From contig JAUZRR010000001.1 of the NCBI GenBank assembly GCA_030950285.1, forward strand, positions 1 to 64,000: a stretch of DNA of 64,000 nt, in the 5' to 3' direction. Source of the DNA: Planctomycetota bacterium. Its GTDB lineage: Bacteria > Planctomycetota > Phycisphaerae > Phycisphaerales > UBA1924. The notes below the pieces were generated by a model. The model was not told the origin of the DNA, made no database searches, and was given only the letters and a program-made list of their open reading frames with translations. The position numbers and the translations under genes were made by a program. Below, piece by piece: positions 1 through 64,000 of the stretch. Position 1 is the first letter of the stretch; each line of letters begins with the position of its first letter.

Positions 1-24
1 AGCTCGCCTCAAGAGGAGAAAACC

Positions 25-1050
25 ATGCACAAGCACATGCAAAGACCCACCCGACTCGGATTCACACTCATCGAACTGCTGGTGGTTATCGCGATTATCG
101 CGCTGCTCATCGGCATCCTGCTGCCGGCGCTGGGCAAAGCCCGCAAGGCCGCCCGCCTGTCGATCTGCGGCTCAAACCTCAAGCAGGTCGGCGTCGCGGT
201 CAACACCTACGCCTCTGACTTCGAGGACAAGATCGCCTCGTTCAGCTGGAACCGGGGCAACTACACCACCAAGTACAACGACCTGACCAATGCGCCCGAC
301 AACGTCACCGCGACGATGTACCAGCTCACCGAGATCATCCGCCGAAAGACCGGCGACGACACCTTCCCGGTCCTCAACAACCGCGCCCCGCAGCGTCGGT
401 TCAGCCACGCGGTGGTGGTGGACTACATGGCCGACGTGATCCCTGAACAGACGGCCGCCTGTCCGGAGGACCGCGAGTTGATCTCCTGGCAGAAGGACCC
501 GCACAACCCGCCGGACCTCAACGAGCAGGGCAGCGAGGCGTACAGCAAGATGTCGCCCTACCGCTCGACCTACCAGTTTGTCCCGGCGTCTTGGGCGCCC
601 GACAAGCGGACCCCCAAGACCGCCACGGTTTCGCCGTACAAGCCCAACCACGACCTGTTCCTGTTCCCCCCCGGTGCCCGCCTCGGCGAGCGGCAGATCC
701 GCGAGGTTGACTTCCCCTCCAACAAGGTGCAGATGTTCGACTTCTACGACTTCCACAGTGCCGCCAAAGTCCAGTTCTACGCCTACGACGACGCCAAGAC
801 CAACCTCCTTTTCTTCGACGGGTCGGTCCGCTTCCTCACCACCGGCGATTCCAACCGCAGCTTCCGTCCCAACAACCCGAGCAACGAAGGGCACGCCCGG
901 ATGGACTATGTCCCAAACGAAATCTACGAGCCGCCGGCCCGCTCGGGCGGCACCAAGGACGTCGACCTCGAGCCCTACTTCCGCTGGACCCGCGAAGGGC
1001 TCCACGGGATCGACTACGGCGGCTCTGAGATCAACAACAGCGGCGGCTGA
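25..1050 (+). CDS. Type II secretion pseudopilin, prepilin-type N-terminal domain
   Basis: A 341-residue secreted pseudopilin. The prepilin peptidase motif [15 protein letters not shown] lies at residues 10-22, with cleavage expected between Gly12 and Phe13 and the conserved Glu at position +5; the hydrophobic helix continues to about residue 32. Near residues 262-272 is an FFDGSVRFL segment, the DG-type signature at the C-terminus of the large pseudopilin families that planctomycetes carry in many copies. GAGGAG at 13-18 sits 6 bases before the ATG. It is a single gene followed by a strong hairpin terminator. The substrate or pseudopilus role is unknown; the class assignment is secure, the specific function is not. 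Confidence 0.88.
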
Positions 1051-1080
1051 CCCGACGCGACAACCAATCCCTGTCTCCAC

Positions 1081-1119
1081 CACCGGCCCGATGCACGCAT
1101 CGGGCCGGTGTTCTCTTTT
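1081..1119 (+). terminator. Rho-independent terminator after the pseudopilin gene
   Basis: CACCGGCCCGATG and its complement CATCGGGCCGGTG form a 13-bp stem with a 4-base loop, followed by TTCTCTTTT. It separates the pseudopilin from bioY. Confidence 0.85.
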
Positions 1120-1133
1120 GCCAAGCCCGGCCG

Positions 1134-1790
1134 ATGTCTCCGCTACCATCCGCCATGCTCTGGTCTTCTTCTGCACCGCAACGCGGGATCACCCACCCCC
1201 GGGCTGACACCATCGCGCTCCCCGCCCGCAGCCGGGCCGAGCCATCTTCTGCGCTCCGTGACCTCCTCGCAGCCTCGTTCTTCGCCCTGTTCACGTCGAT
1301 CGCGGCCCAGATCGCGATCCCGCTCCCTCCCGACTACGTCCCCATGTCGCTCCAGACCCTCGCGGTCCTGCTCGCAGCCCTCTGCCTCGGCCCGCGCGTC
1401 GGCACGCTGAGCATGCTGATCTACCTCGCGGTCGGGGTCGGCGGCGGCGCGGTCTTTGCCGAGGGGTCCAAGGGCCTCGCTGTCCTCGTCGGCCAGACCG
1501 GAGGCTACCTGCTCGGGTTTGTCTGCTGCCAGCCGGTGGTCGGCATGATCGCCCGCCGCCGCGACGGCTCGGTCCGGGGGTGGCTGGCGATGATCGCCGC
1601 GGTGCTCGCGGGAAACGCGGTGGTCTTCGCGTTCGGCGTCCCGGTGCTGGGGCTGGTCAACGGCTACGGCGTGGGCCGCGCGCTCGAGGGCGGGCTCTAC
1701 CCCTACCTGCCCGGGCTGGTCGTCAAGTCGGTCGCGGCGGTCATGATCGGCCGACTCGCGGCCCCGCTGGCCGCCCGGCGCCCTTGGTGA
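1134..1790 (+). CDS. bioY: BioY family biotin transporter S-component
   Basis: A 218-residue integral membrane protein matching BioY, the substrate-binding S-component of energy-coupling-factor biotin transporters. It has about six hydrophobic helices, a first helix around LLAASFFALFTSIAAQIAIP, the PMSLQTLAVLLAALCLGPR segment typical of the family, and a glycine-rich GGGAVFAEGSKG loop. No EcfA or EcfT partners are nearby, so it either uses shared ECF modules encoded elsewhere or works alone, as reported for some BioY proteins. The start is uncertain: ATGs at 1134 and 1155 are both possible, neither has a clear ribosome-binding site, and the conserved part begins about residue 40. No biotin operator was recognised. 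Confidence 0.88.
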   Translation: MSPLPSAMLWSSSAPQRGITHPRADTIALPARSRAEPSSALRDLLAASFFALFTSIAAQIAIPLPPDYVPMSLQTLAVLLAALCLGPRVGTLSMLIYLAVGVGGGAVFAEGSKGLAVLVGQTGGYLLGFVCCQPVVGMIARRRDGSVRGWLAMIAAVLAGNAVVFAFGVPVLGLVNGYGVGRALEGGLYPYLPGLVVKSVAAVMIGRLAAPLAARRPW

Positions 1791-1894
1791 GCCCCGGGGC
1801 AGACAAAATCTCCGCGTCCGAGGAATATCGGGCGGCACCGCGTGGTTGATCCCGGCAGAAGGCCGGAAACGGGCTTCGTGTGAATCCTCTTCGT

Positions 1895-1940
1895 GCCCCG
1901 GTTGCTGACTGTCCCCCTGGCGACCGGGGCTCTTTTTTTT
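1895..1940 (+). terminator. Rho-independent terminator downstream of bioY
   Basis: GCCCCGG at 1895-1901 pairs with CCGGGGC at 1924-1930 and is followed directly by TC and a run of eight T residues. Confidence 0.75.
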
Positions 1941-1974
1941 GAAAACGCACACGCCGGGTGTTGGCATCTTCGTA

Positions 1975-1997
1975 GAGCCCCTCGCGCAAGCGAGGGG
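1975..1997 (-). repeat. Dispersed palindromic repeat, family A, reverse copy
   Basis: GAGCCCCTCGC GCAA GCGAGGGG: 8-bp perfect stem with a GCAA loop. It lies in the bioY/lipoprotein convergent gap. One of at least 14 intergenic copies in the window. Confidence 0.8.
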
Positions 1998-2213
1998 AAA
2001 GCACCCACCCGAACCACGAAAGACTCGAGGTGCCAGACGCTCGCGTGCGCCCCGCGTGCGAGGTGTGTCCATGCGAGAGGGCCCGGTCGTGTTGGACCCG
2101 GCGCTTTCGCTGAGGGCTCTTTTCTCGTCTGACAAATCCGAGCGTGCACGCACACTCGGCGACGCACTCGCAAGCGACCCGCCCGGTTCCAAATACACAA
2201 CATGTTGGGTGCG

Positions 2214-2531
2214 TTAGTTCAGGCCAAACTTCTGCTTGTAGATAACCTTGCCGTCTTTGACCATCACGAGGATGCCCTGATTCTCGTCGCCCCACAGGTA
2301 GTCTTTGGTATCGCCGCCGCCGCCTTGCGATTCGACCATGCCGGCCGCGCCGATCCCGACGCCCGACGCGACCTGCAACTCGCCAGCACCACCCATGATC
2401 GACTCGACCTCGATGAGGTCCATGTCCACCTGGATCAGGTCGTAGTTTTCAGGCGTGACAGTTTCCTCACACCCGGTGACAGCCAGCAGGGAGAGCGCAA
2501 GAACGAGCACGGCAGCGATGCGGGTGAGCAT
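2214..2531 (-). CDS. Small lipoprotein with SmpA/OmlA-like fold
   Basis: A 105-residue lipoprotein. Residues 1-21 form a signal peptide with lipobox AVTGC, Cys21 being the lipidation site. The mature part has the pattern of a SmpA/OmlA (BamE-like) domain: YDLIQVDMDLIEVESIMG, where a short helix carries the motif that usually reads V..GMT..V..LLG, followed by YLWGD and ending in VKDGKVIYKQKFGL. AAGGAA lies 8-13 bases upstream of the ATG at 2531. Family members help outer-membrane protein assembly or inhibit beta-lactamase; which applies here cannot be told. It is transcribed towards bioY and stands alone. Confidence 0.72.
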   Translation of the reverse strand: MLTRIAAVLVLALSLLAVTGCEETVTPENYDLIQVDMDLIEVESIMGGAGELQVASGVGIGAAGMVESQGGGGDTKDYLWGDENQGILVMVKDGKVIYKQKFGLN

Positions 2532-2720
2532 GATCGGGTTCCTTATCGGGCGTTCGGAGCTCGCCGGAGTTGAGGCCTTCAAACAGTTCTTGCCCAGTCT
2601 ACACGAACCCGGCCGAAACTGGAGCCCCGAATCGAGACGGGCCGATGGTTGGTTCCGCACGAGGGCCGGCGTGGTCCTGTTTGGCCACCGACCGGCGCAC
2701 CCCTTTCCCCGGAGCCTTCC

Positions 2721-3299
2721 ATGAGTGAGCACGAACCGCAGATTACTGTTATCGGTCCCGACACCCAGATCAAGGGCGAGATGACCTTCGAGCGCACCGC
2801 GCGAATCCTCGGCCGCTTCGAGGGCAAGATCACCAGCGGCGGCGAGCTGCAGGTCGGCGCGACCGCCGAGTGCGTCGCGTCGCTCGATGCCACCACGATC
2901 ATCGTCGACGGCCACGTCGAGGGCAACGTCGCCGCGAGCGACCGCATCCAGCTCAACAGCACCGCTCGGGTCAACGGCGACGTCGTGGCCGAGAAACTGA
3001 TCGTCGCCGAGGGCGCGTCGTTCAACGGCCGCTGCTGCGTCGGGCCCGAAGCCGTCGCCGAGTTGCAGACAAGGAACGCAGCCGCGGCCTCCCCCGACGC
3101 CCGCGCGCAACAGCCCCGTGAGAACGGCACCACGCAAAGCCGTCCGGTCGAGCGTCCCATCCCCGAGGTCAAGCCCGCGGGAACCAACGCCGCGGCGTTT
3201 GACTGGGTCGGGAAAGCCGGCAACGGTGAAGCCAACGAAGTGAGCAACGGCACCAACGGCTGGGGCCCGCGGACCACCGCTGCCGACGGCGCAGCCTGA
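2721..3299 (+). CDS. Bactofilin (polymer-forming cytoskeletal protein)
   Basis: A 192-residue bactofilin. Residues about 8-115 contain the right-handed beta-helix repeats (ITVIGPDTQIKGEMTFERT, GRFEGKITSGGELQVG, VDGHVEGNVAASDRIQLN, ARVNGDVVAEKLIVAEG) that polymerise without nucleotide. Residues 120-192 are a Pro/Ala/Asn-rich tail. The ATG at 2721 was chosen because the beta-helix starts eight residues later and an earlier in-frame ATG at 2649 would add unrelated residues. It is followed at 127 bases by a second bactofilin on the same strand, so the two probably form one filament or scaffold. Function in cell shape, stalk or division is not determinable here. Confidence 0.88.
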   Translation: MSEHEPQITVIGPDTQIKGEMTFERTARILGRFEGKITSGGELQVGATAECVASLDATTIIVDGHVEGNVAASDRIQLNSTARVNGDVVAEKLIVAEGASFNGRCCVGPEAVAELQTRNAAAASPDARAQQPRENGTTQSRPVERPIPEVKPAGTNAAAFDWVGKAGNGEANEVSNGTNGWGPRTTAADGAA

Positions 3300-3426
3300 C
3301 GAACGTTGCACCACGCCCGAAAGGCGGCACGGCTCTTGGTGCCGTGTATCTGCTGCCGCCCGTCGTCCCGATGCCAACCGCCGCTGCGCACCAGCGCAGC
3401 GGCGCGATGAAGACGAGACCCCCCGC

Positions 3427-3873
3427 GTGACCCTCTCCGCCAAGTCGCTCGTGCCCCCCGCCGCGCCGTCGCGCACCGTGCAGTGCTACCACTGCGGGCG
3501 TCACTGCGCGGTCAGTGTCCACGCGATGAGCAGCTCGTGCTCGCAATGCTACCGCCAGCTCGCGATCGCCGACATCGTCGTGCGGTCCAGGCACTGGGGC
3601 AGCCGACTCCAGACCTGTGGCAAGATCCTCCTCGACCGCAAGGCCGACGTCCGGGTCAACCTCCTCACCGCCGGCGGGGGGGTCGAGGTGCATGGCTCGC
3701 TCCGCGGCAAAATCGTCTCGTTCGGGCCGGTCACACTCGGCGAGGCCGCAAGAATCGACGGCGACCTCGAAGCACCCGCGATCTACGTCTCACCCGGCGC
3801 AACCATCCTCGGCGGCACGTTCTCGATCGTGCCCGTGCCCAAGCTCGAGCAGGCTGCTGCAAAGGTCACCTGA
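3427..3873 (+). CDS. Bactofilin-like protein with N-terminal zinc-ribbon-like segment
   Basis: A 148-residue protein starting at GTG 3427. The N-terminal part has two CxxC pairs, Cys20/Cys23 (CYHC) and Cys38/Cys41 (CSQC), plus Cys27, spaced like a zinc ribbon. Residues about 56-140 carry bactofilin beta-helix turns (VNLLTAGGGVEVHGSLRGK, LGEAARIDGDLEAPAIYVS, GATILGGTF). Canonical bactofilins lack a metal-binding head. It follows the first bactofilin in the same direction and could cap or anchor that filament; this is inference. The bactofilin assignment is good, the metal site is read from Cys spacing only. Confidence 0.78.
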   Translation: MTLSAKSLVPPAAPSRTVQCYHCGRHCAVSVHAMSSSCSQCYRQLAIADIVVRSRHWGSRLQTCGKILLDRKADVRVNLLTAGGGVEVHGSLRGKIVSFGPVTLGEAARIDGDLEAPAIYVSPGATILGGTFSIVPVPKLEQAAAKVT

Positions 3874-4275
3874 TCTTGCGGCATCGCGGGCCGCTTGGGC
3901 GCGGTTTCTCGTTGGCGATTGGATGATCGGTCTCCGCCTGGCACCAATCGCCTCGCTCTCGGTGTTCAGTGCATCAGCCGCCCCCTCTCCTTCACCCCTC
4001 AAAAGCCCCAGCCCGCATCCCTGCCTACTATCCCTCGCAAGCCGGTGGCCTCAGCCCTCCCCTACCTCACGCTGTTGCGTGTCGGGAGGACCATCTGGGA
4101 ATCTGTCGGCAGCGTCCTCTCCGTCCGGTGACGAATCACCGATCAGCGCGAAGACGCTCCACCCAGGACGGCCGCTCTTGCCCCAATCGCCAACTCGGCA
4201 GGGCACAGGAAACGCCCGAATCAACGATTGCCCTCGCTGCGCGTGCGCAGCGTGGGGATATGGAGTCGAACCACA
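3874..4275. other. Intergenic region upstream of the DEAD-box helicase
   Basis: About 400 bases with no gene I can support. The 3' end (4254-4275) contains a tRNA T-arm-like string on the minus strand, but no cloverleaf can be built. It probably holds the helicase promoter and leader; no clear -35/-10 pair was found. Confidence 0.5.
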
Positions 4276-5796
4276 TTGTCTCGTAACCCAAACAACTTCC
4301 GCCGAAACGCCCGCAAGGGACCACACAACCCCGCGCCCAAGCCCCGTCAAGAGCCCGCGCAGGACACCACCCCCGACACCCCTTCCACCCCGTTCGAGTC
4401 CGGCGAGCCCGCGTCCGACTTTGCCTCGCTCGAGCTTGCGCCGCAGCTGCTCCGCGCGATTCGTGACGAGGGCTACGAGGTGCCGTCGCTGATTCAGGCG
4501 CAGGCGATCCCGCCGGCGATGGCGGGGCGCGACGTGCTCGGCTGCGCGCAGACCGGGACGGGCAAGACCGCAGCCTTTGCGCTGCCGGTGCTCGACAAGC
4601 TCATCAAGGACGGCGTCGCTGAGGACCGTTGTCGGCACGTGCCTCGGGCGCTGGTCTTGTGCCCGACGCGCGAGCTTGCCGGGCAGATCACCAAGAGCTT
4701 TTCGACCTACGGCCGTCACGCGCGGCTGCGACACACCGCGATCTACGGCGGGGTGAGCCAGTTCCATCAGGAAAAGGCCCTCCGCCGCGGGGTCAACATT
4801 CTCGTCGCCACGCCGGGTCGGCTGATTGACCTCATCGAGCAGGGGATCGTCGATCTCAGCGAGATCGAGGTGTTCATTCTTGACGAAGCCGACCGGATGC
4901 TCGACATGGGGTTCATCAACCCCATCCGCCGTATCGCGGCTGAGATTCACGAGGACCGGCAGACGATGCTGTTCTCGGCGACCATGCCCCGTGAGATCAA
5001 GTCGCTCGCCAACTCGCTGCTCAACGACCCGGTCCACATCACGGTGACACCGGTCGCGTCGGCGGCCCCGAAGATCGAGCAGTCGGTCTACATGGTCGGG
5101 CGGCAGGAAAAGCAGGCGTTGCTGCACCACCTGATCGACGAGCACTCGATCGAGCGGACGCTGGTCTTTACGCGGACCAAGCACGGGGCGGACAAGGTCG
5201 CCCGGCGTCTCAACCGCGCGGGCATCGCGGCCGACGCGATCCATGGCAACAAATCGCAGAACCAGCGGCAGCGCGCCCTCGACGGGTTCCGCGTGGGCAA
5301 GTGCCGGGTCTTGGTGGCGACCGATGTCGCGGCCCGCGGGCTCGATATCGACGACGTGTCGCACGTCTTCAACTTTGACATGCCCAACGAGCCCGAGGCG
5401 TATATCCACCGCATCGGGCGCACCGGACGGGCCGGCGCGACCGGGCTGGCGATCGCGTTCTGCGACCGCGACGAGCGCTCGATGCTGCGACAGATCGAAC
5501 GCCTCCTGGGGAACAAGATCGCCGCGACGACCGAGCTGCCGGTGCTGCCGATCTTGCCCAAGGCAGAGCGCGGGGTTGAGTCCAAGCCCCGCACACCCCG
5601 CACACCCCGCGGCCCGGGCAAGCCCGGCAACCACAGCGCCTCGGCCCCACGCCCGCCCAAGCGCCGCACCGGCAGCGGAAGCGGCAACGACTACGGCGGG
5701 TCTGGGTACGGCGGTGGCGGCGGCGGCGGTCAGGGGGGGGCCAAGCCCCGCAGCCGCAAGACCCGGTCGAGCAGCTACGGCTCGCGCCGGGCGTAA
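4276..5796 (+). CDS. DEAD-box ATP-dependent RNA helicase (RhlE type)
   Basis: A 506-residue RNA helicase. Motifs in order: Q motif (GYEVPSLIQAQAIP), I AQTGTGKT near residue 91, Ia PTRELAGQI near 130, TPGRLID, II DEAD near 203, III SAT near 234, then VFTRTKHGAD, V ARGLD near 353 and VI HRIGRTGRAG near 378. The last 75 residues are a Pro/Arg/Gly-rich basic tail ending in RSRKTRSSSYGSRRA, a typical non-specific RNA-binding extension. The start is taken as TTG 4276 because GGAG at 4262-4265 is correctly spaced and the product begins MSRNPNNFRRN; an upstream GTG-type start at 4228 is the alternative. Likely role is ribosome assembly or mRNA turnover. Confidence 0.92.
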   Translation: MSRNPNNFRRNARKGPHNPAPKPRQEPAQDTTPDTPSTPFESGEPASDFASLELAPQLLRAIRDEGYEVPSLIQAQAIPPAMAGRDVLGCAQTGTGKTAAFALPVLDKLIKDGVAEDRCRHVPRALVLCPTRELAGQITKSFSTYGRHARLRHTAIYGGVSQFHQEKALRRGVNILVATPGRLIDLIEQGIVDLSEIEVFILDEADRMLDMGFINPIRRIAAEIHEDRQTMLFSATMPREIKSLANSLLNDPVHITVTPVASAAPKIEQSVYMVGRQEKQALLHHLIDEHSIERTLVFTRTKHGADKVARRLNRAGIAADAIHGNKSQNQRQRALDGFRVGKCRVLVATDVAARGLDIDDVSHVFNFDMPNEPEAYIHRIGRTGRAGATGLAIAFCDRDERSMLRQIERLLGNKIAATTELPVLPILPKAERGVESKPRTPRTPRGPGKPGNHSASAPRPPKRRTGSGSGNDYGGSGYGGGGGGGQGGAKPRSRKTRSSSYGSRRA

Positions 5797-5830
5797 CAAC
5801 AGACGCGGCAGATTCTGACCAACTCTTGAG

Positions 5831-5866
5831 GCGGGCGCACGTTGGACGTGCGCCCGCTTTCTTCTT
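5831..5866 (+). terminator. Rho-independent terminator after the helicase gene
   Basis: GCGGGCGCACGT pairs with ACGTGCGCCCGC across a 3-base loop (12-bp stem), followed by TTTCTTCTT. Confidence 0.85.
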
Positions 5867-5889
5867 GGGTACTTCGGTACACTCTCGGC

Positions 5890-7029
5890 ATGCACAAGCC
5901 CATCCTCTATGCCGCGCTCTCGATCGTGTCCTGCTGCACTGTGTTCCTGAACGCGGGGGAGGACGACGCCGCGATTGCTGCGGACGACATGATCAAGAAC
6001 CTGCTCCAACGCCTGGAGACCGCGGTGCTCGCTGGGGATGCCGAGGCGTATCTCGCCAACATCGACACCACGGCCAGCGAATGGGCAACCGAACAGACCA
6101 ATTGGGCAGCCGACCTCGCCGAGCACACGCCGGAGATGTTTGACCTGAACCTCCTGCCCCGTGTCGAGGTTCCCGCAGAGCTCAACCCGTCGGAACACGT
6201 CGCGGCCCTCCGCATGACCTGGCAGTTCCCAGACGGGGGGGAACGTCGGGTCGAGTTCCCCGCACGGTTTACCCTCGACGAGCACCAGAACTGGCACTAC
6301 GCCGGCGAGGCGTGGACGAGCGTGGCTTCGGAGGACGGCCAGACCATCGTGCTGTTTCTCACCGACGACCTGCAAGAGATCGCCGAGCGGATCACCGAAA
6401 TGATGCCCGGCATCCGCGAGCACGTGGACACGGGGTTCCAGACCCACCTCGAGCACCCGCAGGTGGTCAAGCTCTACACGGACATGGGGCACCTGCAACA
6501 GTCGATCTACCTGAGCTATACCGACGGGCTGGGTGGGTGGAACGAGCCGGGCGAGGCGATCAAGATCATGGCGAGCCCGCGGATGGGCGCGCGGCGGCTG
6601 CGGATCCTGCTGTCGCACGAGTACGGGCACGTTGCGACGTTTACCTATCACCAGGACGTCGCGGAGAATCTGCCCTGGTGGGTCGCGGAGGGTGTGGCCG
6701 AGCTCGCGGCCGAGCGGTATTCGGGGGACCGGGCGCGGGAAGGCACCGAGGCTGCGGTCCGCGCGTGGGCCGAGGCCGGCGCGCTGGCGGCGTGGGAGGA
6801 CATGGCCGACTTTCGCGAGACGCCCTCGCGGCTGCACGGGCATGTGTATTTGCAGGGGCACCACTTTGTGGGGTACGTCTCCGAGCGGTTCGGGCGGTCG
6901 GCGCGGAATGCGTGGGTCCGTCGGCTTGCGTCGGGCGACTCGCTCGATGAGGCCACGCTCGAAGCGCTGGGCGTGAGCTTTGCCGACCTCGACGGGCAGT
7001 GGCGTGCGAGCCTCTCGGCCGACGAGTAG
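5890..7029 (+). CDS. Secreted gluzincin-type metallopeptidase (peptidase MA-like)
   Basis: A 379-residue protein starting at ATG 5890 with an N-terminal signal peptide (about residues 1-20, LYAALSIVSCCTVFLNAG). The zinc-protease signature SHEYGH (HExxH) is near residues 242-246, followed about 24 residues later by WVAEGVAELAAE, where the Glu is the expected third zinc ligand of gluzincins. The preceding 220 residues include an NTF2/SnoaL-like stretch (LLQRLETAVLAGDAEAYLANID) and resemble no specific family I can name. It is probably a periplasmic or extracellular peptidase of the MA clan; substrate unknown. It lies alone between a terminator and an exosortase-type secreted protein. Confidence 0.78.
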   Translation: MHKPILYAALSIVSCCTVFLNAGEDDAAIAADDMIKNLLQRLETAVLAGDAEAYLANIDTTASEWATEQTNWAADLAEHTPEMFDLNLLPRVEVPAELNPSEHVAALRMTWQFPDGGERRVEFPARFTLDEHQNWHYAGEAWTSVASEDGQTIVLFLTDDLQEIAERITEMMPGIREHVDTGFQTHLEHPQVVKLYTDMGHLQQSIYLSYTDGLGGWNEPGEAIKIMASPRMGARRLRILLSHEYGHVATFTYHQDVAENLPWWVAEGVAELAAERYSGDRAREGTEAAVRAWAEAGALAAWEDMADFRETPSRLHGHVYLQGHHFVGYVSERFGRSARNAWVRRLASGDSLDEATLEALGVSFADLDGQWRASLSADE

Positions 7030-7176
7030 GGCGGCCGTGAGCAATGTCGGACTGCTGCTCTACGTCAATCTGGGCAGCATGGGCATTCCGGTCAAACTGT
7101 GAACACCCGCGGTGAGCAAACCGGAGTCCCAGAACAAGAATATCGGCATGACCTCTTCATAAACTCCTTTCGGTGC

Positions 7177-7204
7177 TTGCATTACAGCGAGAAGCGTCTA
7201 TTCT
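7177..7204 (+). promoter_or_regulatory. Possible sigma70-type promoter for the PEP-CTERM gene
   Basis: TTGCAT at 7177-7182 and TATTCT at 7199-7204 are separated by 16 bases, in a locally AT-rich stretch about 60 bases before the start codon at 7266. Based on sequence resemblance only. Confidence 0.3.
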
Positions 7205-7265
7205 TGACCTTGGCGATTGAGTGTGAATGCTCAGTCAAACACCCCAGCTTTGAGGAGAGAGACAA

Positions 7266-8000
7266 ATGAAAACCCTTGCTATCGCTGCCCTCGCGGTGGG
7301 CATGGCGGCCACCGCTGCTTCTGCCGACCCGACGTATTCATTCCAGTACAACGACGGGGATTCCGGCTCGTTCGGCCGCAACGACAACGGCGGCGTGTTC
7401 GAGTCGATCTCGTCGACGTTCAACCCCGCGACCAACCGCCTCACGTTTGAGGTTGTGTTCTCGAACGCGGTGACCGAGGGCTTCACGCTCGCGATCAACA
7501 ACGGGAGCAACCCCAAGGGGCACGCCAACGAGATGGCGCTCTTCTACTTTGACGCAGCCGACCAGAACGACGTGAACCTGATCGCGTATGTCTACAGCGG
7601 GCAGAACAACGCCAACTCGTACCAGACGCAGGCGTTGATCGAGAGCACCGACGACACCGGTTGGATCAACTCGCTGACGGCTTCAGACAACGCCGGCGAG
7701 CGTGCCCTCGGGTTCGACGTCGACGCGACGGGGATCATCGACTACAGCAACCACGCGGACTGGACCGGCGCGCAGTTTACCAACGCCTTCGGCATCTGGC
7801 TGCACCCGTTCCGTAACTTTGACATCACCTATGACACCGCTGAAGGCTCGAACAAGGGCGGGATCAACTCGTTCCTGCGGAGCAGCCAGGGCTGGTTTGA
7901 CGGCAGCGACTTCGACATCACCATCGTCCCGTTGCCCACCGGCGCGGCGATGGCCGGGCTCGGGCTGGCCGGGCTTGCGAGCCGTCGGCGTCGCGCCTGA
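7266..8000 (+). CDS. Exosortase-sorted (PEP-CTERM-like) secreted protein
   Basis: A 244-residue secreted protein. Residues 1-20 are a signal peptide (MKTLAIAALAVGMAATAASA). The C-terminus is a sorting tail: VPLPTGAAMAGLGLAGLAS then RRRRA, i.e. the VPLP motif, a transmembrane helix and an arginine cluster, as recognised by exosortases (EpsH family). The middle is beta-rich and Asn/Asp/Gly-rich with no family recognised. GAGGAGAGA lies just before the ATG. Such proteins are usually exported, cleaved and attached at the cell surface or matrix. No exosortase gene is present in the window. A strong terminator follows. Confidence 0.83.
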   Translation: MKTLAIAALAVGMAATAASADPTYSFQYNDGDSGSFGRNDNGGVFESISSTFNPATNRLTFEVVFSNAVTEGFTLAINNGSNPKGHANEMALFYFDAADQNDVNLIAYVYSGQNNANSYQTQALIESTDDTGWINSLTASDNAGERALGFDVDATGIIDYSNHADWTGAQFTNAFGIWLHPFRNFDITYDTAEGSNKGGINSFLRSSQGWFDGSDFDITIVPLPTGAAMAGLGLAGLASRRRRA

Positions 8001-8024
8001 TCGGCATCCTGTGTAAACACCCAG

Positions 8025-8054
8025 CGGCCGCCCACGAGGGCGGCCGTTTTTTTT
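8025..8054 (+). terminator. Rho-independent terminator after the PEP-CTERM gene
   Basis: CGGCCGCCC pairs with GGGCGGCCG (9 bp, 4-base loop), followed by eight T residues. Confidence 0.9.
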
Positions 8055-8170
8055 GTTGTCGATGGGCGAGGTTTGCGCCCGGCGACGATCCAGCCGGGGG
8101 TCGATCGCACCGATGAGAGGGGGATGGTCTTCGAGCACCTAAGACGGGCAGACAAATCCCCCAGATTGCC

Positions 8171-8545
8171 TCAGGTTGCGGGTCCCTCGTCGAGGGCTTT
8201 GAGGACATCGGGCAGATTGGCGGCAAACCCGCCACGGGCGATCGCCCGATCGGCGCCGGCTTCTCTGGCTTTGGTGAAGAGTTCGGTCATGACGTGGGGT
8301 CCGAATGCGAGGACGCGGATCGCCCGGTGGGTCTCGGCGGCGTCGGGGCCACGGAGCCGACGGATCAGGTCGAGGCCGAGGTCTTCGGTTTCCAGGTCGA
8401 CGACGAGCGCTCTGACGTCTGAATCGGCGAGCCTCGCTTCGAGCATTTCGAGTGATCTGACCGGTCTGGCGGCGAGCCCGATTGCTTCGGCGGTCGACTT
8501 GATGCGGGTCGCCCATAGAAGATCGGCACAGACGTAGAGTATCAT
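8171..8545 (-). CDS. Degenerate response-regulator receiver-like protein
   Basis: A 124-residue single-domain protein with the alternating beta-alpha pattern of a CheY receiver. The phospho-acceptor position appears conserved (Asp50 in ALVVDLETEDLG), but the N-terminal acidic pair is reduced to Asp8, the switch Thr/Ser region reads VLAFGPH, and the conserved Lys is replaced (ADRAIARGGF). It may act without phosphorylation or bind another ligand. It is divergent from gdhA with about 80 bases between the start codons, so it could affect that gene; there is no DNA-binding domain. No histidine kinase is nearby. Confidence 0.62.
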   Translation of the reverse strand: MILYVCADLLWATRIKSTAEAIGLAARPVRSLEMLEARLADSDVRALVVDLETEDLGLDLIRRLRGPDAAETHRAIRVLAFGPHVMTELFTKAREAGADRAIARGGFAANLPDVLKALDEGPAT

Positions 8546-8625
8546 TCCAGAATCCTCAGGCCGCCCCAGCCTGAATCGCGGAGGGATTCCTGAGGGCAGC
8601 CGCTTGACGTTACCGAAGGATAGCC

Positions 8626-9960
8626 ATGAGCACCACAGCTGTGTCCGCCGACGAGTCCGCTGCTGCGCACTCCAATCCGATCTTCGAGGAGCTTGGATTC
8701 CCCGAAGATCCGAACAATCTTTACCATCAGACCGTGGCGACGATGCTCGACGCGGCCGACATTATTGATCTGCGGCACCGGGTGAAGATCATCCTGGCGC
8801 AGCCGAAAAACGAGGTTATGGTGCACTTTCCGGTGCGCATGGACGACGGGCACCACCGGTTGTTCAAGGGGTACCGGGTGCAGCACAACAACGCGCTGGG
8901 TCCCTACAAGGGCGGGATCCGGTTCCACCACGACGTGCATCTCGACGATGTGAAGAGTCTGGCGTTGCTGATGAGCATGAAGTGCTCGCTGGTCCGGGTG
9001 CCCTTCGGCGGCGGGAAAGGGGGGATCAAGGTCAACCCTCGCGAGCATTCTGTGGGGGAGATGGAACGCATCACCCGGCGGTTCTGCTCGGCGATTGCGA
9101 ACATCATCGGGCCCGAATACGACATTCCGGCCCCGGATGTCGGCACCAGCGCACAAAATATGGCATGGTTTGCGGATACCTACATGATGTCCAACGAGGG
9201 CAAAGCGGCCAACGACGGGCTGCGTGTGGTGACGGGCAAGCCGGTCGAGTTTGGCGGCTCTCTCGGGCGGGACAAAGCGACCGGGCAGGGCGTCGTGGAC
9301 ACGCTGGTCGAGCTGCTGCCCGAGGTGGGGCTCGAGACCAAGGGCATGCGGGTGAGCGTGCTGGGGTACGGGAACGTGGGCTCGTGGGCGGGGCGCATTT
9401 TGCACGACATGGACTCGAAGATTGTCGCGGTGGCTGACCACACCGGGGCGATCCGCAATGACAACGGGTTCGACGCCCACGCGCTGGCGGAGCACTGTGC
9501 CGAGCACGGCGGGATCGCGGGCTTTGCCGGTGAGAAGATCACCACCGACGAGTTTTATCAGACCCCGGTCGATGTGCTCATCCCGGCGGCTCTCGAGCAG
9601 ATGATCACCGGACGCGAGGCCGCGATGATCAGCGCCAAAATCATCGCCGAGGGTGCCAACGCCCCGTGCACACCGGCGGGCGACCGGGTGCTCCACGAGC
9701 GGGGGATCGAGATCATCCCGGCGATCCTCGCCAACGCCGGGGGCGTGACCGTGTCCTACTTCGAGTGGGTGCAGAACAAGACCAGCACCTACTGGGACAT
9801 CGAGCAGGTCGACCGCGAACTCAACCGCCACATGGTCATGGCGGCCCGGCGGACGGTGCTGGCCCGTCAGCGGTACAAGGTTGACCTTCGGACCGCGGCC
9901 TACATCGCGGCTCTGGAACACATCGGCAAGGCGTACCTGGTCCGCGGGATTTTCCCCTGA
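8626..9960 (+). CDS. gdhA: Glutamate dehydrogenase (Glu/Leu/Phe/Val family)
   Basis: A 444-residue enzyme catalysing reversible oxidative deamination of glutamate to 2-oxoglutarate and ammonia. Visible signatures: GPYKGGIRFH with its substrate-binding Lys, the glycine-rich FGGGKGGI catalytic-Lys motif, DIPAPDVGTSAQNMAWFADTY, the nucleotide-binding loop VLGYGNVGSW and PVDVLIPAALE. Length fits the hexameric class. Cofactor preference (NAD or NADP) cannot be settled by reading. AAGGATAGCC precedes the ATG. It is monocistronic and is followed by a hairpin terminator, with the pseudo-receiver gene divergent upstream. Confidence 0.93.
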   Translation: MSTTAVSADESAAAHSNPIFEELGFPEDPNNLYHQTVATMLDAADIIDLRHRVKIILAQPKNEVMVHFPVRMDDGHHRLFKGYRVQHNNALGPYKGGIRFHHDVHLDDVKSLALLMSMKCSLVRVPFGGGKGGIKVNPREHSVGEMERITRRFCSAIANIIGPEYDIPAPDVGTSAQNMAWFADTYMMSNEGKAANDGLRVVTGKPVEFGGSLGRDKATGQGVVDTLVELLPEVGLETKGMRVSVLGYGNVGSWAGRILHDMDSKIVAVADHTGAIRNDNGFDAHALAEHCAEHGGIAGFAGEKITTDEFYQTPVDVLIPAALEQMITGREAAMISAKIIAEGANAPCTPAGDRVLHERGIEIIPAILANAGGVTVSYFEWVQNKTSTYWDIEQVDRELNRHMVMAARRTVLARQRYKVDLRTAAYIAALEHIGKAYLVRGIFP

Positions 9961-10041
9961 TCGCGGCCTCGGGATCGGGCTGAGAGGCCTGTGTCCGAGA
10001 ATGAGGGGCCACCCGGCCCGAATACATCCCAAACTCTCCAG

Positions 10042-10079
10042 ACCGCCCGGGTTCACTCGGGCGGTTCTGTTTTTGTTTG
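10042..10079 (+). terminator. Terminator downstream of gdhA
   Basis: ACCGCCCG at 10042-10049 pairs with CGGGCGGT at 10058-10065, followed by TCTGTTTTTGTTT. Confidence 0.82.
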
Positions 10080-10241
10080 ATCGACCCTTGCTGCAAGGTT
10101 CCCCAGAGTTCCATTTGCGGCAAAATGCTCTAAGTCGTTGGCATATCTCTACTTGTGTGGCATGTTTGAGTTGATTCTGGATCCCGGTGATTCATCGGGC
10201 TCCACAACACAACTGCAAACTTGGTGGGTAGGAGAGAAAAA

Positions 10242-10916
10242 ATGTCACGGAAAGCACTTGTTGGATTGCTCGCGGTTTCGGGGTTGGCACAGTTCGCGGC
10301 TGCGGACATCGTGGCGGTGGATGCCAAGTCGGCGATCTTTGACGCCGGGCGGGATGCCCCGACGCTTGACGGCCAGTTGCCTCCGATGCTCGCGCTGCCC
10401 GATGGGGCAGCGTCGATGAACGTGACCGAGGTGCTCGGCATCGTCCGGGCGCACCCGGTGCTGCAATGGGGCGGCCCTGACGGGAACTTCACGACGGCCA
10501 ACGACAGCGACATCGCTTCGTACCAGGGCATTTCGGGGTTCATCCATCCCGGGACGCTGCCTCTGGTCGCGGTATTCCTGTCCGACGAGGCACCCCAGGA
10601 ATCGGCGCCGGCCCGTCTGGATTTCAACAGCATCGGCTCAAACTTCGCGTCGCTGTCGCCGGAGATCGGGCAGACGTTCTTCGTGGGCAACGGCTGGACC
10701 GACGGCGGCGTGCTGCAGGAGTTCGTGGTGCCCACGGGTGCGACCCGCGTGTTCTTCGGTCTGGCGGATGCTGGCTTCTTTACCGGTGAGCCGACTGGGT
10801 ATGCCGACAACGAGGGCGCGTTTGCTGCGGACGTGAGCTTCAACGTGGTTCCCGCTCCGGGTTCGATCGCGTTGCTCGGGTTTGGCGGCCTGATCGCGAC
10901 CCGCCGCAGGCGCTGA
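10242..10916 (+). CDS. Exosortase-sorted (PEP-CTERM) secreted protein
   Basis: A 224-residue protein starting at ATG 10242, with AGGAGA at 10230-10235 as ribosome-binding site. Residues 1-21 are a signal peptide ending near AAADI. The C-terminal tail VPAPGSIALLGFGGLIATRRRR is a clear PEP-CTERM signal (VPAP motif, hydrophobic helix, Arg cluster). The body has no recognised domain; it contains QTFFVGNGWTDGG and GATRVFFGLADA, common in surface proteins of this type. It is convergent with the rhodanese gene and separated from it by a palindromic repeat. The sorting signal is certain enough; the function is unknown. Confidence 0.83.
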   Translation: MSRKALVGLLAVSGLAQFAAADIVAVDAKSAIFDAGRDAPTLDGQLPPMLALPDGAASMNVTEVLGIVRAHPVLQWGGPDGNFTTANDSDIASYQGISGFIHPGTLPLVAVFLSDEAPQESAPARLDFNSIGSNFASLSPEIGQTFFVGNGWTDGGVLQEFVVPTGATRVFFGLADAGFFTGEPTGYADNEGAFAADVSFNVVPAPGSIALLGFGGLIATRRRR

Positions 10917-11028
10917 GATTGACCCCACCGCGTCGGCAGTCCGGCGTGTGAAACTTGACCCCACCCCTCCGGTTGCGTCGTGCTCCTCGAGCTTGGCGCA
11001 GCCGGTGCCTTTTTGGGTGGGCGGCGGT

Positions 11029-11053
11029 GTCCCCTCGCTTGCGCGAGGGGCTC
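11029..11053 (+). repeat. Dispersed palindromic repeat, family A, forward copy
   Basis: Consensus copy reading GTCCCCTCGC TTGC GCGAGGGGCTC. Its last two bases are part of the TGA stop codon (11052-11054) of the minus-strand rhodanese gene. Confidence 0.85.
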
Positions 11054-11618
11054 AGTTGGCTTTGCAGCTCGTGGGGCTGGCCCGGTTCCATGGCATCTTT
11101 GCGAGCATCATCGCCATCCCGCACCAGCCGGTGGCGCCGGCGAATGTCAGGCCGCTGCCGACGAATGCGGGGATCGCCAGAAACCATGGCGAGATGAGCA
11201 CGCCGAGGACGACGCCGAGGAGCACGAGTGATCCCGCAGCGATCTGGACCTGGCGCATGATGGGGATGCGGGGGGCGGATTGGGGTCGGACGGTCGGACG
11301 GCCGGAGGACTTCCAGCCTTCGATGCCGCCGGCGAGGTGGAAGACGGGCTCGCCGTTGCTTTGGAAGCGGGTTGCGGCGTCGGCGGAGCGTTTGCCGGAG
11401 CGGCAGTGGAAGACGAGGCGGGCGTCCGGATGGGCGGCCCGGATCGCGTCGGCTTCAAAGCGGGAGAGGGGGACAAGCTCGGCGCCCTCGATTCGCTCCT
11501 CGGCGTGCTCGATGGGTTCGCGAACATCGACGAGGAACGCTTCGCCCGCGGCGAGCCATTGCTCGAGCTGTTCGGGGGTGACGTCGGTGACCGCGGCTGA
11601 GTTCTGTGCTGCTACCAT
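11052..11618 (-). CDS. Rhodanese-DUF2892 membrane protein (YgaP-like)
   Basis: A 188-residue protein. Residues about 8-105 form a single rhodanese domain (VTPEQLEQWLAAGEAFLVDVREP, ending GGIEGWKSSG), with active-site Cys near residue 72 in HCRSGKRS. Residues about 120-180 form the two-helix DUF2892 membrane hairpin (AAGSLVLLGVVLGVLISPWF and FVGSGLTFAGATGWCGMAMM). This is the architecture of E. coli YgaP, a membrane-bound sulfurtransferase. The likely role is persulfide or sulfide handling at the membrane. The stop codon is partly formed by a palindromic repeat, suggesting that the element landed at the gene end. Confidence 0.87.
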   Translation of the reverse strand: MVAAQNSAAVTDVTPEQLEQWLAAGEAFLVDVREPIEHAEERIEGAELVPLSRFEADAIRAAHPDARLVFHCRSGKRSADAATRFQSNGEPVFHLAGGIEGWKSSGRPTVRPQSAPRIPIMRQVQIAAGSLVLLGVVLGVLISPWFLAIPAFVGSGLTFAGATGWCGMAMMLAKMPWNRASPTSCKAN

Positions 11619-11812
11619 CGTTGTGCTCCCTGGCCCCTGCTCCTGTGTGCAGCGATATTATGAGCATGTGCTCGCGGGACAGAGGGAGCGTGGGCGCAGG
11701 TTTTTTACTCAATTTTCTGGCGGCATGGTCGATCTGAACTGTTCACGAGAGGCCGCTGCCGGGATTGCACGCCGGGGCATTGCGTACGGCGGCTGTTTTC
11801 TGCGGATACCTG

Positions 11813-13708
11813 ATGCTGCTTACTGCGCGAGACATCTCCAAGTCGCTGAGCCACCGGACGCTGTTTGCGGGTGTGTCGCTGTCGCTGGGGGAGGGTGATC
11901 GGCTGGGCATCATCGGGCCGAACGGCGCGGGCAAGAGCACGCTGCTTCGGCTGCTGGCTGGGGATCTCGAGGTTGACTCGGGCACGCTCACCACGCCCAA
12001 GGGCATGCACGCGGTGTATGTGCCTCAGCAGGATCGGTTCGAGGAGGGCATCACCGCGAGAGGCGCGGTGATCGGGCATGCGTTCTCTTGCATGGGCGGC
12101 GTTGGCACCACCCACGACCAGCACGAAGCGGAGACACTCGCCGACATGATGCTGGCACGGGTGGGGTTTGCGGACTCGCTCGCGGATGCGCTTGCGGAAA
12201 CACTGTCGGGGGGGTGGCGCAAGCGGCTGTCGATCGCGTGTGCGCTGGCGAGCGCGGGGGGCGAGCCGGACCTGATGCTGCTTGATGAGCCGACGAACCA
12301 TCTTGATCTTGAGGGGGTGGCGTGGCTTGAGGCGTTTGTCCGCCGCGGGCCGGGGGGGGCGGGGGGGTCGGGGGGGTCGGCATCGAGCGCGTCGGTGTTT
12401 GTCACGCACGACCGGATGTTTCTGGAGGGGGTCGCGACGCGGGTTGCCGAGCTGAGCCCGGCGTACCCGCAGGGGATCCTCGTTGTCGAAGGCAACTACA
12501 GCGAGTTTCTGCGGCGGAAGGAGGAGTTTCTCGCGGCACAGGCCGAGGCGCAAAGGGCGATCGCCGGGCTGGTGCGGCAGGACATCGCGTGGCTCTCGCG
12601 CAGGCCCCAGGGTCGGCAGACGAAGGCGAAGGGACGGATCCAGGAGAGCTCCGCGCGGATGGACGAGCTGGCGGACCTGCGGGCGAGGAACACCGCGGCA
12701 AGCTCGAGCGGGGCGCGGGTCGGGTTTGATTCGAGCGAACGCAAGACGCGGAAGCTGGTGACTGCCAAGGGTGTGAGCAAGTCGTACGGCGGGCGTGCGC
12801 TCTTTCGTGAGCTGGACATCACGCTCGGGGCGGGGAGTTGTGTCGGGCTGCTCGGGTCCAACGGCAGCGGGAAGACGACGCTCATCCGGGTGCTGACGGG
12901 GGAACTCGCGCCGGACGAGGGGATGGTTGATTTCGCCGAGCCGATGCCTCGGATCGCGGTGTTCAGCCAGCACCGGGAGGACTTTGCGCCGACGACTTTA
13001 CTCCGCGAGGCGCTGTGCCCGATCAGCGATCAGGTGCGGTTCCGCGGGCGGGAGATGCACATCACCGCGTGGTCGAGGCGGTTTCTGTTTCGTGATGAGC
13101 AACTCGACCAGCCGATCCTTTCGCTCAGCGGCGGAGAGCTGGCGCGGGTGCATATCGCGCGGCTGATGCTCGTCCCGGCCGACGTGCTGGTGCTGGATGA
13201 GCCGACGAACGATCTTGACATCCCGACACTCGAAACGCTCGAGGAGGCGATCGAGAGCTTTGCGGGGGCGGTGATTCTGGTGACGCACGACCGGGCGATG
13301 CTGGAGCGGCTGGCGACGGACGTGCTGGCGCTCGACGGGCTGGGCGGGTGGGCGTTGCACGCCTCGCTCGGGCAGGCCAGCGCGTGGCGGAAGGCGCAGA
13401 TCAGACGGGCGGCTGAGGTTGCGCAGGATGGGAAGCCGCGAAAGCCAGCCGGGTCCGCCGCGGCAAACTCATCGCCGCCCGCACCCACTCGCAAGAAGCG
13501 GACCTACAACGAGCAGCGGGAGTACGACACGATCGAACAGCGGATCGAGGAAGCCGAGGCGGCGGCGGCGGCGGCCGAGCGGCGGCTGGGTGATCCCGGG
13601 GTGCTTGCCGACCACGAGGCGATGGCGAAAGCGTGCGAAGAGTTGAGCGCGGCGCAGGAGCTGGCGGCCCGGCTTTATGCGCGGTGGGAAGAGTTGGAAG
13701 CGTCGTGA
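11813..13708 (+). CDS. ABC-F family ATPase
   Basis: A 631-residue soluble protein with two ABC domains and no membrane segment. First domain: Walker A GPNGAGKST near residue 36, signature LSGGWRKR near 131, Walker B LLDEPTNHLDL near 156. Second: GSNGSGKTT near 348, LSGGELAR near 437, LDEPTNDLD near 460. The inter-domain linker is charged and the last 70 residues form a coiled coil (EQRIEEAEAAAAAAERRL), as in Uup. ABC-F proteins act on ribosomes or nucleic acid structure. ATG 11813 begins the conserved MLLTARDISKS; an in-frame start at 11765 would add 16 residues. A Gly-rich insertion (RRGPGGAGGSGGSASS) lies in the first domain and is encoded by long G runs. Confidence 0.9.
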   Translation: MLLTARDISKSLSHRTLFAGVSLSLGEGDRLGIIGPNGAGKSTLLRLLAGDLEVDSGTLTTPKGMHAVYVPQQDRFEEGITARGAVIGHAFSCMGGVGTTHDQHEAETLADMMLARVGFADSLADALAETLSGGWRKRLSIACALASAGGEPDLMLLDEPTNHLDLEGVAWLEAFVRRGPGGAGGSGGSASSASVFVTHDRMFLEGVATRVAELSPAYPQGILVVEGNYSEFLRRKEEFLAAQAEAQRAIAGLVRQDIAWLSRRPQGRQTKAKGRIQESSARMDELADLRARNTAASSSGARVGFDSSERKTRKLVTAKGVSKSYGGRALFRELDITLGAGSCVGLLGSNGSGKTTLIRVLTGELAPDEGMVDFAEPMPRIAVFSQHREDFAPTTLLREALCPISDQVRFRGREMHITAWSRRFLFRDEQLDQPILSLSGGELARVHIARLMLVPADVLVLDEPTNDLDIPTLETLEEAIESFAGAVILVTHDRAMLERLATDVLALDGLGGWALHASLGQASAWRKAQIRRAAEVAQDGKPRKPAGSAAANSSPPAPTRKKRTYNEQREYDTIEQRIEEAEAAAAAAERRLGDPGVLADHEAMAKACEELSAAQELAARLYARWEELEAS

Positions 13709-13743
13709 AATGATCTGCATTGCAGGAGTTTCTTGTGCGTTTC

Positions 13744-13768
13744 GACGAGCCCGGAGCGCAGGCTCGGG
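13744..13768 (+). repeat. Dispersed palindromic repeat, family B
   Basis: GACGAGCCCGGAGCGCAGGC TCGGG. Closely similar strings occur at 20140-20163 and 59244-59267. Confidence 0.6.
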
Positions 13769-13802
13769 ATCATGAATCCTTGGTCTTTGCAGGTAGAAAC
13801 AA

Positions 13803-13825
13803 CCTGTGCTTGCGCACAGGGCTCG
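13803..13825 (+). repeat. Diverged family A repeat with compensatory changes
   Basis: CCTGTGC TTGC GCACAGGGCTCG: the flanking GCTC, the central CTTGCGC and the hairpin are kept, while the stem bases differ from the consensus on both sides so that pairing is preserved. Confidence 0.6.
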
Positions 13826-13937
13826 TTGTCACCCATGCAAATCCCACGTCGTTCTTGTGATACTTGCTGCACACCGCGTTTTCTCTTTGCTCTTGCGTGA
13901 TACGGGCAACTCCAGTGAGAGAAAGACCGCGGGACGT

Positions 13938-13963
13938 GTCCCCTCGCTTGCGCGAGGGGCTCT
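13938..13963 (+). repeat. Dispersed palindromic repeat, family A, forward copy
   Basis: Perfect consensus copy followed by TATG. It lies in the 312-base gap between the ABC-F gene and the flavoprotein gene; this gap also holds the family B copy and a diverged A copy, and no gene. Confidence 0.85.
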
Positions 13964-14020
13964 ATGGGCAAGAGCCCCGAGTGACTCTCTGGTCGCGGGC
14001 GATGCTGCTACGCTGAGGGC

Positions 14021-15419
<1,399 letters not shown>

Positions 15420-15682
15420 GTTCGGGGCGTACGTACAATGCCCCTGCACGCCAACGGCCGCCGGGATATGCCGACGATCGTTGCGGTTGGATGGTATCCG
15501 CGTCGGGCCCGGCGTCCAGCGTCGGGGTCTGGAATCGTTGACCGGCCGGGCTGCTGGCGCTACCGTTGCCGCCGGCATCTGGAGGTTTGGAATCGGCCCT
15601 GTTGCCGGTATGAGCCTGCAGACACCGATCAGCATCCCACCCGTCGCTCGGCGCGGGCGACGTTTGAAAAGGACTCACGACC

Positions 15683-15883
15683 ATGCTTCCCGTACAAAGA
15701 CAAAGCTACGGCCGGACACGCCGGCGGCGCTCTCACGACTCGCTCACGCCCGCCAAGCACGGCATGTGCCCCCTGAGCGGGATGCCCAAGCTGCCCCACC
15801 GCGCGTGCAAAGAGTCGGGCTATGTCCGCCCGGGCCTGAAAATCTCGGTGCCCAAGCTCGGCATCGGTGTTCCGAGAGACTGA
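15683..15883 (+). CDS. rpmF: 50S ribosomal protein L32
   Basis: A 66-residue basic protein matching L32: RTRRRRSHDSLTPA is the conserved N-terminal block (RRSHDAL in most bacteria) and PKLPHRAC the conserved centre. The usual zinc ribbon CxxC...CxxC is half lost, reading CPLS (Cys29, Ser32) and CKES (Cys42, Ser45). The C-terminus VRPGLKISVPKLGIGVPRD is longer than usual. The gene is followed by plsX after 5 bases, the widespread rpmF-plsX-fabH arrangement linking translation to lipid synthesis. AAAAGGA before the ATG serves as ribosome-binding site. The 262 bases between tRNA-Lys and rpmF show no gene. Confidence 0.9.
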   Translation: MLPVQRQSYGRTRRRRSHDSLTPAKHGMCPLSGMPKLPHRACKESGYVRPGLKISVPKLGIGVPRD

Positions 15884-15888
15884 CGCTC

Positions 15889-16923
15889 GTGCGGCTCGCA
15901 ATTGACGTGATGGGCGGGGACAACGCTCCCGACGCGATTCTGAAAGGATGCGTTGAGGCGCTCGATCTTCTTGCGCCCGAAGATCAGCTCATTCTCATCG
16001 GCAACGAGCCGCTCATCAACGAGTTGCTCGCCGAGTACGGCTGCGCCGACCCGCGGCTGGTCGTCGAGCATGCCAGCCAGGTCATCGAGATGTCGGACTC
16101 ACCTGCAAAGGCTGTCCGCGCCAAGCCTGACAGTTCCATTGTTCGCACGGCACTCCGCGGCTCGAAGAAACACAAAGACCGGGTCGACGGCACGATCAGT
16201 GCTGGAAATACCGGGGCCTGCGTTGCGGCGTCGATCATGCACATGAAACGGCTGCCCGGCGTACACCGGCCGGGGATCGCGGTGACGATCCCGGCGTTCC
16301 ATGGGCCCGTCGTGCTGTGCGATGCCGGGGCCAACCCCGAGCCGACAGCGGTCCACCTTTGGCAGTACGGTGTGATGGCGGATATTTACGCTCGGGGCAC
16401 GCTGGGGATCGAGCGGCCTCGGGTTGCTCTTATGAATATCGGCGCAGAAGAGGGCAAGGGTTCGGACCTGATCCGCCAGACTCGCGACTTGCTGCGGGAT
16501 ACTCCCGATCTGAATTTCATCGGGTATGTGGAAGGTCGCGATTTCTTTGATGGGGTCGCCGATGTTATTATCACCGACGGCTTTGTTGGCAACACGGTGC
16601 TGAAGATGGCCGAGGGGCTCGTCAAGAGTCTCTTCGCAGCTATCGCACAAGAGGTGTTCGACGCCGACCCGAATCTCGCGCTGCAGTTCGAGCCTGTCGT
16701 CAAGCAGATCCATGCCAAGAACGACTACCACGAGTGCGGCGGGGCGCCGCTCCTGGGTGTCAACGGGACGTGCTTCATCTCGCATGGTTCGAGCGAGGCA
16801 CGGACGATCAAGGCGGCGATCCGCAACGCACGGAACTATGTGACCAAGCACGTCAACGACGAGATCGCGGCACGGATCCAGAGCCTCCAGGAGGTCGCGT
16901 CACCTCAACGAGAGCCCGCATGA
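15889..16923 (+). CDS. plsX: Phosphate acyltransferase PlsX
   Basis: A 344-residue enzyme converting acyl-ACP and phosphate to acyl-phosphate for phosphatidic acid synthesis. Diagnostic segments: LAIDVMGGDNAPDAILKG at the N-terminus, SAGNTGA near residue 100, VLCDAGANPEP, NIGAEEGKGSDL, and VITDGFVGNTVLKMAEG. GTG 15889 is the start, five bases after the rpmF stop, and the family begins at exactly this VRLAIDVMGGD. The stop overlaps the fabH start (ATGA), so the three genes form a translationally coupled operon. Confidence 0.95.
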   Translation: MRLAIDVMGGDNAPDAILKGCVEALDLLAPEDQLILIGNEPLINELLAEYGCADPRLVVEHASQVIEMSDSPAKAVRAKPDSSIVRTALRGSKKHKDRVDGTISAGNTGACVAASIMHMKRLPGVHRPGIAVTIPAFHGPVVLCDAGANPEPTAVHLWQYGVMADIYARGTLGIERPRVALMNIGAEEGKGSDLIRQTRDLLRDTPDLNFIGYVEGRDFFDGVADVIITDGFVGNTVLKMAEGLVKSLFAAIAQEVFDADPNLALQFEPVVKQIHAKNDYHECGGAPLLGVNGTCFISHGSSEARTIKAAIRNARNYVTKHVNDEIAARIQSLQEVASPQREPA

Positions 16924-17957
16924 GCCCGGAATCATCCGCCGCGCCCGACGCGATCGGGTCTCTCTCGGGGATCGCGATCGTTGGGACCGGGTCGGCGCTG
17001 CCCAAACGGCGGGTGACCAACACCGACCTTGAATCGGTCATGGATACCTCCGACGAGTGGATCGCCCAACGCACGGGTATCCGCTCGCGGCACATCCACG
17101 ACCCCGAGGCGGGCGAGAGCACCGCGAGCCTGGCGACCCTGGCCGGGCAGCATGCGCTCAAAGCCGCGGGCATGGCAGCCGACCAACTCGACCTGATCGT
17201 TTGTGGCACGATGACGCCCGACATGCCCACGCCGGGGATCGCGAACCTGCTGACCGCGTCGCTGGGCACGCGCACGATCGCCGCGTTCGATCTGAATGCG
17301 GCGTGTTCGGGTTTCGTCTATGCGATGAACACCGCCCACGCGCTGATGACGACCGCTCCGTACCGCAACGCGCTGGTGCTCGGGGTTGATTGTGTGACTC
17401 GGTTTTGTGAGTTCTCCACTCTGGGTCGCACATCGGCGATCCTCTTTGGTGATGCCGGCGGGGCTTGCGTCCTCTCGGCGACAGAGGACCCGTCGAAAGG
17501 CCTTATCGCACAGGCGATGCATTCTGACGGCTGCGGGGCACAACACCTCTATATCCCTACCGATAAACATATGTTTCTCAATGCCGAGGACTACGACGAG
17601 CGCAAGATCAACCGCATCGTCATGCACGGCAGCAATATCTTCAAGTTCGCGGTCAGCACCTTCCCCAAGCTCATCGGGCAGACCCTCGACAAAGCGAACC
17701 TGACCCCCGACGATGTCGATCATTATATCTGCCACCAGTCCAACGCCCGCATCCTCTCGACGGCCCGCGATCGGTTCAACATCCCCGAGGACAAGTTCTA
17801 CATCAACATCGACCGGTTCGGAAACACCGTCGGCGCGTCGATCCCGCTGATTCTCGATCAGGAAACCCGGAGCGGGCGGATCAAGCCGGGCGATCGGGTG
17901 ATGTTTCTTGCGTTCGGCGCGGGGCTGACGTGGGCGAGCAGTTTGTGGCGGGTGTGA
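16920..17957 (+). CDS. fabH: 3-oxoacyl-ACP synthase III (FabH)
   Basis: A 345-residue condensing enzyme that starts fatty-acid synthesis from acyl-CoA and malonyl-ACP. The catalytic triad is visible: Cys near residue 130 (AACSGFVYA), His near 271 (ICHQSN) and Asn near 301 (GNTVGASIP). The N-terminus has GIAIVGTGSALPKRRVTN and DEWIAQRTGIRSRH, both typical. The ATG at 16920 overlaps the plsX stop codon by four bases. It is the last gene of the rpmF-plsX-fabH operon; fabD and fabG, its usual neighbours, lie 2-4 kb away on the opposite strand. A segment KHMFLNAEDYDERKI is slightly longer than in E. coli FabH. Confidence 0.95.
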   Translation: MSPESSAAPDAIGSLSGIAIVGTGSALPKRRVTNTDLESVMDTSDEWIAQRTGIRSRHIHDPEAGESTASLATLAGQHALKAAGMAADQLDLIVCGTMTPDMPTPGIANLLTASLGTRTIAAFDLNAACSGFVYAMNTAHALMTTAPYRNALVLGVDCVTRFCEFSTLGRTSAILFGDAGGACVLSATEDPSKGLIAQAMHSDGCGAQHLYIPTDKHMFLNAEDYDERKINRIVMHGSNIFKFAVSTFPKLIGQTLDKANLTPDDVDHYICHQSNARILSTARDRFNIPEDKFYINIDRFGNTVGASIPLILDQETRSGRIKPGDRVMFLAFGAGLTWASSLWRV

Positions 17958-18171
17958 GCGGCGGGGGATAAGACCTTGCCGATGCACTCTCGCTTAGAAT
18001 GCTGATCCCGTCTTGCTCCTTCGTTCTGACATCGGCATGAGAGACCAAGCCGCGTGTGGCCCCGGTGACCATGTGCAGTATCGCAAGACGGACCCGCCTT
18101 CTGCTGAAAGCAGGCGGGCCAGTCGGCGTCTTGCATGCTCGGAAAGTTTCTAGTCATCTTGGCGCGACGTT
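17958..18171. other. Gap between fabH and a PEP-CTERM remnant
   Basis: No gene, terminator or repeat seen. Together with the remnant and the next 235 bases it makes a 785-base stretch without an intact gene. Confidence 0.5.
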
Positions 18172-18507
18172 CTACACTTCTCTTCGGCGCCGGCGGATCG
18201 CCACGAACCCTCCGGTGGCAAGCGGAGTTGCCGTGGACGGCGTTGGAACCACGATGTTGCACCCGGTCCACGTGCTCACACGCTGAAGCGTGCCGCCCGT
18301 GTTTGCGACGATAGTGCTGATGTCGATAACCTCACCGCTCGGCTGCGGGTTGATTGTCCATGTCTGCCACAGGTTCAGGTTTCGCCCGTCCCATTGCCCT
18401 GACGCGGACGTGGGCGTGATCACGTTGTTGCCTCCATCGGAGGAGGTGAGTGTCGCCCAGAAGTTCTGATTGATTCGCCGAGACGAGGGCACGGCTTGGG
18501 GAGCCAC
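18172..18507 (-). pseudogene. 3' remnant of a PEP-CTERM surface protein gene
   Basis: The minus strand encodes about 111 residues whose end, VVPTPSTATPLATGGFVAIRRRR, is a recognisable exosortase sorting tail (PTPS motif, short hydrophobic helix, Arg cluster). There is no signal peptide, and an in-frame TGA lies about 40 bases upstream of the only start (GTG 18507), so the N-terminal part is missing. The body (NFWATLTSSDGGNNVITP) resembles other proteins of this class. The 235 bases beyond (18508-18742) give no continuation. It is most likely a decayed or truncated gene; less likely it is a small intact product with a non-standard export route. Confidence 0.55.
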
Positions 18508-18742
18508 GGTGGGCGTTGGGCTACCTCCAGCGGGTCGTCGCAGCGCAGGTCAATCTCCTGGCGTCAAACCCGGATACTGATGAGCATTCCGACATCCGGG
18601 ATACCAGACAGATGATGCGCGACATTGCAAGAATATATAACCTCCCTCTCCCGTCTCTGGACGAAGAGACGCCTCCCCGGTCGCGGCTGTTGCTCCCATT
18701 CCCGCCGCCGGTATTGGCTTCGTCGATGCATACCCTCTCTGC

Positions 18743-19192
18743 ATGAAACCGATCCTGCTTGCTGTTGCTGCCGGGCTGTGCTGGGGTGTGGGTGAGCTCT
18801 TTACCAAGAGCGTGCTGCACACCGGCAAGATCGGCCCGATCACGGCGGTCGCGGTGCGTTCGACTGTTGCGCTCCCGGTGCTGTGGCTGGCGTGGTTTGT
18901 CGCGGTCAAGGTCGCCCGCGCCGAGCCGGCCGACTGGTACCGCGCCGACACCGCGACACTGCTGAAGCTGGTGCTCGGGTCGGGTCTGGTTGCGGGGGCG
19001 GCGGCGATGATCTTCTTTTACGCGGCGCTCCACACCGGGGAGATTTCGCGCATCAAACCGGTGGCGTTCGCGCTTGCCCCGGCGGTCGCGAGCGTGCTGG
19101 CGTTTGTGTTTCTGCACGAGCCGCTGACTGCCAAGAAGGCCTTGGGGATTGTCAGCATTCTGGGTGGGGTGGTGCTGCTGACGGGGAGATAG
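18743..19192 (+). CDS. EamA/DMT-family transporter, single EamA domain
   Basis: A 149-residue membrane protein with about five hydrophobic helices forming one EamA domain: it opens LLAVAAGLCWGVGELFTKSVL and ends LHEPLTAKKALGIVSILGGVVLL, the hallmark closing helix with its E-P-LT motif. Full-length drug/metabolite transporters have two EamA units; single-unit versions usually dimerise. The substrate is unknown. It is convergent with fabG; the 134-base gap holds a short hairpin (ACCGGCT...AGCCGGT) without a T run. Confidence 0.8.
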   Translation: MKPILLAVAAGLCWGVGELFTKSVLHTGKIGPITAVAVRSTVALPVLWLAWFVAVKVARAEPADWYRADTATLLKLVLGSGLVAGAAAMIFFYAALHTGEISRIKPVAFALAPAVASVLAFVFLHEPLTAKKALGIVSILGGVVLLTGR

Positions 19193-19326
19193 GCGAGCAC
19201 TGCTCCAAGGGCCTGCTGCGATCGTGGACATCCTCGAACGTCCCGATGCCGCACGCGGAGCGTGACGTCGCGCTGTCCGCACCGGCTGGAAAAGCCGGTC
19301 CTCCGGGTTGGCAGTTCACACCGGGT

Positions 19327-20070
19327 TCAAACCATCGTCATGCCGCCGTCGACGGCGATGGTCTGGCCGGTGAGGAAGCCCGCCTCGTCGCTCGTCACAT
19401 ACGCCACGGCCGCGGCGATGTCTTCGGGCTCGCCGAGTCGTTTGATTGCCATCGCGTCCTTGACCTTGTTGGTGACGTCCTCGGGCAGGTTCGAGGTCAT
19501 GTCGGTGACGATAAACCCGGGGGCGACGACATTGCACGTGACGCCCTTGCTGCCGAGTTCGCGGGCGATGGTTTTGCTCAGCCCGAGCAGCCCGCTCTTG
19601 GCCGCGGCGTAGTTGGCCTGCCCGGCGTTGCCGACCAGGCCGCTGGTCGAGGCGATATTGACAATACGGCCGAACTTCTTTTTCATCATCGCCCGCGCGG
19701 CGGCACGGATCGCAACAAAGGCGCTGGTGAGGTTGACACTGATCACCTCGTCCCATTCCTCGTCGCTCATGCGTAGAGATAAGTTATCGCGGGTGATTCC
19801 CGCGTTGTTGACGAGGATGTCGAGGCGGCCGTGGTCTTTGATGATGCTCTCGATGGCGGCTGCCCATGCGGCGCGATCGCCGACGTCTGCGGCCAGCGCG
19901 ATCGCTGCGCCCCCGGCTGCTTCGATCTCGGCTCTGACCGCTTCGAGCGGCCCGGCGGAGCGCGAGACCAGCACCACGTGCCTGCCGTCGGCTGCGAGGC
20001 GCAGGGCGATGGCTCTGCCGATGCCTCGGCTTGCTCCGGTGACTACTGCGATTCGTGTTTGGTCAGCCAT
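19327..20070 (-). CDS. fabG: 3-oxoacyl-ACP reductase FabG
   Basis: A 247-residue short-chain dehydrogenase reducing 3-oxoacyl-ACP with NADPH. Motifs: TGASRGIG cofactor loop near residue 13, NNAG near 90, catalytic Ser in ASTSGLVGN and YAAAK near 155-159, APGFIVTDMT and the closing TGQTIAVDGGM. ATG 20070 was chosen because GGAAGGGG lies at proper distance and the family begins here. It is the third gene of a minus-strand operon fabD, lipoprotein, fabG, with 111 bases before it containing a family B palindrome. Confidence 0.93.
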   Translation of the reverse strand: MADQTRIAVVTGASRGIGRAIALRLAADGRHVVLVSRSAGPLEAVRAEIEAAGGAAIALAADVGDRAAWAAAIESIIKDHGRLDILVNNAGITRDNLSLRMSDEEWDEVISVNLTSAFVAIRAAARAMMKKKFGRIVNIASTSGLVGNAGQANYAAAKSGLLGLSKTIARELGSKGVTCNVVAPGFIVTDMTSNLPEDVTNKVKDAMAIKRLGEPEDIAAAVAYVTSDEAGFLTGQTIAVDGGMTMV

Positions 20071-20139
20071 GCCGTGCCCCTTCCTGAATCTGGAACCCAG
20101 AAGCACCCGCCGCGAGGGTTGCGTTTCCCCGGCAACAAC

Positions 20140-20163
20140 GAGCCCCGAGCGCGAGCTCGGGCC
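20140..20163 (+). repeat. Dispersed palindromic repeat, family B
   Basis: ACGAGCCCCGAGCGCGAGCT CGGG, an almost perfect palindrome between fabG and the lipoprotein gene; similar to 13744-13768 and 59244-59267. Confidence 0.6.
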
Positions 20164-20181
20164 ATGATCTTCCTCGCTGTT

Positions 20182-21069
20182 TCAGCCGCCCGGGCGCCGG
20201 CTCGGGATGTCTCCGCTGTGGTCGTTGTCGTCGTTGTCGTCGGCCGCCGGCGCGGCGGGATCACCGCCGAGTGATTCGATCATGTCCCGCAACGTCTGCA
20301 ACTGCTCGGGCGGCATCACGCCCTCGAGCTGATCGAGAAACTCGAGCAACTTGGCGGGGTCGGGGTTGTTCGGGTCGATCCCGAGCTGTTGCAGCTGCGC
20401 GAGGATCTCGGGGGAGAGCCCGCTGCCAAACCCGGCAGCAGGCCCGGAACTCACCAGCATCGAGGAAGACACCCCGTCCCAGGCGGTCGCGCGGGCACGG
20501 ACCTCATCGGACGCCGGCTTTGCGGAGAAGACCCAGTCGTCGAACACCTTGCGCCCGGCCCAGAGCATGACGTACGCGCCGTCCTGGTCTTGCACCGCGA
20601 GCCCGATCTCGGCGGCTTCGGGGGCGGGGTCGAGCCTGGCCCCGGTGTTGATCGAAACAACCCGGACCGCTTCGAGCTTGCCGGTCGCGTCGTACCACTG
20701 GCCGCTGGCGATGAGGCGGTCGAGGGAGCCGTGGTCGGTGCGGTCGAGCATGGTGCGGAGCGTTTCGTCGTCGCCCCGCGCGATCGCGTCGGCGAGCTTG
20801 ATCGCGGCCTGGGCAAGGTCGCGGCTCACCGGCGCGGCGTCCTCAGCGAACTCGACCCGGGCGTCCACGTCCATCGACTGGAGCACGCTGCCGGCGTCGA
20901 GAGGCTTGGGCTGCTCGATTCTCGGCGGCGGCGGCGGCGGCGGAGGCGGGGGGGGCTCTTCCTTCTTGCAGGACGCAAGCCCGAGCACGGCCACAGTTGT
21001 CACGGCACAGAGCACGCGGGGGATGACCCGCGAGCCGCGTTGCCTATTCGAGCGAGGTTGGATCGTCAT
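20182..21069 (-). CDS. Proline-tract lipoprotein encoded between fabD and fabG
   Basis: A 295-residue lipoprotein. The signal peptide ends in lipobox LGLASC near residue 34, followed by KKEEP and an uninterrupted run of 11 prolines encoded by (CCG)n-rich DNA at about 20930-20957. The rest is mostly helical, with TMLDRTDHGSLDRLIASGQW and a beta region; the tail is Asp/Asn-rich (DDNDDNDHSGD). No family recognised. It starts 26 bases inside fabD (ATG 21069, AAAGGTGAAGAG upstream), so it is translationally coupled to fabD and fabG, an unexpected partner for cytoplasmic lipid enzymes. Confidence 0.75.
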   Translation of the reverse strand: MTIQPRSNRQRGSRVIPRVLCAVTTVAVLGLASCKKEEPPPPPPPPPPPRIEQPKPLDAGSVLQSMDVDARVEFAEDAAPVSRDLAQAAIKLADAIARGDDETLRTMLDRTDHGSLDRLIASGQWYDATGKLEAVRVVSINTGARLDPAPEAAEIGLAVQDQDGAYVMLWAGRKVFDDWVFSAKPASDEVRARATAWDGVSSSMLVSSGPAAGFGSGLSPEILAQLQQLGIDPNNPDPAKLLEFLDQLEGVMPPEQLQTLRDMIESLGGDPAAPAADDNDDNDHSGDIPSRRPGG

Positions 21070-22042
21070 AACTCTTCACCTTTGTCCTGCGGTCTATCCG
21101 TCGCATCAGCCCGCCGAGCGTCTTGCCCGGGGACAGCTCTCCAAACTCTGACCCGCCGGCGGTCTGCGGATGCCCGATGAGCCATTGGCAACACGCGGCC
21201 CACCGCACGGGGTTGGTCAGCTGCTCGACCAAACGTTGGCGGATCGAGTCGGCCATGCTACCACGCTCGCCGGGGGTGTGGGGCTCGCCGGTCACGTTCG
21301 ACATCACCACGCACCCTGGCTCCTGGATTGTTGTCGCGGCCAACGCGTCCCCCAGCCGCTCGGCGGCGGGCGCCATGATCGGGGAATGGAAGGCCCCGGC
21401 GACCGGCAACGCCTTGGCCCGGAGCCCCATTTCCTCGGCGACGCCCACCGCCCGCTCGCAGGCCGCGATCGAGCCGCTGACGACGACCTGCCCGGGGGCG
21501 TTGAAGTTGGCACAGACCAGGACGCCGTCCTCCCCCCCACTGCCACGGGCGTTCTCGCAGACCTCGGCAGCCTGTGATTCGTCCGCGCCGATCAACGCGA
21601 CCATGCCGCTGGGGGTGGCGGTCGCGGCGTCCTGCATGGCCCGGCCTCGGAGCGCGACGAGCCGGAGCCCGTCCTCGAACCCGATCGCCCCGGCGACGTG
21701 GAGGGCGGTGTATTCGCCGAGCGAGAGGCCGGCGGTCGCGGCGAGCGACACCGCATCGGCTCCCAGCCTCGCTCTGACGCCCGCCAGGCACGCGACCGAC
21801 GCGGTGTAGATCGCTGGCTGGGAGACGTCGGTGCGGTTCAGCACGTCCGCGGGGCCGCCGAAGCAGACCTCGGAGAGCGCGGGCAATCCTGCTGTCGCGT
21901 CGTCGGCCGCCCACAGCTCGGCCATCAGCCGGTCCGCTTCGGCAAAGACCGCGCGAGCCTCGGGCGAGGCGTCGAACCAGAGCTTGCCCATCCCCACCGC
22001 CTGAGCGCCCTGCCCGGGACACAAAATGATCGTCGAGTTCAT
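21044..22042 (-). CDS. fabD: Malonyl-CoA:ACP transacylase FabD
   Basis: A 332-residue enzyme loading malonyl groups onto ACP. CPGQGAQAVGMGK opens the protein, the nucleophile Ser is in GLSLGEYTAL near residue 108, Arg in ALRGRAMQDA, and the catalytic His in AFHSPIM near 218. It begins a minus-strand operon with a lipoprotein and fabG; its end overlaps the lipoprotein start by 26 bases. Confidence 0.94.
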   Translation of the reverse strand: MNSTIILCPGQGAQAVGMGKLWFDASPEARAVFAEADRLMAELWAADDATAGLPALSEVCFGGPADVLNRTDVSQPAIYTASVACLAGVRARLGADAVSLAATAGLSLGEYTALHVAGAIGFEDGLRLVALRGRAMQDAATATPSGMVALIGADESQAAEVCENARGSGGEDGVLVCANFNAPGQVVVSGSIAACERAVGVAEEMGLRAKALPVAGAFHSPIMAPAAERLGDALAATTIQEPGCVVMSNVTGEPHTPGERGSMADSIRQRLVEQLTNPVRWAACCQWLIGHPQTAGGSEFGELSPGKTLGGLMRRIDRRTKVKSYDDPTSLE

Positions 22043-22285
22043 GGGCGATCGTAGGGGTGATTCTGCACCTTCAGGGCCTTTCCGGTGTTCGCTCGGCCAA
22101 CATCCTCATGGTAAAAACCCGGGGACATTCACCCGATTTTCGGCCCTTCCTTTGAGCATGGGCGGTCTATTCGCCACATTGCAATTCGCCGCGAAGCCCT
22201 CTCATGCCGCTGCTGCTCTCGCCCGATACTGGATATGAGTATCCCATTTTACTCTGATGCGATCCGATCGTAGGGAGGCGATCCC

Positions 22286-22843
22286 GTGGCACCACCCACC
22301 ATCCGGCCGACCGGCCATGAACGCACATTCGGCAAAGACGAGATCATCGTCAGCAAGACCGATCTCAAAGGCCGGATCACCTACGCCAACGACGTGTTCC
22401 TTCGGGTTGCGCAGTACACCGAAGCCGAGGTACTCGGCAAGCCGCACAACATCATCCGCCACCCCGCGATGCCGCGCTGTGTGTTCCAGCTCCTCTGGGA
22501 CACTCTTGCAGCAGGCGAGGAGATCTTCGCGTACGTCATCAATCTGACCAAGCACGGCGACCACTACTGGGTGTTCGCGCACGTCACCCCCAGCTACGAC
22601 GAAGCCGGGACGAAGATCGGGTACCACTCGAACCGCCGGGTGCCCGACCGCCACGCGCTCAGCAAAGTCAAAGCCCTCTACGACTCGCTCTTGCAGATCG
22701 AGAAACCCTTCCGCACACCCAGGGAAGCGATCGCTGCGTCGTATCCTGCGGTGGTTGACCTGCTCAAGTCGCAGAACACAACATACGACGAGTTCGTCTT
22801 TTCGCTCGCCGGCGAAGACGCAGCAGCGGAGGCGATGTCGTGA
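22286..22843 (+). CDS. PAS-domain sensor protein (Aer-type PAS)
   Basis: A 185-residue soluble protein with one PAS domain of the Aer type at residues about 18-120: [60 protein letters not shown]. In Aer-like proteins this domain binds FAD or heme and senses redox or oxygen; ligand here is unknown. Residues 120-185 are helical. Start is GTG 22286 with AGGGAGG at 22272-22278. The gene overlaps the following chemotaxis-receptor gene by four bases (GTGA), so sensor and output module, normally one polypeptide, are split here. Confidence 0.85.
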
Positions 22844-23550
22844 CCACGATGCAACACCAGACCACGCAGCATGACCTCTCCAGCACCCAGCTCTCGCCCG
22901 AACTCGCCGTACTGATCGCCGAGGCAACCCGCGTCTGTAGCGAAGCGTCACGGGGCAACCTCGAAGCCCGCATCCTGCACATCGAACCCGAGAGCGAGAT
23001 CGCCGAGCTGCTCAACTCGATCAACCGATTGCTTGATATGACCGACGCCTTTGTCCGCGAGGCAACCGCTTCGCTCGAGTACGCGAGCAAAGGACGGTTC
23101 TTCCGCCGGGTGCTGCTCAACGGCATGCTCGGGTCGTTCCGCAAGGCGGCGAGATCAATCAACGGCGCCACCCGACAGATGGACACCAAGACCAGAGATC
23201 TGGCGGCTGCCGAGAAACGTCGGCAAGACCTGGCTGAGGATTTCGGCAAGACCCTCGACGTGGTCACCGGCCTGGCCGAGGCTTCGCAACGCATCGGCGG
23301 GCTTTCCAAGGTCATCAAGTCGATCGCCGACCAGACCAACCTTCTCGCGCTCAACGCCGCGATCGAGGCGGCCCGTGTCGGCGAGGCGGGGCGGGGCTTT
23401 GCGGTCGTCGCCGACGAGGTCAAACGGCTGAGCAAGCAGGCCGCCGAGGCGACCCAGTCGATCGAAGGTCAGCTCGGATCGATCCAGAGCGCGACCGACG
23501 ACACGGTCAAGTCGATCAACCATGTGCGGTCGATGCTCGCGGAAGACTGA
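22840..23550 (+). CDS. Cytoplasmic methyl-accepting chemotaxis protein signalling module
   Basis: A 236-residue protein without membrane helices. Residues about 60-115 (SIADQ region excluded) contain [28 protein letters not shown], often found between PAS and signalling domains of soluble receptors. The hairpin tip is intact: [21 protein letters not shown] followed by [22 protein letters not shown], the region contacting CheA and CheW. Only about 60 residues follow the tip, so the returning helix is short. It starts at GTG 22840, overlapping the PAS gene stop, and the two products are expected to work as a complex, an aerotaxis-like receptor in two pieces. Confidence 0.87.
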
Positions 23551-23654
23551 GACGGGCCACGAGCAGTACTCAATCGATTCCACAAATGTCGTGCTCGAAC
23601 CCGATTCAGGCAATGAGCGTGCGTTGTGTTGCACAGTCATGCGATGTCGGTGTT

Positions 23655-23679
23655 GTCCCCTCGCTCGCGCGAGGGGCTC
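23655..23679 (+). repeat. Family A repeat, forward arm of a doublet
   Basis: GTCCCCTCGC TCGC GCGAGGGGCTC, 28 bases before a reverse copy, in the gap between the convergent chemotaxis and atpD genes. Confidence 0.85.
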
Positions 23680-23707
23680 TACTTCTGCTCTGCAGCGCAT
23701 CCCTGTT

Positions 23708-23732
23708 GAGCCCCTTGCGCGAGCAAGGGGAC
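23708..23732 (-). repeat. Family A repeat, reverse arm with compensatory stem change
   Basis: GAGCCCCTTGC GCGA GCAAGGGGAC: one C-G stem pair of the consensus is replaced by T-A on both sides, keeping the 8-bp stem. Confidence 0.85.
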
Positions 23733-23811
23733 AAGCGAGACCTTATCCAGTGCAATGCAACACGGTCGCCCAAGAGACTCTCCCCGGCGCAACCGCAACG
23801 CCATCAAAGAC

Positions 23812-23839
23812 AGAGCCCCGACCAACCGGCCGGGGCTCT
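23812..23839 (-). terminator. Probable terminator of atpD
   Basis: On the minus strand AGAGCCCCG and CGGGGCTCT form a 9-bp stem with a 10-base loop, followed by GTCTTTG; the T run is weak. Confidence 0.6.
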
Positions 23840-23871
23840 GCGAAGTCTGAACATTTCTCTCAGCCGTCGGC

Positions 23872-25416
<1,545 letters not shown>

Positions 25417-25612
25417 TCAGAACAATAGCTCCCCACCCTCCCCGCGGCCAATCCGTTGCCGAAGTCGGGCCGGGATCTGCATCGCGTTGAGAGCCGACCA
25501 TATCCCTATCATGATTCCTCGGCCTCGCGGGTTCCTGATGCTGGTTTTCAGCCCGTCGTGCCGCATGAGCTTACACTCCACCTCAGCACGCACGCCAAAG
25601 GAGCCACACCCC

Positions 25613-26821
25613 ATGAAGATCCACGAATACCAGGCCCGCGACCTTCTCCGTTCCTACGGCGTTCCGGTGCCGCCCGGCGAGGTCATCACCTCGATCGAGC
25701 AGGCCGCCCCGGCCTACAAAGCCTGCGTCGCCGAGGCCGGGCTGGGTGAGGGCGGGCTGGCGGTCATCAAGGCGCAGGTCCACGCCGGCGGGCGGGGCAA
25801 GGCCGGGTTTGTCAAGCTCGTCCGCTCGGCGCAGGAAGCCGAGGATGCGGCCCGGTTTATGCTCTCCAACAAGATGGTCTCCAACCAGACCGGCCCCGAG
25901 GGGCTCGACGTCAAGAAGCTCATCGTGGCGGCGGGCGTCGATATCGCCCACGAGTATTACCTCGCGCTCACGACCGACCGCAAGACCCGCCGCAACGTGC
26001 TGATCGCGTCGGCCGAGGGCGGCGTCGAGATCGAGCAGGTCGCCGAGTCCAACCCCGAAGCGATCATCAAGACCCCGCTGCACCCGCTGACCGGGCTGCA
26101 ACCCCACCAGGCCCGGACCGTCGCGTTCAAGCTCGGGTTCAAGGGCAAGCAGGTCGGGCAGGCGGTCAGGGTGATGACCGGGCTGGCGAAGGCGTTCCTC
26201 GATAAGGACTGCTCGATCGCCGAGATCAACCCGTTGATCCTGACGCCCCCCACTCCCGAGTTCCCCGACGGGCAGGTGCTGGCGATTGATGCCAAGTTCA
26301 ACTTCGACGACAACGCGACGTTCCGGCACAAGGACATCCTCGCCCTCTTTGACCCGGCCGAGGAGAACCCCGCCGAGCTGACGGCCCACAAGTTCGGGCT
26401 CTCCTACATCGCCCTCGACGGCAACATCGGGTGTCTGGTCAACGGCGCCGGGCTGGCGATGGCGACGATGGACACCATCAAGCTCTTCGGCGGCGAGCCG
26501 GCCAACTTCCTCGACGTCGGCGGCAGTGCCAGCGAAGACGCCGTCACCGAGGCGTTCCGCATCATCCTCTCCGACGAGGCGGTCAAGGGCATCATGGTCA
26601 ACATCTTCGGCGGGATCATGGACTGCGCCGTGATCGCCGCGGGCATCGTCAACGCGGCCAAGCAGATCGGGTTTACGGTGCCGCTGGTGGTGCGGCTCGA
26701 GGGGACGAACGTGGAGGCGGGGCGGAAGATTCTCCAGGACGCCGAGGGCGAGCTGCCGACGCTGCAAACCGCGACGGATCTGGGCGATGCGGCGGAGAAG
26801 GTGTGCGGAGCGGTGGGGTAA
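25613..26821 (+). CDS. sucC: Succinyl-CoA synthetase (ADP-forming) subunit beta
   Basis: A 402-residue ATP-grasp subunit of the TCA-cycle enzyme making succinate and ATP or GTP from succinyl-CoA. Family segments: [44 protein letters not shown] near 205, [26 protein letters not shown] and [15 protein letters not shown] at 25598-25604 precedes ATG 25613. The alpha subunit gene sucD, normally adjacent, is not in the window. Confidence 0.94.
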
Positions 26822-27133
26822 GCCAGTTACTCCCCATGCCACCCCATGCCACACCGTCCACCGTGCCACCGAGGTGCGGCGGCTTTGAGACACGCCTCGG
26901 TGCCCTGTGCCGTACCGGTGTCAATCAGCACCGAGATCTCAAAGCCGATCTCGGTGGCACGGCAGGAGTTCTCGGTGCCACCCCGCCTCGAACGGGTGAC
27001 CCGCTGGGTCACCGCCAAAGTCGCACTCTACAACGCAAGAGTCTTGCTCAGAATCAGAGCTTCGTGAGATATCGTCCACGGGGTTGGGGGTGGGGGGTTG
27101 GGGGTTGGGGGTTGGGGGTTGGGGGTTGAGGGC
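26822..27133. other. sucC-ppc convergent intergenic region with nested inverted repeats
   Basis: About 310 bases without a gene. CACCGAGG/CCTCGGTG and GGTGGCAC/GTGCCACC inverted pairs occur between 26870 and 26985 and may act as transcription stops; the G-rich tandem repeat at 27081-27128 adjoins the ppc stop codon. Confidence 0.6.
27081..27128 (+). repeat. Telomere-like (GGGGGTT)n tandem repeat
   Basis: About seven tandem units of GGGGGTT with one imperfect unit at the start. At least seven runs of five or more G make G-quadruplex formation likely. It ends about 6 bases before the ppc stop codon. Confidence 0.85.
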
Positions 27134-29881
27134 TCAGCCGGTGCTCTGCATCGCGGCGGCCAGGGCGTTGATGCTCAGGAGCATGAGCTGTTGCAGGCGC
27201 TCGCGTTCGGGGGCGGACTCGGCCCCGGGCCCGGCCTCGCGGCAACGGTGCATGAGCTCGATCTGCAGCGCGTTGATGAGGTCGGTGTCGGGGTTGCGCT
27301 CGTGGATAGATCGCTGAATGACCGGGTTGTTGTCGAGCAGCTCGGCCTGCCCGGTGACCGCGAGCACCGCGGCCCGGGCGCGGGCGAACTCGGCGACGAC
27401 CAAGTCGAGCGCCTCTGAGCCCGGGCGGCTGTAGGCGCGGGCGACAGGCAGCCGGGCGCGGGCCATCTCCTGCTGGGCGTTGTCGATGAACGTACGGAAC
27501 ATTGCGCCCTCGCGGTAGGCGTCGCGGCAGAGCGCAAGCCGGGCGGGGTCGGCCAGCACGAGCGATGCAAACGCGGTGCCCAGCCCGAACCACCCGGGGA
27601 TGTTGGCCCGCATCTGCGTCCACGAAAAGACCCACGGGATCGCGCGGATGGTCTCGAAGGTCAGCGTGGTCCCCGGGCGGGAGACCGGCCGCGACGCGAT
27701 CGGCAGCTTGCCGATGTGCAGCACCGGCGAAGAGTCAAGAAACCAAGGCCAGAAGTCGGGCCGATCAACAAGCTCGCGGTAGTGCTGCATGGACGAATCG
27801 CTGAGAGTGTCCATGAGTGTGTCGAGCTGGGCCTCGGTGTCGGTGTGGGGGGCGGTGTGGGGGGCAGTGCTGGTGCCCGGTTCGGTGGCGCTGGCGGCGG
27901 CCAGGAGTGTGGCGTTGACGATCTGCTCGAGGTGCCGACGAGCGAGATCGGGCAGCGTGTAGCGAAAGGTGATGACCTCGCCCTGCTCGGTAAACCGGAT
28001 GCGGCCCGAGCGGCTCTCGCGCGGAGCGGAGAGGATCGCGCGGTGGGCCCGCCCGCCGCCCCGAGCGACGGTGCCCCCCCGGCCGTGGAAGAAGCGGAGG
28101 GTGACACCCGCCTCGGTACACGCGCGGGCAAGGTCGGCCTGCGCGCGGTGCAGCCGCCAGTTGGCCATCCAGTAGCCGCCGTCCTTGTTGCTGTCGGAAT
28201 AGCCGAGCATGATCTCCTGGAACATGCCTCGGGCGCGGAGGTGCTCGCGGTAGATCGGGTCGCCGAAGAGGTCGCGCACAAGCCGCCCTGACCCGGCAAG
28301 ATCGCAGACAGTCTCAAAGAGCGGCGAGATGTCAAGATCGCTCTCGACGCGCACGCCGGCGTCGGTGCGCACGCGGCGCCAGAGCCCGACCTCACGCATC
28401 AGGACGAGCACCTCGAGCAGGTCCGAGCGGTCGCTGGTCATGCTGATGACATACGACCCGATCGCACCCGGCCGCGCGGCGATGGTCTCGGCGAGCAACT
28501 CGAAGACCTCGAGCAGCTCGCGCGTCGCCTCGGAAAGCGCAGCCCGGCGGGAGAGCAACGGGCGATCAAGCGCGAGCTCGGCGTGGAGCAACCCGAGGCG
28601 GGCCGGCTCGTCGAGGCTCGCGTAGTCGGCGGTAACCCCGGCGGCATCGAGCATCTCGGCGACGGCCGCCTCGTGGACGCGGCTGTGCTGGCGGACGTCG
28701 ATCGCCGCCAGGTGCAGCCCGAACGCCCGCGAACGAACAAGCAGGTCGGCGATGCGGCCGTGCGCAGCGGTTTCGTGCAGGCCGGCGTGTTCGAGGGCTC
28801 GGCGGAGCAGATCCAGGTCGGCATGGAGCTGGTTGGCGGTGTAGGCGCGATCGTGCCTCAGACGCTCGCGCATGTGCAGCAGCTTGACGCGGAAGGGCTC
28901 GTGCTCGAGGTGACGCAGGCTCTCGGGATCGACGGGTGAGTCGATGGCCTCTTGGGCAAGGTTGCCGGCCAGTTCGGGCAGGATCGGGACGCGGCGGGCC
29001 GAGATGCTCAGGTCGCGGCGGAGAAGTTCGAGCTCGTCGGCCCAGAGCGCACGAGCGGTGTCGTGGAGCATGTCGAGCGTCTGACGGGTGAGGGCCGCGG
29101 TGACGTTGGGGTTGCCGTCGCGGTCGCCCCCGATCCACGAGCGGTAGCGGATGGGGGTGATGGGGGTGATGGGGGTGATGGGTTCGGCGGGCGCGGCGGG
29201 TGGTGGGCCGAACGCTTCGCGCATCGCGTCGTCGATATCGCGCGCGATCGCGGGGACCGCATCCCAGATGATGGTCGAGAGAGCGTGCAGCCCGTTGCGG
29301 ACCTCATCGAGCACGTCGAGGCGTTGGCTGCGGACCTCGTCGGTCGCCAGCAGCAGCGAAAGGAGTTGCCGCACGCGGCTCTCGTTTCGGCTTGCCTCGG
29401 CCGGGGTGATGCCGTGGACCCGGCGGCCGGTCAGACACGCCGCGATCTGGTGCTGCTTGGTGAGCACCGCGCGGCGGCGGGTCTCGGTGGGGTGGGCCGT
29501 CAGCGTCGGCTGAATATCAAGCCCGGCCAGCAGCGACCGTACCTCGTCGCGGGACCTGCCCTGCGCCGCGAGCGCCAGCACCGCCTCGCGGATCGACTCG
29601 GGGCGCGGCGCAGCACTGTCGCACTCGCGGCGACGGTTGACCCGCGCGATATGCACCTGCTCGGCCTTGTTCCGCAGGTGGAAGCGGATGGCGAGACGCT
29701 TGAGGATGTGGTGAACCTCGTCGGCGGGCAGGTCGCGGAGGGGGCGGCTGTCCGCTGCGGTCTCGCCTTCGAGCATGTGGGCGGCCGCGTCGCAGAGCGT
29801 CTCGAACGATCGGCTCGGGGGGCTGACCTCATCGAGAAGCCCGTGCAGCCAGGCGATGTCTTCGTGGAGGGGGTGTGGCAT
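27134..29881 (-). CDS. ppc: Phosphoenolpyruvate carboxylase
   Basis: A 915-residue enzyme adding bicarbonate to phosphoenolpyruvate to give oxaloacetate. Catalytic segments are present: TAHPTETRRR with the essential His near residue 137, the SWIGGDRDGNPNV block, GYSDSNKDGGY, and the glycine loop FHGRGGTVARGGG. Between residues about 230-245 a triple Ile-Thr-Pro repeat (ITPITPITPI) is encoded by an in-frame ATGGGGGTG tandem at 29150-29181. ATG 29881 begins MPHPLHED; ATG 29890 is an alternative. It is divergent from the YpdA-like gene with only 67 bases between starts. Confidence 0.94.
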   Translation of the reverse strand: MPHPLHEDIAWLHGLLDEVSPPSRSFETLCDAAAHMLEGETAADSRPLRDLPADEVHHILKRLAIRFHLRNKAEQVHIARVNRRRECDSAAPRPESIREAVLALAAQGRSRDEVRSLLAGLDIQPTLTAHPTETRRRAVLTKQHQIAACLTGRRVHGITPAEASRNESRVRQLLSLLLATDEVRSQRLDVLDEVRNGLHALSTIIWDAVPAIARDIDDAMREAFGPPPAAPAEPITPITPITPIRYRSWIGGDRDGNPNVTAALTRQTLDMLHDTARALWADELELLRRDLSISARRVPILPELAGNLAQEAIDSPVDPESLRHLEHEPFRVKLLHMRERLRHDRAYTANQLHADLDLLRRALEHAGLHETAAHGRIADLLVRSRAFGLHLAAIDVRQHSRVHEAAVAEMLDAAGVTADYASLDEPARLGLLHAELALDRPLLSRRAALSEATRELLEVFELLAETIAARPGAIGSYVISMTSDRSDLLEVLVLMREVGLWRRVRTDAGVRVESDLDISPLFETVCDLAGSGRLVRDLFGDPIYREHLRARGMFQEIMLGYSDSNKDGGYWMANWRLHRAQADLARACTEAGVTLRFFHGRGGTVARGGGRAHRAILSAPRESRSGRIRFTEQGEVITFRYTLPDLARRHLEQIVNATLLAAASATEPGTSTAPHTAPHTDTEAQLDTLMDTLSDSSMQHYRELVDRPDFWPWFLDSSPVLHIGKLPIASRPVSRPGTTLTFETIRAIPWVFSWTQMRANIPGWFGLGTAFASLVLADPARLALCRDAYREGAMFRTFIDNAQQEMARARLPVARAYSRPGSEALDLVVAEFARARAAVLAVTGQAELLDNNPVIQRSIHERNPDTDLINALQIELMHRCREAGPGAESAPERERLQQLMLLSINALAAAMQSTG

Positions 29882-29948
29882 GGGACCCAAGCGTATGGAG
29901 GCTGGGCCGAGGGCCGGGGGCGAGGAGAGTCGAGGCGTAGGATGCTGC

Positions 29949-31124
29949 GTGGAACACTACCAAGTCGGGATCATCGGTGCCGGCCCGATCGGGCTGGAGA
30001 TGGCGGTCGCGCTGCAGCGCGCCAGCGTGCGGACCGTCCAGATCGAGGCCGGCGCGATCGGCTCGACCATGGGCTGGTGGGCGCCGGGCACGAAGTATTT
30101 TTCGAGCCCCGAGCGGATCGCGATCGCCGGCGTGCCTCTGGTCGTCGAGCACGAGGACAAAGCAACCCGCGAGGACTACCTGCGCTACCTCCGGCAGGTG
30201 GTGATGCAGTTCGGCCTTGACGTACGAACCTACGAGCGCGTTGTCGGGGCAACGCGGGATGACGATGGCTTTGTGCTGCGGACCGAGAAGAGTGCGCACG
30301 GGGTTGGGGGCGTGGAAGAACAACAGCGGGCGGCGCGGATGCACGCGGACGTGGATGGAAGAGACGGAGTCGGGCCCCGGAGTGTCCCGCCCCGAGGGAT
30401 GGAGTACCGGGTCGAGAAGATCGTGCTGGCGATCGGCAACATGCACACGCCGAGGCTGGTCGGGGTGCCGGGTGAAGAGCTGCCGCATGTGAGCCACTAC
30501 CTCGGAGAGCCGCACCGCTACTTCGGCCAGCGGGTCGTGATCGTGGGCGGGCGGAACTCGGCGATCGAGGCCGCGATCCGGCTCTACCGCGTGGGGGCGA
30601 AGGTCACCCTCTGCCAGCGACGGCTCGAGCTGGAACGCGACCGGATCAAGTACTGGTTGTTGCCGGAGGTGGAGTGGCTGATCAAGAAAGGGCAGATCGG
30701 GCTGCACGCGGGCGTGGGGGTGCGCGAGATCACCGAGCGCGGGGTCGTGATCGAACCGCTCGCCGGCGGTGCGACGGGCGCTGCGGGGGGCCCCCGGGCT
30801 AAAGCCCGAAGCTCAGAGCGTGTGGAGATCGGGGCGGACGCGGTGTTGCTCTTGACGGGGTACGACCAGAACCCCGAGCTCTTCGAGATGCTGGGTGTGG
30901 AGTTGCACAGCGAAGAGCACCGCCCCCGGTTTGCGCGCGAGACGATGGAGACAAACGTCCCGGGCGTGTTCGTCGCGGGGACCGCAACGGGTGGCAGCCA
31001 GCAGCGGTCGAAGATATTCATCGAGAACTCGCACGAGCATGTGGAACGGATCGCTCGCGCCATCGCGGGGCGGGACGTGGAAGTGCGCGAAAGAGCGGTG
31101 TTTGAAGGGAACGAGGAGAGCTAG
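29949..31124 (+). CDS. YpdA-like FAD/NAD(P)-dependent oxidoreductase
   Basis: A 391-residue flavoprotein. GIIGAGPIGLEMAV (residues 7-20) binds FAD, VVIVGGRNSAIEAA near 200 binds NAD(P)H, and VPGVFVAGTATGG near 340 closes the FAD site. The pattern matches YpdA, proposed bacillithiol-disulfide reductases, but the low-molecular-weight thiol of this organism is unknown. Two stretches look inserted: about residues 100-150 (HGVGGVEEQQRAARMHADVD), and a Gly/Ala-rich patch near residue 285 encoded by a palindromic GGGCTAAAGCCC string. The GTG 29949 start puts the FAD motif at its usual place. The gene ends 5 bases from the convergent ppk1 stop. Confidence 0.82.
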   Translation: MEHYQVGIIGAGPIGLEMAVALQRASVRTVQIEAGAIGSTMGWWAPGTKYFSSPERIAIAGVPLVVEHEDKATREDYLRYLRQVVMQFGLDVRTYERVVGATRDDDGFVLRTEKSAHGVGGVEEQQRAARMHADVDGRDGVGPRSVPPRGMEYRVEKIVLAIGNMHTPRLVGVPGEELPHVSHYLGEPHRYFGQRVVIVGGRNSAIEAAIRLYRVGAKVTLCQRRLELERDRIKYWLLPEVEWLIKKGQIGLHAGVGVREITERGVVIEPLAGGATGAAGGPRAKARSSERVEIGADAVLLLTGYDQNPELFEMLGVELHSEEHRPRFARETMETNVPGVFVAGTATGGSQQRSKIFIENSHEHVERIARAIAGRDVEVRERAVFEGNEES

Positions 31125-31129
31125 CGCTG

Positions 31130-33298
31130 CTACACCGGCGTGCCCGCGCGCGCCAGGTGCATGAGCGCGCGGAACGAGCCGCCGGCTTCGGGGGATTCGG
31201 GGTCCGCGTCGGCCGAGGGCGTGCGGAGGGTGTAGCTGCCGTCGGGCTGGAGGTCCCACGCGCGCTTCTGGTCGCGATTGAGGATGTCGTAGAGTGTTGC
31301 CAGGCGTTGACGAGCGGCCCGGTCGTAGATGGGGACGACCGACTCGACGCGGTCATTGAGGTTGCGGTACATCCAGTCGGCCGACCCCATGAACCAGTCG
31401 CCGTCGGCGGGGTCTTCGTGCCCGGCGCCGAAGTGGAAAATGCGGGAGTGCTCGAGGAAACGGCCGACGATGGACCAGACGCGGATGTTCTCGCTGAGCC
31501 CCGGCACACCCGGGCGGAGGCAACAGAAGCCGCGGACGACCAGGTCGATCGAGACGCCCGCCTGCGAGGCTTCGTAGAGGCGTTCGGTGATATTGATATC
31601 TTCGAGTGAGTTGAACTTGGCGTAGATACGCGCGGGCTTTCCGGCCCGAGCGAACTCGGTCTCGCGTGCGATCAGCTCGTTGAAACGCCTGCGCATGGTG
31701 GTGGGCGCGACGAGCAGCTCGTTGTACTCGGTCTGGGCGCTGCGCCCGGTCAGCAGGTTGAACAGCCCGACGACGTCCTCGGCGATCCGTGGGTTGCACG
31801 TGAGCAACCCGATGTCAGTATAGAGCTGCGCGGTCGTCGGGTTGTAGTTGCCGGTGCCCAGGTGCGTGTAACAACGGAGCCCCTCGGCCTCGCGCCTCAC
31901 GACCAGCGAGCACTTGCAGTGGGTCTTGAGCCCGACCACGCCGTAGGCAACGTGCACGCCGTGCTTCTCGAGCTGGCGGGCAAAGCGGAGGTTCTTCTGC
32001 TCGTCGAAACGGGCGCGGAGCTCGACCAGGCACGCGACCTGCTTGCCCTTTTCCGCGGCACGAATCAGCGAGACGACAAAGGGCGAGTCGCGACTGGTGC
32101 GGTAGATAGTCTGCTTGATCGCCAGCACGTCGGGGTCCCGTGCCGCCGCCGAGACGAAGCGCTGCACGCTCGCTTTAAACGACTCGTACGGGTGGTGCAG
32201 CAGGATGTCCCGCTCGCGGATGAGCGCGAAAATGTCGCCCTCGTCGTCAGCGAGGATCGCGGGAACAACAGGCTTGTAGTGCGAGAGCTTGAGGTCCGGG
32301 CGTTCGAGGTTGGCGATCTCGAAGACGTCCTGGAAGTCGAGCGGCCCCGTACGCGCGTAGACATCGCTCCGCGAGAGGCCCAGCTCCTCGAGGACGAGCC
32401 GGATGATCTCCGGGTTGGCCCCCTCGGGGATCTCGATCCGCACGGCACTGGCAAACCGGCGGAGCTGAAGCTCGGCCTCGACGTGCTCGTACAGATTGTC
32501 TGATTCGTCGGCGTGGGACTGGATCGACGCGTTGCGGGTGAGGCGGAACGACGCGACCTCGTGGAGCACCATGCCGGGGAACAGGCCGTCGAGGTTGTGC
32601 CGGATGATCTCGTCGAGGGGAACGAGAATCACCTCGTCGGTGTTGGCGTCGGTGTTGGCGTCGGTGTCAGCGTCGGTCGCCGGATCGATGCGGACAAAGC
32701 GGGGGAGGACATCGGGAATCTTGATGCGCGCAAAGTGTCGCTCGGGGCTGTCAGGCGAGCCCACCAGCACGCCGAGGCTTTCGGAAAGGTTGGAAATAAA
32801 GGGGAACTTGTGCCCCGGATCGACCGCCAGCGGCGTCAGGATGGGGAAGACATTCGTGCGGTGCCAAGTGTCGGCCCACTCGCGCTGGGCGTCGTCGAGG
32901 TCGGCGTAGGTCAGGACGTGAATCCCTTCGGCCTTGAGGCTGGGCAACGCCGACTCGTTCCAGATACGGGCCAGCTCGGCCTGCAGCTCCTTGACCATGC
33001 GACGGATTTCTTCGAGCGTCTGGGAAGGACGCCGCCCGTCGGGCCCGGGGGTCTCGACCCCGCTGAGGATGTAGCGCTTGAGCAAGCCCACACGCTTCAT
33101 GAAAAACTCGTCGAGATTGCTGGCGAAGATCGCAAGAAACTTCACACGTTCGAGCAGCGGGAACGAGTCGTCGCCCGCCTGGGCGAGCACGCGGCGGTTG
33201 AACTCCAGCCACGAGAGATCGCGGTTGAAGAAATGGGATTCGTCGGGCGACGTGGGCGATGTGGGTGGCGTGGGCGACGTGGATGGCGGTGTGGTCAT
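31130..33298 (-). CDS. ppk1: Polyphosphate kinase 1
   Basis: A 722-residue enzyme polymerising phosphate from ATP. FFNRDLSWLEFNRRVL and FASNLDEFFMKRVGLL open the protein, VDPGHKFPFISNLS is in the head domain, and the autophosphorylated His is in CYTHLGTGNYNP near residue 445, with the second conserved His-containing motif FHFGAGHED further on. Two low-complexity insertions are encoded by in-frame tandem repeats: PPSTSPTPPTSPTSPD at the N-terminus and TDADTDANTDANTDE near residue 215. It follows the pterin enzyme gene by 20 bases, probably as one operon. Confidence 0.94.
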   Translation of the reverse strand: MTTPPSTSPTPPTSPTSPDESHFFNRDLSWLEFNRRVLAQAGDDSFPLLERVKFLAIFASNLDEFFMKRVGLLKRYILSGVETPGPDGRRPSQTLEEIRRMVKELQAELARIWNESALPSLKAEGIHVLTYADLDDAQREWADTWHRTNVFPILTPLAVDPGHKFPFISNLSESLGVLVGSPDSPERHFARIKIPDVLPRFVRIDPATDADTDANTDANTDEVILVPLDEIIRHNLDGLFPGMVLHEVASFRLTRNASIQSHADESDNLYEHVEAELQLRRFASAVRIEIPEGANPEIIRLVLEELGLSRSDVYARTGPLDFQDVFEIANLERPDLKLSHYKPVVPAILADDEGDIFALIRERDILLHHPYESFKASVQRFVSAAARDPDVLAIKQTIYRTSRDSPFVVSLIRAAEKGKQVACLVELRARFDEQKNLRFARQLEKHGVHVAYGVVGLKTHCKCSLVVRREAEGLRCYTHLGTGNYNPTTAQLYTDIGLLTCNPRIAEDVVGLFNLLTGRSAQTEYNELLVAPTTMRRRFNELIARETEFARAGKPARIYAKFNSLEDINITERLYEASQAGVSIDLVVRGFCCLRPGVPGLSENIRVWSIVGRFLEHSRIFHFGAGHEDPADGDWFMGSADWMYRNLNDRVESVVPIYDRAARQRLATLYDILNRDQKRAWDLQPDGSYTLRTPSADADPESPEAGGSFRALMHLARAGTPV

Positions 33299-33318
33299 CA
33301 GGAGAGCAGCCTGTCCGT

Positions 33319-33711
33319 TCAGAGGGTGGGTGGGGGTGGAGAGAAGTAGGTCGCAGCACAGCCCGGGGCTTCGGTGACCCGGCAGGACGCGACGCGGGTG
33401 CCAGCGGGCAGGACGTTTGCCAGAGCCCGCTGGGTCGCTTCGGCGATGTGCCTGGCAACGTGCTCGGCGGTCGGGTTCACACGGTCAAAGGGCGGCGTCG
33501 TGTTGAGGTCGGCGTTCTGGAACGGCGCGGTGACAGCTGCCAGAGCGGCCTCGACCGCGTGAAAATCACAGAGCAGCCCGTCGGCGTCGAGCGTGGTCCC
33601 CCAGAGCGTGAGGGTGACACGCCAGTTGTGGCCATGGGTCGGCTCGAGGGTGCCGGCGATGGTGATCGCGTGGGCCGCACAAAACTCGGCATGGACCGTC
33701 AGCTCATACAT
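33319..33711 (-). CDS. 6-pyruvoyl-tetrahydropterin synthase family protein, PTPS-III type
   Basis: A 130-residue pterin enzyme. Zinc ligands are visible: His16 (EFCAAHAI) and His26/His28 (PTHGHNWRV); CDFHAVEAAL and FDRVNPTAEHVARHIAE are conserved further on and a C-terminal Glu lies in VTEAPGC. The catalytic Cys that precedes HGH in QueD enzymes is absent; instead Glu23 gives the spacing ExxHGH. That motif defines PTPS-III, a group reported to replace dihydroneopterin aldolase (FolB) in folate synthesis. QueD is therefore less likely. ATG 33711 was chosen as the family start. It lies 20 bases upstream of ppk1 on the same strand. Confidence 0.8.
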   Translation of the reverse strand: MYELTVHAEFCAAHAITIAGTLEPTHGHNWRVTLTLWGTTLDADGLLCDFHAVEAALAAVTAPFQNADLNTTPPFDRVNPTAEHVARHIAEATQRALANVLPAGTRVASCRVTEAPGCAATYFSPPPPTL

Positions 33712-33762
33712 ACACCGAGTGTATGGAGACAGAGCCCCAAGCGTCAGCGCCGGCCCGCACCA

Positions 33763-33787
33763 GAGCCCGAAGCGCAAGCGAGGAACC
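33763..33787 (-). repeat. Degenerate family A repeat
   Basis: GAGCCCGAAGCGCAAGCGAG GAACC: about 19 of 25 positions match the reverse consensus and stem pairing is damaged. It lies in a 275-base gene-free gap. Confidence 0.45.
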
Positions 33788-33986
33788 CGGCAAGCCGGAG
33801 ACAGAAATACACCCCCTCCCCGGCCCTCCCCCACGGGGCGCGGGGGAGGGAGCAAGAAAGCAAGGCAGCAAGACAGGAGACCATGAAGAAGGCATGAGGC
33901 ATGAGGCAGCAAGGCACTAGGCACCGGTGCGAGGGACAGTGCTGGCTCGGCGGGGTAGGCTCTTGCATCACAAAGGAGCGAGTGCG

Positions 33987-35474
33987 ATGGGCGATGCGCC
34001 GTTGATGTTGGGGGTGAGCGGGTGCCGGGGGATTGTGGGCGAGAGCCTCACGCCCGACGTGATCTCCCGCTACGCCGGGGCGTTCGGCGGGTGGCTCCGC
34101 GAGCGGCACGGGGGCAAGCCGGTGACGGTGGTGCTCGGACGCGACGGCCGCGCGGGCGGGCACGTGGTCCGGCACGCCGCGATCGCCGGGCTCTGCGGCA
34201 GCGGGTGCGATGTCGTGGACCTGGGCATCGAAACCACACCCACCATCGGCGTCATGGTTGATGCCCTCGAAGCCGACGCCGGGATGGTCCTGACCGCAAG
34301 CCACAACCCCCAGCAATGGAACGGGATGAAGTGTCTGCTCCGGGAGGCTGACGAATGCGAACGCGGCGGCGTGTCGGCGTGCGCACCAAGCGCGCAGATG
34401 GCAGCAGAGATCGTCGATCGCTTCAAGAGCGGCAAGAACGACTGGCAGCGGTGGGACAGGCTCGGCGCAGTGACCCGCCAGCGCGACGCGGCAGCAGTCC
34501 ACGTCGCGCGGGTAGTCGAGCGGTTTGGCGAGGATGTGCTCACCGCCATCGCGGCGATGAAGCCGACGGTCGTCCTCGATTCGGTCAACGGGGCGGGCGC
34601 ACACGCCGGGCGACAGCTGCTCGAACGGATGGGCTGCCGCGTGGTCCAGCTGGGCGCAGAGGACACCGGCATCTTCCCGCACACCCCCGAGCCGACGCGG
34701 GAGAATCTCGCCGGCGCGGGCGGCTTGTGCGAAGCGGTCCGCGAGCACGGCGCGATCGTCGGCTTTGCCCAGGACCCCGACGCCGATCGGCTCGCGGTGA
34801 TCGACGAGCGCGGGGCATATATCGGTGAGGAATACACCCTGGTGCTCGCAGCCAGCCAAGTCATCGAAATGGGGATGCGGGGGGCCGAGCGTCGGAGCGA
34901 GAAGGTCGCGGTCAATCTCTCGACCAGCCGCATGATCGAGGACGTGGCCGGGGAGTTCGGCGCCGAGGTCGTGCGGACCCCGGTGGGCGAGGCGCATGTT
35001 GTGCAGGCGATGAAGCACGCGGACATGGTGATCGGAGGCGAGGGCAACGGCGGGGTGATCTGGTCGAGCGTGACCTACGTCCGCGATTCGCTGGGCGCGA
35101 TGGCGCTGGTGCTCGCGGCCATCGTCCGCGCCAACCGGCAGGTCAGCGAGCTGGTCGGGCGGGTGCCGGCGTACGCGATCGAAAAACGCAAGGTGACGAT
35201 CGCCAGCAAAGCCGAAGCCGGCCCGGCGGAGGAAAAACTGGTCGCCTGGGCGAGCGGGGGCGGCGGCGGAACCGACGCCCGAATCGACACCCAGGACGGC
35301 GTCCGCGTGGACTGGGCAGACCGCGAACCGGAGAGTGGGGGGAGTGGGGGCGGCCCGGCGTGGGTCCACGTCCGGGCGAGCAACACCGAGCCGATCCTCC
35401 GACTCATCGGCGAGGCACGCACCCCCGAGGGCGTGAGCAGCCTGCTCGACACCGTGGCAGCAGTGGTGGGGTGA
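33987..35474 (+). CDS. Phosphohexomutase (phosphoglucosamine mutase / phosphomannomutase family)
   Basis: A 495-residue alpha-D-phosphohexomutase. Domain 1 carries GVSGCRGIVGESLTPDV and the phosphoserine loop LTASHNPQQWNGMK (Ser near residue 108), domain 2 the metal site DPDADRLAV near 264, domain 3 GGEGNGGVI near 352, and domain 4 the phosphate-binding RASNTEP near 470. These fit GlmM or PMM/PGM; the GEGNGGVI sugar loop resembles archaeal-type GlmM. ATG 33987 follows AAAGGAG at the right distance. The last third has G-rich stretches (GGGGG, ESGGSGGG) encoded by simple repeats. Confidence 0.88.
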   Translation: MGDAPLMLGVSGCRGIVGESLTPDVISRYAGAFGGWLRERHGGKPVTVVLGRDGRAGGHVVRHAAIAGLCGSGCDVVDLGIETTPTIGVMVDALEADAGMVLTASHNPQQWNGMKCLLREADECERGGVSACAPSAQMAAEIVDRFKSGKNDWQRWDRLGAVTRQRDAAAVHVARVVERFGEDVLTAIAAMKPTVVLDSVNGAGAHAGRQLLERMGCRVVQLGAEDTGIFPHTPEPTRENLAGAGGLCEAVREHGAIVGFAQDPDADRLAVIDERGAYIGEEYTLVLAASQVIEMGMRGAERRSEKVAVNLSTSRMIEDVAGEFGAEVVRTPVGEAHVVQAMKHADMVIGGEGNGGVIWSSVTYVRDSLGAMALVLAAIVRANRQVSELVGRVPAYAIEKRKVTIASKAEAGPAEEKLVAWASGGGGGTDARIDTQDGVRVDWADREPESGGSGGGPAWVHVRASNTEPILRLIGEARTPEGVSSLLDTVAAVVG

Positions 35475-35512
35475 GTGGGTGAGTGGGGTGAGTGGGGTGA
35501 GTGGGTGGGTAA
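35471..35512 (+). repeat. GAGTGGG-type tandem repeat
   Basis: Five to six imperfect units of GTGAGTGGG directly after the phosphohexomutase stop codon; G-rich on the plus strand. Confidence 0.65.
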
Positions 35513-35627
35513 CAGTGTGTGAGGACGCCGGAGCTGAGGCTCTGCGAAGCTCCGGGTGGTATCGGGGGGGACGGACCCTCCAAGGACTCAACCCGGGCGT
35601 CCAGACGAGCGCGTACACTCCCCCACT

Positions 35628-35882
35628 ATGACGACAGCAGGCAAGCACATACAGGTCGGTCAGCGGGTCCGGGTGACCCAGCAGGTCGTGTTGCAGTCCA
35701 ACCCGCAGACATCCACCGTCGAGGGCGTGGTCGAGGCGTTCGAGCAGCAGAAGACCGGCTCGTGGTACGCCCACAGCGAGGACAACAAGCTCTGGCTCGA
35801 CCGGCTGCGGCTACGGACCGACGAGGGGGAGATTGTCTACTGCAACCTCGACCAGCTTTCGAAGGTTGAGGTGGTGGGGTAA
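35628..35882 (+). CDS. Conserved small hypothetical protein
   Basis: An 84-residue soluble protein starting at ATG 35628 (MTTAGKHIQVGQRVRVTQQV). Short beta strands are separated by charged turns (VEGVVEAFEQQKTGSWYAHS, KLWLDRLRLRTDEGEIVYCN), suggesting a small beta-barrel. The VGQRVRVTQQ segment is reminiscent of KOW- or SH3-type folds, but I recognise no family. It is followed at 49 bases by the FabZ-like gene and may share its transcript. Confidence 0.68.
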   Translation: MTTAGKHIQVGQRVRVTQQVVLQSNPQTSTVEGVVEAFEQQKTGSWYAHSEDNKLWLDRLRLRTDEGEIVYCNLDQLSKVEVVG

Positions 35883-35931
35883 GAGGACGCCTGCCGGGGG
35901 TACTGCCCGGACGGCGAGACTATCGTCAACC

Positions 35932-36381
35932 ATGCGATTTGACCTCGTCGACCGGGTGCTGGAAGCCTCCGCCGAAGCCGCGGCAACGATCAAAGCCGTC
36001 TCGGCAGCCGAGGAATATCTCCAGGACCACTTCCCAAGTTTTCCCGTGCTTCCCGGGGTGCTGATGCTCGAAGCGATGGTCCAGGCCGCCCGCCTCGTCG
36101 CGGCCGAGCGCGGCGAAACGCTCCCGATGACCATCGCCGAGGTCCGGGGGCTCAAGTACAACCGGTTCGTGCCGCCGGGGTGCTCGCTGCGGGTGCAGGT
36201 CAAACTCACAGGCACCGACGACGAAACAGGCTCGCTGAGCTTTCGAGGCAGCGCCGACCTCATCGACCCCGAGCAGCCGGGCGATCTTCAGACTGCCGCG
36301 ACGGGGCGGTTCACCCTCCGCCCGGTGCGGACCCAACTGCCTGCGAAAGACCCGGTGGGCTCGACAGCCCCGGGCGCATAA
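35932..36381 (+). CDS. FabZ/FabA-like hotdog 3-hydroxyacyl-ACP dehydratase
   Basis: A 149-residue hotdog-fold protein. The catalytic His is in QDHFPSFPVLPGVLMLEAM (residues 31-49) with the acidic partner in the following helix, the exact FabZ signature; FVPPGCSLRVQVKL is the conserved second strand pair. It forms a cluster with an acyl carrier protein and a second dehydratase-like gene, so it probably acts on a dedicated acyl-ACP pathway or is the housekeeping FabZ, as no other candidate is in the window. Confidence 0.87.
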   Translation: MRFDLVDRVLEASAEAAATIKAVSAAEEYLQDHFPSFPVLPGVLMLEAMVQAARLVAAERGETLPMTIAEVRGLKYNRFVPPGCSLRVQVKLTGTDDETGSLSFRGSADLIDPEQPGDLQTAATGRFTLRPVRTQLPAKDPVGSTAPGA

Positions 36382-36482
36382 CATCCCCGCTTGCCGGCGG
36401 GCATCTTTTCTGGTCGCCGACTCGCAGCAACGCCCGCCCGTGCCACAACAGACTCGAACCCAACTCCAAAGGGCCCGAACCC

Positions 36483-36866
36483 ATGACCAGAAACGAGATT
36501 TTTGAGAAGGTCCGCGAAGTGCTGGTCGAGGCGCTGGGCGTCGACGACGACGAGGTCTCGGCCGACGCCTCGCTCGCGGCCGACCTGGGTGCCGAGTCCA
36601 TCGACTTCCTCGACATCGTCTTTCAGCTCGAACAGGCGTTCGGGTTCAAGATCGAGCAAGGCGAACTCTTCCCCGAGAACGTCACCCAGGACCCCGACTT
36701 TGTGCAGGACGGCATGGTGACCGAGAAGGGGCTGACGATGCTCCGTGAACGGCTGCCGCACATTGACTTTGCTGCGCTCGAAGCCGACCCGCAGATCACC
36801 CGCGTCGCCCAGGTCTTCACGGTCGATGCACTCGTGAACTTCTGCGAACGCAAACTCGCCGCCTGA
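36483..36866 (+). CDS. Acyl carrier protein with C-terminal extension
   Basis: A 127-residue carrier protein. ADLGAESIDFLDIVFQLEQAF contains the Ser (near residue 40) that takes the 4'-phosphopantetheine arm, in the context GAESID instead of the usual ADSLD. Helix 1 (EIFEKVREVLVEALGVDDDEV) is normal. About 45 extra residues (PENVTQDPDFVQDGMVTEKG) separate helix II from the final helix FTVDALVNFCERKL, making it longer than the standard 80-residue ACP. It lies between two dehydratase genes, distinct from acpP at 42.3 kb. Confidence 0.87.
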   Translation: MTRNEIFEKVREVLVEALGVDDDEVSADASLAADLGAESIDFLDIVFQLEQAFGFKIEQGELFPENVTQDPDFVQDGMVTEKGLTMLRERLPHIDFAALEADPQITRVAQVFTVDALVNFCERKLAA

Positions 36867-36944
36867 ACCCCACGAACCCCCACGCCCCCCCACCCGCGCC
36901 GTCTGTGCAGAAGATGCGATCCTGCCTTCAGAGGAGCCAACCCC

Positions 36945-37481
36945 GTGCGATGGATCTGGATCGATCGGGTGCTGGAGCTCGAGCGCGGCAAGCGGCTCGT
37001 GGCGATCAAAAACATCACGATGGCTGAGGACCACCTGCACGACCACTTCCCCGAAGTGCGCGACGATGCCGGGCAGCTCGTTCACCCGGCAACGCCGGTG
37101 ATGCCCGGCTCGCTGGTGATCGAAGGCATGGCCCAGACCGCCGGTATTCTCGTCGGCCACGCCGAGGACTTCCGCGAGAAGGTCGTCCTGGCAAAGGTCA
37201 CCCGAGCAACCCTCGACCGCGACGCCACCCCCGGCACGACGATCCGGCACACCGCCGAGCTGGCGATGCACAGCGAGCAGGGGGCTGCGACCAAAGGCAC
37301 CGTCGATCTCTTCGACCACGCCCACCCCGACGCCGGGTGGGTGACCATCGGCAAGATCGACCTGATGTTCAGCCACCTCGATCAGAACATCGCCGGGACC
37401 GAGTTCCCCGACCACAACTTTGTCTTCAGCGAGACCTTCCGCACACTACTGGTCAACAGCGGGATCGGGTGCGATTTCTAA
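36945..37481 (+). CDS. Second FabZ-like 3-hydroxyacyl-ACP dehydratase
   Basis: A 178-residue hotdog protein starting at GTG 36945 with GAGGAG at 36931-36936. The active-site motif is HDHFP (residues 31-35), followed after an inserted loop (EVRDDAGQLVHPA) by TPVMPGSLVIEGMAQTAGIL. The loop between the HFP and PVMPG parts is longer than in FabZ. Residues 80-140 have the usual beta sheet (VVLAKVTRATLDRDATPG). It is the third gene of a dehydratase-ACP-dehydratase cluster and is convergent with a DUF5658 gene across a repeat doublet. Confidence 0.85.
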   Translation: MRWIWIDRVLELERGKRLVAIKNITMAEDHLHDHFPEVRDDAGQLVHPATPVMPGSLVIEGMAQTAGILVGHAEDFREKVVLAKVTRATLDRDATPGTTIRHTAELAMHSEQGAATKGTVDLFDHAHPDAGWVTIGKIDLMFSHLDQNIAGTEFPDHNFVFSETFRTLLVNSGIGCDF

Positions 37482-37537
37482 AACAAGCGCCGCTTCGTCA
37501 TCTTCAACGGCTGCGGGGTGATGCGGAGTGTTGCGTT

Positions 37538-37563
37538 GCCCCCTCGCTTGCGCGAGGGGCTCT
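37538..37563 (+). repeat. Family A repeat, forward arm of a doublet
   Basis: GCCCCCTCGCTTGCGCGAGG GGCTCT, 25 bases before the reverse arm, between two convergent genes. Confidence 0.85.
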
Positions 37564-37588
37564 GTTTCACCGAGGCACCGCACCCATA

Positions 37589-37613
37589 GAGCCCCTCGCG
37601 CAAGCGAGGGGAC
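37589..37613 (-). repeat. Family A repeat, reverse arm of a doublet
   Basis: Consensus GAGCCCCTCGC GCAA GCGAGGGGAC. Confidence 0.85.
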
Positions 37614-37650
37614 ACCGACGACACCGACGACTCTCTCCCCGCTGCCTCGC

Positions 37651-38073
37651 TTACCCGTGCATGTAGTCCTCGACCCACGCATCATGAAACAGGATGAGCT
37701 GGGCAAACGAGAACACGACCGGGAGCAGGTTGATCGCCACGCCCGTGCCGACGAGCGCTCTGGCGGTGCGGAGCTGCCGCCGCCCGACGTACTCGCAGAT
37801 CCACAGCACACCGGCGACCACCGAAAACTTCAGCAGAATCAACCCCCACAACCCGGCGTACCCGATCGCTGCGTTGGCGACGATGTTGACCTCGACCGCG
37901 CCCAAGTGGAGCATCAGATTTGTGATGATGACGTCAAGCGCGCCAGCAAGCACAAGCCAGGTGTAGCCAACCGGGAAGAGCACGTCGCTCGTCCGATCGG
38001 CCGCGTGCCGCCCGCGGGGCAGACTCGCGCCGTGGTGTTCAGTAAAGACGGCTGGTTCGTGTATCCGGATCAT
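37651..38073 (-). CDS. DUF5658-type membrane protein
   Basis: A 140-residue protein with about four helices: YTWLVLAGALDVIITNLMLH, GAVEVNIVANAAIGYAGLWGLILLKF, VVAGVLWICEYVGR, and GTGVAINLLPVVFSFAQLILF. The DVIITNLMLHLGAVEVN segment is typical of DUF5658 proteins (usually GALDLLLT...G..E.NP). The N-terminal 30 residues are His-rich and cytoplasmic. Function unknown. It is 24 bases upstream of a minus-strand neighbour only in position (aroDE ends at 38098), and the three genes aroDE/rsmE/this one run in the same direction. Confidence 0.72.
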   Translation of the reverse strand: MIRIHEPAVFTEHHGASLPRGRHAADRTSDVLFPVGYTWLVLAGALDVIITNLMLHLGAVEVNIVANAAIGYAGLWGLILLKFSVVAGVLWICEYVGRRQLRTARALVGTGVAINLLPVVFSFAQLILFHDAWVEDYMHG

Positions 38074-38097
38074 GCGCCACCTCCTGCCCCGACACGC

Positions 38098-39729
38098 TCA
38101 CCCGTTGAGCGCATCACGGACGAGGCAGGCAAACTGCTCACGCGGAGCGGGGCGTTGTGTCCAGAGCTCGAACTGCTTCGCACCCTGTTCGACGAACATC
38201 TCGACGCCGTCGATTGTTCGCCAGCCCGCGTCCTGAGCCATGCTCAACAGTCTTGTACGGACCGGGGCATACACGGTTTCAAGAAGCACCGTCCCGCGCG
38301 GCAGATGCGCAAACGCCGCGGCCCCAAGCGCAGACTCCTCGGGCGCCGGGCCGCCCTGCATACCGACCGACGTGCAGTTGACAAACGCCTCGGTCGTCGT
38401 GGTTTCTCGCGCATCCCAGGACAACACGTTCGCTGCGTCCGGATGGGCCGCGTTGATGTCGGCGACGAGTTGCGCCGCTCGTTCGGGCGTGCGGTTGGTC
38501 ACCGTCACCTTCGCCCCGGCTTCAGCCAGCGCGAACGCGATCGCCCGGGCCACGCCTCCCGCGCCGAGCACGACAACCCGCTTGCCCGGCACGCTGCCGA
38601 GCGCTCGGGCGAGCGCGCCAACAGCCGCGGCTGCGTCGGTGTTGACCACGCGGGCCGACGCCACGCCGCCGCGGTCGTCCCGCTCGACAACCAGCGTGTT
38701 CGCCGACCCGCTTGCAGCCGAGACCGCGTCGAGCGGCCAACCCTGTTCGCGGGCGAGCCGAACGAGGTTCTCCTTGTGCGGCAGGGTGACGCTGCACCCC
38801 GAGAAATCCAGCCTCGGGTGCTCGACAAGTTCGAGCAGCGTTGCCTTGAAGCTCGCATAGGACGTCTCCGGGTCGTCGCCCGCTGCGACCGGCAGCGGGA
38901 CATACACGCCGTCGAACCCGACCTCGGCAAACCCGGCGTTGTGGATACGCGGGCTCTGGGAGTGCCCGACCGGCCAGCCGACGATGCCGAAGACCTTCGT
39001 CTGCCGTCCGATCTCGCCGAAGCGGTACACGCCGAGCAGGTCGGCGAGCGTCGGTTGTCCCGGCGCGGTGGCGCTGTGGTCGCGGAGTGTGGCGAAGGTG
39101 AGAAAGCCGCCGAACTTGGGCGCGAGGATTCGGCTGATGAGCCCGTGCTCGCCCATCGCCAGCGCGACCATCGGCTTTGGACTCTCAGCGAGCAGGTCGA
39201 AGAGCTCGAGGTTGTCGCGCAGACTGCGCGCCCGGAACGCGACCTTGTGCACCGCCGCGGCCGGCTCATCCTGCATCCGCAGCACGCGGCGGGTCAGGTC
39301 GGTCGGCCGACCCGAGAAATCGTGCGTCGAGAGCACAAGCCGGGTGTACAGGTCGCGCTGCTGCGTGGCGTGGTCAACCGCGAGGTCGATCTTCATCCGC
39401 TCGTTGGCCGATCGGGTGTACGCTGCGAGCTCGACATCGATGTACTGCGGCGGGCGGTCGCTGGTGCCGAGCTTCTCGAACATCGCCACCCGCTGGTCCT
39501 CGTCGCCGTCGTACTCGCCGCCCTCCCACGTCGGTCGGCAGGTGACGATGCAAGGCAGCGGCGAGTGCTCGACGAGCCGCAGCACTTCTGGCAGATCGTC
39601 GAGGCTGCTGAAGAGTTCGTCGATCCGGTACTCGACAAGGTCGGCGCCGTGCTCTCCTGCAAGCACCGCGTCGGCGCTCGCGCGTTCGACCGTTTCGACC
39701 AGAATGGACACGCACACAAGAGTCGGCAT
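38098..39729 (-). CDS. aroDE: Bifunctional 3-dehydroquinate dehydratase / shikimate dehydrogenase
   Basis: A 543-residue fusion covering two consecutive shikimate-pathway steps. Residues about 1-235 are a type I dehydroquinase: EYRIDE substrate motif, HDFSG with the catalytic His, and Schiff-base Lys in AVHKVAFRA. Residues about 245-543 are shikimate dehydrogenase: VFGIVGWPVGHSQSPRIHN, VTLPHKE with catalytic Lys, and NADP loop VVLGAGGVARAI. The order matches plant DHQ-SDH enzymes. It lies 9 bases after rsmE in the same direction, so they are likely co-transcribed. Confidence 0.94.
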   Translation of the reverse strand: MPTLVCVSILVETVERASADAVLAGEHGADLVEYRIDELFSSLDDLPEVLRLVEHSPLPCIVTCRPTWEGGEYDGDEDQRVAMFEKLGTSDRPPQYIDVELAAYTRSANERMKIDLAVDHATQQRDLYTRLVLSTHDFSGRPTDLTRRVLRMQDEPAAAVHKVAFRARSLRDNLELFDLLAESPKPMVALAMGEHGLISRILAPKFGGFLTFATLRDHSATAPGQPTLADLLGVYRFGEIGRQTKVFGIVGWPVGHSQSPRIHNAGFAEVGFDGVYVPLPVAAGDDPETSYASFKATLLELVEHPRLDFSGCSVTLPHKENLVRLAREQGWPLDAVSAASGSANTLVVERDDRGGVASARVVNTDAAAAVGALARALGSVPGKRVVVLGAGGVARAIAFALAEAGAKVTVTNRTPERAAQLVADINAAHPDAANVLSWDARETTTTEAFVNCTSVGMQGGPAPEESALGAAAFAHLPRGTVLLETVYAPVRTRLLSMAQDAGWRTIDGVEMFVEQGAKQFELWTQRPAPREQFACLVRDALNG

Positions 39730-39738
39730 GGGGCGAGT

Positions 39739-40497
39739 CTATCGCGGCTGCTCGGCGTTGAGGATCAGCCCCGACGCGACCACCGCTGCGGTGCCGACCC
39801 GCATCAGGTGCGGCCCGATCGAGCAAAGCATCGCCCCGGCCCGACAAGCAGCATCGACCTCGTCGTCGGTGAACCCGGCTTCGGGGCCGATCAGAAGCGC
39901 GAGGTCCGTCGAGCCGTCCGGGGAGTAGGGCGCACCACGCGGGTCGGCGATCACGAGCCTGGCGCTCGGACGGATCGCGCGGTGGGTGCGGGAGAGCGCG
40001 TCGGCGAGCGGCACGGGGCTGCCGATCTCCATCGTCCATGCCCGGCCGCACTGTTTGGCAGCCTCGGCAGCAACGCGCTCGAGCTTGTCCACGCGTTCTG
40101 CTTTGGGAGGGGTGAGGGTGTGCCGGGTCACCAGTGGAAACCACGCTGCGGCCCCGACCTGACTGAGCTGATCGACCATGTCCTCGACCCGCGTAAGCTT
40201 GGGCGCGCAGGCGAGCACGTGCAGCCGGGGTGAGATTGGTGGCTCCTGGGCCACCGATTCGATCCGGACATCGACCGCCCACTCGGTCTTGCCGTGCCCG
40301 GCGGGGTGTTTGCGGGACTCGCCGAGCACCGCGACCGCCCGGAGCCCCTGCCCGTTGAGGATTTCGAGCACATCACCCGGCATGAGCCGCTTGACGCGGA
40401 CGGCGTGGCGGGCCTCCTGCCCGGTGATTTCGAGGACCGCACCCGGCTCGAAATCGCCATGGCCAAGGTCCGGGAGATAGACACGGTGGACGCTCAT
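39739..40497 (-). CDS. rsmE: 16S rRNA (uracil-1498-N3)-methyltransferase RsmE
   Basis: A 252-residue SPOUT methyltransferase. N-terminal PUA-like part (MSVHRVYLPDL, EITGQEARHAVRVKRLMPGD), then the trefoil-knot part with AAEAAKQCGRAWTMEI, LLIGPEAGFTDDEV and LRVGTAAVVAS-type ending (LMRVGTAAVVASGLIL). ATG 40497 is the family start; in-frame codons further upstream are unrelated. It heads a minus-strand operon with aroDE. Confidence 0.92.
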   Translation of the reverse strand: MSVHRVYLPDLGHGDFEPGAVLEITGQEARHAVRVKRLMPGDVLEILNGQGLRAVAVLGESRKHPAGHGKTEWAVDVRIESVAQEPPISPRLHVLACAPKLTRVEDMVDQLSQVGAAAWFPLVTRHTLTPPKAERVDKLERVAAEAAKQCGRAWTMEIGSPVPLADALSRTHRAIRPSARLVIADPRGAPYSPDGSTDLALLIGPEAGFTDDEVDAACRAGAMLCSIGPHLMRVGTAAVVASGLILNAEQPR

Positions 40498-40716
40498 GGG
40501 CCGAGGATATGGTGCATGGAGGCAGCGCGTGCCGGGAATCGGCCTCGGATTGCGGCACCGGGCGGCGGGAGATTCGGGTAGAAAGCACTCCCGATCGACA
40601 GCCCGGGCAGAATCCGGGCCGATCTTCCGGGTTGGGCGGGTTGTCCGGCCGGCGGGGGCTTGAGCGGCGGGCCCGGATCGCCGATCATGCAGGGAAGGCG
40701 GAGGGATTGCGCGCGC

Positions 40717-42111
40717 ATGACCGAGCAGGCAGCCAACCAGGAACACGCACCACCCGACGCTGACGAGCAGGCGGGGACCGACGCCGGTGCGCCCAGCGAG
40801 ATCGAACAACTCGACGAATCGCTCAGCGAGATGACCGACCTGCTGACCGGCCAGGACGAGGGCGACGACGACGACCTGGACTTTGACGGCATGTTCGAGG
40901 AGGTCGGCAAGACCACGGCTGCGGCCGATCCGGAGCCCACACCCACCCCCGGACCCGCGCCGGAGAGCGAACCGGTTGTTGACGCCGAGACCCCGGTCAC
41001 CGAACAGCTCGACGAGATCCAGGCGGCGGTCGCGGCGGCGATCGACGACGCGAGCGCCGAAGCTGAGGACGCAAGCGATGCACTACCCGAACCGGAAGCG
41101 GCCGCTTCGAAAATCCCTGCTGGGATAGAGGAATCGGCAGCGGATGGGTCGGAGGGAGAGGGCGAGGTCGATCCCGATGCCGCGATGGCAGCGGCCGCTG
41201 AGGACCTGGACAAGAGCGCAACCGAACAAACCGTAGACGCTCCTGTCGTGGCAGCGGACGACGCGAAGGATCCCCTTGAGTCGGCAGAACCCGAAGCGAC
41301 GGCAACCGAAGCGGTGCCAGACCAAGCCGCCGCAGACGAAGCTGCGCCCGCCGCCGATGCCCAAGCCGACGCACGAGCCGAGACGGCAACGCACGCCGAG
41401 GCAACCGCACCGAGCGAGGCTGCCGAGAAGCCAGAGCCCGAACCTGAAACCAAGGCCGCCCCGGCAGAGGCCGAAGCCCGCGCCCCTGCCGAGATGCCGG
41501 CCGAGTCGCCCTCTGTGGTGGAGGCCGCCCCCCCTGCCGAGACGCCTCCTCCCGCCGCGGACGCTGCGCCGGCACCGGCCGATCAGGTCGAATCCGAGCC
41601 CGAGGCCGAGAAATCTGCTCCGGAACCGAAAACACCGCACACCGCCGAATCGCCCGAAAGCACTCCGGCTCCGGAGGCCTCCCCCGAGTCCGTGGCACCT
41701 CCGGAGACCGACGCCGCCACAGAGACAAAGCCGGCCAAAGCACCGAAAGCACAACCCTCAGCCACGAAGATGGCGATCGCGTACGCCAAGGCAAGGGAAT
41801 TTACGGGCCGATTCGTTAGCCCGGTGTTTACACGGGCTGGCGAACCAGTCGCCAAGGGCGTCGAGGCACTGGCAGGGTCATTTACCGGGCAATCTAAGAC
41901 AGTTCGGCAGTCGGTGGCGTGGATCGCGCTGTGGACACTGTTCAACGCGGCGGTCGTCTGGGCGTATATCGGGATATTCCGGTCCAGTTCGGTCACGCCC
42001 GTGGAAGGGGCTGGAACACAGATCACCAGCAGCCCGGTGGCCCCCGTGCCGATGCCTGGGGGGGCTGCGCCGGGGTCTGTGGGGCTGATTCCGACCGGAA
42101 AGACCCCCTGA
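40717..42111 (+). CDS. Acidic low-complexity protein with one C-terminal transmembrane helix
   Basis: A 464-residue protein. Residues 1-350 are an Ala/Glu/Pro/Asp-rich disordered region. Residues about 350-390 are more ordered (KMAIAYAKAREFTGRFVSPV). A single transmembrane helix WIALWTLFNAAVVWAYIGIF occurs near 400-420, then a short Pro/Gly tail. No family recognised; the layout suggests a cytoplasmic disordered region anchored by a tail helix. ATG 40717 follows GAGGGA at 40701-40706; ATG 40687 is an alternative. Position before acpP-fabF may be coincidental. Confidence 0.68.
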   Translation: MTEQAANQEHAPPDADEQAGTDAGAPSEIEQLDESLSEMTDLLTGQDEGDDDDLDFDGMFEEVGKTTAAADPEPTPTPGPAPESEPVVDAETPVTEQLDEIQAAVAAAIDDASAEAEDASDALPEPEAAASKIPAGIEESAADGSEGEGEVDPDAAMAAAAEDLDKSATEQTVDAPVVAADDAKDPLESAEPEATATEAVPDQAAADEAAPAADAQADARAETATHAEATAPSEAAEKPEPEPETKAAPAEAEARAPAEMPAESPSVVEAAPPAETPPPAADAAPAPADQVESEPEAEKSAPEPKTPHTAESPESTPAPEASPESVAPPETDAATETKPAKAPKAQPSATKMAIAYAKAREFTGRFVSPVFTRAGEPVAKGVEALAGSFTGQSKTVRQSVAWIALWTLFNAAVVWAYIGIFRSSSVTPVEGAGTQITSSPVAPVPMPGGAAPGSVGLIPTGKTP

Positions 42112-42282
42112 CGGGGTTCGGGATTGCCGAGCGGTTTTGGCTGTTGCATCTGGCGTCCGTGTGGTTGAGGTCTGCGCCCGGTTGGCAAGACGGGGCGGGT
42201 TGCGTATACAATCCCTGCCTTGCGCCGTCGCGGCCCTCCGGAGAGGTTCTGCGTGCGGCTGGTTGTGAACCGGAGACCTAGC

Positions 42283-42531
42283 GTGACCGAGCAGGAAATT
42301 GAAGCGAAGGTGATCGAGATCGTCGCCGAGCAGATGGGCACGGACAAAGCGAAGATTGATCGCTCGACCAACTTCGTGGAGGACCTCAACGCCGACAGCC
42401 TCGACACGGTCGAGCTGGTCATGGAGTTCGAGGACGAGTTCGATACTTCCATCCCCGATGAGCAGGCCGAGAAGATCAAGACCGTCGGCGCGGCGATCGA
42501 GTTCATCTCTCAAGCCACCGGCAAGGCGTAG
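42283..42531 (+). CDS. acpP: Acyl carrier protein AcpP
   Basis: An 82-residue ACP. The modified Ser is in [19 protein letters not shown] (DSL motif, near residue 38). Helix 1 ([15 protein letters not shown]) and the closing [12 protein letters not shown] are standard. Start is GTG 42283, with GGAG at 42272-42275. It precedes fabF by 116 bases; that gap has an 8-bp GCGCCCGG/CCGGGCGC hairpin without a T run that could set the ratio of ACP to FabF transcript. This is the housekeeping ACP, unlike the longer one at 36.5 kb. Confidence 0.94.
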
Positions 42532-42647
42532 CACGTCTTCTGGGTATCGCGGGGGAAGAGACGGCGTCCGATGTGGTGCGCCCGGGCTGAACGGACCGGG
42601 CGCGCTGGTGTGCGCTTGCAACGGGTGATCGATATTGTGAGGTGCCG

Positions 42648-43913
42648 ATGAATCGCGTAGTGATCACAGGGATGGGTGCGATCACAAACCTCGGCGTCGA
42701 CGCGGCGTCGACCTGGGCGGGGATGCGTGAGGGACGCAGCGGGATCACCCCCGTTGAGGGCGACCTGTTCGCAGCCCACGACGACAAGTGGACGGTCCGG
42801 ATCGCCGGCCAGATCAAAGGATGGGACCCGACCTCCCGGATCGACGCCCGTGAAGCCAAACGCCTCGACCGGTGTACACAGCTCGGCGTTGCGGCGGCGG
42901 CCGAGGCGGTCGAGGACTCGGGGATTGACTTTGACGCTGAGGACGGCGACCGCTGCGGCGTGATCGTTGGCTCGGGCGTCGGCGGCATTTCGACGATCGA
43001 ACAAGCGGTCACGATCCTCAACAAGCGGGGCCCTCACCGCCTGAGCCCGTTTACGGTGCCGCGGCTGATGGTCAACGCGGTGACGGGGAACGTGTCGATC
43101 CGGTATGGGTTGCGCGGGCCGGCGTCGGCGCACGCGACGGCGTGCGCCAGCTCGGGGCACGCGATGGGCGACGCGATGCAGTACCTCCGCCGCGGGCTTG
43201 CGGACGTGATGATCGCCGGCGGGGCCGAGGCCGCGGTGACCCCGCTCTGCCTGGGCGCGTTCATGGTGATGAAGGCACTCAGCACCCGCAACGACGCGCC
43301 TCAACTCGCCAGCCGACCCTTCGACCAGGACCGCGACGGGTTTCTGCTCTCCGAGGGCGCAGCGATGTTCGTCCTCGAGACCGAGGCCCACGCCAAAGCC
43401 CGCGGCGCGACCATCCACGCCGAGCTGCTCGGGTTCGGGAACTCCGGCGACGCGGCCCACATCACCGCGCCGGACCCACAAGGGCGCGGGGCCTCCCGCT
43501 CGATGGTCTGGGCGATGCAGGACGCGGGGGTCAATCCCGAAGATATCGGGTACGTCAACGCCCACGGCACCTCGACGCCCCTGGGCGATCAGGCCGAGGT
43601 GGCGGCGGTGCTTGGAGTGTTCGGCGACCACGCCCGCCGATCCGCGGGCGGGACAATGCCGATGAGCTCGACCAAGAGTGTCCACGGGCACTGCCTCGGG
43701 GCGTCGGGCGCGGTCGAGACCATCGCGTGCATCCACACGGTCCGCGACGGCGTTATCGCGCCGACGATCAACCTCGACAACCCCGACGAGGGTTTCGATA
43801 TCGACCTGGTCGCCCGCGAGGCGCAGGAACGGCCGGTGAAGCGGGCGATGAACAACACCTTCGGGTTTGGCGGACACAACGTGACGCTCATCATCGGCAC
43901 GTACGAGGGGTAG
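42648..43913 (+). CDS. fabF: 3-oxoacyl-ACP synthase II (FabF)
   Basis: A 421-residue elongating condensing enzyme. MNRVVITGMGAITNLG opens the protein. The Cys-His-His triad is visible: Cys in ATACASSGHAMGD near residue 166, His in NAHGTSTPLGD near 306, His in STKSVHGHCLGASG near 344. NNTFGFGGHNV closes it. ATG 42648 fits the GTGAGG ribosome-binding site better than the GTG at 42642. It follows acpP in the common acpP-fabF order. Confidence 0.95.
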   Translation: MNRVVITGMGAITNLGVDAASTWAGMREGRSGITPVEGDLFAAHDDKWTVRIAGQIKGWDPTSRIDAREAKRLDRCTQLGVAAAAEAVEDSGIDFDAEDGDRCGVIVGSGVGGISTIEQAVTILNKRGPHRLSPFTVPRLMVNAVTGNVSIRYGLRGPASAHATACASSGHAMGDAMQYLRRGLADVMIAGGAEAAVTPLCLGAFMVMKALSTRNDAPQLASRPFDQDRDGFLLSEGAAMFVLETEAHAKARGATIHAELLGFGNSGDAAHITAPDPQGRGASRSMVWAMQDAGVNPEDIGYVNAHGTSTPLGDQAEVAAVLGVFGDHARRSAGGTMPMSSTKSVHGHCLGASGAVETIACIHTVRDGVIAPTINLDNPDEGFDIDLVAREAQERPVKRAMNNTFGFGGHNVTLIIGTYEG

Positions 43914-43953
43914 CGCGGCGTGCGGCCGGTTGGCGCGGTTTGCACTCGACCCA

Positions 43954-43979
43954 GTCCCCTCGCTTGCGCGAGGGGCTCT
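43954..43979 (+). repeat. Dispersed palindromic repeat, family A, forward copy
   Basis: Perfect consensus copy between fabF and the FliN-type gene, which run in the same direction. Confidence 0.85.
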
Positions 43980-44128
43980 ATGAAGAACGGAACACACGGG
44001 GACACCGCCCTTTGTCGCGGCTGGCACCCGGGTTGCGTAGACCTCTCTCAAGGCCGATCCGGGCGCAGAGAGTGCGCTCCGGGAGTTGGCTGATGCTGCG
44101 CCTCTGGGGTGCCGATGGAGCGTGTGTG

Positions 44129-44425
44129 ATGAGTTCGGATATCAAGACCATCCGGGGGCTGGAAGTGCCGCTGATCGTGCAGCTGGGTGAGCGGTCGATG
44201 ACCGTGGCCGAGTTGCTGGCTCTTGCGCCGGGGTCGATTATCGAGATTCCCAAACCGGCTGACGACGAGCTGGACCTGCTGATCAACAACCAGCGGATCG
44301 GGGTGGGGACGGCGGTGAAGGTGGGCGAGAACTTCGGGCTGCGGGTGACCGCGATCGGATCGTCGGACGCGATTGCCGATGCGGTCGAGAAGCGGCTGGA
44401 AGAGAAGTTCAACTCGGCGGCGTGA
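44129..44425 (+). CDS. fliN: FliN/SpoA-domain flagellar motor switch protein
   Basis: A 98-residue protein consisting of one SpoA domain: VPLIVQLGERSMTVAELLALAPGSII is the signature of FliN C-terminal domains (V.V.LG...L...LL.L..G.V), followed by DLLINNQRIGVGTAVKVGENFGLRV. FliN forms the C-ring base and binds CheY-P. The last 20 residues (IADAVEKRLEEKFNSAA) are a charged helix not usual in FliN. GATGGAG precedes the ATG at 44129. No other flagellar gene is adjacent, so a type III secretion (YscQ) role cannot be excluded. Confidence 0.85.
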   Translation: MSSDIKTIRGLEVPLIVQLGERSMTVAELLALAPGSIIEIPKPADDELDLLINNQRIGVGTAVKVGENFGLRVTAIGSSDAIADAVEKRLEEKFNSAA

Positions 44426-44480
44426 GTGGCCATCGAGCGTTTCGCATCATCATGCTTCGTGCGCGGCGCGGGTGTTGCGT

Positions 44481-44506
44481 GTGCCCTCGCTTGCGCGAGG
44501 GGCTCT
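44481..44506 (+). repeat. Family A repeat, forward arm of a doublet
   Basis: GTGCCCTCGCTTGCGCGAGG GGCTCT, 17 bases before the reverse arm, between the convergent fliN and purM genes. Confidence 0.83.
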
Positions 44507-44522
44507 CCCTCTGTCTCTCATA

Positions 44523-44547
44523 GAGCCCCTCGCACAAGCGAGGGGAC
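44523..44547 (-). repeat. Family A repeat, reverse arm of a doublet
   Basis: GAGCCCCTCGC ACAA GCGAGGGGAC. The only intact-stem copy in which the loop is not GNRA. Confidence 0.83.
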
Positions 44548-44592
44548 AACCGCGACAGCGCAACTCAAAAAAATACAAGGACGCAATCTGCT

Positions 44593-45762
44593 CTACTTCT
44601 CGATGACCCGGCCCCTGCCTTTGACGATCTTGCCGATGGTGTGGACCTGTTCGCCCATTTTGGTGAGCCTCTCGGCGACGGCGTTGGCAAAGGTCGGGCG
44701 GACGACGACGCAGTAGCCGATGCCCATGTTGAAGACGCGGCGCATCTCGGCGTCCTCGACGTTGCCGCGCTCCTGGAGGAGCCTGAAAATGCCGTGCGGC
44801 TGCCAGGTGTTGGTCCTGATGATCGCGTCGACCGAATCGTCGAGCGAGCGGGCGAGGTTGTCAGCAACGCCGCCGCCGGTGATGTGGGCCATCGCGGTGA
44901 TGACCTTCTTCACGCGGTACGCCCGGCCGAGCTTGACGAGCTGCTCGGCGTAGATGCGGGTGGGCGTGAGCAGCGTCTCGCCGAGCGTCTGCGTGTGGCC
45001 GGTCTGGGGGTCGGTGAGTTCGTCGTAGGATTTGTGCAGGTCGAGCCCGGTGTCGTCGATGATCTTGCGGGCGAGTGTGAAGCCGTTGGAGTGGATGCCC
45101 GAGCTGGCAAGGCCGAGGATCACATCGCCCGGCGCGGGCGCCCGGCGGCTGACGGCTTTGTGCAGCTCGACGACCCCGACGGCGGTCCCGGTGAGGTCGA
45201 AGTCTCCGGGTTTGAAGAGGTCGCCCATCTCGGCGGTCTCGCCGCCGAGGAGGGCGCAGTTGGCGATACGGCAACCCTCGACGACGCCGTGCATGACCGC
45301 GGCGCAGAGCCGATCGTCGACCTGAGGCACGCTCAGGCAGTCGAGAAAGAACAACGGCTCGGCCCCCTCGACGATGAGGTCGTTGACGTTCATCGCGACC
45401 AGGTCGATGCCGACGGTGTGGAGGATGCCGAGCTGCTGGGCGATCTTGATCTTGGTGCCCACGCCGTCGGCACACGCGACCAGGACGGGGTCGCGGTAGT
45501 TGCGGGCGAAAAGTTTCTCGTTGTAGTCGAGTCTGAAGAGGCCTGCGAAGCCGCCGGGGTTGGGGATGACCCGGGGGCCGTGGGTGCGTTTGAGCATCGG
45601 CCCGAGCTTGCCGACGAACCCGTCGTAGCGTTCGAGGTCGATCCCCGCCGCGGCGTAGGTCATGCCAGAGGCTGCACGACCTTTCCCGGCTTTGGTGGCA
45701 CGGCTCTCCGAGCCGTGGGGCTTGCTCGAACGTGGGGGCTTGGATGCGGCTCGCTTTGCCAT
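44593..45762 (-). CDS. purM: Phosphoribosylformylglycinamidine cyclo-ligase
   Basis: A 389-residue enzyme of purine synthesis (FGAM to AIR). Conserved segments: MTYAAAGIDLERYD, VACADGVGTKIKIA, VGIDLVAMNVNDLIVEGAEPLFFLDCL, ALLGGETAEMG, LASSGIHSNGFTL and AHITGGGVADNLAR. The start is uncertain: ATG 45762 gives a 33-residue Lys/Ser-rich extension, while ATG 45663 is where most family members start. Neither has a good ribosome-binding site. It is divergent from metK, the start codons lying about 150 bases apart. Confidence 0.93.
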   Translation of the reverse strand: MAKRAASKPPRSSKPHGSESRATKAGKGRAASGMTYAAAGIDLERYDGFVGKLGPMLKRTHGPRVIPNPGGFAGLFRLDYNEKLFARNYRDPVLVACADGVGTKIKIAQQLGILHTVGIDLVAMNVNDLIVEGAEPLFFLDCLSVPQVDDRLCAAVMHGVVEGCRIANCALLGGETAEMGDLFKPGDFDLTGTAVGVVELHKAVSRRAPAPGDVILGLASSGIHSNGFTLARKIIDDTGLDLHKSYDELTDPQTGHTQTLGETLLTPTRIYAEQLVKLGRAYRVKKVITAMAHITGGGVADNLARSLDDSVDAIIRTNTWQPHGIFRLLQERGNVEDAEMRRVFNMGIGYCVVVRPTFANAVAERLTKMGEQVHTIGKIVKGRGRVIEK

Positions 45763-45911
45763 GTGCGGTGAGGATACGCGTCCGAGTGATCGGCCGCCCG
45801 GAGCCGGGGGTGTTGGCAGTTGGGCAGCGGGCGAGCTAGACTCGCCTGTCTCGCAGCAAGCCGGGTGGGTTTGCGGCGAGGACCCTTTAGAACGCACGAA
45901 AGTAGGGCTGT

Positions 45912-47075
45912 ATGGCGGGCACACACCTGTTCACTTCCGAGTCGGTCTCGATGGGGCACCCAGACAAGGTCGCCGACCAGATTTCCGACGCGATTCTCGA
46001 CGCGATGCTGGCTGACGACCCCCACTCGCGGGTGGCGTGCGAGACGATGGTCGCGACCGGACTGGTCGTTCTGGCCGGCGAGGTCACAACGCGGACGTAC
46101 GTGGATATCCCCGACGTGGTGCGGTCCACGATCACCGACATCGGGTACACCGACGCGAACATGCGGTTTGATGCTGAGAGTTGTGCGGTGATGGTGGCGT
46201 TGAATAAGCAGTCGCCGGATATTGCGCAGGGTGTGGACCGCGACGGGGCTGGCGACCAGGGGATGATGTTCGGGTTTGCATGCCGGGAGACGCCCGAGTT
46301 GATGCCGCTGCCGATTCAACTCGCCCATCGGCTCGTCGAACAGCAGGCTGTGGTCCGCAGCAACAACAAGATCCCCGGCCTGCGTCCGGACGCCAAGAGT
46401 CAGGTCACCATCGAGTACGACGGCACCAAGCCGGTGCGCGTCGACACCGTCGTCCTGAGCACCCAGCACGACAGCAGCTGGAACGAACGCCAGGACGAGC
46501 TCAAGCGGCAGGTGATCGCCGAGGTGCTCAAGCCGGTCCTCGGCGACTGGTGGAACCCGGCGGTCACCGTCCACATCAACCCCACCGGGCGGTTCGAGAT
46601 CGGCGGCCCGCACGGGGACGCCGGGCTCACCGGGCGCAAAATCATCGTCGATACCTACGGCGGACGCGGACGGCACGGGGGCGGAGCATTCAGCGGCAAG
46701 GACCCGACCAAGGTCGATCGCTCGGCAGCGTACATGGCGCGGTACATCGCCAAGAACATCGTCGCCGCCGAGCTTGCCGACGTCTGCGAGGTCCAGCTCA
46801 GCTACGCGATCGGGGTGGCCGAGCCGACGAGTGTGTGGATCGACTGCAGCGGGACCGAACGGGCGGACCCGGCGAAGATCGCGGCGGCCGTGCGTGAGGT
46901 GTTCAGCCTGACGCCTCGGGGGATCATCGACAGCCTCGGCCTGCGCAAGCCGATCTACCGCTGCACCGCAAGGCACGGGCACTTCGGGCGCAAACCCTTC
47001 AGCGAGAAGGGGCTGGACTTCTTCACATGGGAGAAGACCGACAAGGTTGATGTTCTGCGGGGCGCGTGCGGCTAG
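45912..47075 (+). CDS. metK: S-adenosylmethionine synthetase
   Basis: A 387-residue enzyme making SAM from methionine and [24 protein letters not shown] opens the protein, the P-loop-like [19 protein letters not shown] is near residue 255, [12 protein letters not shown] near 115, and [13 protein letters not shown] closes it. I see no SAM riboswitch fold in the 150-base region shared with purM. The gene is convergent with the PilZ gene across a repeat doublet. Confidence 0.96.
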
Positions 47076-47136
47076 AGCATTCTGCGTTATCGTGCTTCCT
47101 GCGATGACGTGGTTGGCGATGACGTGGTTGGTGGTT

Positions 47137-47161
47137 GTCCCCTCGCTTGCGCGAGGGGCTC
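47137..47161 (+). repeat. Family A repeat, forward arm of a doublet
   Basis: Perfect consensus copy, 27 bases before the reverse arm; both arms have extended flanks GGTTGTC and GACAACC that also pair. Confidence 0.87.
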
Positions 47162-47188
47162 GGTGAGGCACACGGCCACAGGACAAAA

Positions 47189-47213
47189 GAGCCCCTCGCG
47201 CGAGCGAGGGGAC
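47189..47213 (-). repeat. Family A repeat, reverse arm of a doublet
   Basis: GAGCCCCTCGC GCGA GCGAGGGGAC, a GNRA variant loop. Confidence 0.87.
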
Positions 47214-47260
47214 AACCGCAACAACGCAACCCGACAAAACACAAAGACATAGACTGCTCC

Positions 47261-47295
47261 AAAAAAGCGAACAAGCGGCCGGAAAACCGACCGCT
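47261..47295 (-). terminator. Rho-independent terminator of the PilZ gene
   Basis: On the minus strand AGCGGTCGG pairs with CCGGCCGCT over a TTTT loop (9 bp, one wobble), then TGTTCGCTTTTTT. Confidence 0.8.
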
Positions 47296-47336
47296 CGTCG
47301 CTGCACAAGGAACACAGCCCGGATTGGGCTCAGGAG

Positions 47337-47960
47337 TCAGGCGGCGCCGGAGAGCCGGCGGAGTTGGGTGCGTTGGGCGTCCATCGTGAGCAGTTGGAGG
47401 CCTTTCGCCAGCGCCGGGTCGGTGGCGGTGCAGAGCACGCCGTAACGGTTGCCGATGCGGACTTCTTTGTGGCTCTGGATGAACCCCTTGCCGGAGTACG
47501 ACTTGCCATTGAGGTCGAACGAGAAGTCCATGGCGTCGCCGACCTTGAGGTTCGCTTTGCTGACAAAACCGAGCCCGGTCGCGCTGACATCGACGATGTG
47601 GCAGGTGCCGAGTTTGTCGAAGGTACCTTCGTAGTGGGCCAGCGAGGTGCCGACGCGGTAGCACTTGCGCGACTCGGCGCTGACCGCCTCCCCAGCAAGC
47701 CGGAGCGCGAGGTCGAAGGACTCTTCGGTGTCCGCCGCGTCTTCGAGTGGGACGCGCTCGGCCGGCTGCTGCATGAACTCCTTCGGCCCGTCGAAGAACA
47801 CGGTACACGCGTCCTCGACTTCGACCGGGATGAGGTCGGGCTCAGCAAACTTGAAGGTCATCACGTCGTCTTCGACGGTACAAATCTTTGCTGCATGAAG
47901 CACGCGGGTGGTCCCGCTGGTGGGAAAGCTCACGAACAGCTCTTGGCCGGGTGACATCAT
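47337..47960 (-). CDS. PilZ-domain protein (probable c-di-GMP receptor)
   Basis: A 207-residue soluble protein. Residues about 105-205 form a PilZ domain: RKCYRVG supplies the arginine motif and DVSATGLGF the (D/N)xSxxG motif, together the c-di-GMP-binding set. The N-terminal 95 residues look like a YcgR/PilZN-type flanking domain (ELFVSFPTSGTTRVLHAAKI, DDVMTFKFAEPDLIPV). AAGGAGAG precedes the double ATG at 47960. A role in motility or surface control is likely in a bacterium with chemotaxis and flagellar genes. It has its own terminator. Confidence 0.85.
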   Translation of the reverse strand: MMSPGQELFVSFPTSGTTRVLHAAKICTVEDDVMTFKFAEPDLIPVEVEDACTVFFDGPKEFMQQPAERVPLEDAADTEESFDLALRLAGEAVSAESRKCYRVGTSLAHYEGTFDKLGTCHIVDVSATGLGFVSKANLKVGDAMDFSFDLNGKSYSGKGFIQSHKEVRIGNRYGVLCTATDPALAKGLQLLTMDAQRTQLRRLSGAA

Positions 47961-48166
47961 CCGATTCTCTCCTTGATCTTTTCCTGACGATTTGCTCGGA
48001 ACGCTGACTAATCTCCGAGTGATTCCCCCTATCGACCGGGGTGCACGGGACATTTGCCCAAGGTGGGGCAAAGCCTGAATATCCAAGATATTCACCAGAA
48101 AAATATACACCGGCGTGTGTTCTCCACGCCGCGAATAGGATGCCGCCAAACCCACAGGAGACACCG

Positions 48167-49687
48167 ATGACCACCCCGACCTACGACCAGCTCCGAGCCC
48201 ACGCCCGAGAAACCGGCGTCCTGCACGCCGTCGAGGCACTTTTGAGCTGGGATCAGGAGACCTACATGCCCCCCGCCGGGGCAGCCAGCCGGGCCGAGCA
48301 GAGCTCCGCGATGGCCGGGCTCATCCACGAGCGCCGGACCGACCCCAGGCTCGGCGACCTTATCGCGGCCTGCGAGAGCGACACGGCCCTGATGGCCGAT
48401 GCCGAGAGCCCAGCGGCCCGGAACGTCCGAGAGTTTCGCCGAAGCTTCGACAAACAGACCAAGCTCCCGACTTCGCTGGTCGCCGAGCTCGCCCGCGTCG
48501 GGAGTCAGGCTCAGGAAGCCTGGAAGGTCGCCCGCGAGGCCGACGACTTCCCGGCGTTCGAGCCCTGGCTCAGCAAGATGATGGACCTCACCCGGCAGAA
48601 AGCCGAGTGCTACGGCGTGCCCGCGGGCGGCGAGCTCTACGACGCGCTGGTCGACGATTACGAACCGGGAGCGACCGCTGCCGAGATCGAGGCGGTCTTT
48701 ACGCCGCTGGGCGAACGACTCAGCGCGCTGGTCAAAGACCTGCTCGACAACGGCACCCCCCCCAGCGACGCGCCGCTTGCGACCAAGATCGACGCCGCCC
48801 GCCAGCACGCCTTTGGCATGAAGGTCATCGAGGGGCTCGGGTTTGACACCAACGCCGGTCGGCTCGACGTGACCACCCACCCCTTCTGCGAGGGGCTCGC
48901 CCCGGGCGACACCCGCCTGACCACCCGCTACCGCGACGAGAAGTTCACCGACGCGCTCTACGGCACGATGCACGAGTGCGGGCACGGGCTGTACGAACAG
49001 GGGCTGCCCAAAGCCGAGCACTTTGGCGAGCCTCTGGGCGATTCGATCTCGCTGGGCATCCACGAGAGCCAGTCGCGGATGTGGGAGAACTTTGTCGGCC
49101 GGAGTCGGGAGTTCTGGGTGTGGGCTCTGCCTCACGCGCACCAAACGCTCGGCTCGGGGCTCGAAAAGTTTGGCGTTGACGACCTCTACGGCGCGACCAA
49201 CCTCGTGCAGCGGAGCTACATCCGTGTCGAAGCCGACGAAGCGACGTACAACCTGCACGTGATGCTGCGGTTTGGGATCGAGCGGTCGCTCTTGCGGGGA
49301 GACCTCGCGGTCAAGGACCTGCCCGGCGTGTGGAACGAACGGTTCGAGCAGTTGCTCGGGGTCAAGGTGCCCGACAACCGTCGGGGGTGCCTGCAAGATG
49401 TCCACTGGAGCTTCGGCCTGATCGGGTACTTCCCGACCTACACGCTCGGGAACCTCTACGCGGCCCAGTTCTGGGAGAAGATCAACGCCGACATTCCTGA
49501 CCTCGCCGCCCAGATGAGCCGGGGTGAGTTCGCGGCACTGCTCGGGTGGCTCCGCGAGAACATCCACCGCCACGGGCAGCGGTACCGCGCCGGCGAGCTG
49601 TGCGAACGGATCACCGGCTCGCCGCTGAGCGCCGACCCCCTGATGCGGCACCTCGAAGGCAAGCTGCGGCCGGTGTATGGGATGTGA
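48167..49687 (+). CDS. Carboxypeptidase Taq (M32 family metallopeptidase)
   Basis: A 506-residue zinc carboxypeptidase. The zinc motif HECGHGLYEQG is near residues 270-280, with the following ESQSRMWEN supplying the third ligand Glu. VEALLSWDQETYMPPAGAASRAEQ at the start and VRIEADE-type segment (YIRVEADEATYNLHVMLRF) are standard. There is no signal peptide, so it is cytoplasmic. AGGAG at 48156-48160 precedes ATG 48167. It is convergent with the low-GC cassette, ending 25 bases from it. Confidence 0.94.
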   Translation: MTTPTYDQLRAHARETGVLHAVEALLSWDQETYMPPAGAASRAEQSSAMAGLIHERRTDPRLGDLIAACESDTALMADAESPAARNVREFRRSFDKQTKLPTSLVAELARVGSQAQEAWKVAREADDFPAFEPWLSKMMDLTRQKAECYGVPAGGELYDALVDDYEPGATAAEIEAVFTPLGERLSALVKDLLDNGTPPSDAPLATKIDAARQHAFGMKVIEGLGFDTNAGRLDVTTHPFCEGLAPGDTRLTTRYRDEKFTDALYGTMHECGHGLYEQGLPKAEHFGEPLGDSISLGIHESQSRMWENFVGRSREFWVWALPHAHQTLGSGLEKFGVDDLYGATNLVQRSYIRVEADEATYNLHVMLRFGIERSLLRGDLAVKDLPGVWNERFEQLLGVKVPDNRRGCLQDVHWSFGLIGYFPTYTLGNLYAAQFWEKINADIPDLAAQMSRGEFAALLGWLRENIHRHGQRYRAGELCERITGSPLSADPLMRHLEGKLRPVYGM

Positions 49688-49712
49688 TGCATCGCCGGAA
49701 TGCCCCGCCGCC

Positions 49713-50918
49713 CTACCGATTGATGTCTCTGCCGCGCGAGCCGGAGATGGTGTGCATCACGGGATCGGCGCCGCTCTTATGAAACGATCCGGGCCAATCG
49801 CCTTCTCCGGTTGGATAGGGAGGTCCCAAAAAGGCATCGGCAACTCGAAACTCTGCACTGCCATCAACACAGGCGATCCCCTGCCGCTCGCCGGGTTCGA
49901 CCGACGGAATATCGTCTTTCCACACGATCTCGCCGTCGTTGGGAGCAAAGTACACCCCCTTGGAGCTTGGAAAGTCGACCTCATAAGCCCGGACCGCCCG
50001 CCATTGGTCTGGCCCGGTCCGGCGTTCCTGCTCCCAGAAACTGCTTCCCGCGAGGAATGTACACGAGTACAGATAATCGGTCATCACATACGAGGGTGAT
50101 GTCAGCGGAGCAAAGAAGGATTTATGAAGGAGTTGCCCTTCGTAGTACTCCGGGGCCAAGGCAAAGTTCCAAAATGCATGGGCATCGAAGTAGCTCAGGC
50201 GAAGAATCCTGTTCTCATGCCGAAAGATCGTGTAGGTCACTTTTGGATCGGTGAAAGCAGGGAACGTGTCGTCCCAATCGCCAAGATACGCATTGATCGT
50301 CTGCCCGTGGGAGCGGAGATTTGTGGTTGAGACAACCTCCCGGGCGCTGTTTCTTGCTCGGCCCAGTGCCGGTAGGAGCAGGGCAACAAGCAACCCGAGA
50401 ATCGCTATCATGAGAATCAGTTCAAGAAGCGTGAACGCCCGCCGAGTGTTCGTGCCAGCCGCAGCAAGAGGGCGCCCGCCCCCCCGATCCCGCACACGGC
50501 CGAGCAAGGCATCCGCCGTCAGCATTGCAAGAAGCACGCCGTTTCTGACGAGCACAAAGGTCGTGCTGCTCTGGAGTTCATGGAAGACCGCGAGTCTGCC
50601 GAGGCAGCCGCAGTCCGGTACCTTTCCCGTCATCCACTGCACCGAGTAGGCTACGGCAAAGATGACAAGCAGCGAGGCCATGGCACCGGCCATGAGCCGC
50701 CTTTGAATCCTAAGAAGCCACATGCCACCCACAAGAACCTCAAGCGGCGGCACCGTGTAGAGCGCAACCCACTTGACCGCAAAGGGCAGAACTGCCCACT
50801 CAGAAAGACTCTCGGCGAAAGCCGGCAGGTCCGCGAGCTTCGCGACACCCGCAAACGCCATGAAGACCGCCACGGCACCCGTCAAGAACTTTGCCGGATG
50901 TCGTGGCGTGTCATCCAT
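49713..50918 (-). CDS. MauE-like redox membrane domain fused to a complete pseudopilin
   Basis: A 401-residue fusion in one uninterrupted frame. Residues 1-142 form a four-helix MauE/DoxX-like domain (helices about 11-30, 47-68, 76-96, 120-142) with VAKLAD, the PPLEVLVGG motif and Cys103-Gly-Cys105 in the loop between helices 3 and 4. A basic linker (RVRDRGGGRP) leads to a full prepilin signal, TRRA/FTLLELILMIAI, with Phe162 at +1 and Glu166 at +5, then a pseudopilin body ending in a VDGSAEF DG motif near residue 370. Even helix number places the prepilin leader in the cytoplasm, as prepilin peptidase requires. Cleavage would release two products. Ala instead of Gly at -1 is a caution. Confidence 0.82.
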   Translation of the reverse strand: MDDTPRHPAKFLTGAVAVFMAFAGVAKLADLPAFAESLSEWAVLPFAVKWVALYTVPPLEVLVGGMWLLRIQRRLMAGAMASLLVIFAVAYSVQWMTGKVPDCGCLGRLAVFHELQSSTTFVLVRNGVLLAMLTADALLGRVRDRGGGRPLAAAGTNTRRAFTLLELILMIAILGLLVALLLPALGRARNSAREVVSTTNLRSHGQTINAYLGDWDDTFPAFTDPKVTYTIFRHENRILRLSYFDAHAFWNFALAPEYYEGQLLHKSFFAPLTSPSYVMTDYLYSCTFLAGSSFWEQERRTGPDQWRAVRAYEVDFPSSKGVYFAPNDGEIVWKDDIPSVEPGERQGIACVDGSAEFRVADAFLGPPYPTGEGDWPGSFHKSGADPVMHTISGSRGRDINR

Positions 50919-50952
50919 GAGTTGCTCTTTCCATAAAGCGAATACCGGTTGA

Positions 50953-51335
50953 TCAGTTGCAAGAGGCGCCGTCCGGCTGCTCACACGCAGCCGCATAGGT
51001 GCGAAGCACACCATCTGTCTCGCACCCGTTTTCGCCCACCACGCGCTTGTAGTACTTGCAGTTCACAGTGAAATTGTTCGGAGGTCCCGAAAGGCCGAAC
51101 GACCTGAACTTCACCGACGGACAATCGCCATCTTCAATGAAATCATCTTTGCAGTTAAGGTCGTCAGGCACTTTGCTGCATGCTGTCACCGTCGGGCCTT
51201 CGACAAGACAGGATGGATTTCCTCCCCCGGGGCCGTCACCCGCAAAGGCCGCGAAGGGAAGGCACCCAGTATCATCGGAAACGCAACGAATGCTCCGAAA
51301 GGGAATAACCGCAAGGCAGTGCTGTACTGTTTCAT
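50953..51335 (-). CDS. Small secreted Cys-rich protein, apparently frameshifted
   Basis: Two overlapping frames make one probable product. From ATG 51335 (GGAG upstream) a signal-peptide-like start MKQYSTALRLFPFGAFVAF is read, but this frame stops at 51186. The frame ending at 50953 encodes a mature-looking segment with eight spaced cysteines (PSCLVEG, TACSK, NCKDD, DCPS, NCKYY, GCETD, ACEQ, ASCN) but lacks a start. They would join by a shift near 51240-51290. It may be a pseudogene, a base error or programmed frameshifting. It lies 34 bases before the MauE-prepilin gene, whose redox domain could form its disulfides; that link is inference. Confidence 0.55.
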
Positions 51336-51403
51336 CCTTCAGTCTCCAAAGAGAGTTCCGTAAAACGCCGCCCGCCCGGCGCAAGGCAGCTGTATACTTC
51401 CGA

Positions 51404-52576
51404 TCATCGACCAACACTCGAGCGCCCGACACGCACCCACAGCAGCGCCCCAACCATTACAACGAGTGTTGCCCAGCCAATCCAGCGCAGGGTGTTCGAA
51501 GCGCGCGGCTTTGCACTTGACGTCTCGGCATAGAGCAGATTTTGAGATTCGTCCAACCACTGAACTTCATCACGTCCGGTCCGCAGATCACTAACCTTGG
51601 ATATGGTGACCACTCCTCGAACCGGATCCTCGCCAGCGATGTCCGGGATCGAGATAGCTCGCCGAACAACCTCATCCGAAACCCTCTCCGCGCCGAGATA
51701 TCTTGTACTCTTCATCGGGCGGTGGTCGAGTTGCTTCGCCGCACGAGCCGCGATCCAAACCCCAACATCTCTATTATAGGACCAGTCTTCAAAGTACCAT
51801 TCTGATGCGCTTGACGGCTCGCCGTTAGTCTTTCCGATGAATGCAACGGAGGTAACAAATCCCCGCCCGGCCGCAGAATCCCAACGCCCACGCCATTCAC
51901 CTATAACTCCGCCAGAGTTTACGGCCTGCGCGATCCACACATCGTTCTGAATACTTATGAGAGTTGGCGTGCTTTCCTGGAACCACCCGAATGCAAAGTT
52001 GCCGAAGACCAAAGAGTTCCATACCGATCGTATCACTTCGGTCCCGCGTTCAGCGAAGCGACGTTTCACCTCGGCCTCATGCTCGGCGTCGACCAGAGTG
52101 AGTTGCTGCTTTGACATCCCCCACACCAGAGCGCCGGAGCGCGCCGTGTCCCAGTAGCCCCCTTCATCTCCGGTGTATTCCAGTGACTGTGAAAGGCGCC
52201 ACTGGTCTTCAGAACTGTACCACACCTTGTGAACGGTTCGATCCGGTCCATGTGCAAGACGGCGTTCATAGATTTCCAGGTCCTGACGCATCGGATGGTC
52301 GGGGCGGTTTCGGACTTCTGCTCGCAATGCACGAATTTCAGCTGCTGTAGGTACTTCGACAACATCTACAACATATTCAAGAACAATATCAGGAGGAAGT
52401 TGTGCATCTGCCGCGTTGGCCCACTCCGCACGAAGCCAAGCCTCTACCGTCTCCCTGTCCACACTCTGCGCCTGCGCTGCCGAAACCGGGGCAGCCAAGA
52501 TCGTCGCTGCGCCAACGAGAAGGAGTACGGCTGTCCCACAAAGAGGCATTCGGCTTCGGAAAAGCATGCTCTTCAT
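51404..52576 (-). CDS. Secreted protein with C-terminal membrane anchor, function unknown
   Basis: A 390-residue protein. Residues 1-37 are a signal peptide (MPLCGTAVLLLVGAATILAAP within it, ending near AAQAQS). The ectodomain has Trp-rich beta segments (KVWYSSEDQWRLSQSLEYTG, NFAFGWFQESTPTLISIQND, ASEWYFEDWSYNRDVGVWIA). One helix WIGWATLVVMVGALLWVRVG near 366-385 anchors the C-terminus, followed by a few basic residues. No family recognised. It heads a three-gene minus-strand cassette of lower GC than its surroundings, and a (GA)14 tract lies 16-46 bases upstream of its start. Confidence 0.7.
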   Translation of the reverse strand: MKSMLFRSRMPLCGTAVLLLVGAATILAAPVSAAQAQSVDRETVEAWLRAEWANAADAQLPPDIVLEYVVDVVEVPTAAEIRALRAEVRNRPDHPMRQDLEIYERRLAHGPDRTVHKVWYSSEDQWRLSQSLEYTGDEGGYWDTARSGALVWGMSKQQLTLVDAEHEAEVKRRFAERGTEVIRSVWNSLVFGNFAFGWFQESTPTLISIQNDVWIAQAVNSGGVIGEWRGRWDSAAGRGFVTSVAFIGKTNGEPSSASEWYFEDWSYNRDVGVWIAARAAKQLDHRPMKSTRYLGAERVSDEVVRRAISIPDIAGEDPVRGVVTISKVSDLRTGRDEVQWLDESQNLLYAETSSAKPRASNTLRWIGWATLVVMVGALLWVRVGRSSVGR

Positions 52577-52590
52577 GCCCCAAGTCTAAC

Positions 52591-52624
<34 letters not shown>

Positions 52625-52725
52625 CTTGCGTATTCTCGATTTTTCCTCGAATGGCACGCGGGCACTCTTCGATCTTTTTCGCGTAAACATCGCATGGCCA
52701 AGAAGTTACATCTATTTTTCTCGAC

Positions 52726-52765
52726 AAAAAAATAAAGAGAGTGGCCTCGGATGAGACCACCCTCT
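52726..52765 (-). terminator. Rho-independent terminator of the subtilase gene
   Basis: On the minus strand AGAGGGTGG pairs with CCACTCTCT (one mismatch), followed by TTATTTTTTT. Confidence 0.8.
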
Positions 52766-52799
52766 GGATTGGGCACTACACCGAATGCATCCCGACTTC

Positions 52800-54215
52800 T
52801 CAGCAGCCGGCAGTCCAGGCGTTGAGGAACGCCAACACGTCCTGGGTGTTCACGCTGCCGTCGTTGTTGATGTCGGCTTCGGGGTCGCCGGCGGTCCATG
52901 CGTTCAGGAACGCCAGCACGTCCTGGGTGTTGACGCTGCCGTCACCGTTCCAGTCGGCAAAGCAGGCGCCGTCGGCCGCGGCCTGGACACCGGCGCCGAC
53001 ATCGACCCGGCCCCAGCCCCAGTAGGAATCGTTGCCCGATGCGCCCAGGTCCTCGGCAGTCTCGAAGAGGATCTGCTCGACCTCAAGGTTGGTCAGGCTC
53101 GGGTTGGCAGCCCAGATCATGCTGGCGACGCCGTTGGTGACGGGGGTTGCCATGCTTGTCCCGGACCAGTACCCGTACCCGCCGTCGCGGGTGGTCGAGC
53201 CGATGTCCACGCCGGGGGCGAAGATATCGACGCCCAGGCCGTACGACGAAAAGCTCGCCTTGGCGTCGCCGTAGGTTGTTGCGCCGACGACAACAACGTC
53301 CTGCCAGTCCCACGACGAGTGGTTGGTGTTGCTGTTACCCGCGGCGTACATATAGATGCCACCGATCGAGTGGATGTATTCGCCCATGGTCTGGATGGGT
53401 TCGTAGTTCACACCCGAGTAGCTGGCGCTGACGATGCTCGCGCCGTTCTCGATCGCCCACTGGGCGCCCTCGAGGAGGTCCTCGTAGTACGCGCCGCCGC
53501 CGCTGTTGATCGCGACGCGGATCATCATGATCTGGGCGTTCCAGTTGACACCGGCGACACCGTTGGCGTTGTTGGTGATCGCCGCGGCACAGCCGGCGAC
53601 GTGCGTGCCGTGGCCGTGGATGTCATCGACGCTGCCGCCGTCGTCTTCGGAGATGTTGTTGTAGGCGTCGTACCCGTTGACGATCTTGCCCGCGAGGTCG
53701 GAGTGGTCTTTATAGATGCCGGTGTCGGTAAACGCGATGATGACCGAGGCATCGCCGTGGGTGATGTCCCACGCATCGGGGGAGTTGATCTGGGGGTGGT
53801 GCCACTGGCTGGCGTACTGCGGATCGTTGGGGATCTCGAGCGGGAAGCAGATCCAGTTGGGGACGGCGTACTCAAAGAGACCGGTCGCCATGAGCTGCTC
53901 GCCGAACGCGTTCTCGGCATCGCCCGGCTGTCCGAGCCCGCGGACGACCGGGGCGTCGATGATGTAGTAATCGACCTTGGCGTTCTGGCGTGCAAAGCCG
54001 TCGGCCATCATCGCGCGGGCGATGCTGTCCTGCTCGGCGGTGAGGTCCTGCTTGACGCGCACGATCATCGAGCCGGAGAACTCGAGATTGCCTTCCTGAT
54101 GGACGAACGGCACGTAGCCGCCGTCGGCGTCAAAGTGCCCGGGGCGGGCCCCGTCGGAGGCCATTGCGGCCGAGGCAAGCCCGGCTGCGCAGACAATGAT
54201 CGCTGACTTTTTCAT
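52800..54215 (-). CDS. Secreted subtilisin-like serine protease with C-terminal dockerin-type repeats
   Basis: A 471-residue S8 protease. Residues 1-19 are a signal peptide (MKKSAIIVCAAGLASAAMA), followed by an inhibitor-like prodomain. The catalytic triad is clear: Asp in IAFTDTGIYKDH, His in GHGTHVAGC, Ser in SGTSMATPV near residue 390. The last 60 residues hold two repeats, WNGDGSVNTQDVLAFLNAW and INNDGSVNTQDVLAFLNAW, each with the Asp/Asn-rich calcium loop of a type I dockerin-like pair, ending in Cys. GGAAAGG precedes ATG 54215. A matching dockerin pair occurs at 62.3 kb. The cohesin-like partner is unknown. Confidence 0.92.
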   Translation of the reverse strand: MKKSAIIVCAAGLASAAMASDGARPGHFDADGGYVPFVHQEGNLEFSGSMIVRVKQDLTAEQDSIARAMMADGFARQNAKVDYYIIDAPVVRGLGQPGDAENAFGEQLMATGLFEYAVPNWICFPLEIPNDPQYASQWHHPQINSPDAWDITHGDASVIIAFTDTGIYKDHSDLAGKIVNGYDAYNNISEDDGGSVDDIHGHGTHVAGCAAAITNNANGVAGVNWNAQIMMIRVAINSGGGAYYEDLLEGAQWAIENGASIVSASYSGVNYEPIQTMGEYIHSIGGIYMYAAGNSNTNHSSWDWQDVVVVGATTYGDAKASFSSYGLGVDIFAPGVDIGSTTRDGGYGYWSGTSMATPVTNGVASMIWAANPSLTNLEVEQILFETAEDLGASGNDSYWGWGRVDVGAGVQAAADGACFADWNGDGSVNTQDVLAFLNAWTAGDPEADINNDGSVNTQDVLAFLNAWTAGC

Positions 54216-54408
54216 CGCATGAATCCTTTCCACCCACGGATTGTGTTCCGAATGCCGCCCCCTCAGGGCTGGCTGCCAGAGAGTGTACAGGATCGGGCGG
54301 CCAGCACAAAGCCGAAACGCAAGGCCCGAGAACTCTCCGCCACTATGCCTCTCAGCCGCGTTCCAGCACCGCCGCCGCCAGCGGCACACCGGCTGTTCGC
54401 CATTTGCC

Positions 54409-56157
54409 CTATCCGGGCTGGCACTCACGGAGGCACCGCTCAATCCGGGCAAGTGCGCTCGCTTTGCCCACCAGCCCGAGGGTTTCGCCGAGCCCGGGGC
54501 TGACGTTGCCGCCGGTGATCGCAACCCGCAACGGCTGGGCGAGCTTGCCCATGCCCATCTCGCGGGATTCACAAAACGCCTTGACCGCGGCCTCGATCTG
54601 TTCGGGCTCGAAGGGCTCGACCGCCGCGAGCGTTTCTCGGAACTCGGCGAGCATGGCCAGGCCGTTGGGCTCGCCTTTGTGCAGAGCTTTCTTCACCGCC
54701 TTGGGATCGAACTCGATCGCGTCGTCGGCAGTGAGCGCAAAACCGATCGGTTCGCGGCACTGGCGCAGCGTTTTGATCCGCGGCTGGGCGGCTCGGGCGG
54801 CGAGGTCGAATCGGTCGCCGAACGCTTCGAGCAGCTCGGGGTCGTACCGCAGACACCACTCGCGCAGTGTCGATGCGAACACGTCGGCAGGAAACGCGGC
54901 AATCGCCGACTGGTTGAACGCGGCCAGCTTCTCGCGGTCAAACTTCGCGTTGCTCTTGCCGATGCGTTCGAGCGAGAAATGTTCGCAGAGAAACGCGGTG
55001 TCGAACCGTTCGAGGTCGGTGCCGTCGTCGTTTTTCATGCCCGGGGTCCAGCCGAGGAGGGCGAGGTAGTTGCACAACGCCTCGGACAGATAGCCGCTGC
55101 GACGGAAGTCCTCGACGTCGATCTCGGGGAGGTCGATCCCGAACTCGGCTGCGAGCGAAAGCAGTGTTTCCGGGGGGAGCTGGCGTGTCTTGTCGCTGAG
55201 CCAGGCATCGAGGTCTTGCTGTGTCGCGTGAGGAAGGCACCTCGCTTGCGCGTCGGGCTCTGCCTTCACCACACGGCGCACGATTTTGTCCTTGTCCCGC
55301 TTGCTCATCTTCGATCCGTCCGGGTTGAAGATCAGCGGCATGTGCGCGTACACCGGCGTGCGAAACGCTGTGCCGTCCGGGTGGGTGAGCGCGTGCTGGA
55401 GCGCGACGTGGCGGGGCGTGTTGTTGAGGTGTTCCTGCCCCCGGAGGACGTGGGTGACACCCATGAGTTCGTCGTCGATCACGACCGCGAGGTGGTAGGT
55501 CGGGAAGCCGTCGGCTTTGCGGATGACAAAGTCGTCGGTGTGCTGCTCGGCAAACTCGATCTCGCCGAGCACCGCGTCGGTGACGTGGACCGGGGCATTC
55601 GGCATACAGAACCGCACGACATAGGGCTCACCCGCTTCATCGCGACGGCCCATCTCGGCGAGGGCGGCCGCTCTTTCGTAATCGGCGCGCCGGCTGTAGC
55701 GGTAGGTCTCCTTGCGGGCCTGGGCCTCGGCCCGCATCGCAGCCAGCTCTTCAGCGGTCTCGAACGCCGGATACGCCAGGTCGGCCTCGACGAGACGATC
55801 GAGGTATTCCTGATAGACACCGAGCCGCTGGGACTGGTTGAACGGCCCGACCCCCCGAGAATCGCCGCCGAGGCGCGGCCCGTTCCCTGCCGGCCCGTCG
55901 CCCTTGGCGGGCGCGAACTCCGGCCCGTCGTCCCACGCGATGCCCAGCCAGGCGAGGTCCTCGAGAATGCCCCTCGCGGCGTCCTGGTTGGACCGTTTCT
56001 GGTCGGTGTCCTCGATCCGGAGCACAAATCGGCCGCCGTGGCGTCGGGCGTACGCCCAGCAGAAGAGCGCGGTGCGAACGCCCCCGATATGGAGGTGCCC
56101 AGTGGGCGAAGGGGCAAAACGGGTGACCGGCGGGGTGATGAGGGGTGTATCAGGCAT
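54409..56157 (-). CDS. gltX: Glutamyl-tRNA synthetase
   Basis: A 582-residue class I synthetase. TRFAPSPTGHLHIGGVRTAL carries the HIGH-type motif, LRGQEHLNNTP is the substrate loop, and SKMSKRDKD the KMSKS motif near residue 305. It is longer than the usual 470-500 residues because of insertions: GDGPAGNGPRLGGDSRGVGP near residue 85, and a Pro/Ala/Arg stretch after the KMSKR loop (AEPDAQARCLP) that is the translation of a degenerate family A palindrome at 55236-55260. Glu or non-discriminating specificity cannot be told. It is divergent from the EF-G gene. Confidence 0.94.
   Translation of the reverse strand: MPDTPLITPPVTRFAPSPTGHLHIGGVRTALFCWAYARRHGGRFVLRIEDTDQKRSNQDAARGILEDLAWLGIAWDDGPEFAPAKGDGPAGNGPRLGGDSRGVGPFNQSQRLGVYQEYLDRLVEADLAYPAFETAEELAAMRAEAQARKETYRYSRRADYERAAALAEMGRRDEAGEPYVVRFCMPNAPVHVTDAVLGEIEFAEQHTDDFVIRKADGFPTYHLAVVIDDELMGVTHVLRGQEHLNNTPRHVALQHALTHPDGTAFRTPVYAHMPLIFNPDGSKMSKRDKDKIVRRVVKAEPDAQARCLPHATQQDLDAWLSDKTRQLPPETLLSLAAEFGIDLPEIDVEDFRRSGYLSEALCNYLALLGWTPGMKNDDGTDLERFDTAFLCEHFSLERIGKSNAKFDREKLAAFNQSAIAAFPADVFASTLREWCLRYDPELLEAFGDRFDLAARAAQPRIKTLRQCREPIGFALTADDAIEFDPKAVKKALHKGEPNGLAMLAEFRETLAAVEPFEPEQIEAAVKAFCESREMGMGKLAQPLRVAITGGNVSPGLGETLGLVGKASALARIERCLRECQPG
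55236..55260 (+). repeat. Degenerate family A repeat inside the gltX reading frame
   Basis: GGCACCTCGCTTGCGCGTCG GGCTC: 21 of 25 bases match the forward consensus. It is translated in frame in gltX, just after the KMSKR region. Confidence 0.6.
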
Positions 56158-56390
56158 GGGACTGAGGGTAGTCCACGGGGATGACTCGACGGGGGCACCC
56201 GGATCGTGCCGAGTCGCTAGAATGGCAAATCTGGGAGGCTCGTGTCCTCTTGCGGCCTGTGGGGGCCGCCGGGCCGAGCATGATGCCGGGATGTCCCGGG
56301 CGTCGGCGGGACGTTTGTCCAGCCGCCGGCGCGGTCGCACACACTATTGCTCGCCGGCATTGTGCCGTGCGGGCTGAGGAGGATCGCCCT

Positions 56391-58448
56391 ATGTCTGCAC
56401 GAAAACCCGCTGATCTCCGCAACATCGCACTGGTCGGAGTGACCGGCGGCGGAAAGACCACGCTCGCCGAGCGGCTGCTCTTTGCGACCGGCACCATCTC
56501 ACGGATGGGCAGCATCGAAAAAGGCGACACCGTCAGCGACTGGACCGCCGAGGAGAAAGAGCACCAGCACTCGCTGCGCCCGAGCATGATGCATTTCGAG
56601 CACGAGGGGCATCTGGTCAACCTCATCGACACCCCCGGGCTCACCGACTTTCTCGGGCACTCGATCGCAGCCTTCCCCGCCGCCGGAACCATCGCGGTGG
56701 TGATCGACGCAGGCAAGGGCGTTGAGACAACCACCCACCGCCTGATACAGGTCGCTGCCGACCGCAACCTGCCGCGGATGATCATCGTCAACAAGATCGA
56801 AGACGCGCAGGTCGATCTGGAAGAGCTGACCACCAAGATCCGCGAGACGCTCGGGTCCGAGTGCGTCCCGATCAACCTGCCCGCCAAGGGTCGCGAGACC
56901 GTCACCAACGTCTTTGACACACACGACGAATCCACAGCCACCGAGTTCTCCAGCGTTGACCAAGCGCACACCACGATCGTCGAGCAGGTTGTCGAGGTCG
57001 ACGAAGACCTCATGAGCGAGTACCTGGAGAAAGGCGACGCCGACGCGCTGGACAAAGGCAAGGTCCACGCGGCGTTCGAGCAGGCGCTCCGCGAGGGGCA
57101 CCTCATCCCGATCTGTTTCGTCAGCGCCCAGACCGGGGCCGGGGTTGACCAACTCCTCCACGTCTTCGCGTCTCTCCTGCCCAGCCCGCTCGAGGGCAAC
57201 CCGCGGACGTTTGTCACCGAGGACGGCACCGAGCTGGTGGCGGTCCCCGAAGCCGACAAGCCGCTGATCGCCCATGTCTTCAGCATCGCCAGCGACCCCT
57301 TCGTCGGCAAACTCGGCTACTTCAAGGTCCACCAGGGTGTCATCAAGAGCAAGACCGAAATCCATATCGACGGCGAAAAGAAGGGCGTCCGGGTCTCCCA
57401 CGTCCTCAAAGCCCAGGGCAAAGACACCGTCGAGGTCGACGAGCTCGGCCCCGGCGAGCTCGGGGTGATCGCCAAAATCGACGAGATCGCGTTCGACAGC
57501 GTGCTCCACGTCGGGCACGACTTCGACGGCCTCAAGCTCCGCCCGCTCCCCTTGCCCAAGCCCATGTACGGCGTCGCGGTCGAGCTCAAGAACCACAAGG
57601 ACGAAGCAAAGTTCGGCCCGGCGGTTGCCAAGCTCCAGGCCGAGGACCCGTGCTTCAAGGTCGACCGTGTTGCCGCGACCAAGCAAACTGTCATGCGCGG
57701 GCTCGGTGAGTTGCACCTGCGGGTGGTGCTCGAAAAACTCCAGCAGGCGTTCGGGATCGAGGTCGAGACCCAGCCGCCCAGAGTCGCGTACAAAGAAACG
57801 ATCTCGGGCAAAGCCGAGGGGCACCACCGGCACAAGAAACAGACCGGAGGGTCCGGGCAGTTCGGCGAGGTCTACCTCCGCGTCGAGCCGCTGCCGTCCG
57901 ATCACGAGAGCGGGTTCGAGTTTGTCAACGCCACCGTCGGCGGGTCGGTGCCCCGGCAGTTCATGCCCGCGATCGAGAAAGGGATCCGCGGCGTGCTCCT
58001 CGACGGCGCGGTCGCCGGCTACCCCATGCACGGCATCAAGGTCGAGGTCTACGACGGGAAGTTCCACGCCGTGGACTCCAAAGAAATCGCGTTCATCACC
58101 GCCGGCAAACGGGCGTTCATCGAGGCGGTCCGCAAGGCACGCCCCACACTCCTCGAACCCTTTGTGAGCCTCGAGATCACCGTCCCCAGCGACTACATGG
58201 GCGACGTCGCCGGCGACCTCTCGACCAAGCGGGGCCGTGTGCAGGACACCGACATGATCACCTCAGATGTCTGTGTCATCCGCGCAACCGCTCCGCTCAG
58301 CGAGATGCAGAACTACTCCAACGAACTCAAGAGCATGACCGGCGGAGCCGGCACGTTCACGATGGACTACAGCCACGACGAGCAGACCCCCCCCCACGTC
58401 CAGCAGGAAGTTATCGCGGCCTTCAGCCCCCACCAGGAAGAGGACTAA
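56391..58448 (+). CDS. Elongation factor G-like GTPase (EF-G paralogue)
   Basis: A 685-residue translational GTPase with all five EF-G domains. G1 reads GVTGGGKTTL (canonical EF-G: GHIDAGKTT), G3 DTPGLTDFLG, G4 NKIE in place of NKCD/NKMD, and domain IV has KKQTGGSGQFGEV and the GGSVPRQFMPAIEKGIRG segment that is normal for EF-G. The altered G1 and the lack of the usual RGITI switch I (DWTAEEKEHQHSL instead) put it in the EF-G2 / FusA-like class, not the housekeeping factor. It may have a specialised recycling role. GAGGAGGA precedes ATG 56391. Confidence 0.88.
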   Translation: MSARKPADLRNIALVGVTGGGKTTLAERLLFATGTISRMGSIEKGDTVSDWTAEEKEHQHSLRPSMMHFEHEGHLVNLIDTPGLTDFLGHSIAAFPAAGTIAVVIDAGKGVETTTHRLIQVAADRNLPRMIIVNKIEDAQVDLEELTTKIRETLGSECVPINLPAKGRETVTNVFDTHDESTATEFSSVDQAHTTIVEQVVEVDEDLMSEYLEKGDADALDKGKVHAAFEQALREGHLIPICFVSAQTGAGVDQLLHVFASLLPSPLEGNPRTFVTEDGTELVAVPEADKPLIAHVFSIASDPFVGKLGYFKVHQGVIKSKTEIHIDGEKKGVRVSHVLKAQGKDTVEVDELGPGELGVIAKIDEIAFDSVLHVGHDFDGLKLRPLPLPKPMYGVAVELKNHKDEAKFGPAVAKLQAEDPCFKVDRVAATKQTVMRGLGELHLRVVLEKLQQAFGIEVETQPPRVAYKETISGKAEGHHRHKKQTGGSGQFGEVYLRVEPLPSDHESGFEFVNATVGGSVPRQFMPAIEKGIRGVLLDGAVAGYPMHGIKVEVYDGKFHAVDSKEIAFITAGKRAFIEAVRKARPTLLEPFVSLEITVPSDYMGDVAGDLSTKRGRVQDTDMITSDVCVIRATAPLSEMQNYSNELKSMTGGAGTFTMDYSHDEQTPPHVQQEVIAAFSPHQEED

Positions 58449-58583
58449 CCCCGAGGGCTCGCCCGGACGCCGACACCGGATCGGCGGGAATAGGATGGTC
58501 GGATCAGCCCGCGGCGCGCCGTGCGGTGCGGCCGCACCTGACACCGTTGGGACCGCACCGCCATTCCCTCGGAGAACACAGAC

Positions 58584-59213
58584 GTGAGCAACCAGAAAAC
58601 CAACTCCGTCCTGGTCTTTGTCGCGGTGCTGGTCGCGGCAATCATCGTCATCTACGCGATCACCAGCCGCAAACCCGCGACGACGCCCCCCACAGACGGC
58701 CTGATCCCCGCCGGCGCAACCGACGATATCGCCGATGCCGAAGACCCCGGGCTCGGCGCCAACCCCGACGAGGGCGTCACGCTGATCGACCAGACCACCG
58801 ACACCACGCGGGGCGAAGTGCCCGGAGGGGCAGACTCCCCCGACGCGGCGGCAGAGCCCACCGACGATGACACCGGCAGCCAAGACCAGGCCATCGCGCT
58901 GCCCACCACACTCGTCGAGGCCGCAACCGCTGGCGATGTCGCGGTCCTGCAGGCGATGATCGATTCGGGGATGGACATCAACGCAACCGACGACGGCGGC
59001 CGCACCCCGCTGATGCTCGCTGCGGGGGCAGGACACCTCGACGCGGTGTTCGCGTTGCTCAACGCCGGGGCCGACCCCGCGCTGCGCGACAACGCCCGCC
59101 GGGCAGCGAGAGACTACGCCCTGGCCCGTGTCGACCAGGCCGGCCAGACCATCGCGAGGATCCTCGAAGACGCGGTCGGCCCCATCCCGGTGCAGGACGC
59201 CAGCGACAAGTAA
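58584..59213 (+). CDS. Membrane-anchored ankyrin-repeat protein
   Basis: A 209-residue protein. Helix SVLVFVAVLVAAIIVIYAI at residues 8-26 is an N-terminal anchor, followed by an Asp/Thr/Pro-rich linker to about residue 105. Two ankyrin units follow: TTLVEAATAGDVAVLQAMIDSG and DGGRTPLMLAAGAGHLDAVF, with a partial third (ARRAARDYALARVDQAG). The ankyrin part is predicted to be outside the cytoplasm. Start is GTG 58584 with CGGAGA upstream. Partner unknown. Confidence 0.82.
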   Translation: MSNQKTNSVLVFVAVLVAAIIVIYAITSRKPATTPPTDGLIPAGATDDIADAEDPGLGANPDEGVTLIDQTTDTTRGEVPGGADSPDAAAEPTDDDTGSQDQAIALPTTLVEAATAGDVAVLQAMIDSGMDINATDDGGRTPLMLAAGAGHLDAVFALLNAGADPALRDNARRAARDYALARVDQAGQTIARILEDAVGPIPVQDASDK

Positions 59214-59243
59214 GACGCATCACGAGAAGAACTCGTACGTCTT

Positions 59244-59267
59244 GACGAGCCCCGAGCGCAGGCTCGG
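59244..59267 (+). repeat. Dispersed palindromic repeat, family B
   Basis: GACGAGCCCCGAGCGCAGGC TCGG, in the gap between convergent genes; related to 13744-13768 and 20140-20163. Confidence 0.6.
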
Positions 59268-59401
59268 TTTCGCGAAGAAGCACAAGCACCCTGCAATAAC
59301 TCTGAATCCGGATTCGAGGACGGGCTTTGCCGGTGCTGCCCACCCGTCCAACCGTCGGCGTCGTCCCGAGCTCGCGCCCGCAGCCGGACTCTCAGACGGC
59401 C

Positions 59402-60652
59402 TTAGAACCCGCCCTGCCCCTCGACCCGTTGCAGCAGCGCCCGGGCGTCAAAGTCCGCCACCCAGATCTGGCTGCTGGGCCTGCCTTCACCCTCAGCCAG
59501 CGGCCCGCGCTGGGCGCACCAGATCATCGTCTTGCCGTCGGGGCTGAAGACCGGCAGGCCGTCAAACCCGTCGGCGTGGGTGATGCGGTACTTCCAGAGG
59601 TCTTCCATCGGTTTGTCAGGATTAAACTCGAGCGCGTAGACCTCGTAGTTGGCGTGCCCCACTTCGCTGGAGGTGTACACGATGAATCGGCCCGTGGGAT
59701 GGAAGTAGGGCGCCCAGTTGACGTGCTGGTTGGCGGTGATCTGCACCTCGCGCTTGATGCCTTGGATGCTCCCGTCGGGTCCGTAGTCGATCTCGGCCGC
59801 GAAGAGCTGGAGGTTGCCGTCCCCGAACCGGTCCGAGCGGTAGCAGATCCAGCTCATGTCCGGGCTGAAGAAGGGGCCGCCGTCGTAACCCTTCTCGACC
59901 ACCAGCGGCACGTGCGTGTTGGTCGTGGTGTCAAAGACATACAGATCGGCGTCGGGCCGACCCAGCGCGGCGCTGCGTTCCTCGTCAACATGGGCGTAAA
60001 GCACATACCGGCCGTCGAGCGAAAATGACGCCTCGGCGTCGTACCCCGGCCTGCTGAACAACGGCTTCGTAGCCGTGTCGGCCGGAGCACCCAGCGCTTG
60101 GATCGAGCGGGTCACAACCTCCATCTCGTGAGGAAACTTCCAGACATACCTCCCACCGGGGCGGCTGTACCCCGGGCCGCTCTCGCTGTTGGGCTGCACA
60201 AACGTCGACCCGAATATGATCTCGCCGGGGTTGAGCGGGTGGAACCAGCCGCAAGTGCTCGCCGCGCCCGGCGCACTCACAAGCAACGGCTCGCCGAGGC
60301 CTGTGATGATGCCATCCTCATCGCGAATCACGTCCGCGACGTACATCGAATAATCGTTGGCGGGCAGCTTTCCGGCTTCGGGCACGGGGACCGCCTGGAA
60401 GATAACCTGGCTGGCGTCCGGCGAAAAGTACTGCTCGCCCGCCTTGTAGAACACGTCCCGGCTGGTCAGAAGAACCGTGTTGGACAGAATCGGGCGCTCC
60501 GCCTCGACCCACGCGGGTTGGGCCGCAACGCTTCCGCACAAGGCCACGAGCAGCCCCGTCGCACCCGCGAGCCGAAGCCTCGGAAAGCACCCGTCGTGCA
60601 GCCCCGAACGCGGTGTGATCGTCGGCTGGGTCATCGGCTCGGTCGTCGGCAT
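59402..60652 (-). CDS. Secreted TolB-like beta-propeller protein
   Basis: A 416-residue protein with a signal peptide (about residues 26-46, LAGATGLLVALCGSVAAQP). It contains repeated PD40/WD40-like blades: FSPDASQVIFQAVP, FSLDGRYVLYAHV, FSPDMSWICYRSDR, FHPTGRFIVYTS, FSPDGKTMIWCAQR. Each has the F-(S/H)-P-(D/T)-G..(I/V).(Y/F) pattern typical of TolB-type propellers. No catalytic domain is attached. ATG 60652 has AGAGGA upstream; ATG 60634 is possible. It is divergent from the RluA gene with about 55 bases between. Confidence 0.84.
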   Translation of the reverse strand: MPTTEPMTQPTITPRSGLHDGCFPRLRLAGATGLLVALCGSVAAQPAWVEAERPILSNTVLLTSRDVFYKAGEQYFSPDASQVIFQAVPVPEAGKLPANDYSMYVADVIRDEDGIITGLGEPLLVSAPGAASTCGWFHPLNPGEIIFGSTFVQPNSESGPGYSRPGGRYVWKFPHEMEVVTRSIQALGAPADTATKPLFSRPGYDAEASFSLDGRYVLYAHVDEERSAALGRPDADLYVFDTTTNTHVPLVVEKGYDGGPFFSPDMSWICYRSDRFGDGNLQLFAAEIDYGPDGSIQGIKREVQITANQHVNWAPYFHPTGRFIVYTSSEVGHANYEVYALEFNPDKPMEDLWKYRITHADGFDGLPVFSPDGKTMIWCAQRGPLAEGEGRPSSQIWVADFDARALLQRVEGQGGF

Positions 60653-60706
60653 GTTCGTGTTCCTCTTGGGAGTGAATGTGGACCCAAACATCCTAGGCAA
60701 ATCGCA

Positions 60707-61411
60707 ATGACTTCTCCCCCGGACACCACCCCCGAGTTCCCCACCGATCTGCGCGCACGCGGGCCCGACGACACCGTCCGCGTCCTCGGCCTCGGCGTGC
60801 GCTGGGTGGTCATCGACAAACCCCCCGGCATGCTCAGCGTGCCGGGTCGGGGCGAGGACAAACAGGACTGCGTCGCCGCACGCGTCCGGGCGATGTTCCC
60901 GGACGCGACCGGGCCGCTCACCGTCCATCGGCTCGACATGGACACCAGCGGCCTGATGGTCTTTGCCCTCTCCCCCCTCGCCCAGGGCAAGCTCAGCCGC
61001 CAGTTCCAACTCCGCAAAACCGTCAAGCAATACGCCGCGATCCTCGAAGGGCAGGTCGAAGGCGACGCCGGCGAGATCGACCTGCCCCTCTTTGTCGACT
61101 GGCCAAACCGCCCCAGGCAACAGGTCGATTACATCCTCGGCAAGCCCGCGCAAACCGCCTGGACCGTGACCGCTCGCGAGGGTGACCGCACCCGCGTCGA
61201 GTTCCGCCCGGTCACCGGCCGCTCGCACCAGCTCCGCGTCCACGCCGCCACACCCCGCGACGAGGGCGGGCTCGGCGCACCGATCGTCGGCGATCCTCTC
61301 TACGGCGATCCCGACGCCGCACCGAGGATGCTGCTGCACGCATCGCACCTCGGGTTCTGGGAGCCGACCACCGGCGTGTGGACCGAGTTTCAGAGCGAGG
61401 CCCCGTTCTGA
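60707..61411 (+). CDS. RluA-family pseudouridine synthase
   Basis: A 234-residue enzyme. VHRLDMDTSGLMVFALS contains the catalytic Asp in the HRLDxxTSG motif, and WVVIDKPPGMLSVPGRG and GRSHQLRVHAA are both conserved. There is no S4 domain, so it resembles the short RluA/RluE or TruC-like group modifying tRNA or 23S rRNA; the target cannot be told. ATG 60707 was chosen as the first in-frame start before the conserved region. Confidence 0.9.
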   Translation: MTSPPDTTPEFPTDLRARGPDDTVRVLGLGVRWVVIDKPPGMLSVPGRGEDKQDCVAARVRAMFPDATGPLTVHRLDMDTSGLMVFALSPLAQGKLSRQFQLRKTVKQYAAILEGQVEGDAGEIDLPLFVDWPNRPRQQVDYILGKPAQTAWTVTAREGDRTRVEFRPVTGRSHQLRVHAATPRDEGGLGAPIVGDPLYGDPDAAPRMLLHASHLGFWEPTTGVWTEFQSEAPF

Positions 61412-61450
61412 ACCTGCACGGCGATGCGGGTTGGGGTCGAGTATGCCGGT

Positions 61451-61488
61451 GTCCCCTCGCGTAGAGCCCCTCGCGCAAGCGAGGGGAC
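61451..61488 (-). repeat. Family A repeat: half forward copy followed by a full reverse copy
   Basis: GTCCCCTCGC (61451-61460) is the left half of a forward copy; it is followed three bases later by a complete reverse copy at 61464-61488. This looks like a doublet that has lost its centre. Confidence 0.8.
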
Positions 61489-61701
61489 CTGCGTGCCACA
61501 ATCTCCGGGGTTGATTTCGAGACCGGCCGAGGAGTTCCGAGAACTCGTCCCGGCACGCCACCCCTGCGAGTCTGGTGCGCCCACACGGGCTGTGCCGGGG
61601 GAGGACCGGGCGGATATGGAAGAATCGAGGCAGGCATCATCTGCCCCGAATCCCGAGCCGAAGAACGGGAGAGTTGGGCCTCCAGGCAACAGGACGACCT
61701 C

Positions 61702-62184
61702 ATGCACCATTCCGCCCGGCACATCCAGCGTGGGTTCACGCTTATTGAGATTCTGATCGTGGTGGTGATCCTCGGCATTCTCGCGGCGATTGTCGTGCCG
61801 CAGTTTGCCGGTGCGAGCGAGGAATCCCGCCGGATCGCGTTCGTCGACGAACTCCGCGTCTTTGTCGACGCGGCCGAGTACTTTACCTCGCGCGAGGGGC
61901 GGTTCCTCTCCGACGGCTCCTCAGGGGTCTGCCCGGCCGAGTTTGTGGACTATGTCGATGCCGACGAATTTGAAGCCGGCACGCCCATCGGCGGCGTGTG
62001 GGACACCGAGTACAACGACAGCGGCGTCACCTCAGCCCTCGGCGTCCACTTCAACGACGCAAGCGAAGCCCGGGACGACGCCTTTATGATCATCATCGAC
62101 GGCATATTCGACGACGGCGATCTCAACGCCGGCAGGTTCCGGAAACTCGCATCGACACGGTACTACTTCATCATCGAAGAGTAA
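61702..62184 (+). CDS. Type IV pilin-like / pseudopilin (GspG-type)
   Basis: A 160-residue prepilin. QRG/FTLIEILIVVVILGILAA is the cleavage signal, Gly11/Phe12 with Glu at +5. The body is short and acidic, with ESRRIAFVDELRVFVDAAEYF following the helix, in the style of GspG/GspH minor pseudopilins. It ends in RYYFIIEE. ACAGGA lies 9 bases before the ATG. It is followed by a palindromic repeat and a convergent dockerin protein gene. Confidence 0.85.
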   Translation: MHHSARHIQRGFTLIEILIVVVILGILAAIVVPQFAGASEESRRIAFVDELRVFVDAAEYFTSREGRFLSDGSSGVCPAEFVDYVDADEFEAGTPIGGVWDTEYNDSGVTSALGVHFNDASEARDDAFMIIIDGIFDDGDLNAGRFRKLASTRYYFIIEE

Positions 62185-62206
62185 CCGGAGATCGCGGCAC
62201 CCTGCA

Positions 62207-62231
62207 GCGCCCCCCGCGCAAGCGGGGGGAC
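62207..62231 (-). repeat. Family A repeat, reverse copy with G-C substituted stem
   Basis: GCGCCCCCCGC GCAA GCGGGGGGAC: a T-A stem pair of the consensus is replaced by C-G on both sides. Confidence 0.78.
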
Positions 62232-62272
62232 AACGCCGTACAAGCACACAAACACCCACCCACGTACCGCGC

Positions 62273-63319
62273 CTAACAACCCGCAGTCCACAGGTTCAGA
62301 AACGCCAGCACGTCCCGCGTGTCGATCTCCCCGTCGCCGTTGGTGTCGGCCTCGGGGTCGCCCGCGGTCCAAGAGTTGAGAAACGCCAGCACGTCCCGCG
62401 TGTCGACCATGCCGTCGCCGTTGAAATCCGCAGCACAGGACGCGGGCTCACCGCTGGCCACCAGCGTCAACTCGCCAACCAGCCCGGTCGCGACACGCTC
62501 GAGCACCAGATTCATGAGCAGATTCGCTGTCTCCCCCGGAGGCAGCACCGTCGGCAACGCGAGCGGGAACTCGGGCAAGGGCTCGTCGGGGGTCTGCTCG
62601 TCGGTCTGGTCGATCGGCTGCACACTCATCAGCGTCAGCCCGTCCCCGACGATCACGATCTCCCCGGCCAGCGCCAGCGGCAGCGGCGACGGCGGGATAT
62701 CAATCGGCGCACCGAGCAGCTCGGCGCTGCCCGCGATCTCCGCCGGCCCGACGAGCACAAAGCTGTAATGGTCCGTGTCGATCTCGGTCAACACACCCGC
62801 CGCGGCCCCGGTCTGGGTGAGAGCAAGCGTGGTCACGCTCAGCTCCCCGATCGGAATCTCGACGGGGATACCGATGTAGACCGAGTCGGGTTGCCGCGTG
62901 CGGAAGCTGTCCGGCGCGATGCCCAGCGTCGCGGGGATCGCCGCCGGTCCGCCGGCAAGCAGGTCCGCGACCAGCCCCTCGAGCACGATCGTCCCCGCGT
63001 CGAGATCGAGCGTGAGCGTGCCGCTGCCGGCGGTCTGCGTGTCCAGATCGCCCGCGAGCGTGAAGCCCAACGCCGTGTCCACCGGCACGTTCTCGGTCGA
63101 ACCAAACGACCCGAACAAGCCCGGCTTGGTCCGCGTGCCCGCGGGGTTGGTGTCCGGGTCCCAGTCGCCGATCAGCGAGCCGACGGTGTCAATATCGAGC
63201 CCCAGCGACGCGGCCAAGCCGCTCGCGTCGGGATTGATGGTCAGGGAATAGGTCTGCGCCGAAACAGCCGAAGCTGCGCAGGCACAAAGTCCGAGAATCG
63301 TTGCGGTGCGAATGGTCAT
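62273..63319 (-). CDS. Secreted protein with C-terminal dockerin-type repeats
   Basis: A 348-residue protein. Residues 1-22 are a signal peptide (TATILGLCACAASAVSAQ). The body is beta-rich and acidic (TLDLDAGTIVLEGLVADLLA) without a recognised family. The last 60 residues are two calcium-loop units, FNGDGMVDTRDVLAFLNSW and TNGDGEIDTRDVLAFLNLW, then TAGC: the same dockerin-like tail as the subtilase at 52.8 kb. AAGGAGAG precedes ATG 63319. Convergent with the pseudopilin; 59 bases from prfA. Confidence 0.85.
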   Translation of the reverse strand: MTIRTATILGLCACAASAVSAQTYSLTINPDASGLAASLGLDIDTVGSLIGDWDPDTNPAGTRTKPGLFGSFGSTENVPVDTALGFTLAGDLDTQTAGSGTLTLDLDAGTIVLEGLVADLLAGGPAAIPATLGIAPDSFRTRQPDSVYIGIPVEIPIGELSVTTLALTQTGAAAGVLTEIDTDHYSFVLVGPAEIAGSAELLGAPIDIPPSPLPLALAGEIVIVGDGLTLMSVQPIDQTDEQTPDEPLPEFPLALPTVLPPGETANLLMNLVLERVATGLVGELTLVASGEPASCAADFNGDGMVDTRDVLAFLNSWTAGDPEADTNGDGEIDTRDVLAFLNLWTAGC

Positions 63320-63378
63320 GGTCTCTCCTTGCGTGGAGCATACCCCAAAGAGCCGCCCGCTCCAACCAAATCCGCCCC

Positions 63379-64000
63379 TCAAAGCTCCGCCAATCGCTCC
63401 GCTGTCTGCTGCTCGATCAGCTGTTCAAACATCGGCCCGAGCTCCCCAGCGAGGATCTCCCGCAGGTTGAACTTCATATCCAGCCGCTGGTCGGCGACGA
63501 TGTTGTCCTGGTACCGGTACACCCGGATTTTCTCGCTCCGCTCCCCCGTCCCGATCTGGCTCCGGCGTTCGGCGCTGCGCTCGGCATCGATCTTCGCCCG
63601 CTCGATGTCATGCACCCGCGTCATCAGCAGCCGCCGCGCCTTGTCCCGGTTCTGCGCCTGACTCTTGGTCTCCTGCATCCGCACCTCGACCCCCGTCGGC
63701 TTGTGCAACAGATGCACCGCCGTCGCGACCTTGTTGACGTTCTGCCCGCCCGGCCCCTGCGCCGTCGTGATGTGCTCCTCGACGTCGTTGCCCCAGTCGA
63801 TCTTGACCTCGACCTCCTCGGGCTCGGGCAGCACCGCGACGGTCGCGGTCGAAGTGTGCACCCGCCCCTGCGCCTCGGTCGCCGGCACCCGCTTGACCGA
63901 GTGCACCCCGGCCTCGAACGCCAGCTCGCTCCACACGCCCTCGCCGCGGATGTTGACCAGCGCCGACCGCAGCCCCCCCACGCCGCCGTCCTCGACGAGC
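63379..64000 (-). CDS. prfA: Peptide chain release factor 1, 5' end outside the window
   Basis: At least 207 residues of a class I release factor, open at the window edge. The PAT stop-codon motif is in RVPATEAQGRVHTSTATVAV, indicating RF1 (UAA/UAG) and not RF2 (SPF). The GGQ motif that reaches the peptidyl-transferase centre is GPGGQNVNK. The region between is shorter and more divergent than E. coli RF1. The C-terminus ends NLREILAGELGPMFEQLIEQ. Only the 3' part is present. Confidence 0.92.
   Translation of the reverse strand, partial: LVEDGGVGGLRSALVNIRGEGVWSELAFEAGVHSVKRVPATEAQGRVHTSTATVAVLPEPEEVEVKIDWGNDVEEHITTAQGPGGQNVNKVATAVHLLHKPTGVEVRMQETKSQAQNRDKARRLLMTRVHDIERAKIDAERSAERRSQIGTGERSEKIRVYRYQDNIVADQRLDMKFNLREILAGELGPMFEQLIEQQTAERLAEL

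Follow-up and report, generated by a model that had tools for sequence, protein, structure and literature searches.

A single open reading frame joins a MauE-type redox domain to a complete pseudopilin, and our favored reading, which we hold to be somewhat probable, is that the fusion supplies the oxidation and pilin functions of a cassette, present in several copies and probably phase-variable, by which diverse disulfide-rich proteins would be made, oxidised and presented or exported. The fusion was found in the window, the first 64,000 nucleotides of contig JAUZRR010000001.1 (assembly GCA_030950285.1) from a Planctomycetota bacterium of the order Phycisphaerales, and its features and those of its neighbors are collected in Table 1. 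In the open-licence literature, we found no description of either the fusion or the cassette.

Table 1. Features of the MauE-pseudopilin cassette in the window and the prepilin peptidase gene of the same genome
Feature	Position	Strand	Basis
Gene C, MauE-pseudopilin fusion, 401 aa	49713..50918 (including stop)	-	Single ORF
MauE domain, residues 11-135, four TM helices	50514..50888	-	Pfam and AlphaFold2
C-x-C (CGC, residues 103-105), helix 3-4 loop, predicted periplasmic	50604..50612	-	
Variable basic linker, residues 145-161, low pLDDT	50436..50486	-	AlphaFold2 and charge counts
Prepilin segment, residues 158-182	50373..50447	-	Profile, alignment, solved-pilin comparison
Predicted cut A161/F162	Between bases 50436 and 50435	-	Site conservation and solved pilins
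Pseudopilin, residues 162-401	49716..50435	-	Body conserved across cassette family
Gene B, small Cys-rich secreted protein	50953..51335	-	Three-frame translation, equivalents at other loci
Gene A, 390 aa, secreted/membrane-anchored	51404..52576	-	40 homologous ORFs
-10-like hexamer TAGACT	52583..52588	-	Consensus match only
(TC)14 simple-sequence repeat (AG on + strand)	52594..52621	-	
Prepilin peptidase, own genome	L125:1348-3018	-	A24_N E 1e-30

Read on the minus strand from the ATG at 50918, the fusion has no internal stops, and its first part matches Pfam MauE (PF07291) with E 2.4e-20 (73.6 bits vs a cut-off of 27). AlphaFold2 predicts the protein with a mean pLDDT of 86.6 and places long helices at residues 8-29, 46-68, 73-96 and 119-144, a low-confidence linker at about 145-163, and then a 51-residue pilin helix at 164-214; Foldseek with this whole model returned no significant match. 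The C-x-C lies between the third and fourth helices, and among 37 aligned fusions C105 is kept in all and C103 in more than 90%. The pilin part has a prepilin site, Gly or Ala before Phe-Thr-Leu-x-Glu, followed by a hydrophobic helix, as in type IV pilins and pseudopilins, and its body ends with HT-x-DG-x-RGRD, which is conserved in the cassette family. Its N_methyl match is sub-threshold (17.1 vs 21.2 bits), and residues 160-211 match the start of GspG (TIGR01710, 25.2 vs 88.85 bits), a match of the N-terminus only that stays below the equivalog cut-off. The mature starts of the solved pilins GspG (5wda), PilA (6xxd) and geopilin (2m7g) all fall at position 156 of the alignment profile, which we place at F162 of the fusion.

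The numbers of lysine and arginine residues in the loops agree with the positive-inside rule for an N-in/C-in topology. Per sequence, K+R vs D+E is 2.2 vs 0.2 in loop 2 and 4.4 vs 1.2 in the linker, and the two predicted periplasmic loops, unlike the predicted cytoplasmic ones, are not K/R-rich. Hence, with four helices ahead of it and K/R-rich loops on the predicted cytoplasmic side, the pilin leader is predicted to be cytoplasmic. The original prediction of an in-frame union of MauE with a complete pseudopilin, with CGC in a predicted periplasmic loop, a basic linker, and an even number of helices that leaves the leader in the cytoplasm, is borne out on each of these points; an odd number of helices ahead of the pilin is ruled out by the four in the AlphaFold2 model.

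At the predicted cut, Gly (in 25) or Ala (in 12) stands at -1 of all 37 aligned fusions, +1 is Phe in 32 of them and +5 is Glu in every one, while linker positions -6 to -4 drift. In prepilins, residue -1 is required for cutting and not for an uncut helix. The genome encodes a prepilin peptidase, whose Peptidase_A24 match reaches 26.6 bits (cut-off 26.5), along with T2SSE (type II/IV) ATPases and secretins; in this peptidase, of 557 aa, a large insert separates the N-terminal region from the catalytic one. Since residue -1 is retained while the linker drifts, and since fused and split forms are freely swapped (see below), cutting is the best explanation, and from these alignments we judge it likely that the prepilin peptidase cuts the fusion after Ala161. 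The cleavable site that had been proposed thus stands, with its invariant -1 Gly/Ala and +5 Glu and a peptidase gene in the genome; 'self-separating' was inexact, since the cut would come from a separate enzyme.

The earlier proposal had called for a search for this architecture in other genomes. By profile search of loci from this genome and 60 relatives, we found 39 fused ORFs, along with 16 pairs of split, adjacent genes that could be used, counted over loci that are related rather than independent, with mechanical ORF calls and genomes that are mostly metagenome assemblies. Across Phycisphaerales, about 40 ORFs at further loci and in further genomes are fused, and they come from many assemblies made separately, that of the single-contig G302 among them; homologues are not solely separate genes. 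Hence, the fusion is more than chance. This genome has six cassettes, five fused and one split, and the split genes generally are adjacent or overlap, often by about 4 bases. In a MauE-plus-pilin tree of 53 units there are two deep clades, each with 100/100 support: clade I mixes 22 fused with 16 split members, and all 15 members of clade II are fused. The C-x-C cysteines are kept in 37/38 and 38/38 members of clade I and in 15/15 of clade II. The fused or split label changes at least 7 times on this tree (7-9 in bootstraps), and this repeated interchange argues that the two halves work as separate products.

The pilin body was found in 27 of 298 genomes of a class-wide sample, and 20 of these belong to the family of the window, as does G035 of the genome set. 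A degenerate DNA pattern for the C-terminal motif HT-x-[DE]G-x-RGRD matched 23 named records, of which 21 are labelled Phycisphaerales, Phycisphaerae or Phycisphaeraceae and two cyanobacteria. These two (L147, QWIH01000006.1, and L148, RHKP01000001.1, labelled Leptolyngbya and Cyanobacteria) contain the motif, and we take both to be Phycisphaerales under a wrong label. We found no phage or plasmid matches. At three more distant loci (L171, L175 and L177), the pilin, MauE and a B2-like Cys-rich ORF are separate and sometimes divergent genes, an arrangement that is possibly the ancestral state.

That two ordinary neighboring genes were joined by accident, through a lost stop codon or an assembly error, is a reading to which we give almost no credence; split pairs do exist and are often adjacent or overlapping by some 4 bases, but the distribution of the fused ORFs over many separate assemblies, G302 among them, refutes it, the cut site is conserved, and the fused clade II is old, with its 100/100 support. 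An unlikely alternative with more in its favor is that the fusion remains uncut as a five-helix membrane protein, with the pilin helix and body serving as a periplasmic substrate-binding arm tethered to MauE. Fused and adjacent-gene forms alike keep both parts together, as this reading would have it, and clade II is fused in every tree member; opposed to it are the Gly/Ala at -1 amid a drifting linker, the invariant Glu at +5, the presence of the peptidase gene, and the interchange of fused and split forms. A cut fusion whose halves act separately is the reading that we carry forward.

The fusion has recurrent neighbors, in the order A - B - MauE(-)pilin in clade I and B2 - A2 - fusion in clade II. 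Gene A has an N-terminal signal helix (13-35), a C-terminal TM segment (361-388), and between them a LolA-like beta fold; its AlphaFold2 model (pLDDT 89.7) matches LolA3 by Foldseek (E 1.5e-6, probability 1.00, TM 0.50 on the target), which places this predicted structure in the LolA superfamily fold, and Pfam gives no match. Gene B encodes 6-14 cysteines, B2 is similar, and both usually begin with a signal-peptide-like segment; a Pfam search of A2, B and B2 gave nothing significant. In the window, the signal peptide of gene B is read from the ATG at 51335 and the mature part, rich in cysteine (8 Cys, counted from NPSC), lies in another frame; hence, this copy is apparently frameshifted, by mutation or sequence error. 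Gene B is the least conserved part of the cassette, with a median of 10.9 identical residues per 100, compared with 22.8 for A, 30.4 for MauE and 34.3 for the pilin.

Gene B and MauE come and go together. Of 58 gene-A loci, 52 have both, 4 have neither, and 2 are exceptions (L097, with MauE and no B, and L154, with a truncated B and no MauE), so that presence or absence is joint in 56/58 (Fisher p 6e-5, a value that treats related loci as independent). In clade II, B2 accompanies 17 of 18 fused loci, the remaining locus being cut by a contig end, and three A2 loci without an adjacent MauE also lack B2. A first impression that clade II has no Cys-rich gene was overturned by a broader scan, which showed B2 to lie upstream of A2. 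Four loci (L100, L107, L160 and L088) have A and the pilin without MauE and are natural controls. In G035, two loci (L101:455-2480 and L102:455-2498) are 94-95% identical in MauE and pilin, and 37% in A and 45% in B; they look as if an A-B pair had been exchanged beside a common MauE-pilin. Just upstream of the cassette in the window, at 52803-54206 on the minus strand, is a subtilase (S8) that carries, at its C-terminus, a dockerin-like DINNDGSVNTQDVLAFLNAWTAG motif in tandem duplicate (an 81-bp repeat at 52806-52958).

Only A/A2 and B/B2 are conserved beside MauE-pilin, and this set does not include a thioredoxin-like MauD partner. The genome has ten MauE matches, and neither DsbB nor VKOR was detected in it; in a sample of 41 genomes of relatives none has DsbB, and 4 of the 25 family members have VKOR. 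MauE is suspected to be a disulfide factor and occurs in candidate peptide clusters, according to PMC7794033. Since the operon that recurs around it also encodes a secreted protein rich in cysteine, the MauE domain has a likely substrate, and going by these gene neighborhoods it probably forms disulfides in B. Oxidation of the pilin itself is unlikely, as no pilin cysteine is strongly conserved (one column reaches 20/38 in clade I, and clade II has no such column), and a substrate in A or A2 is rejected, as neither has a conserved cysteine.

Upstream of gene A in the window, the (TC)14 repeat lies 17 bp from the start, just upstream of the -10-like TAGACT; no convincing -35 is present at normal spacing in this cassette. 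We found a simple-sequence repeat within 120 bp upstream of the first gene in 39/75 cassettes vs 6/421 control genes (p 1e-30, again with related loci treated as independent); at the chosen threshold about half of the cassettes have a tract, and tract lengths are taken from MAG consensus and are uncertain. The background is 0.008 expected per 120 bp, so about 0.6 would be expected where 39 are seen, and of the six control-gene tracts two precede other pilins and two adjoin, divergently, a gene A of a cassette. All six cassettes of this genome have a repeat. In 14 cassettes, a poly-G/C tract separates a -35 element (at least 5/6) from TAnnnT, with spacers of 11-26 bases, and orthologous tracts differ in length (C15 in L031 and C13 in L070). 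Elsewhere in this genome, a stand-alone MauE gene (L038, G000:C38; tract at 7007, minus strand) has TTGACA-(G)11-TAGATT nearby, in which the spacer is 16 bases long. With repeats that lie in promoters and are enriched over background, as at SSR contingency loci, promoter switching by the spacer repeats is highly probable on sequence grounds. We found no report of such promoter-spacer phase variation in environmental Planctomycetota among open-licence papers. The earlier interpretation of this DNA held for the fusion, its even helices and its cleavable site, and missed both the recurrent Cys-rich operon and the repeat promoters.

Two further alternatives concern what the cassette does. It is rather improbable that the repeats reflect noise in the assemblies or GC-rich runs of an ordinary kind and that the cassettes do not vary in phase: the MAG-consensus tract lengths, and the fact that only about half of the loci have a tract, would fit noise, but the excess over background and over controls does not, tracts are bracketed by TTGACA and TAnnnT, and other repeat types (TC, GA, TGGGCA, TTC) occupy the same place. 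We give a one-in-several chance to MauE having another redox job, reducing, isomerising, or passing electrons to an unseen partner, in place of forming disulfides in B. The chemistry of MauE is unproven, there is no conserved thioredoxin-like partner gene, and L097 has MauE without B; this must be set against the close association of MauE with a gene for a secreted Cys-rich protein, seen in both types of operon, and the absence of DsbB and VKOR from most of these genomes.

Disulfide formation in B under a switchable promoter remains our preferred reading, and the proposed mechanism is as follows. Slippage of the hypermutable repeat between -35 and -10 would alter the spacer and switch each cassette on or off. 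Gene B, as its sequence indicates, would then give a small, fast-diverging, Sec-exported protein with its 6-14 cysteines, in which MauE, through its periplasmic C-x-C, would drive disulfide formation, a role like the one proposed for MauE in methylamine dehydrogenase, whose small subunit is disulfide-rich. The fusion polypeptide would insert the pilin in the membrane so that the leader stays cytoplasmic, and prepilin peptidase, as the site conservation argues well, would cut after Ala161 to give separate MauE and mature pseudopilin. The pseudopilin might then enter a type II secretion or type IV pilus filament and present or export B, with gene A, the membrane-anchored LolA-fold protein, perhaps acting as the periplasmic carrier or chaperone of B. 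This pilin-based presentation or export of B helped by A is tentative, and we would put it at somewhat below an even chance.

The cassette resembles known systems in parts. As with MauE of the mau cluster, its four-helix domain with C-x-C is above the Pfam cut-off and co-occurs with a small disulfide-rich exported protein (in mau, the methylamine dehydrogenase small subunit); unlike in mau, it is fused to or beside a pilin, no MauD/thioredoxin or dehydrogenase genes are among the conserved neighbors, and B is without a Pfam match. The pilin shares with type II/IV pseudopilins (GspG, PilA) the Gly/Ala plus Phe-Thr-Leu-x-Glu site, a 50-residue helix, a small beta body, and the ATPases, secretins and prepilin peptidase in the genome, whereas a four-helix redox domain replaces the leader, the body has its own conserved end, HT-x-DG-x-RGRD, and the fusion pilin is dedicated to the cassette rather than to a pilus operon. 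The BT_3928 family (NCBIfam NF045576) likewise has a second domain after a MauE/DoxX-like one at the N-terminus, and residues 21-132 match it weakly, but at 24.5 of 250 bits the fusion is far under the cut-off, with no pilin match there. Gene A resembles LolA/RseB-like periplasmic carriers by structure comparison, but it is anchored by a C-terminal helix and has no sequence match to them. Promoter-spacer phase variation is known for Neisseria porA. It is also described for the H. influenzae fimbriae hif (ref. 120 in PMC11868660, as cited there). The cassette repeat similarly sits between the -35 and -10 elements, whose spacing would change with slippage, but here the setting is Phycisphaerales, several cassettes are found per genome, and what is carried is a secreted Cys-rich protein that has a redox domain of its own. 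In decRiPPter clusters too, MauE homologues are found in candidate peptide clusters and disulfide maturation is suspected, but those clusters are from Streptomyces and the portion of the source consulted mentions no pilin or LolA-like gene (PMC7794033).

Taken as a whole, the cassettes may represent a new class of surface or secretion system, a possibility that we rate at nearly even, in which each genome would have many phase-variable cassettes, every one with a different exported disulfide-rich protein and with its own oxidising membrane domain and pseudopilin, these last two made as a single precursor from which prepilin peptidase would release an enzyme and a filament subunit. If this is right, prepilin peptidase is used to split a two-function precursor, MauE gains a natural small substrate with which its unproven chemistry becomes testable, and promoter-spacer phase variation is revealed in environmental Planctomycetota. 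A genome with several such secreted Cys-rich proteins, each switchable and diverging fast, would suggest interaction with predators, phages or neighbors.
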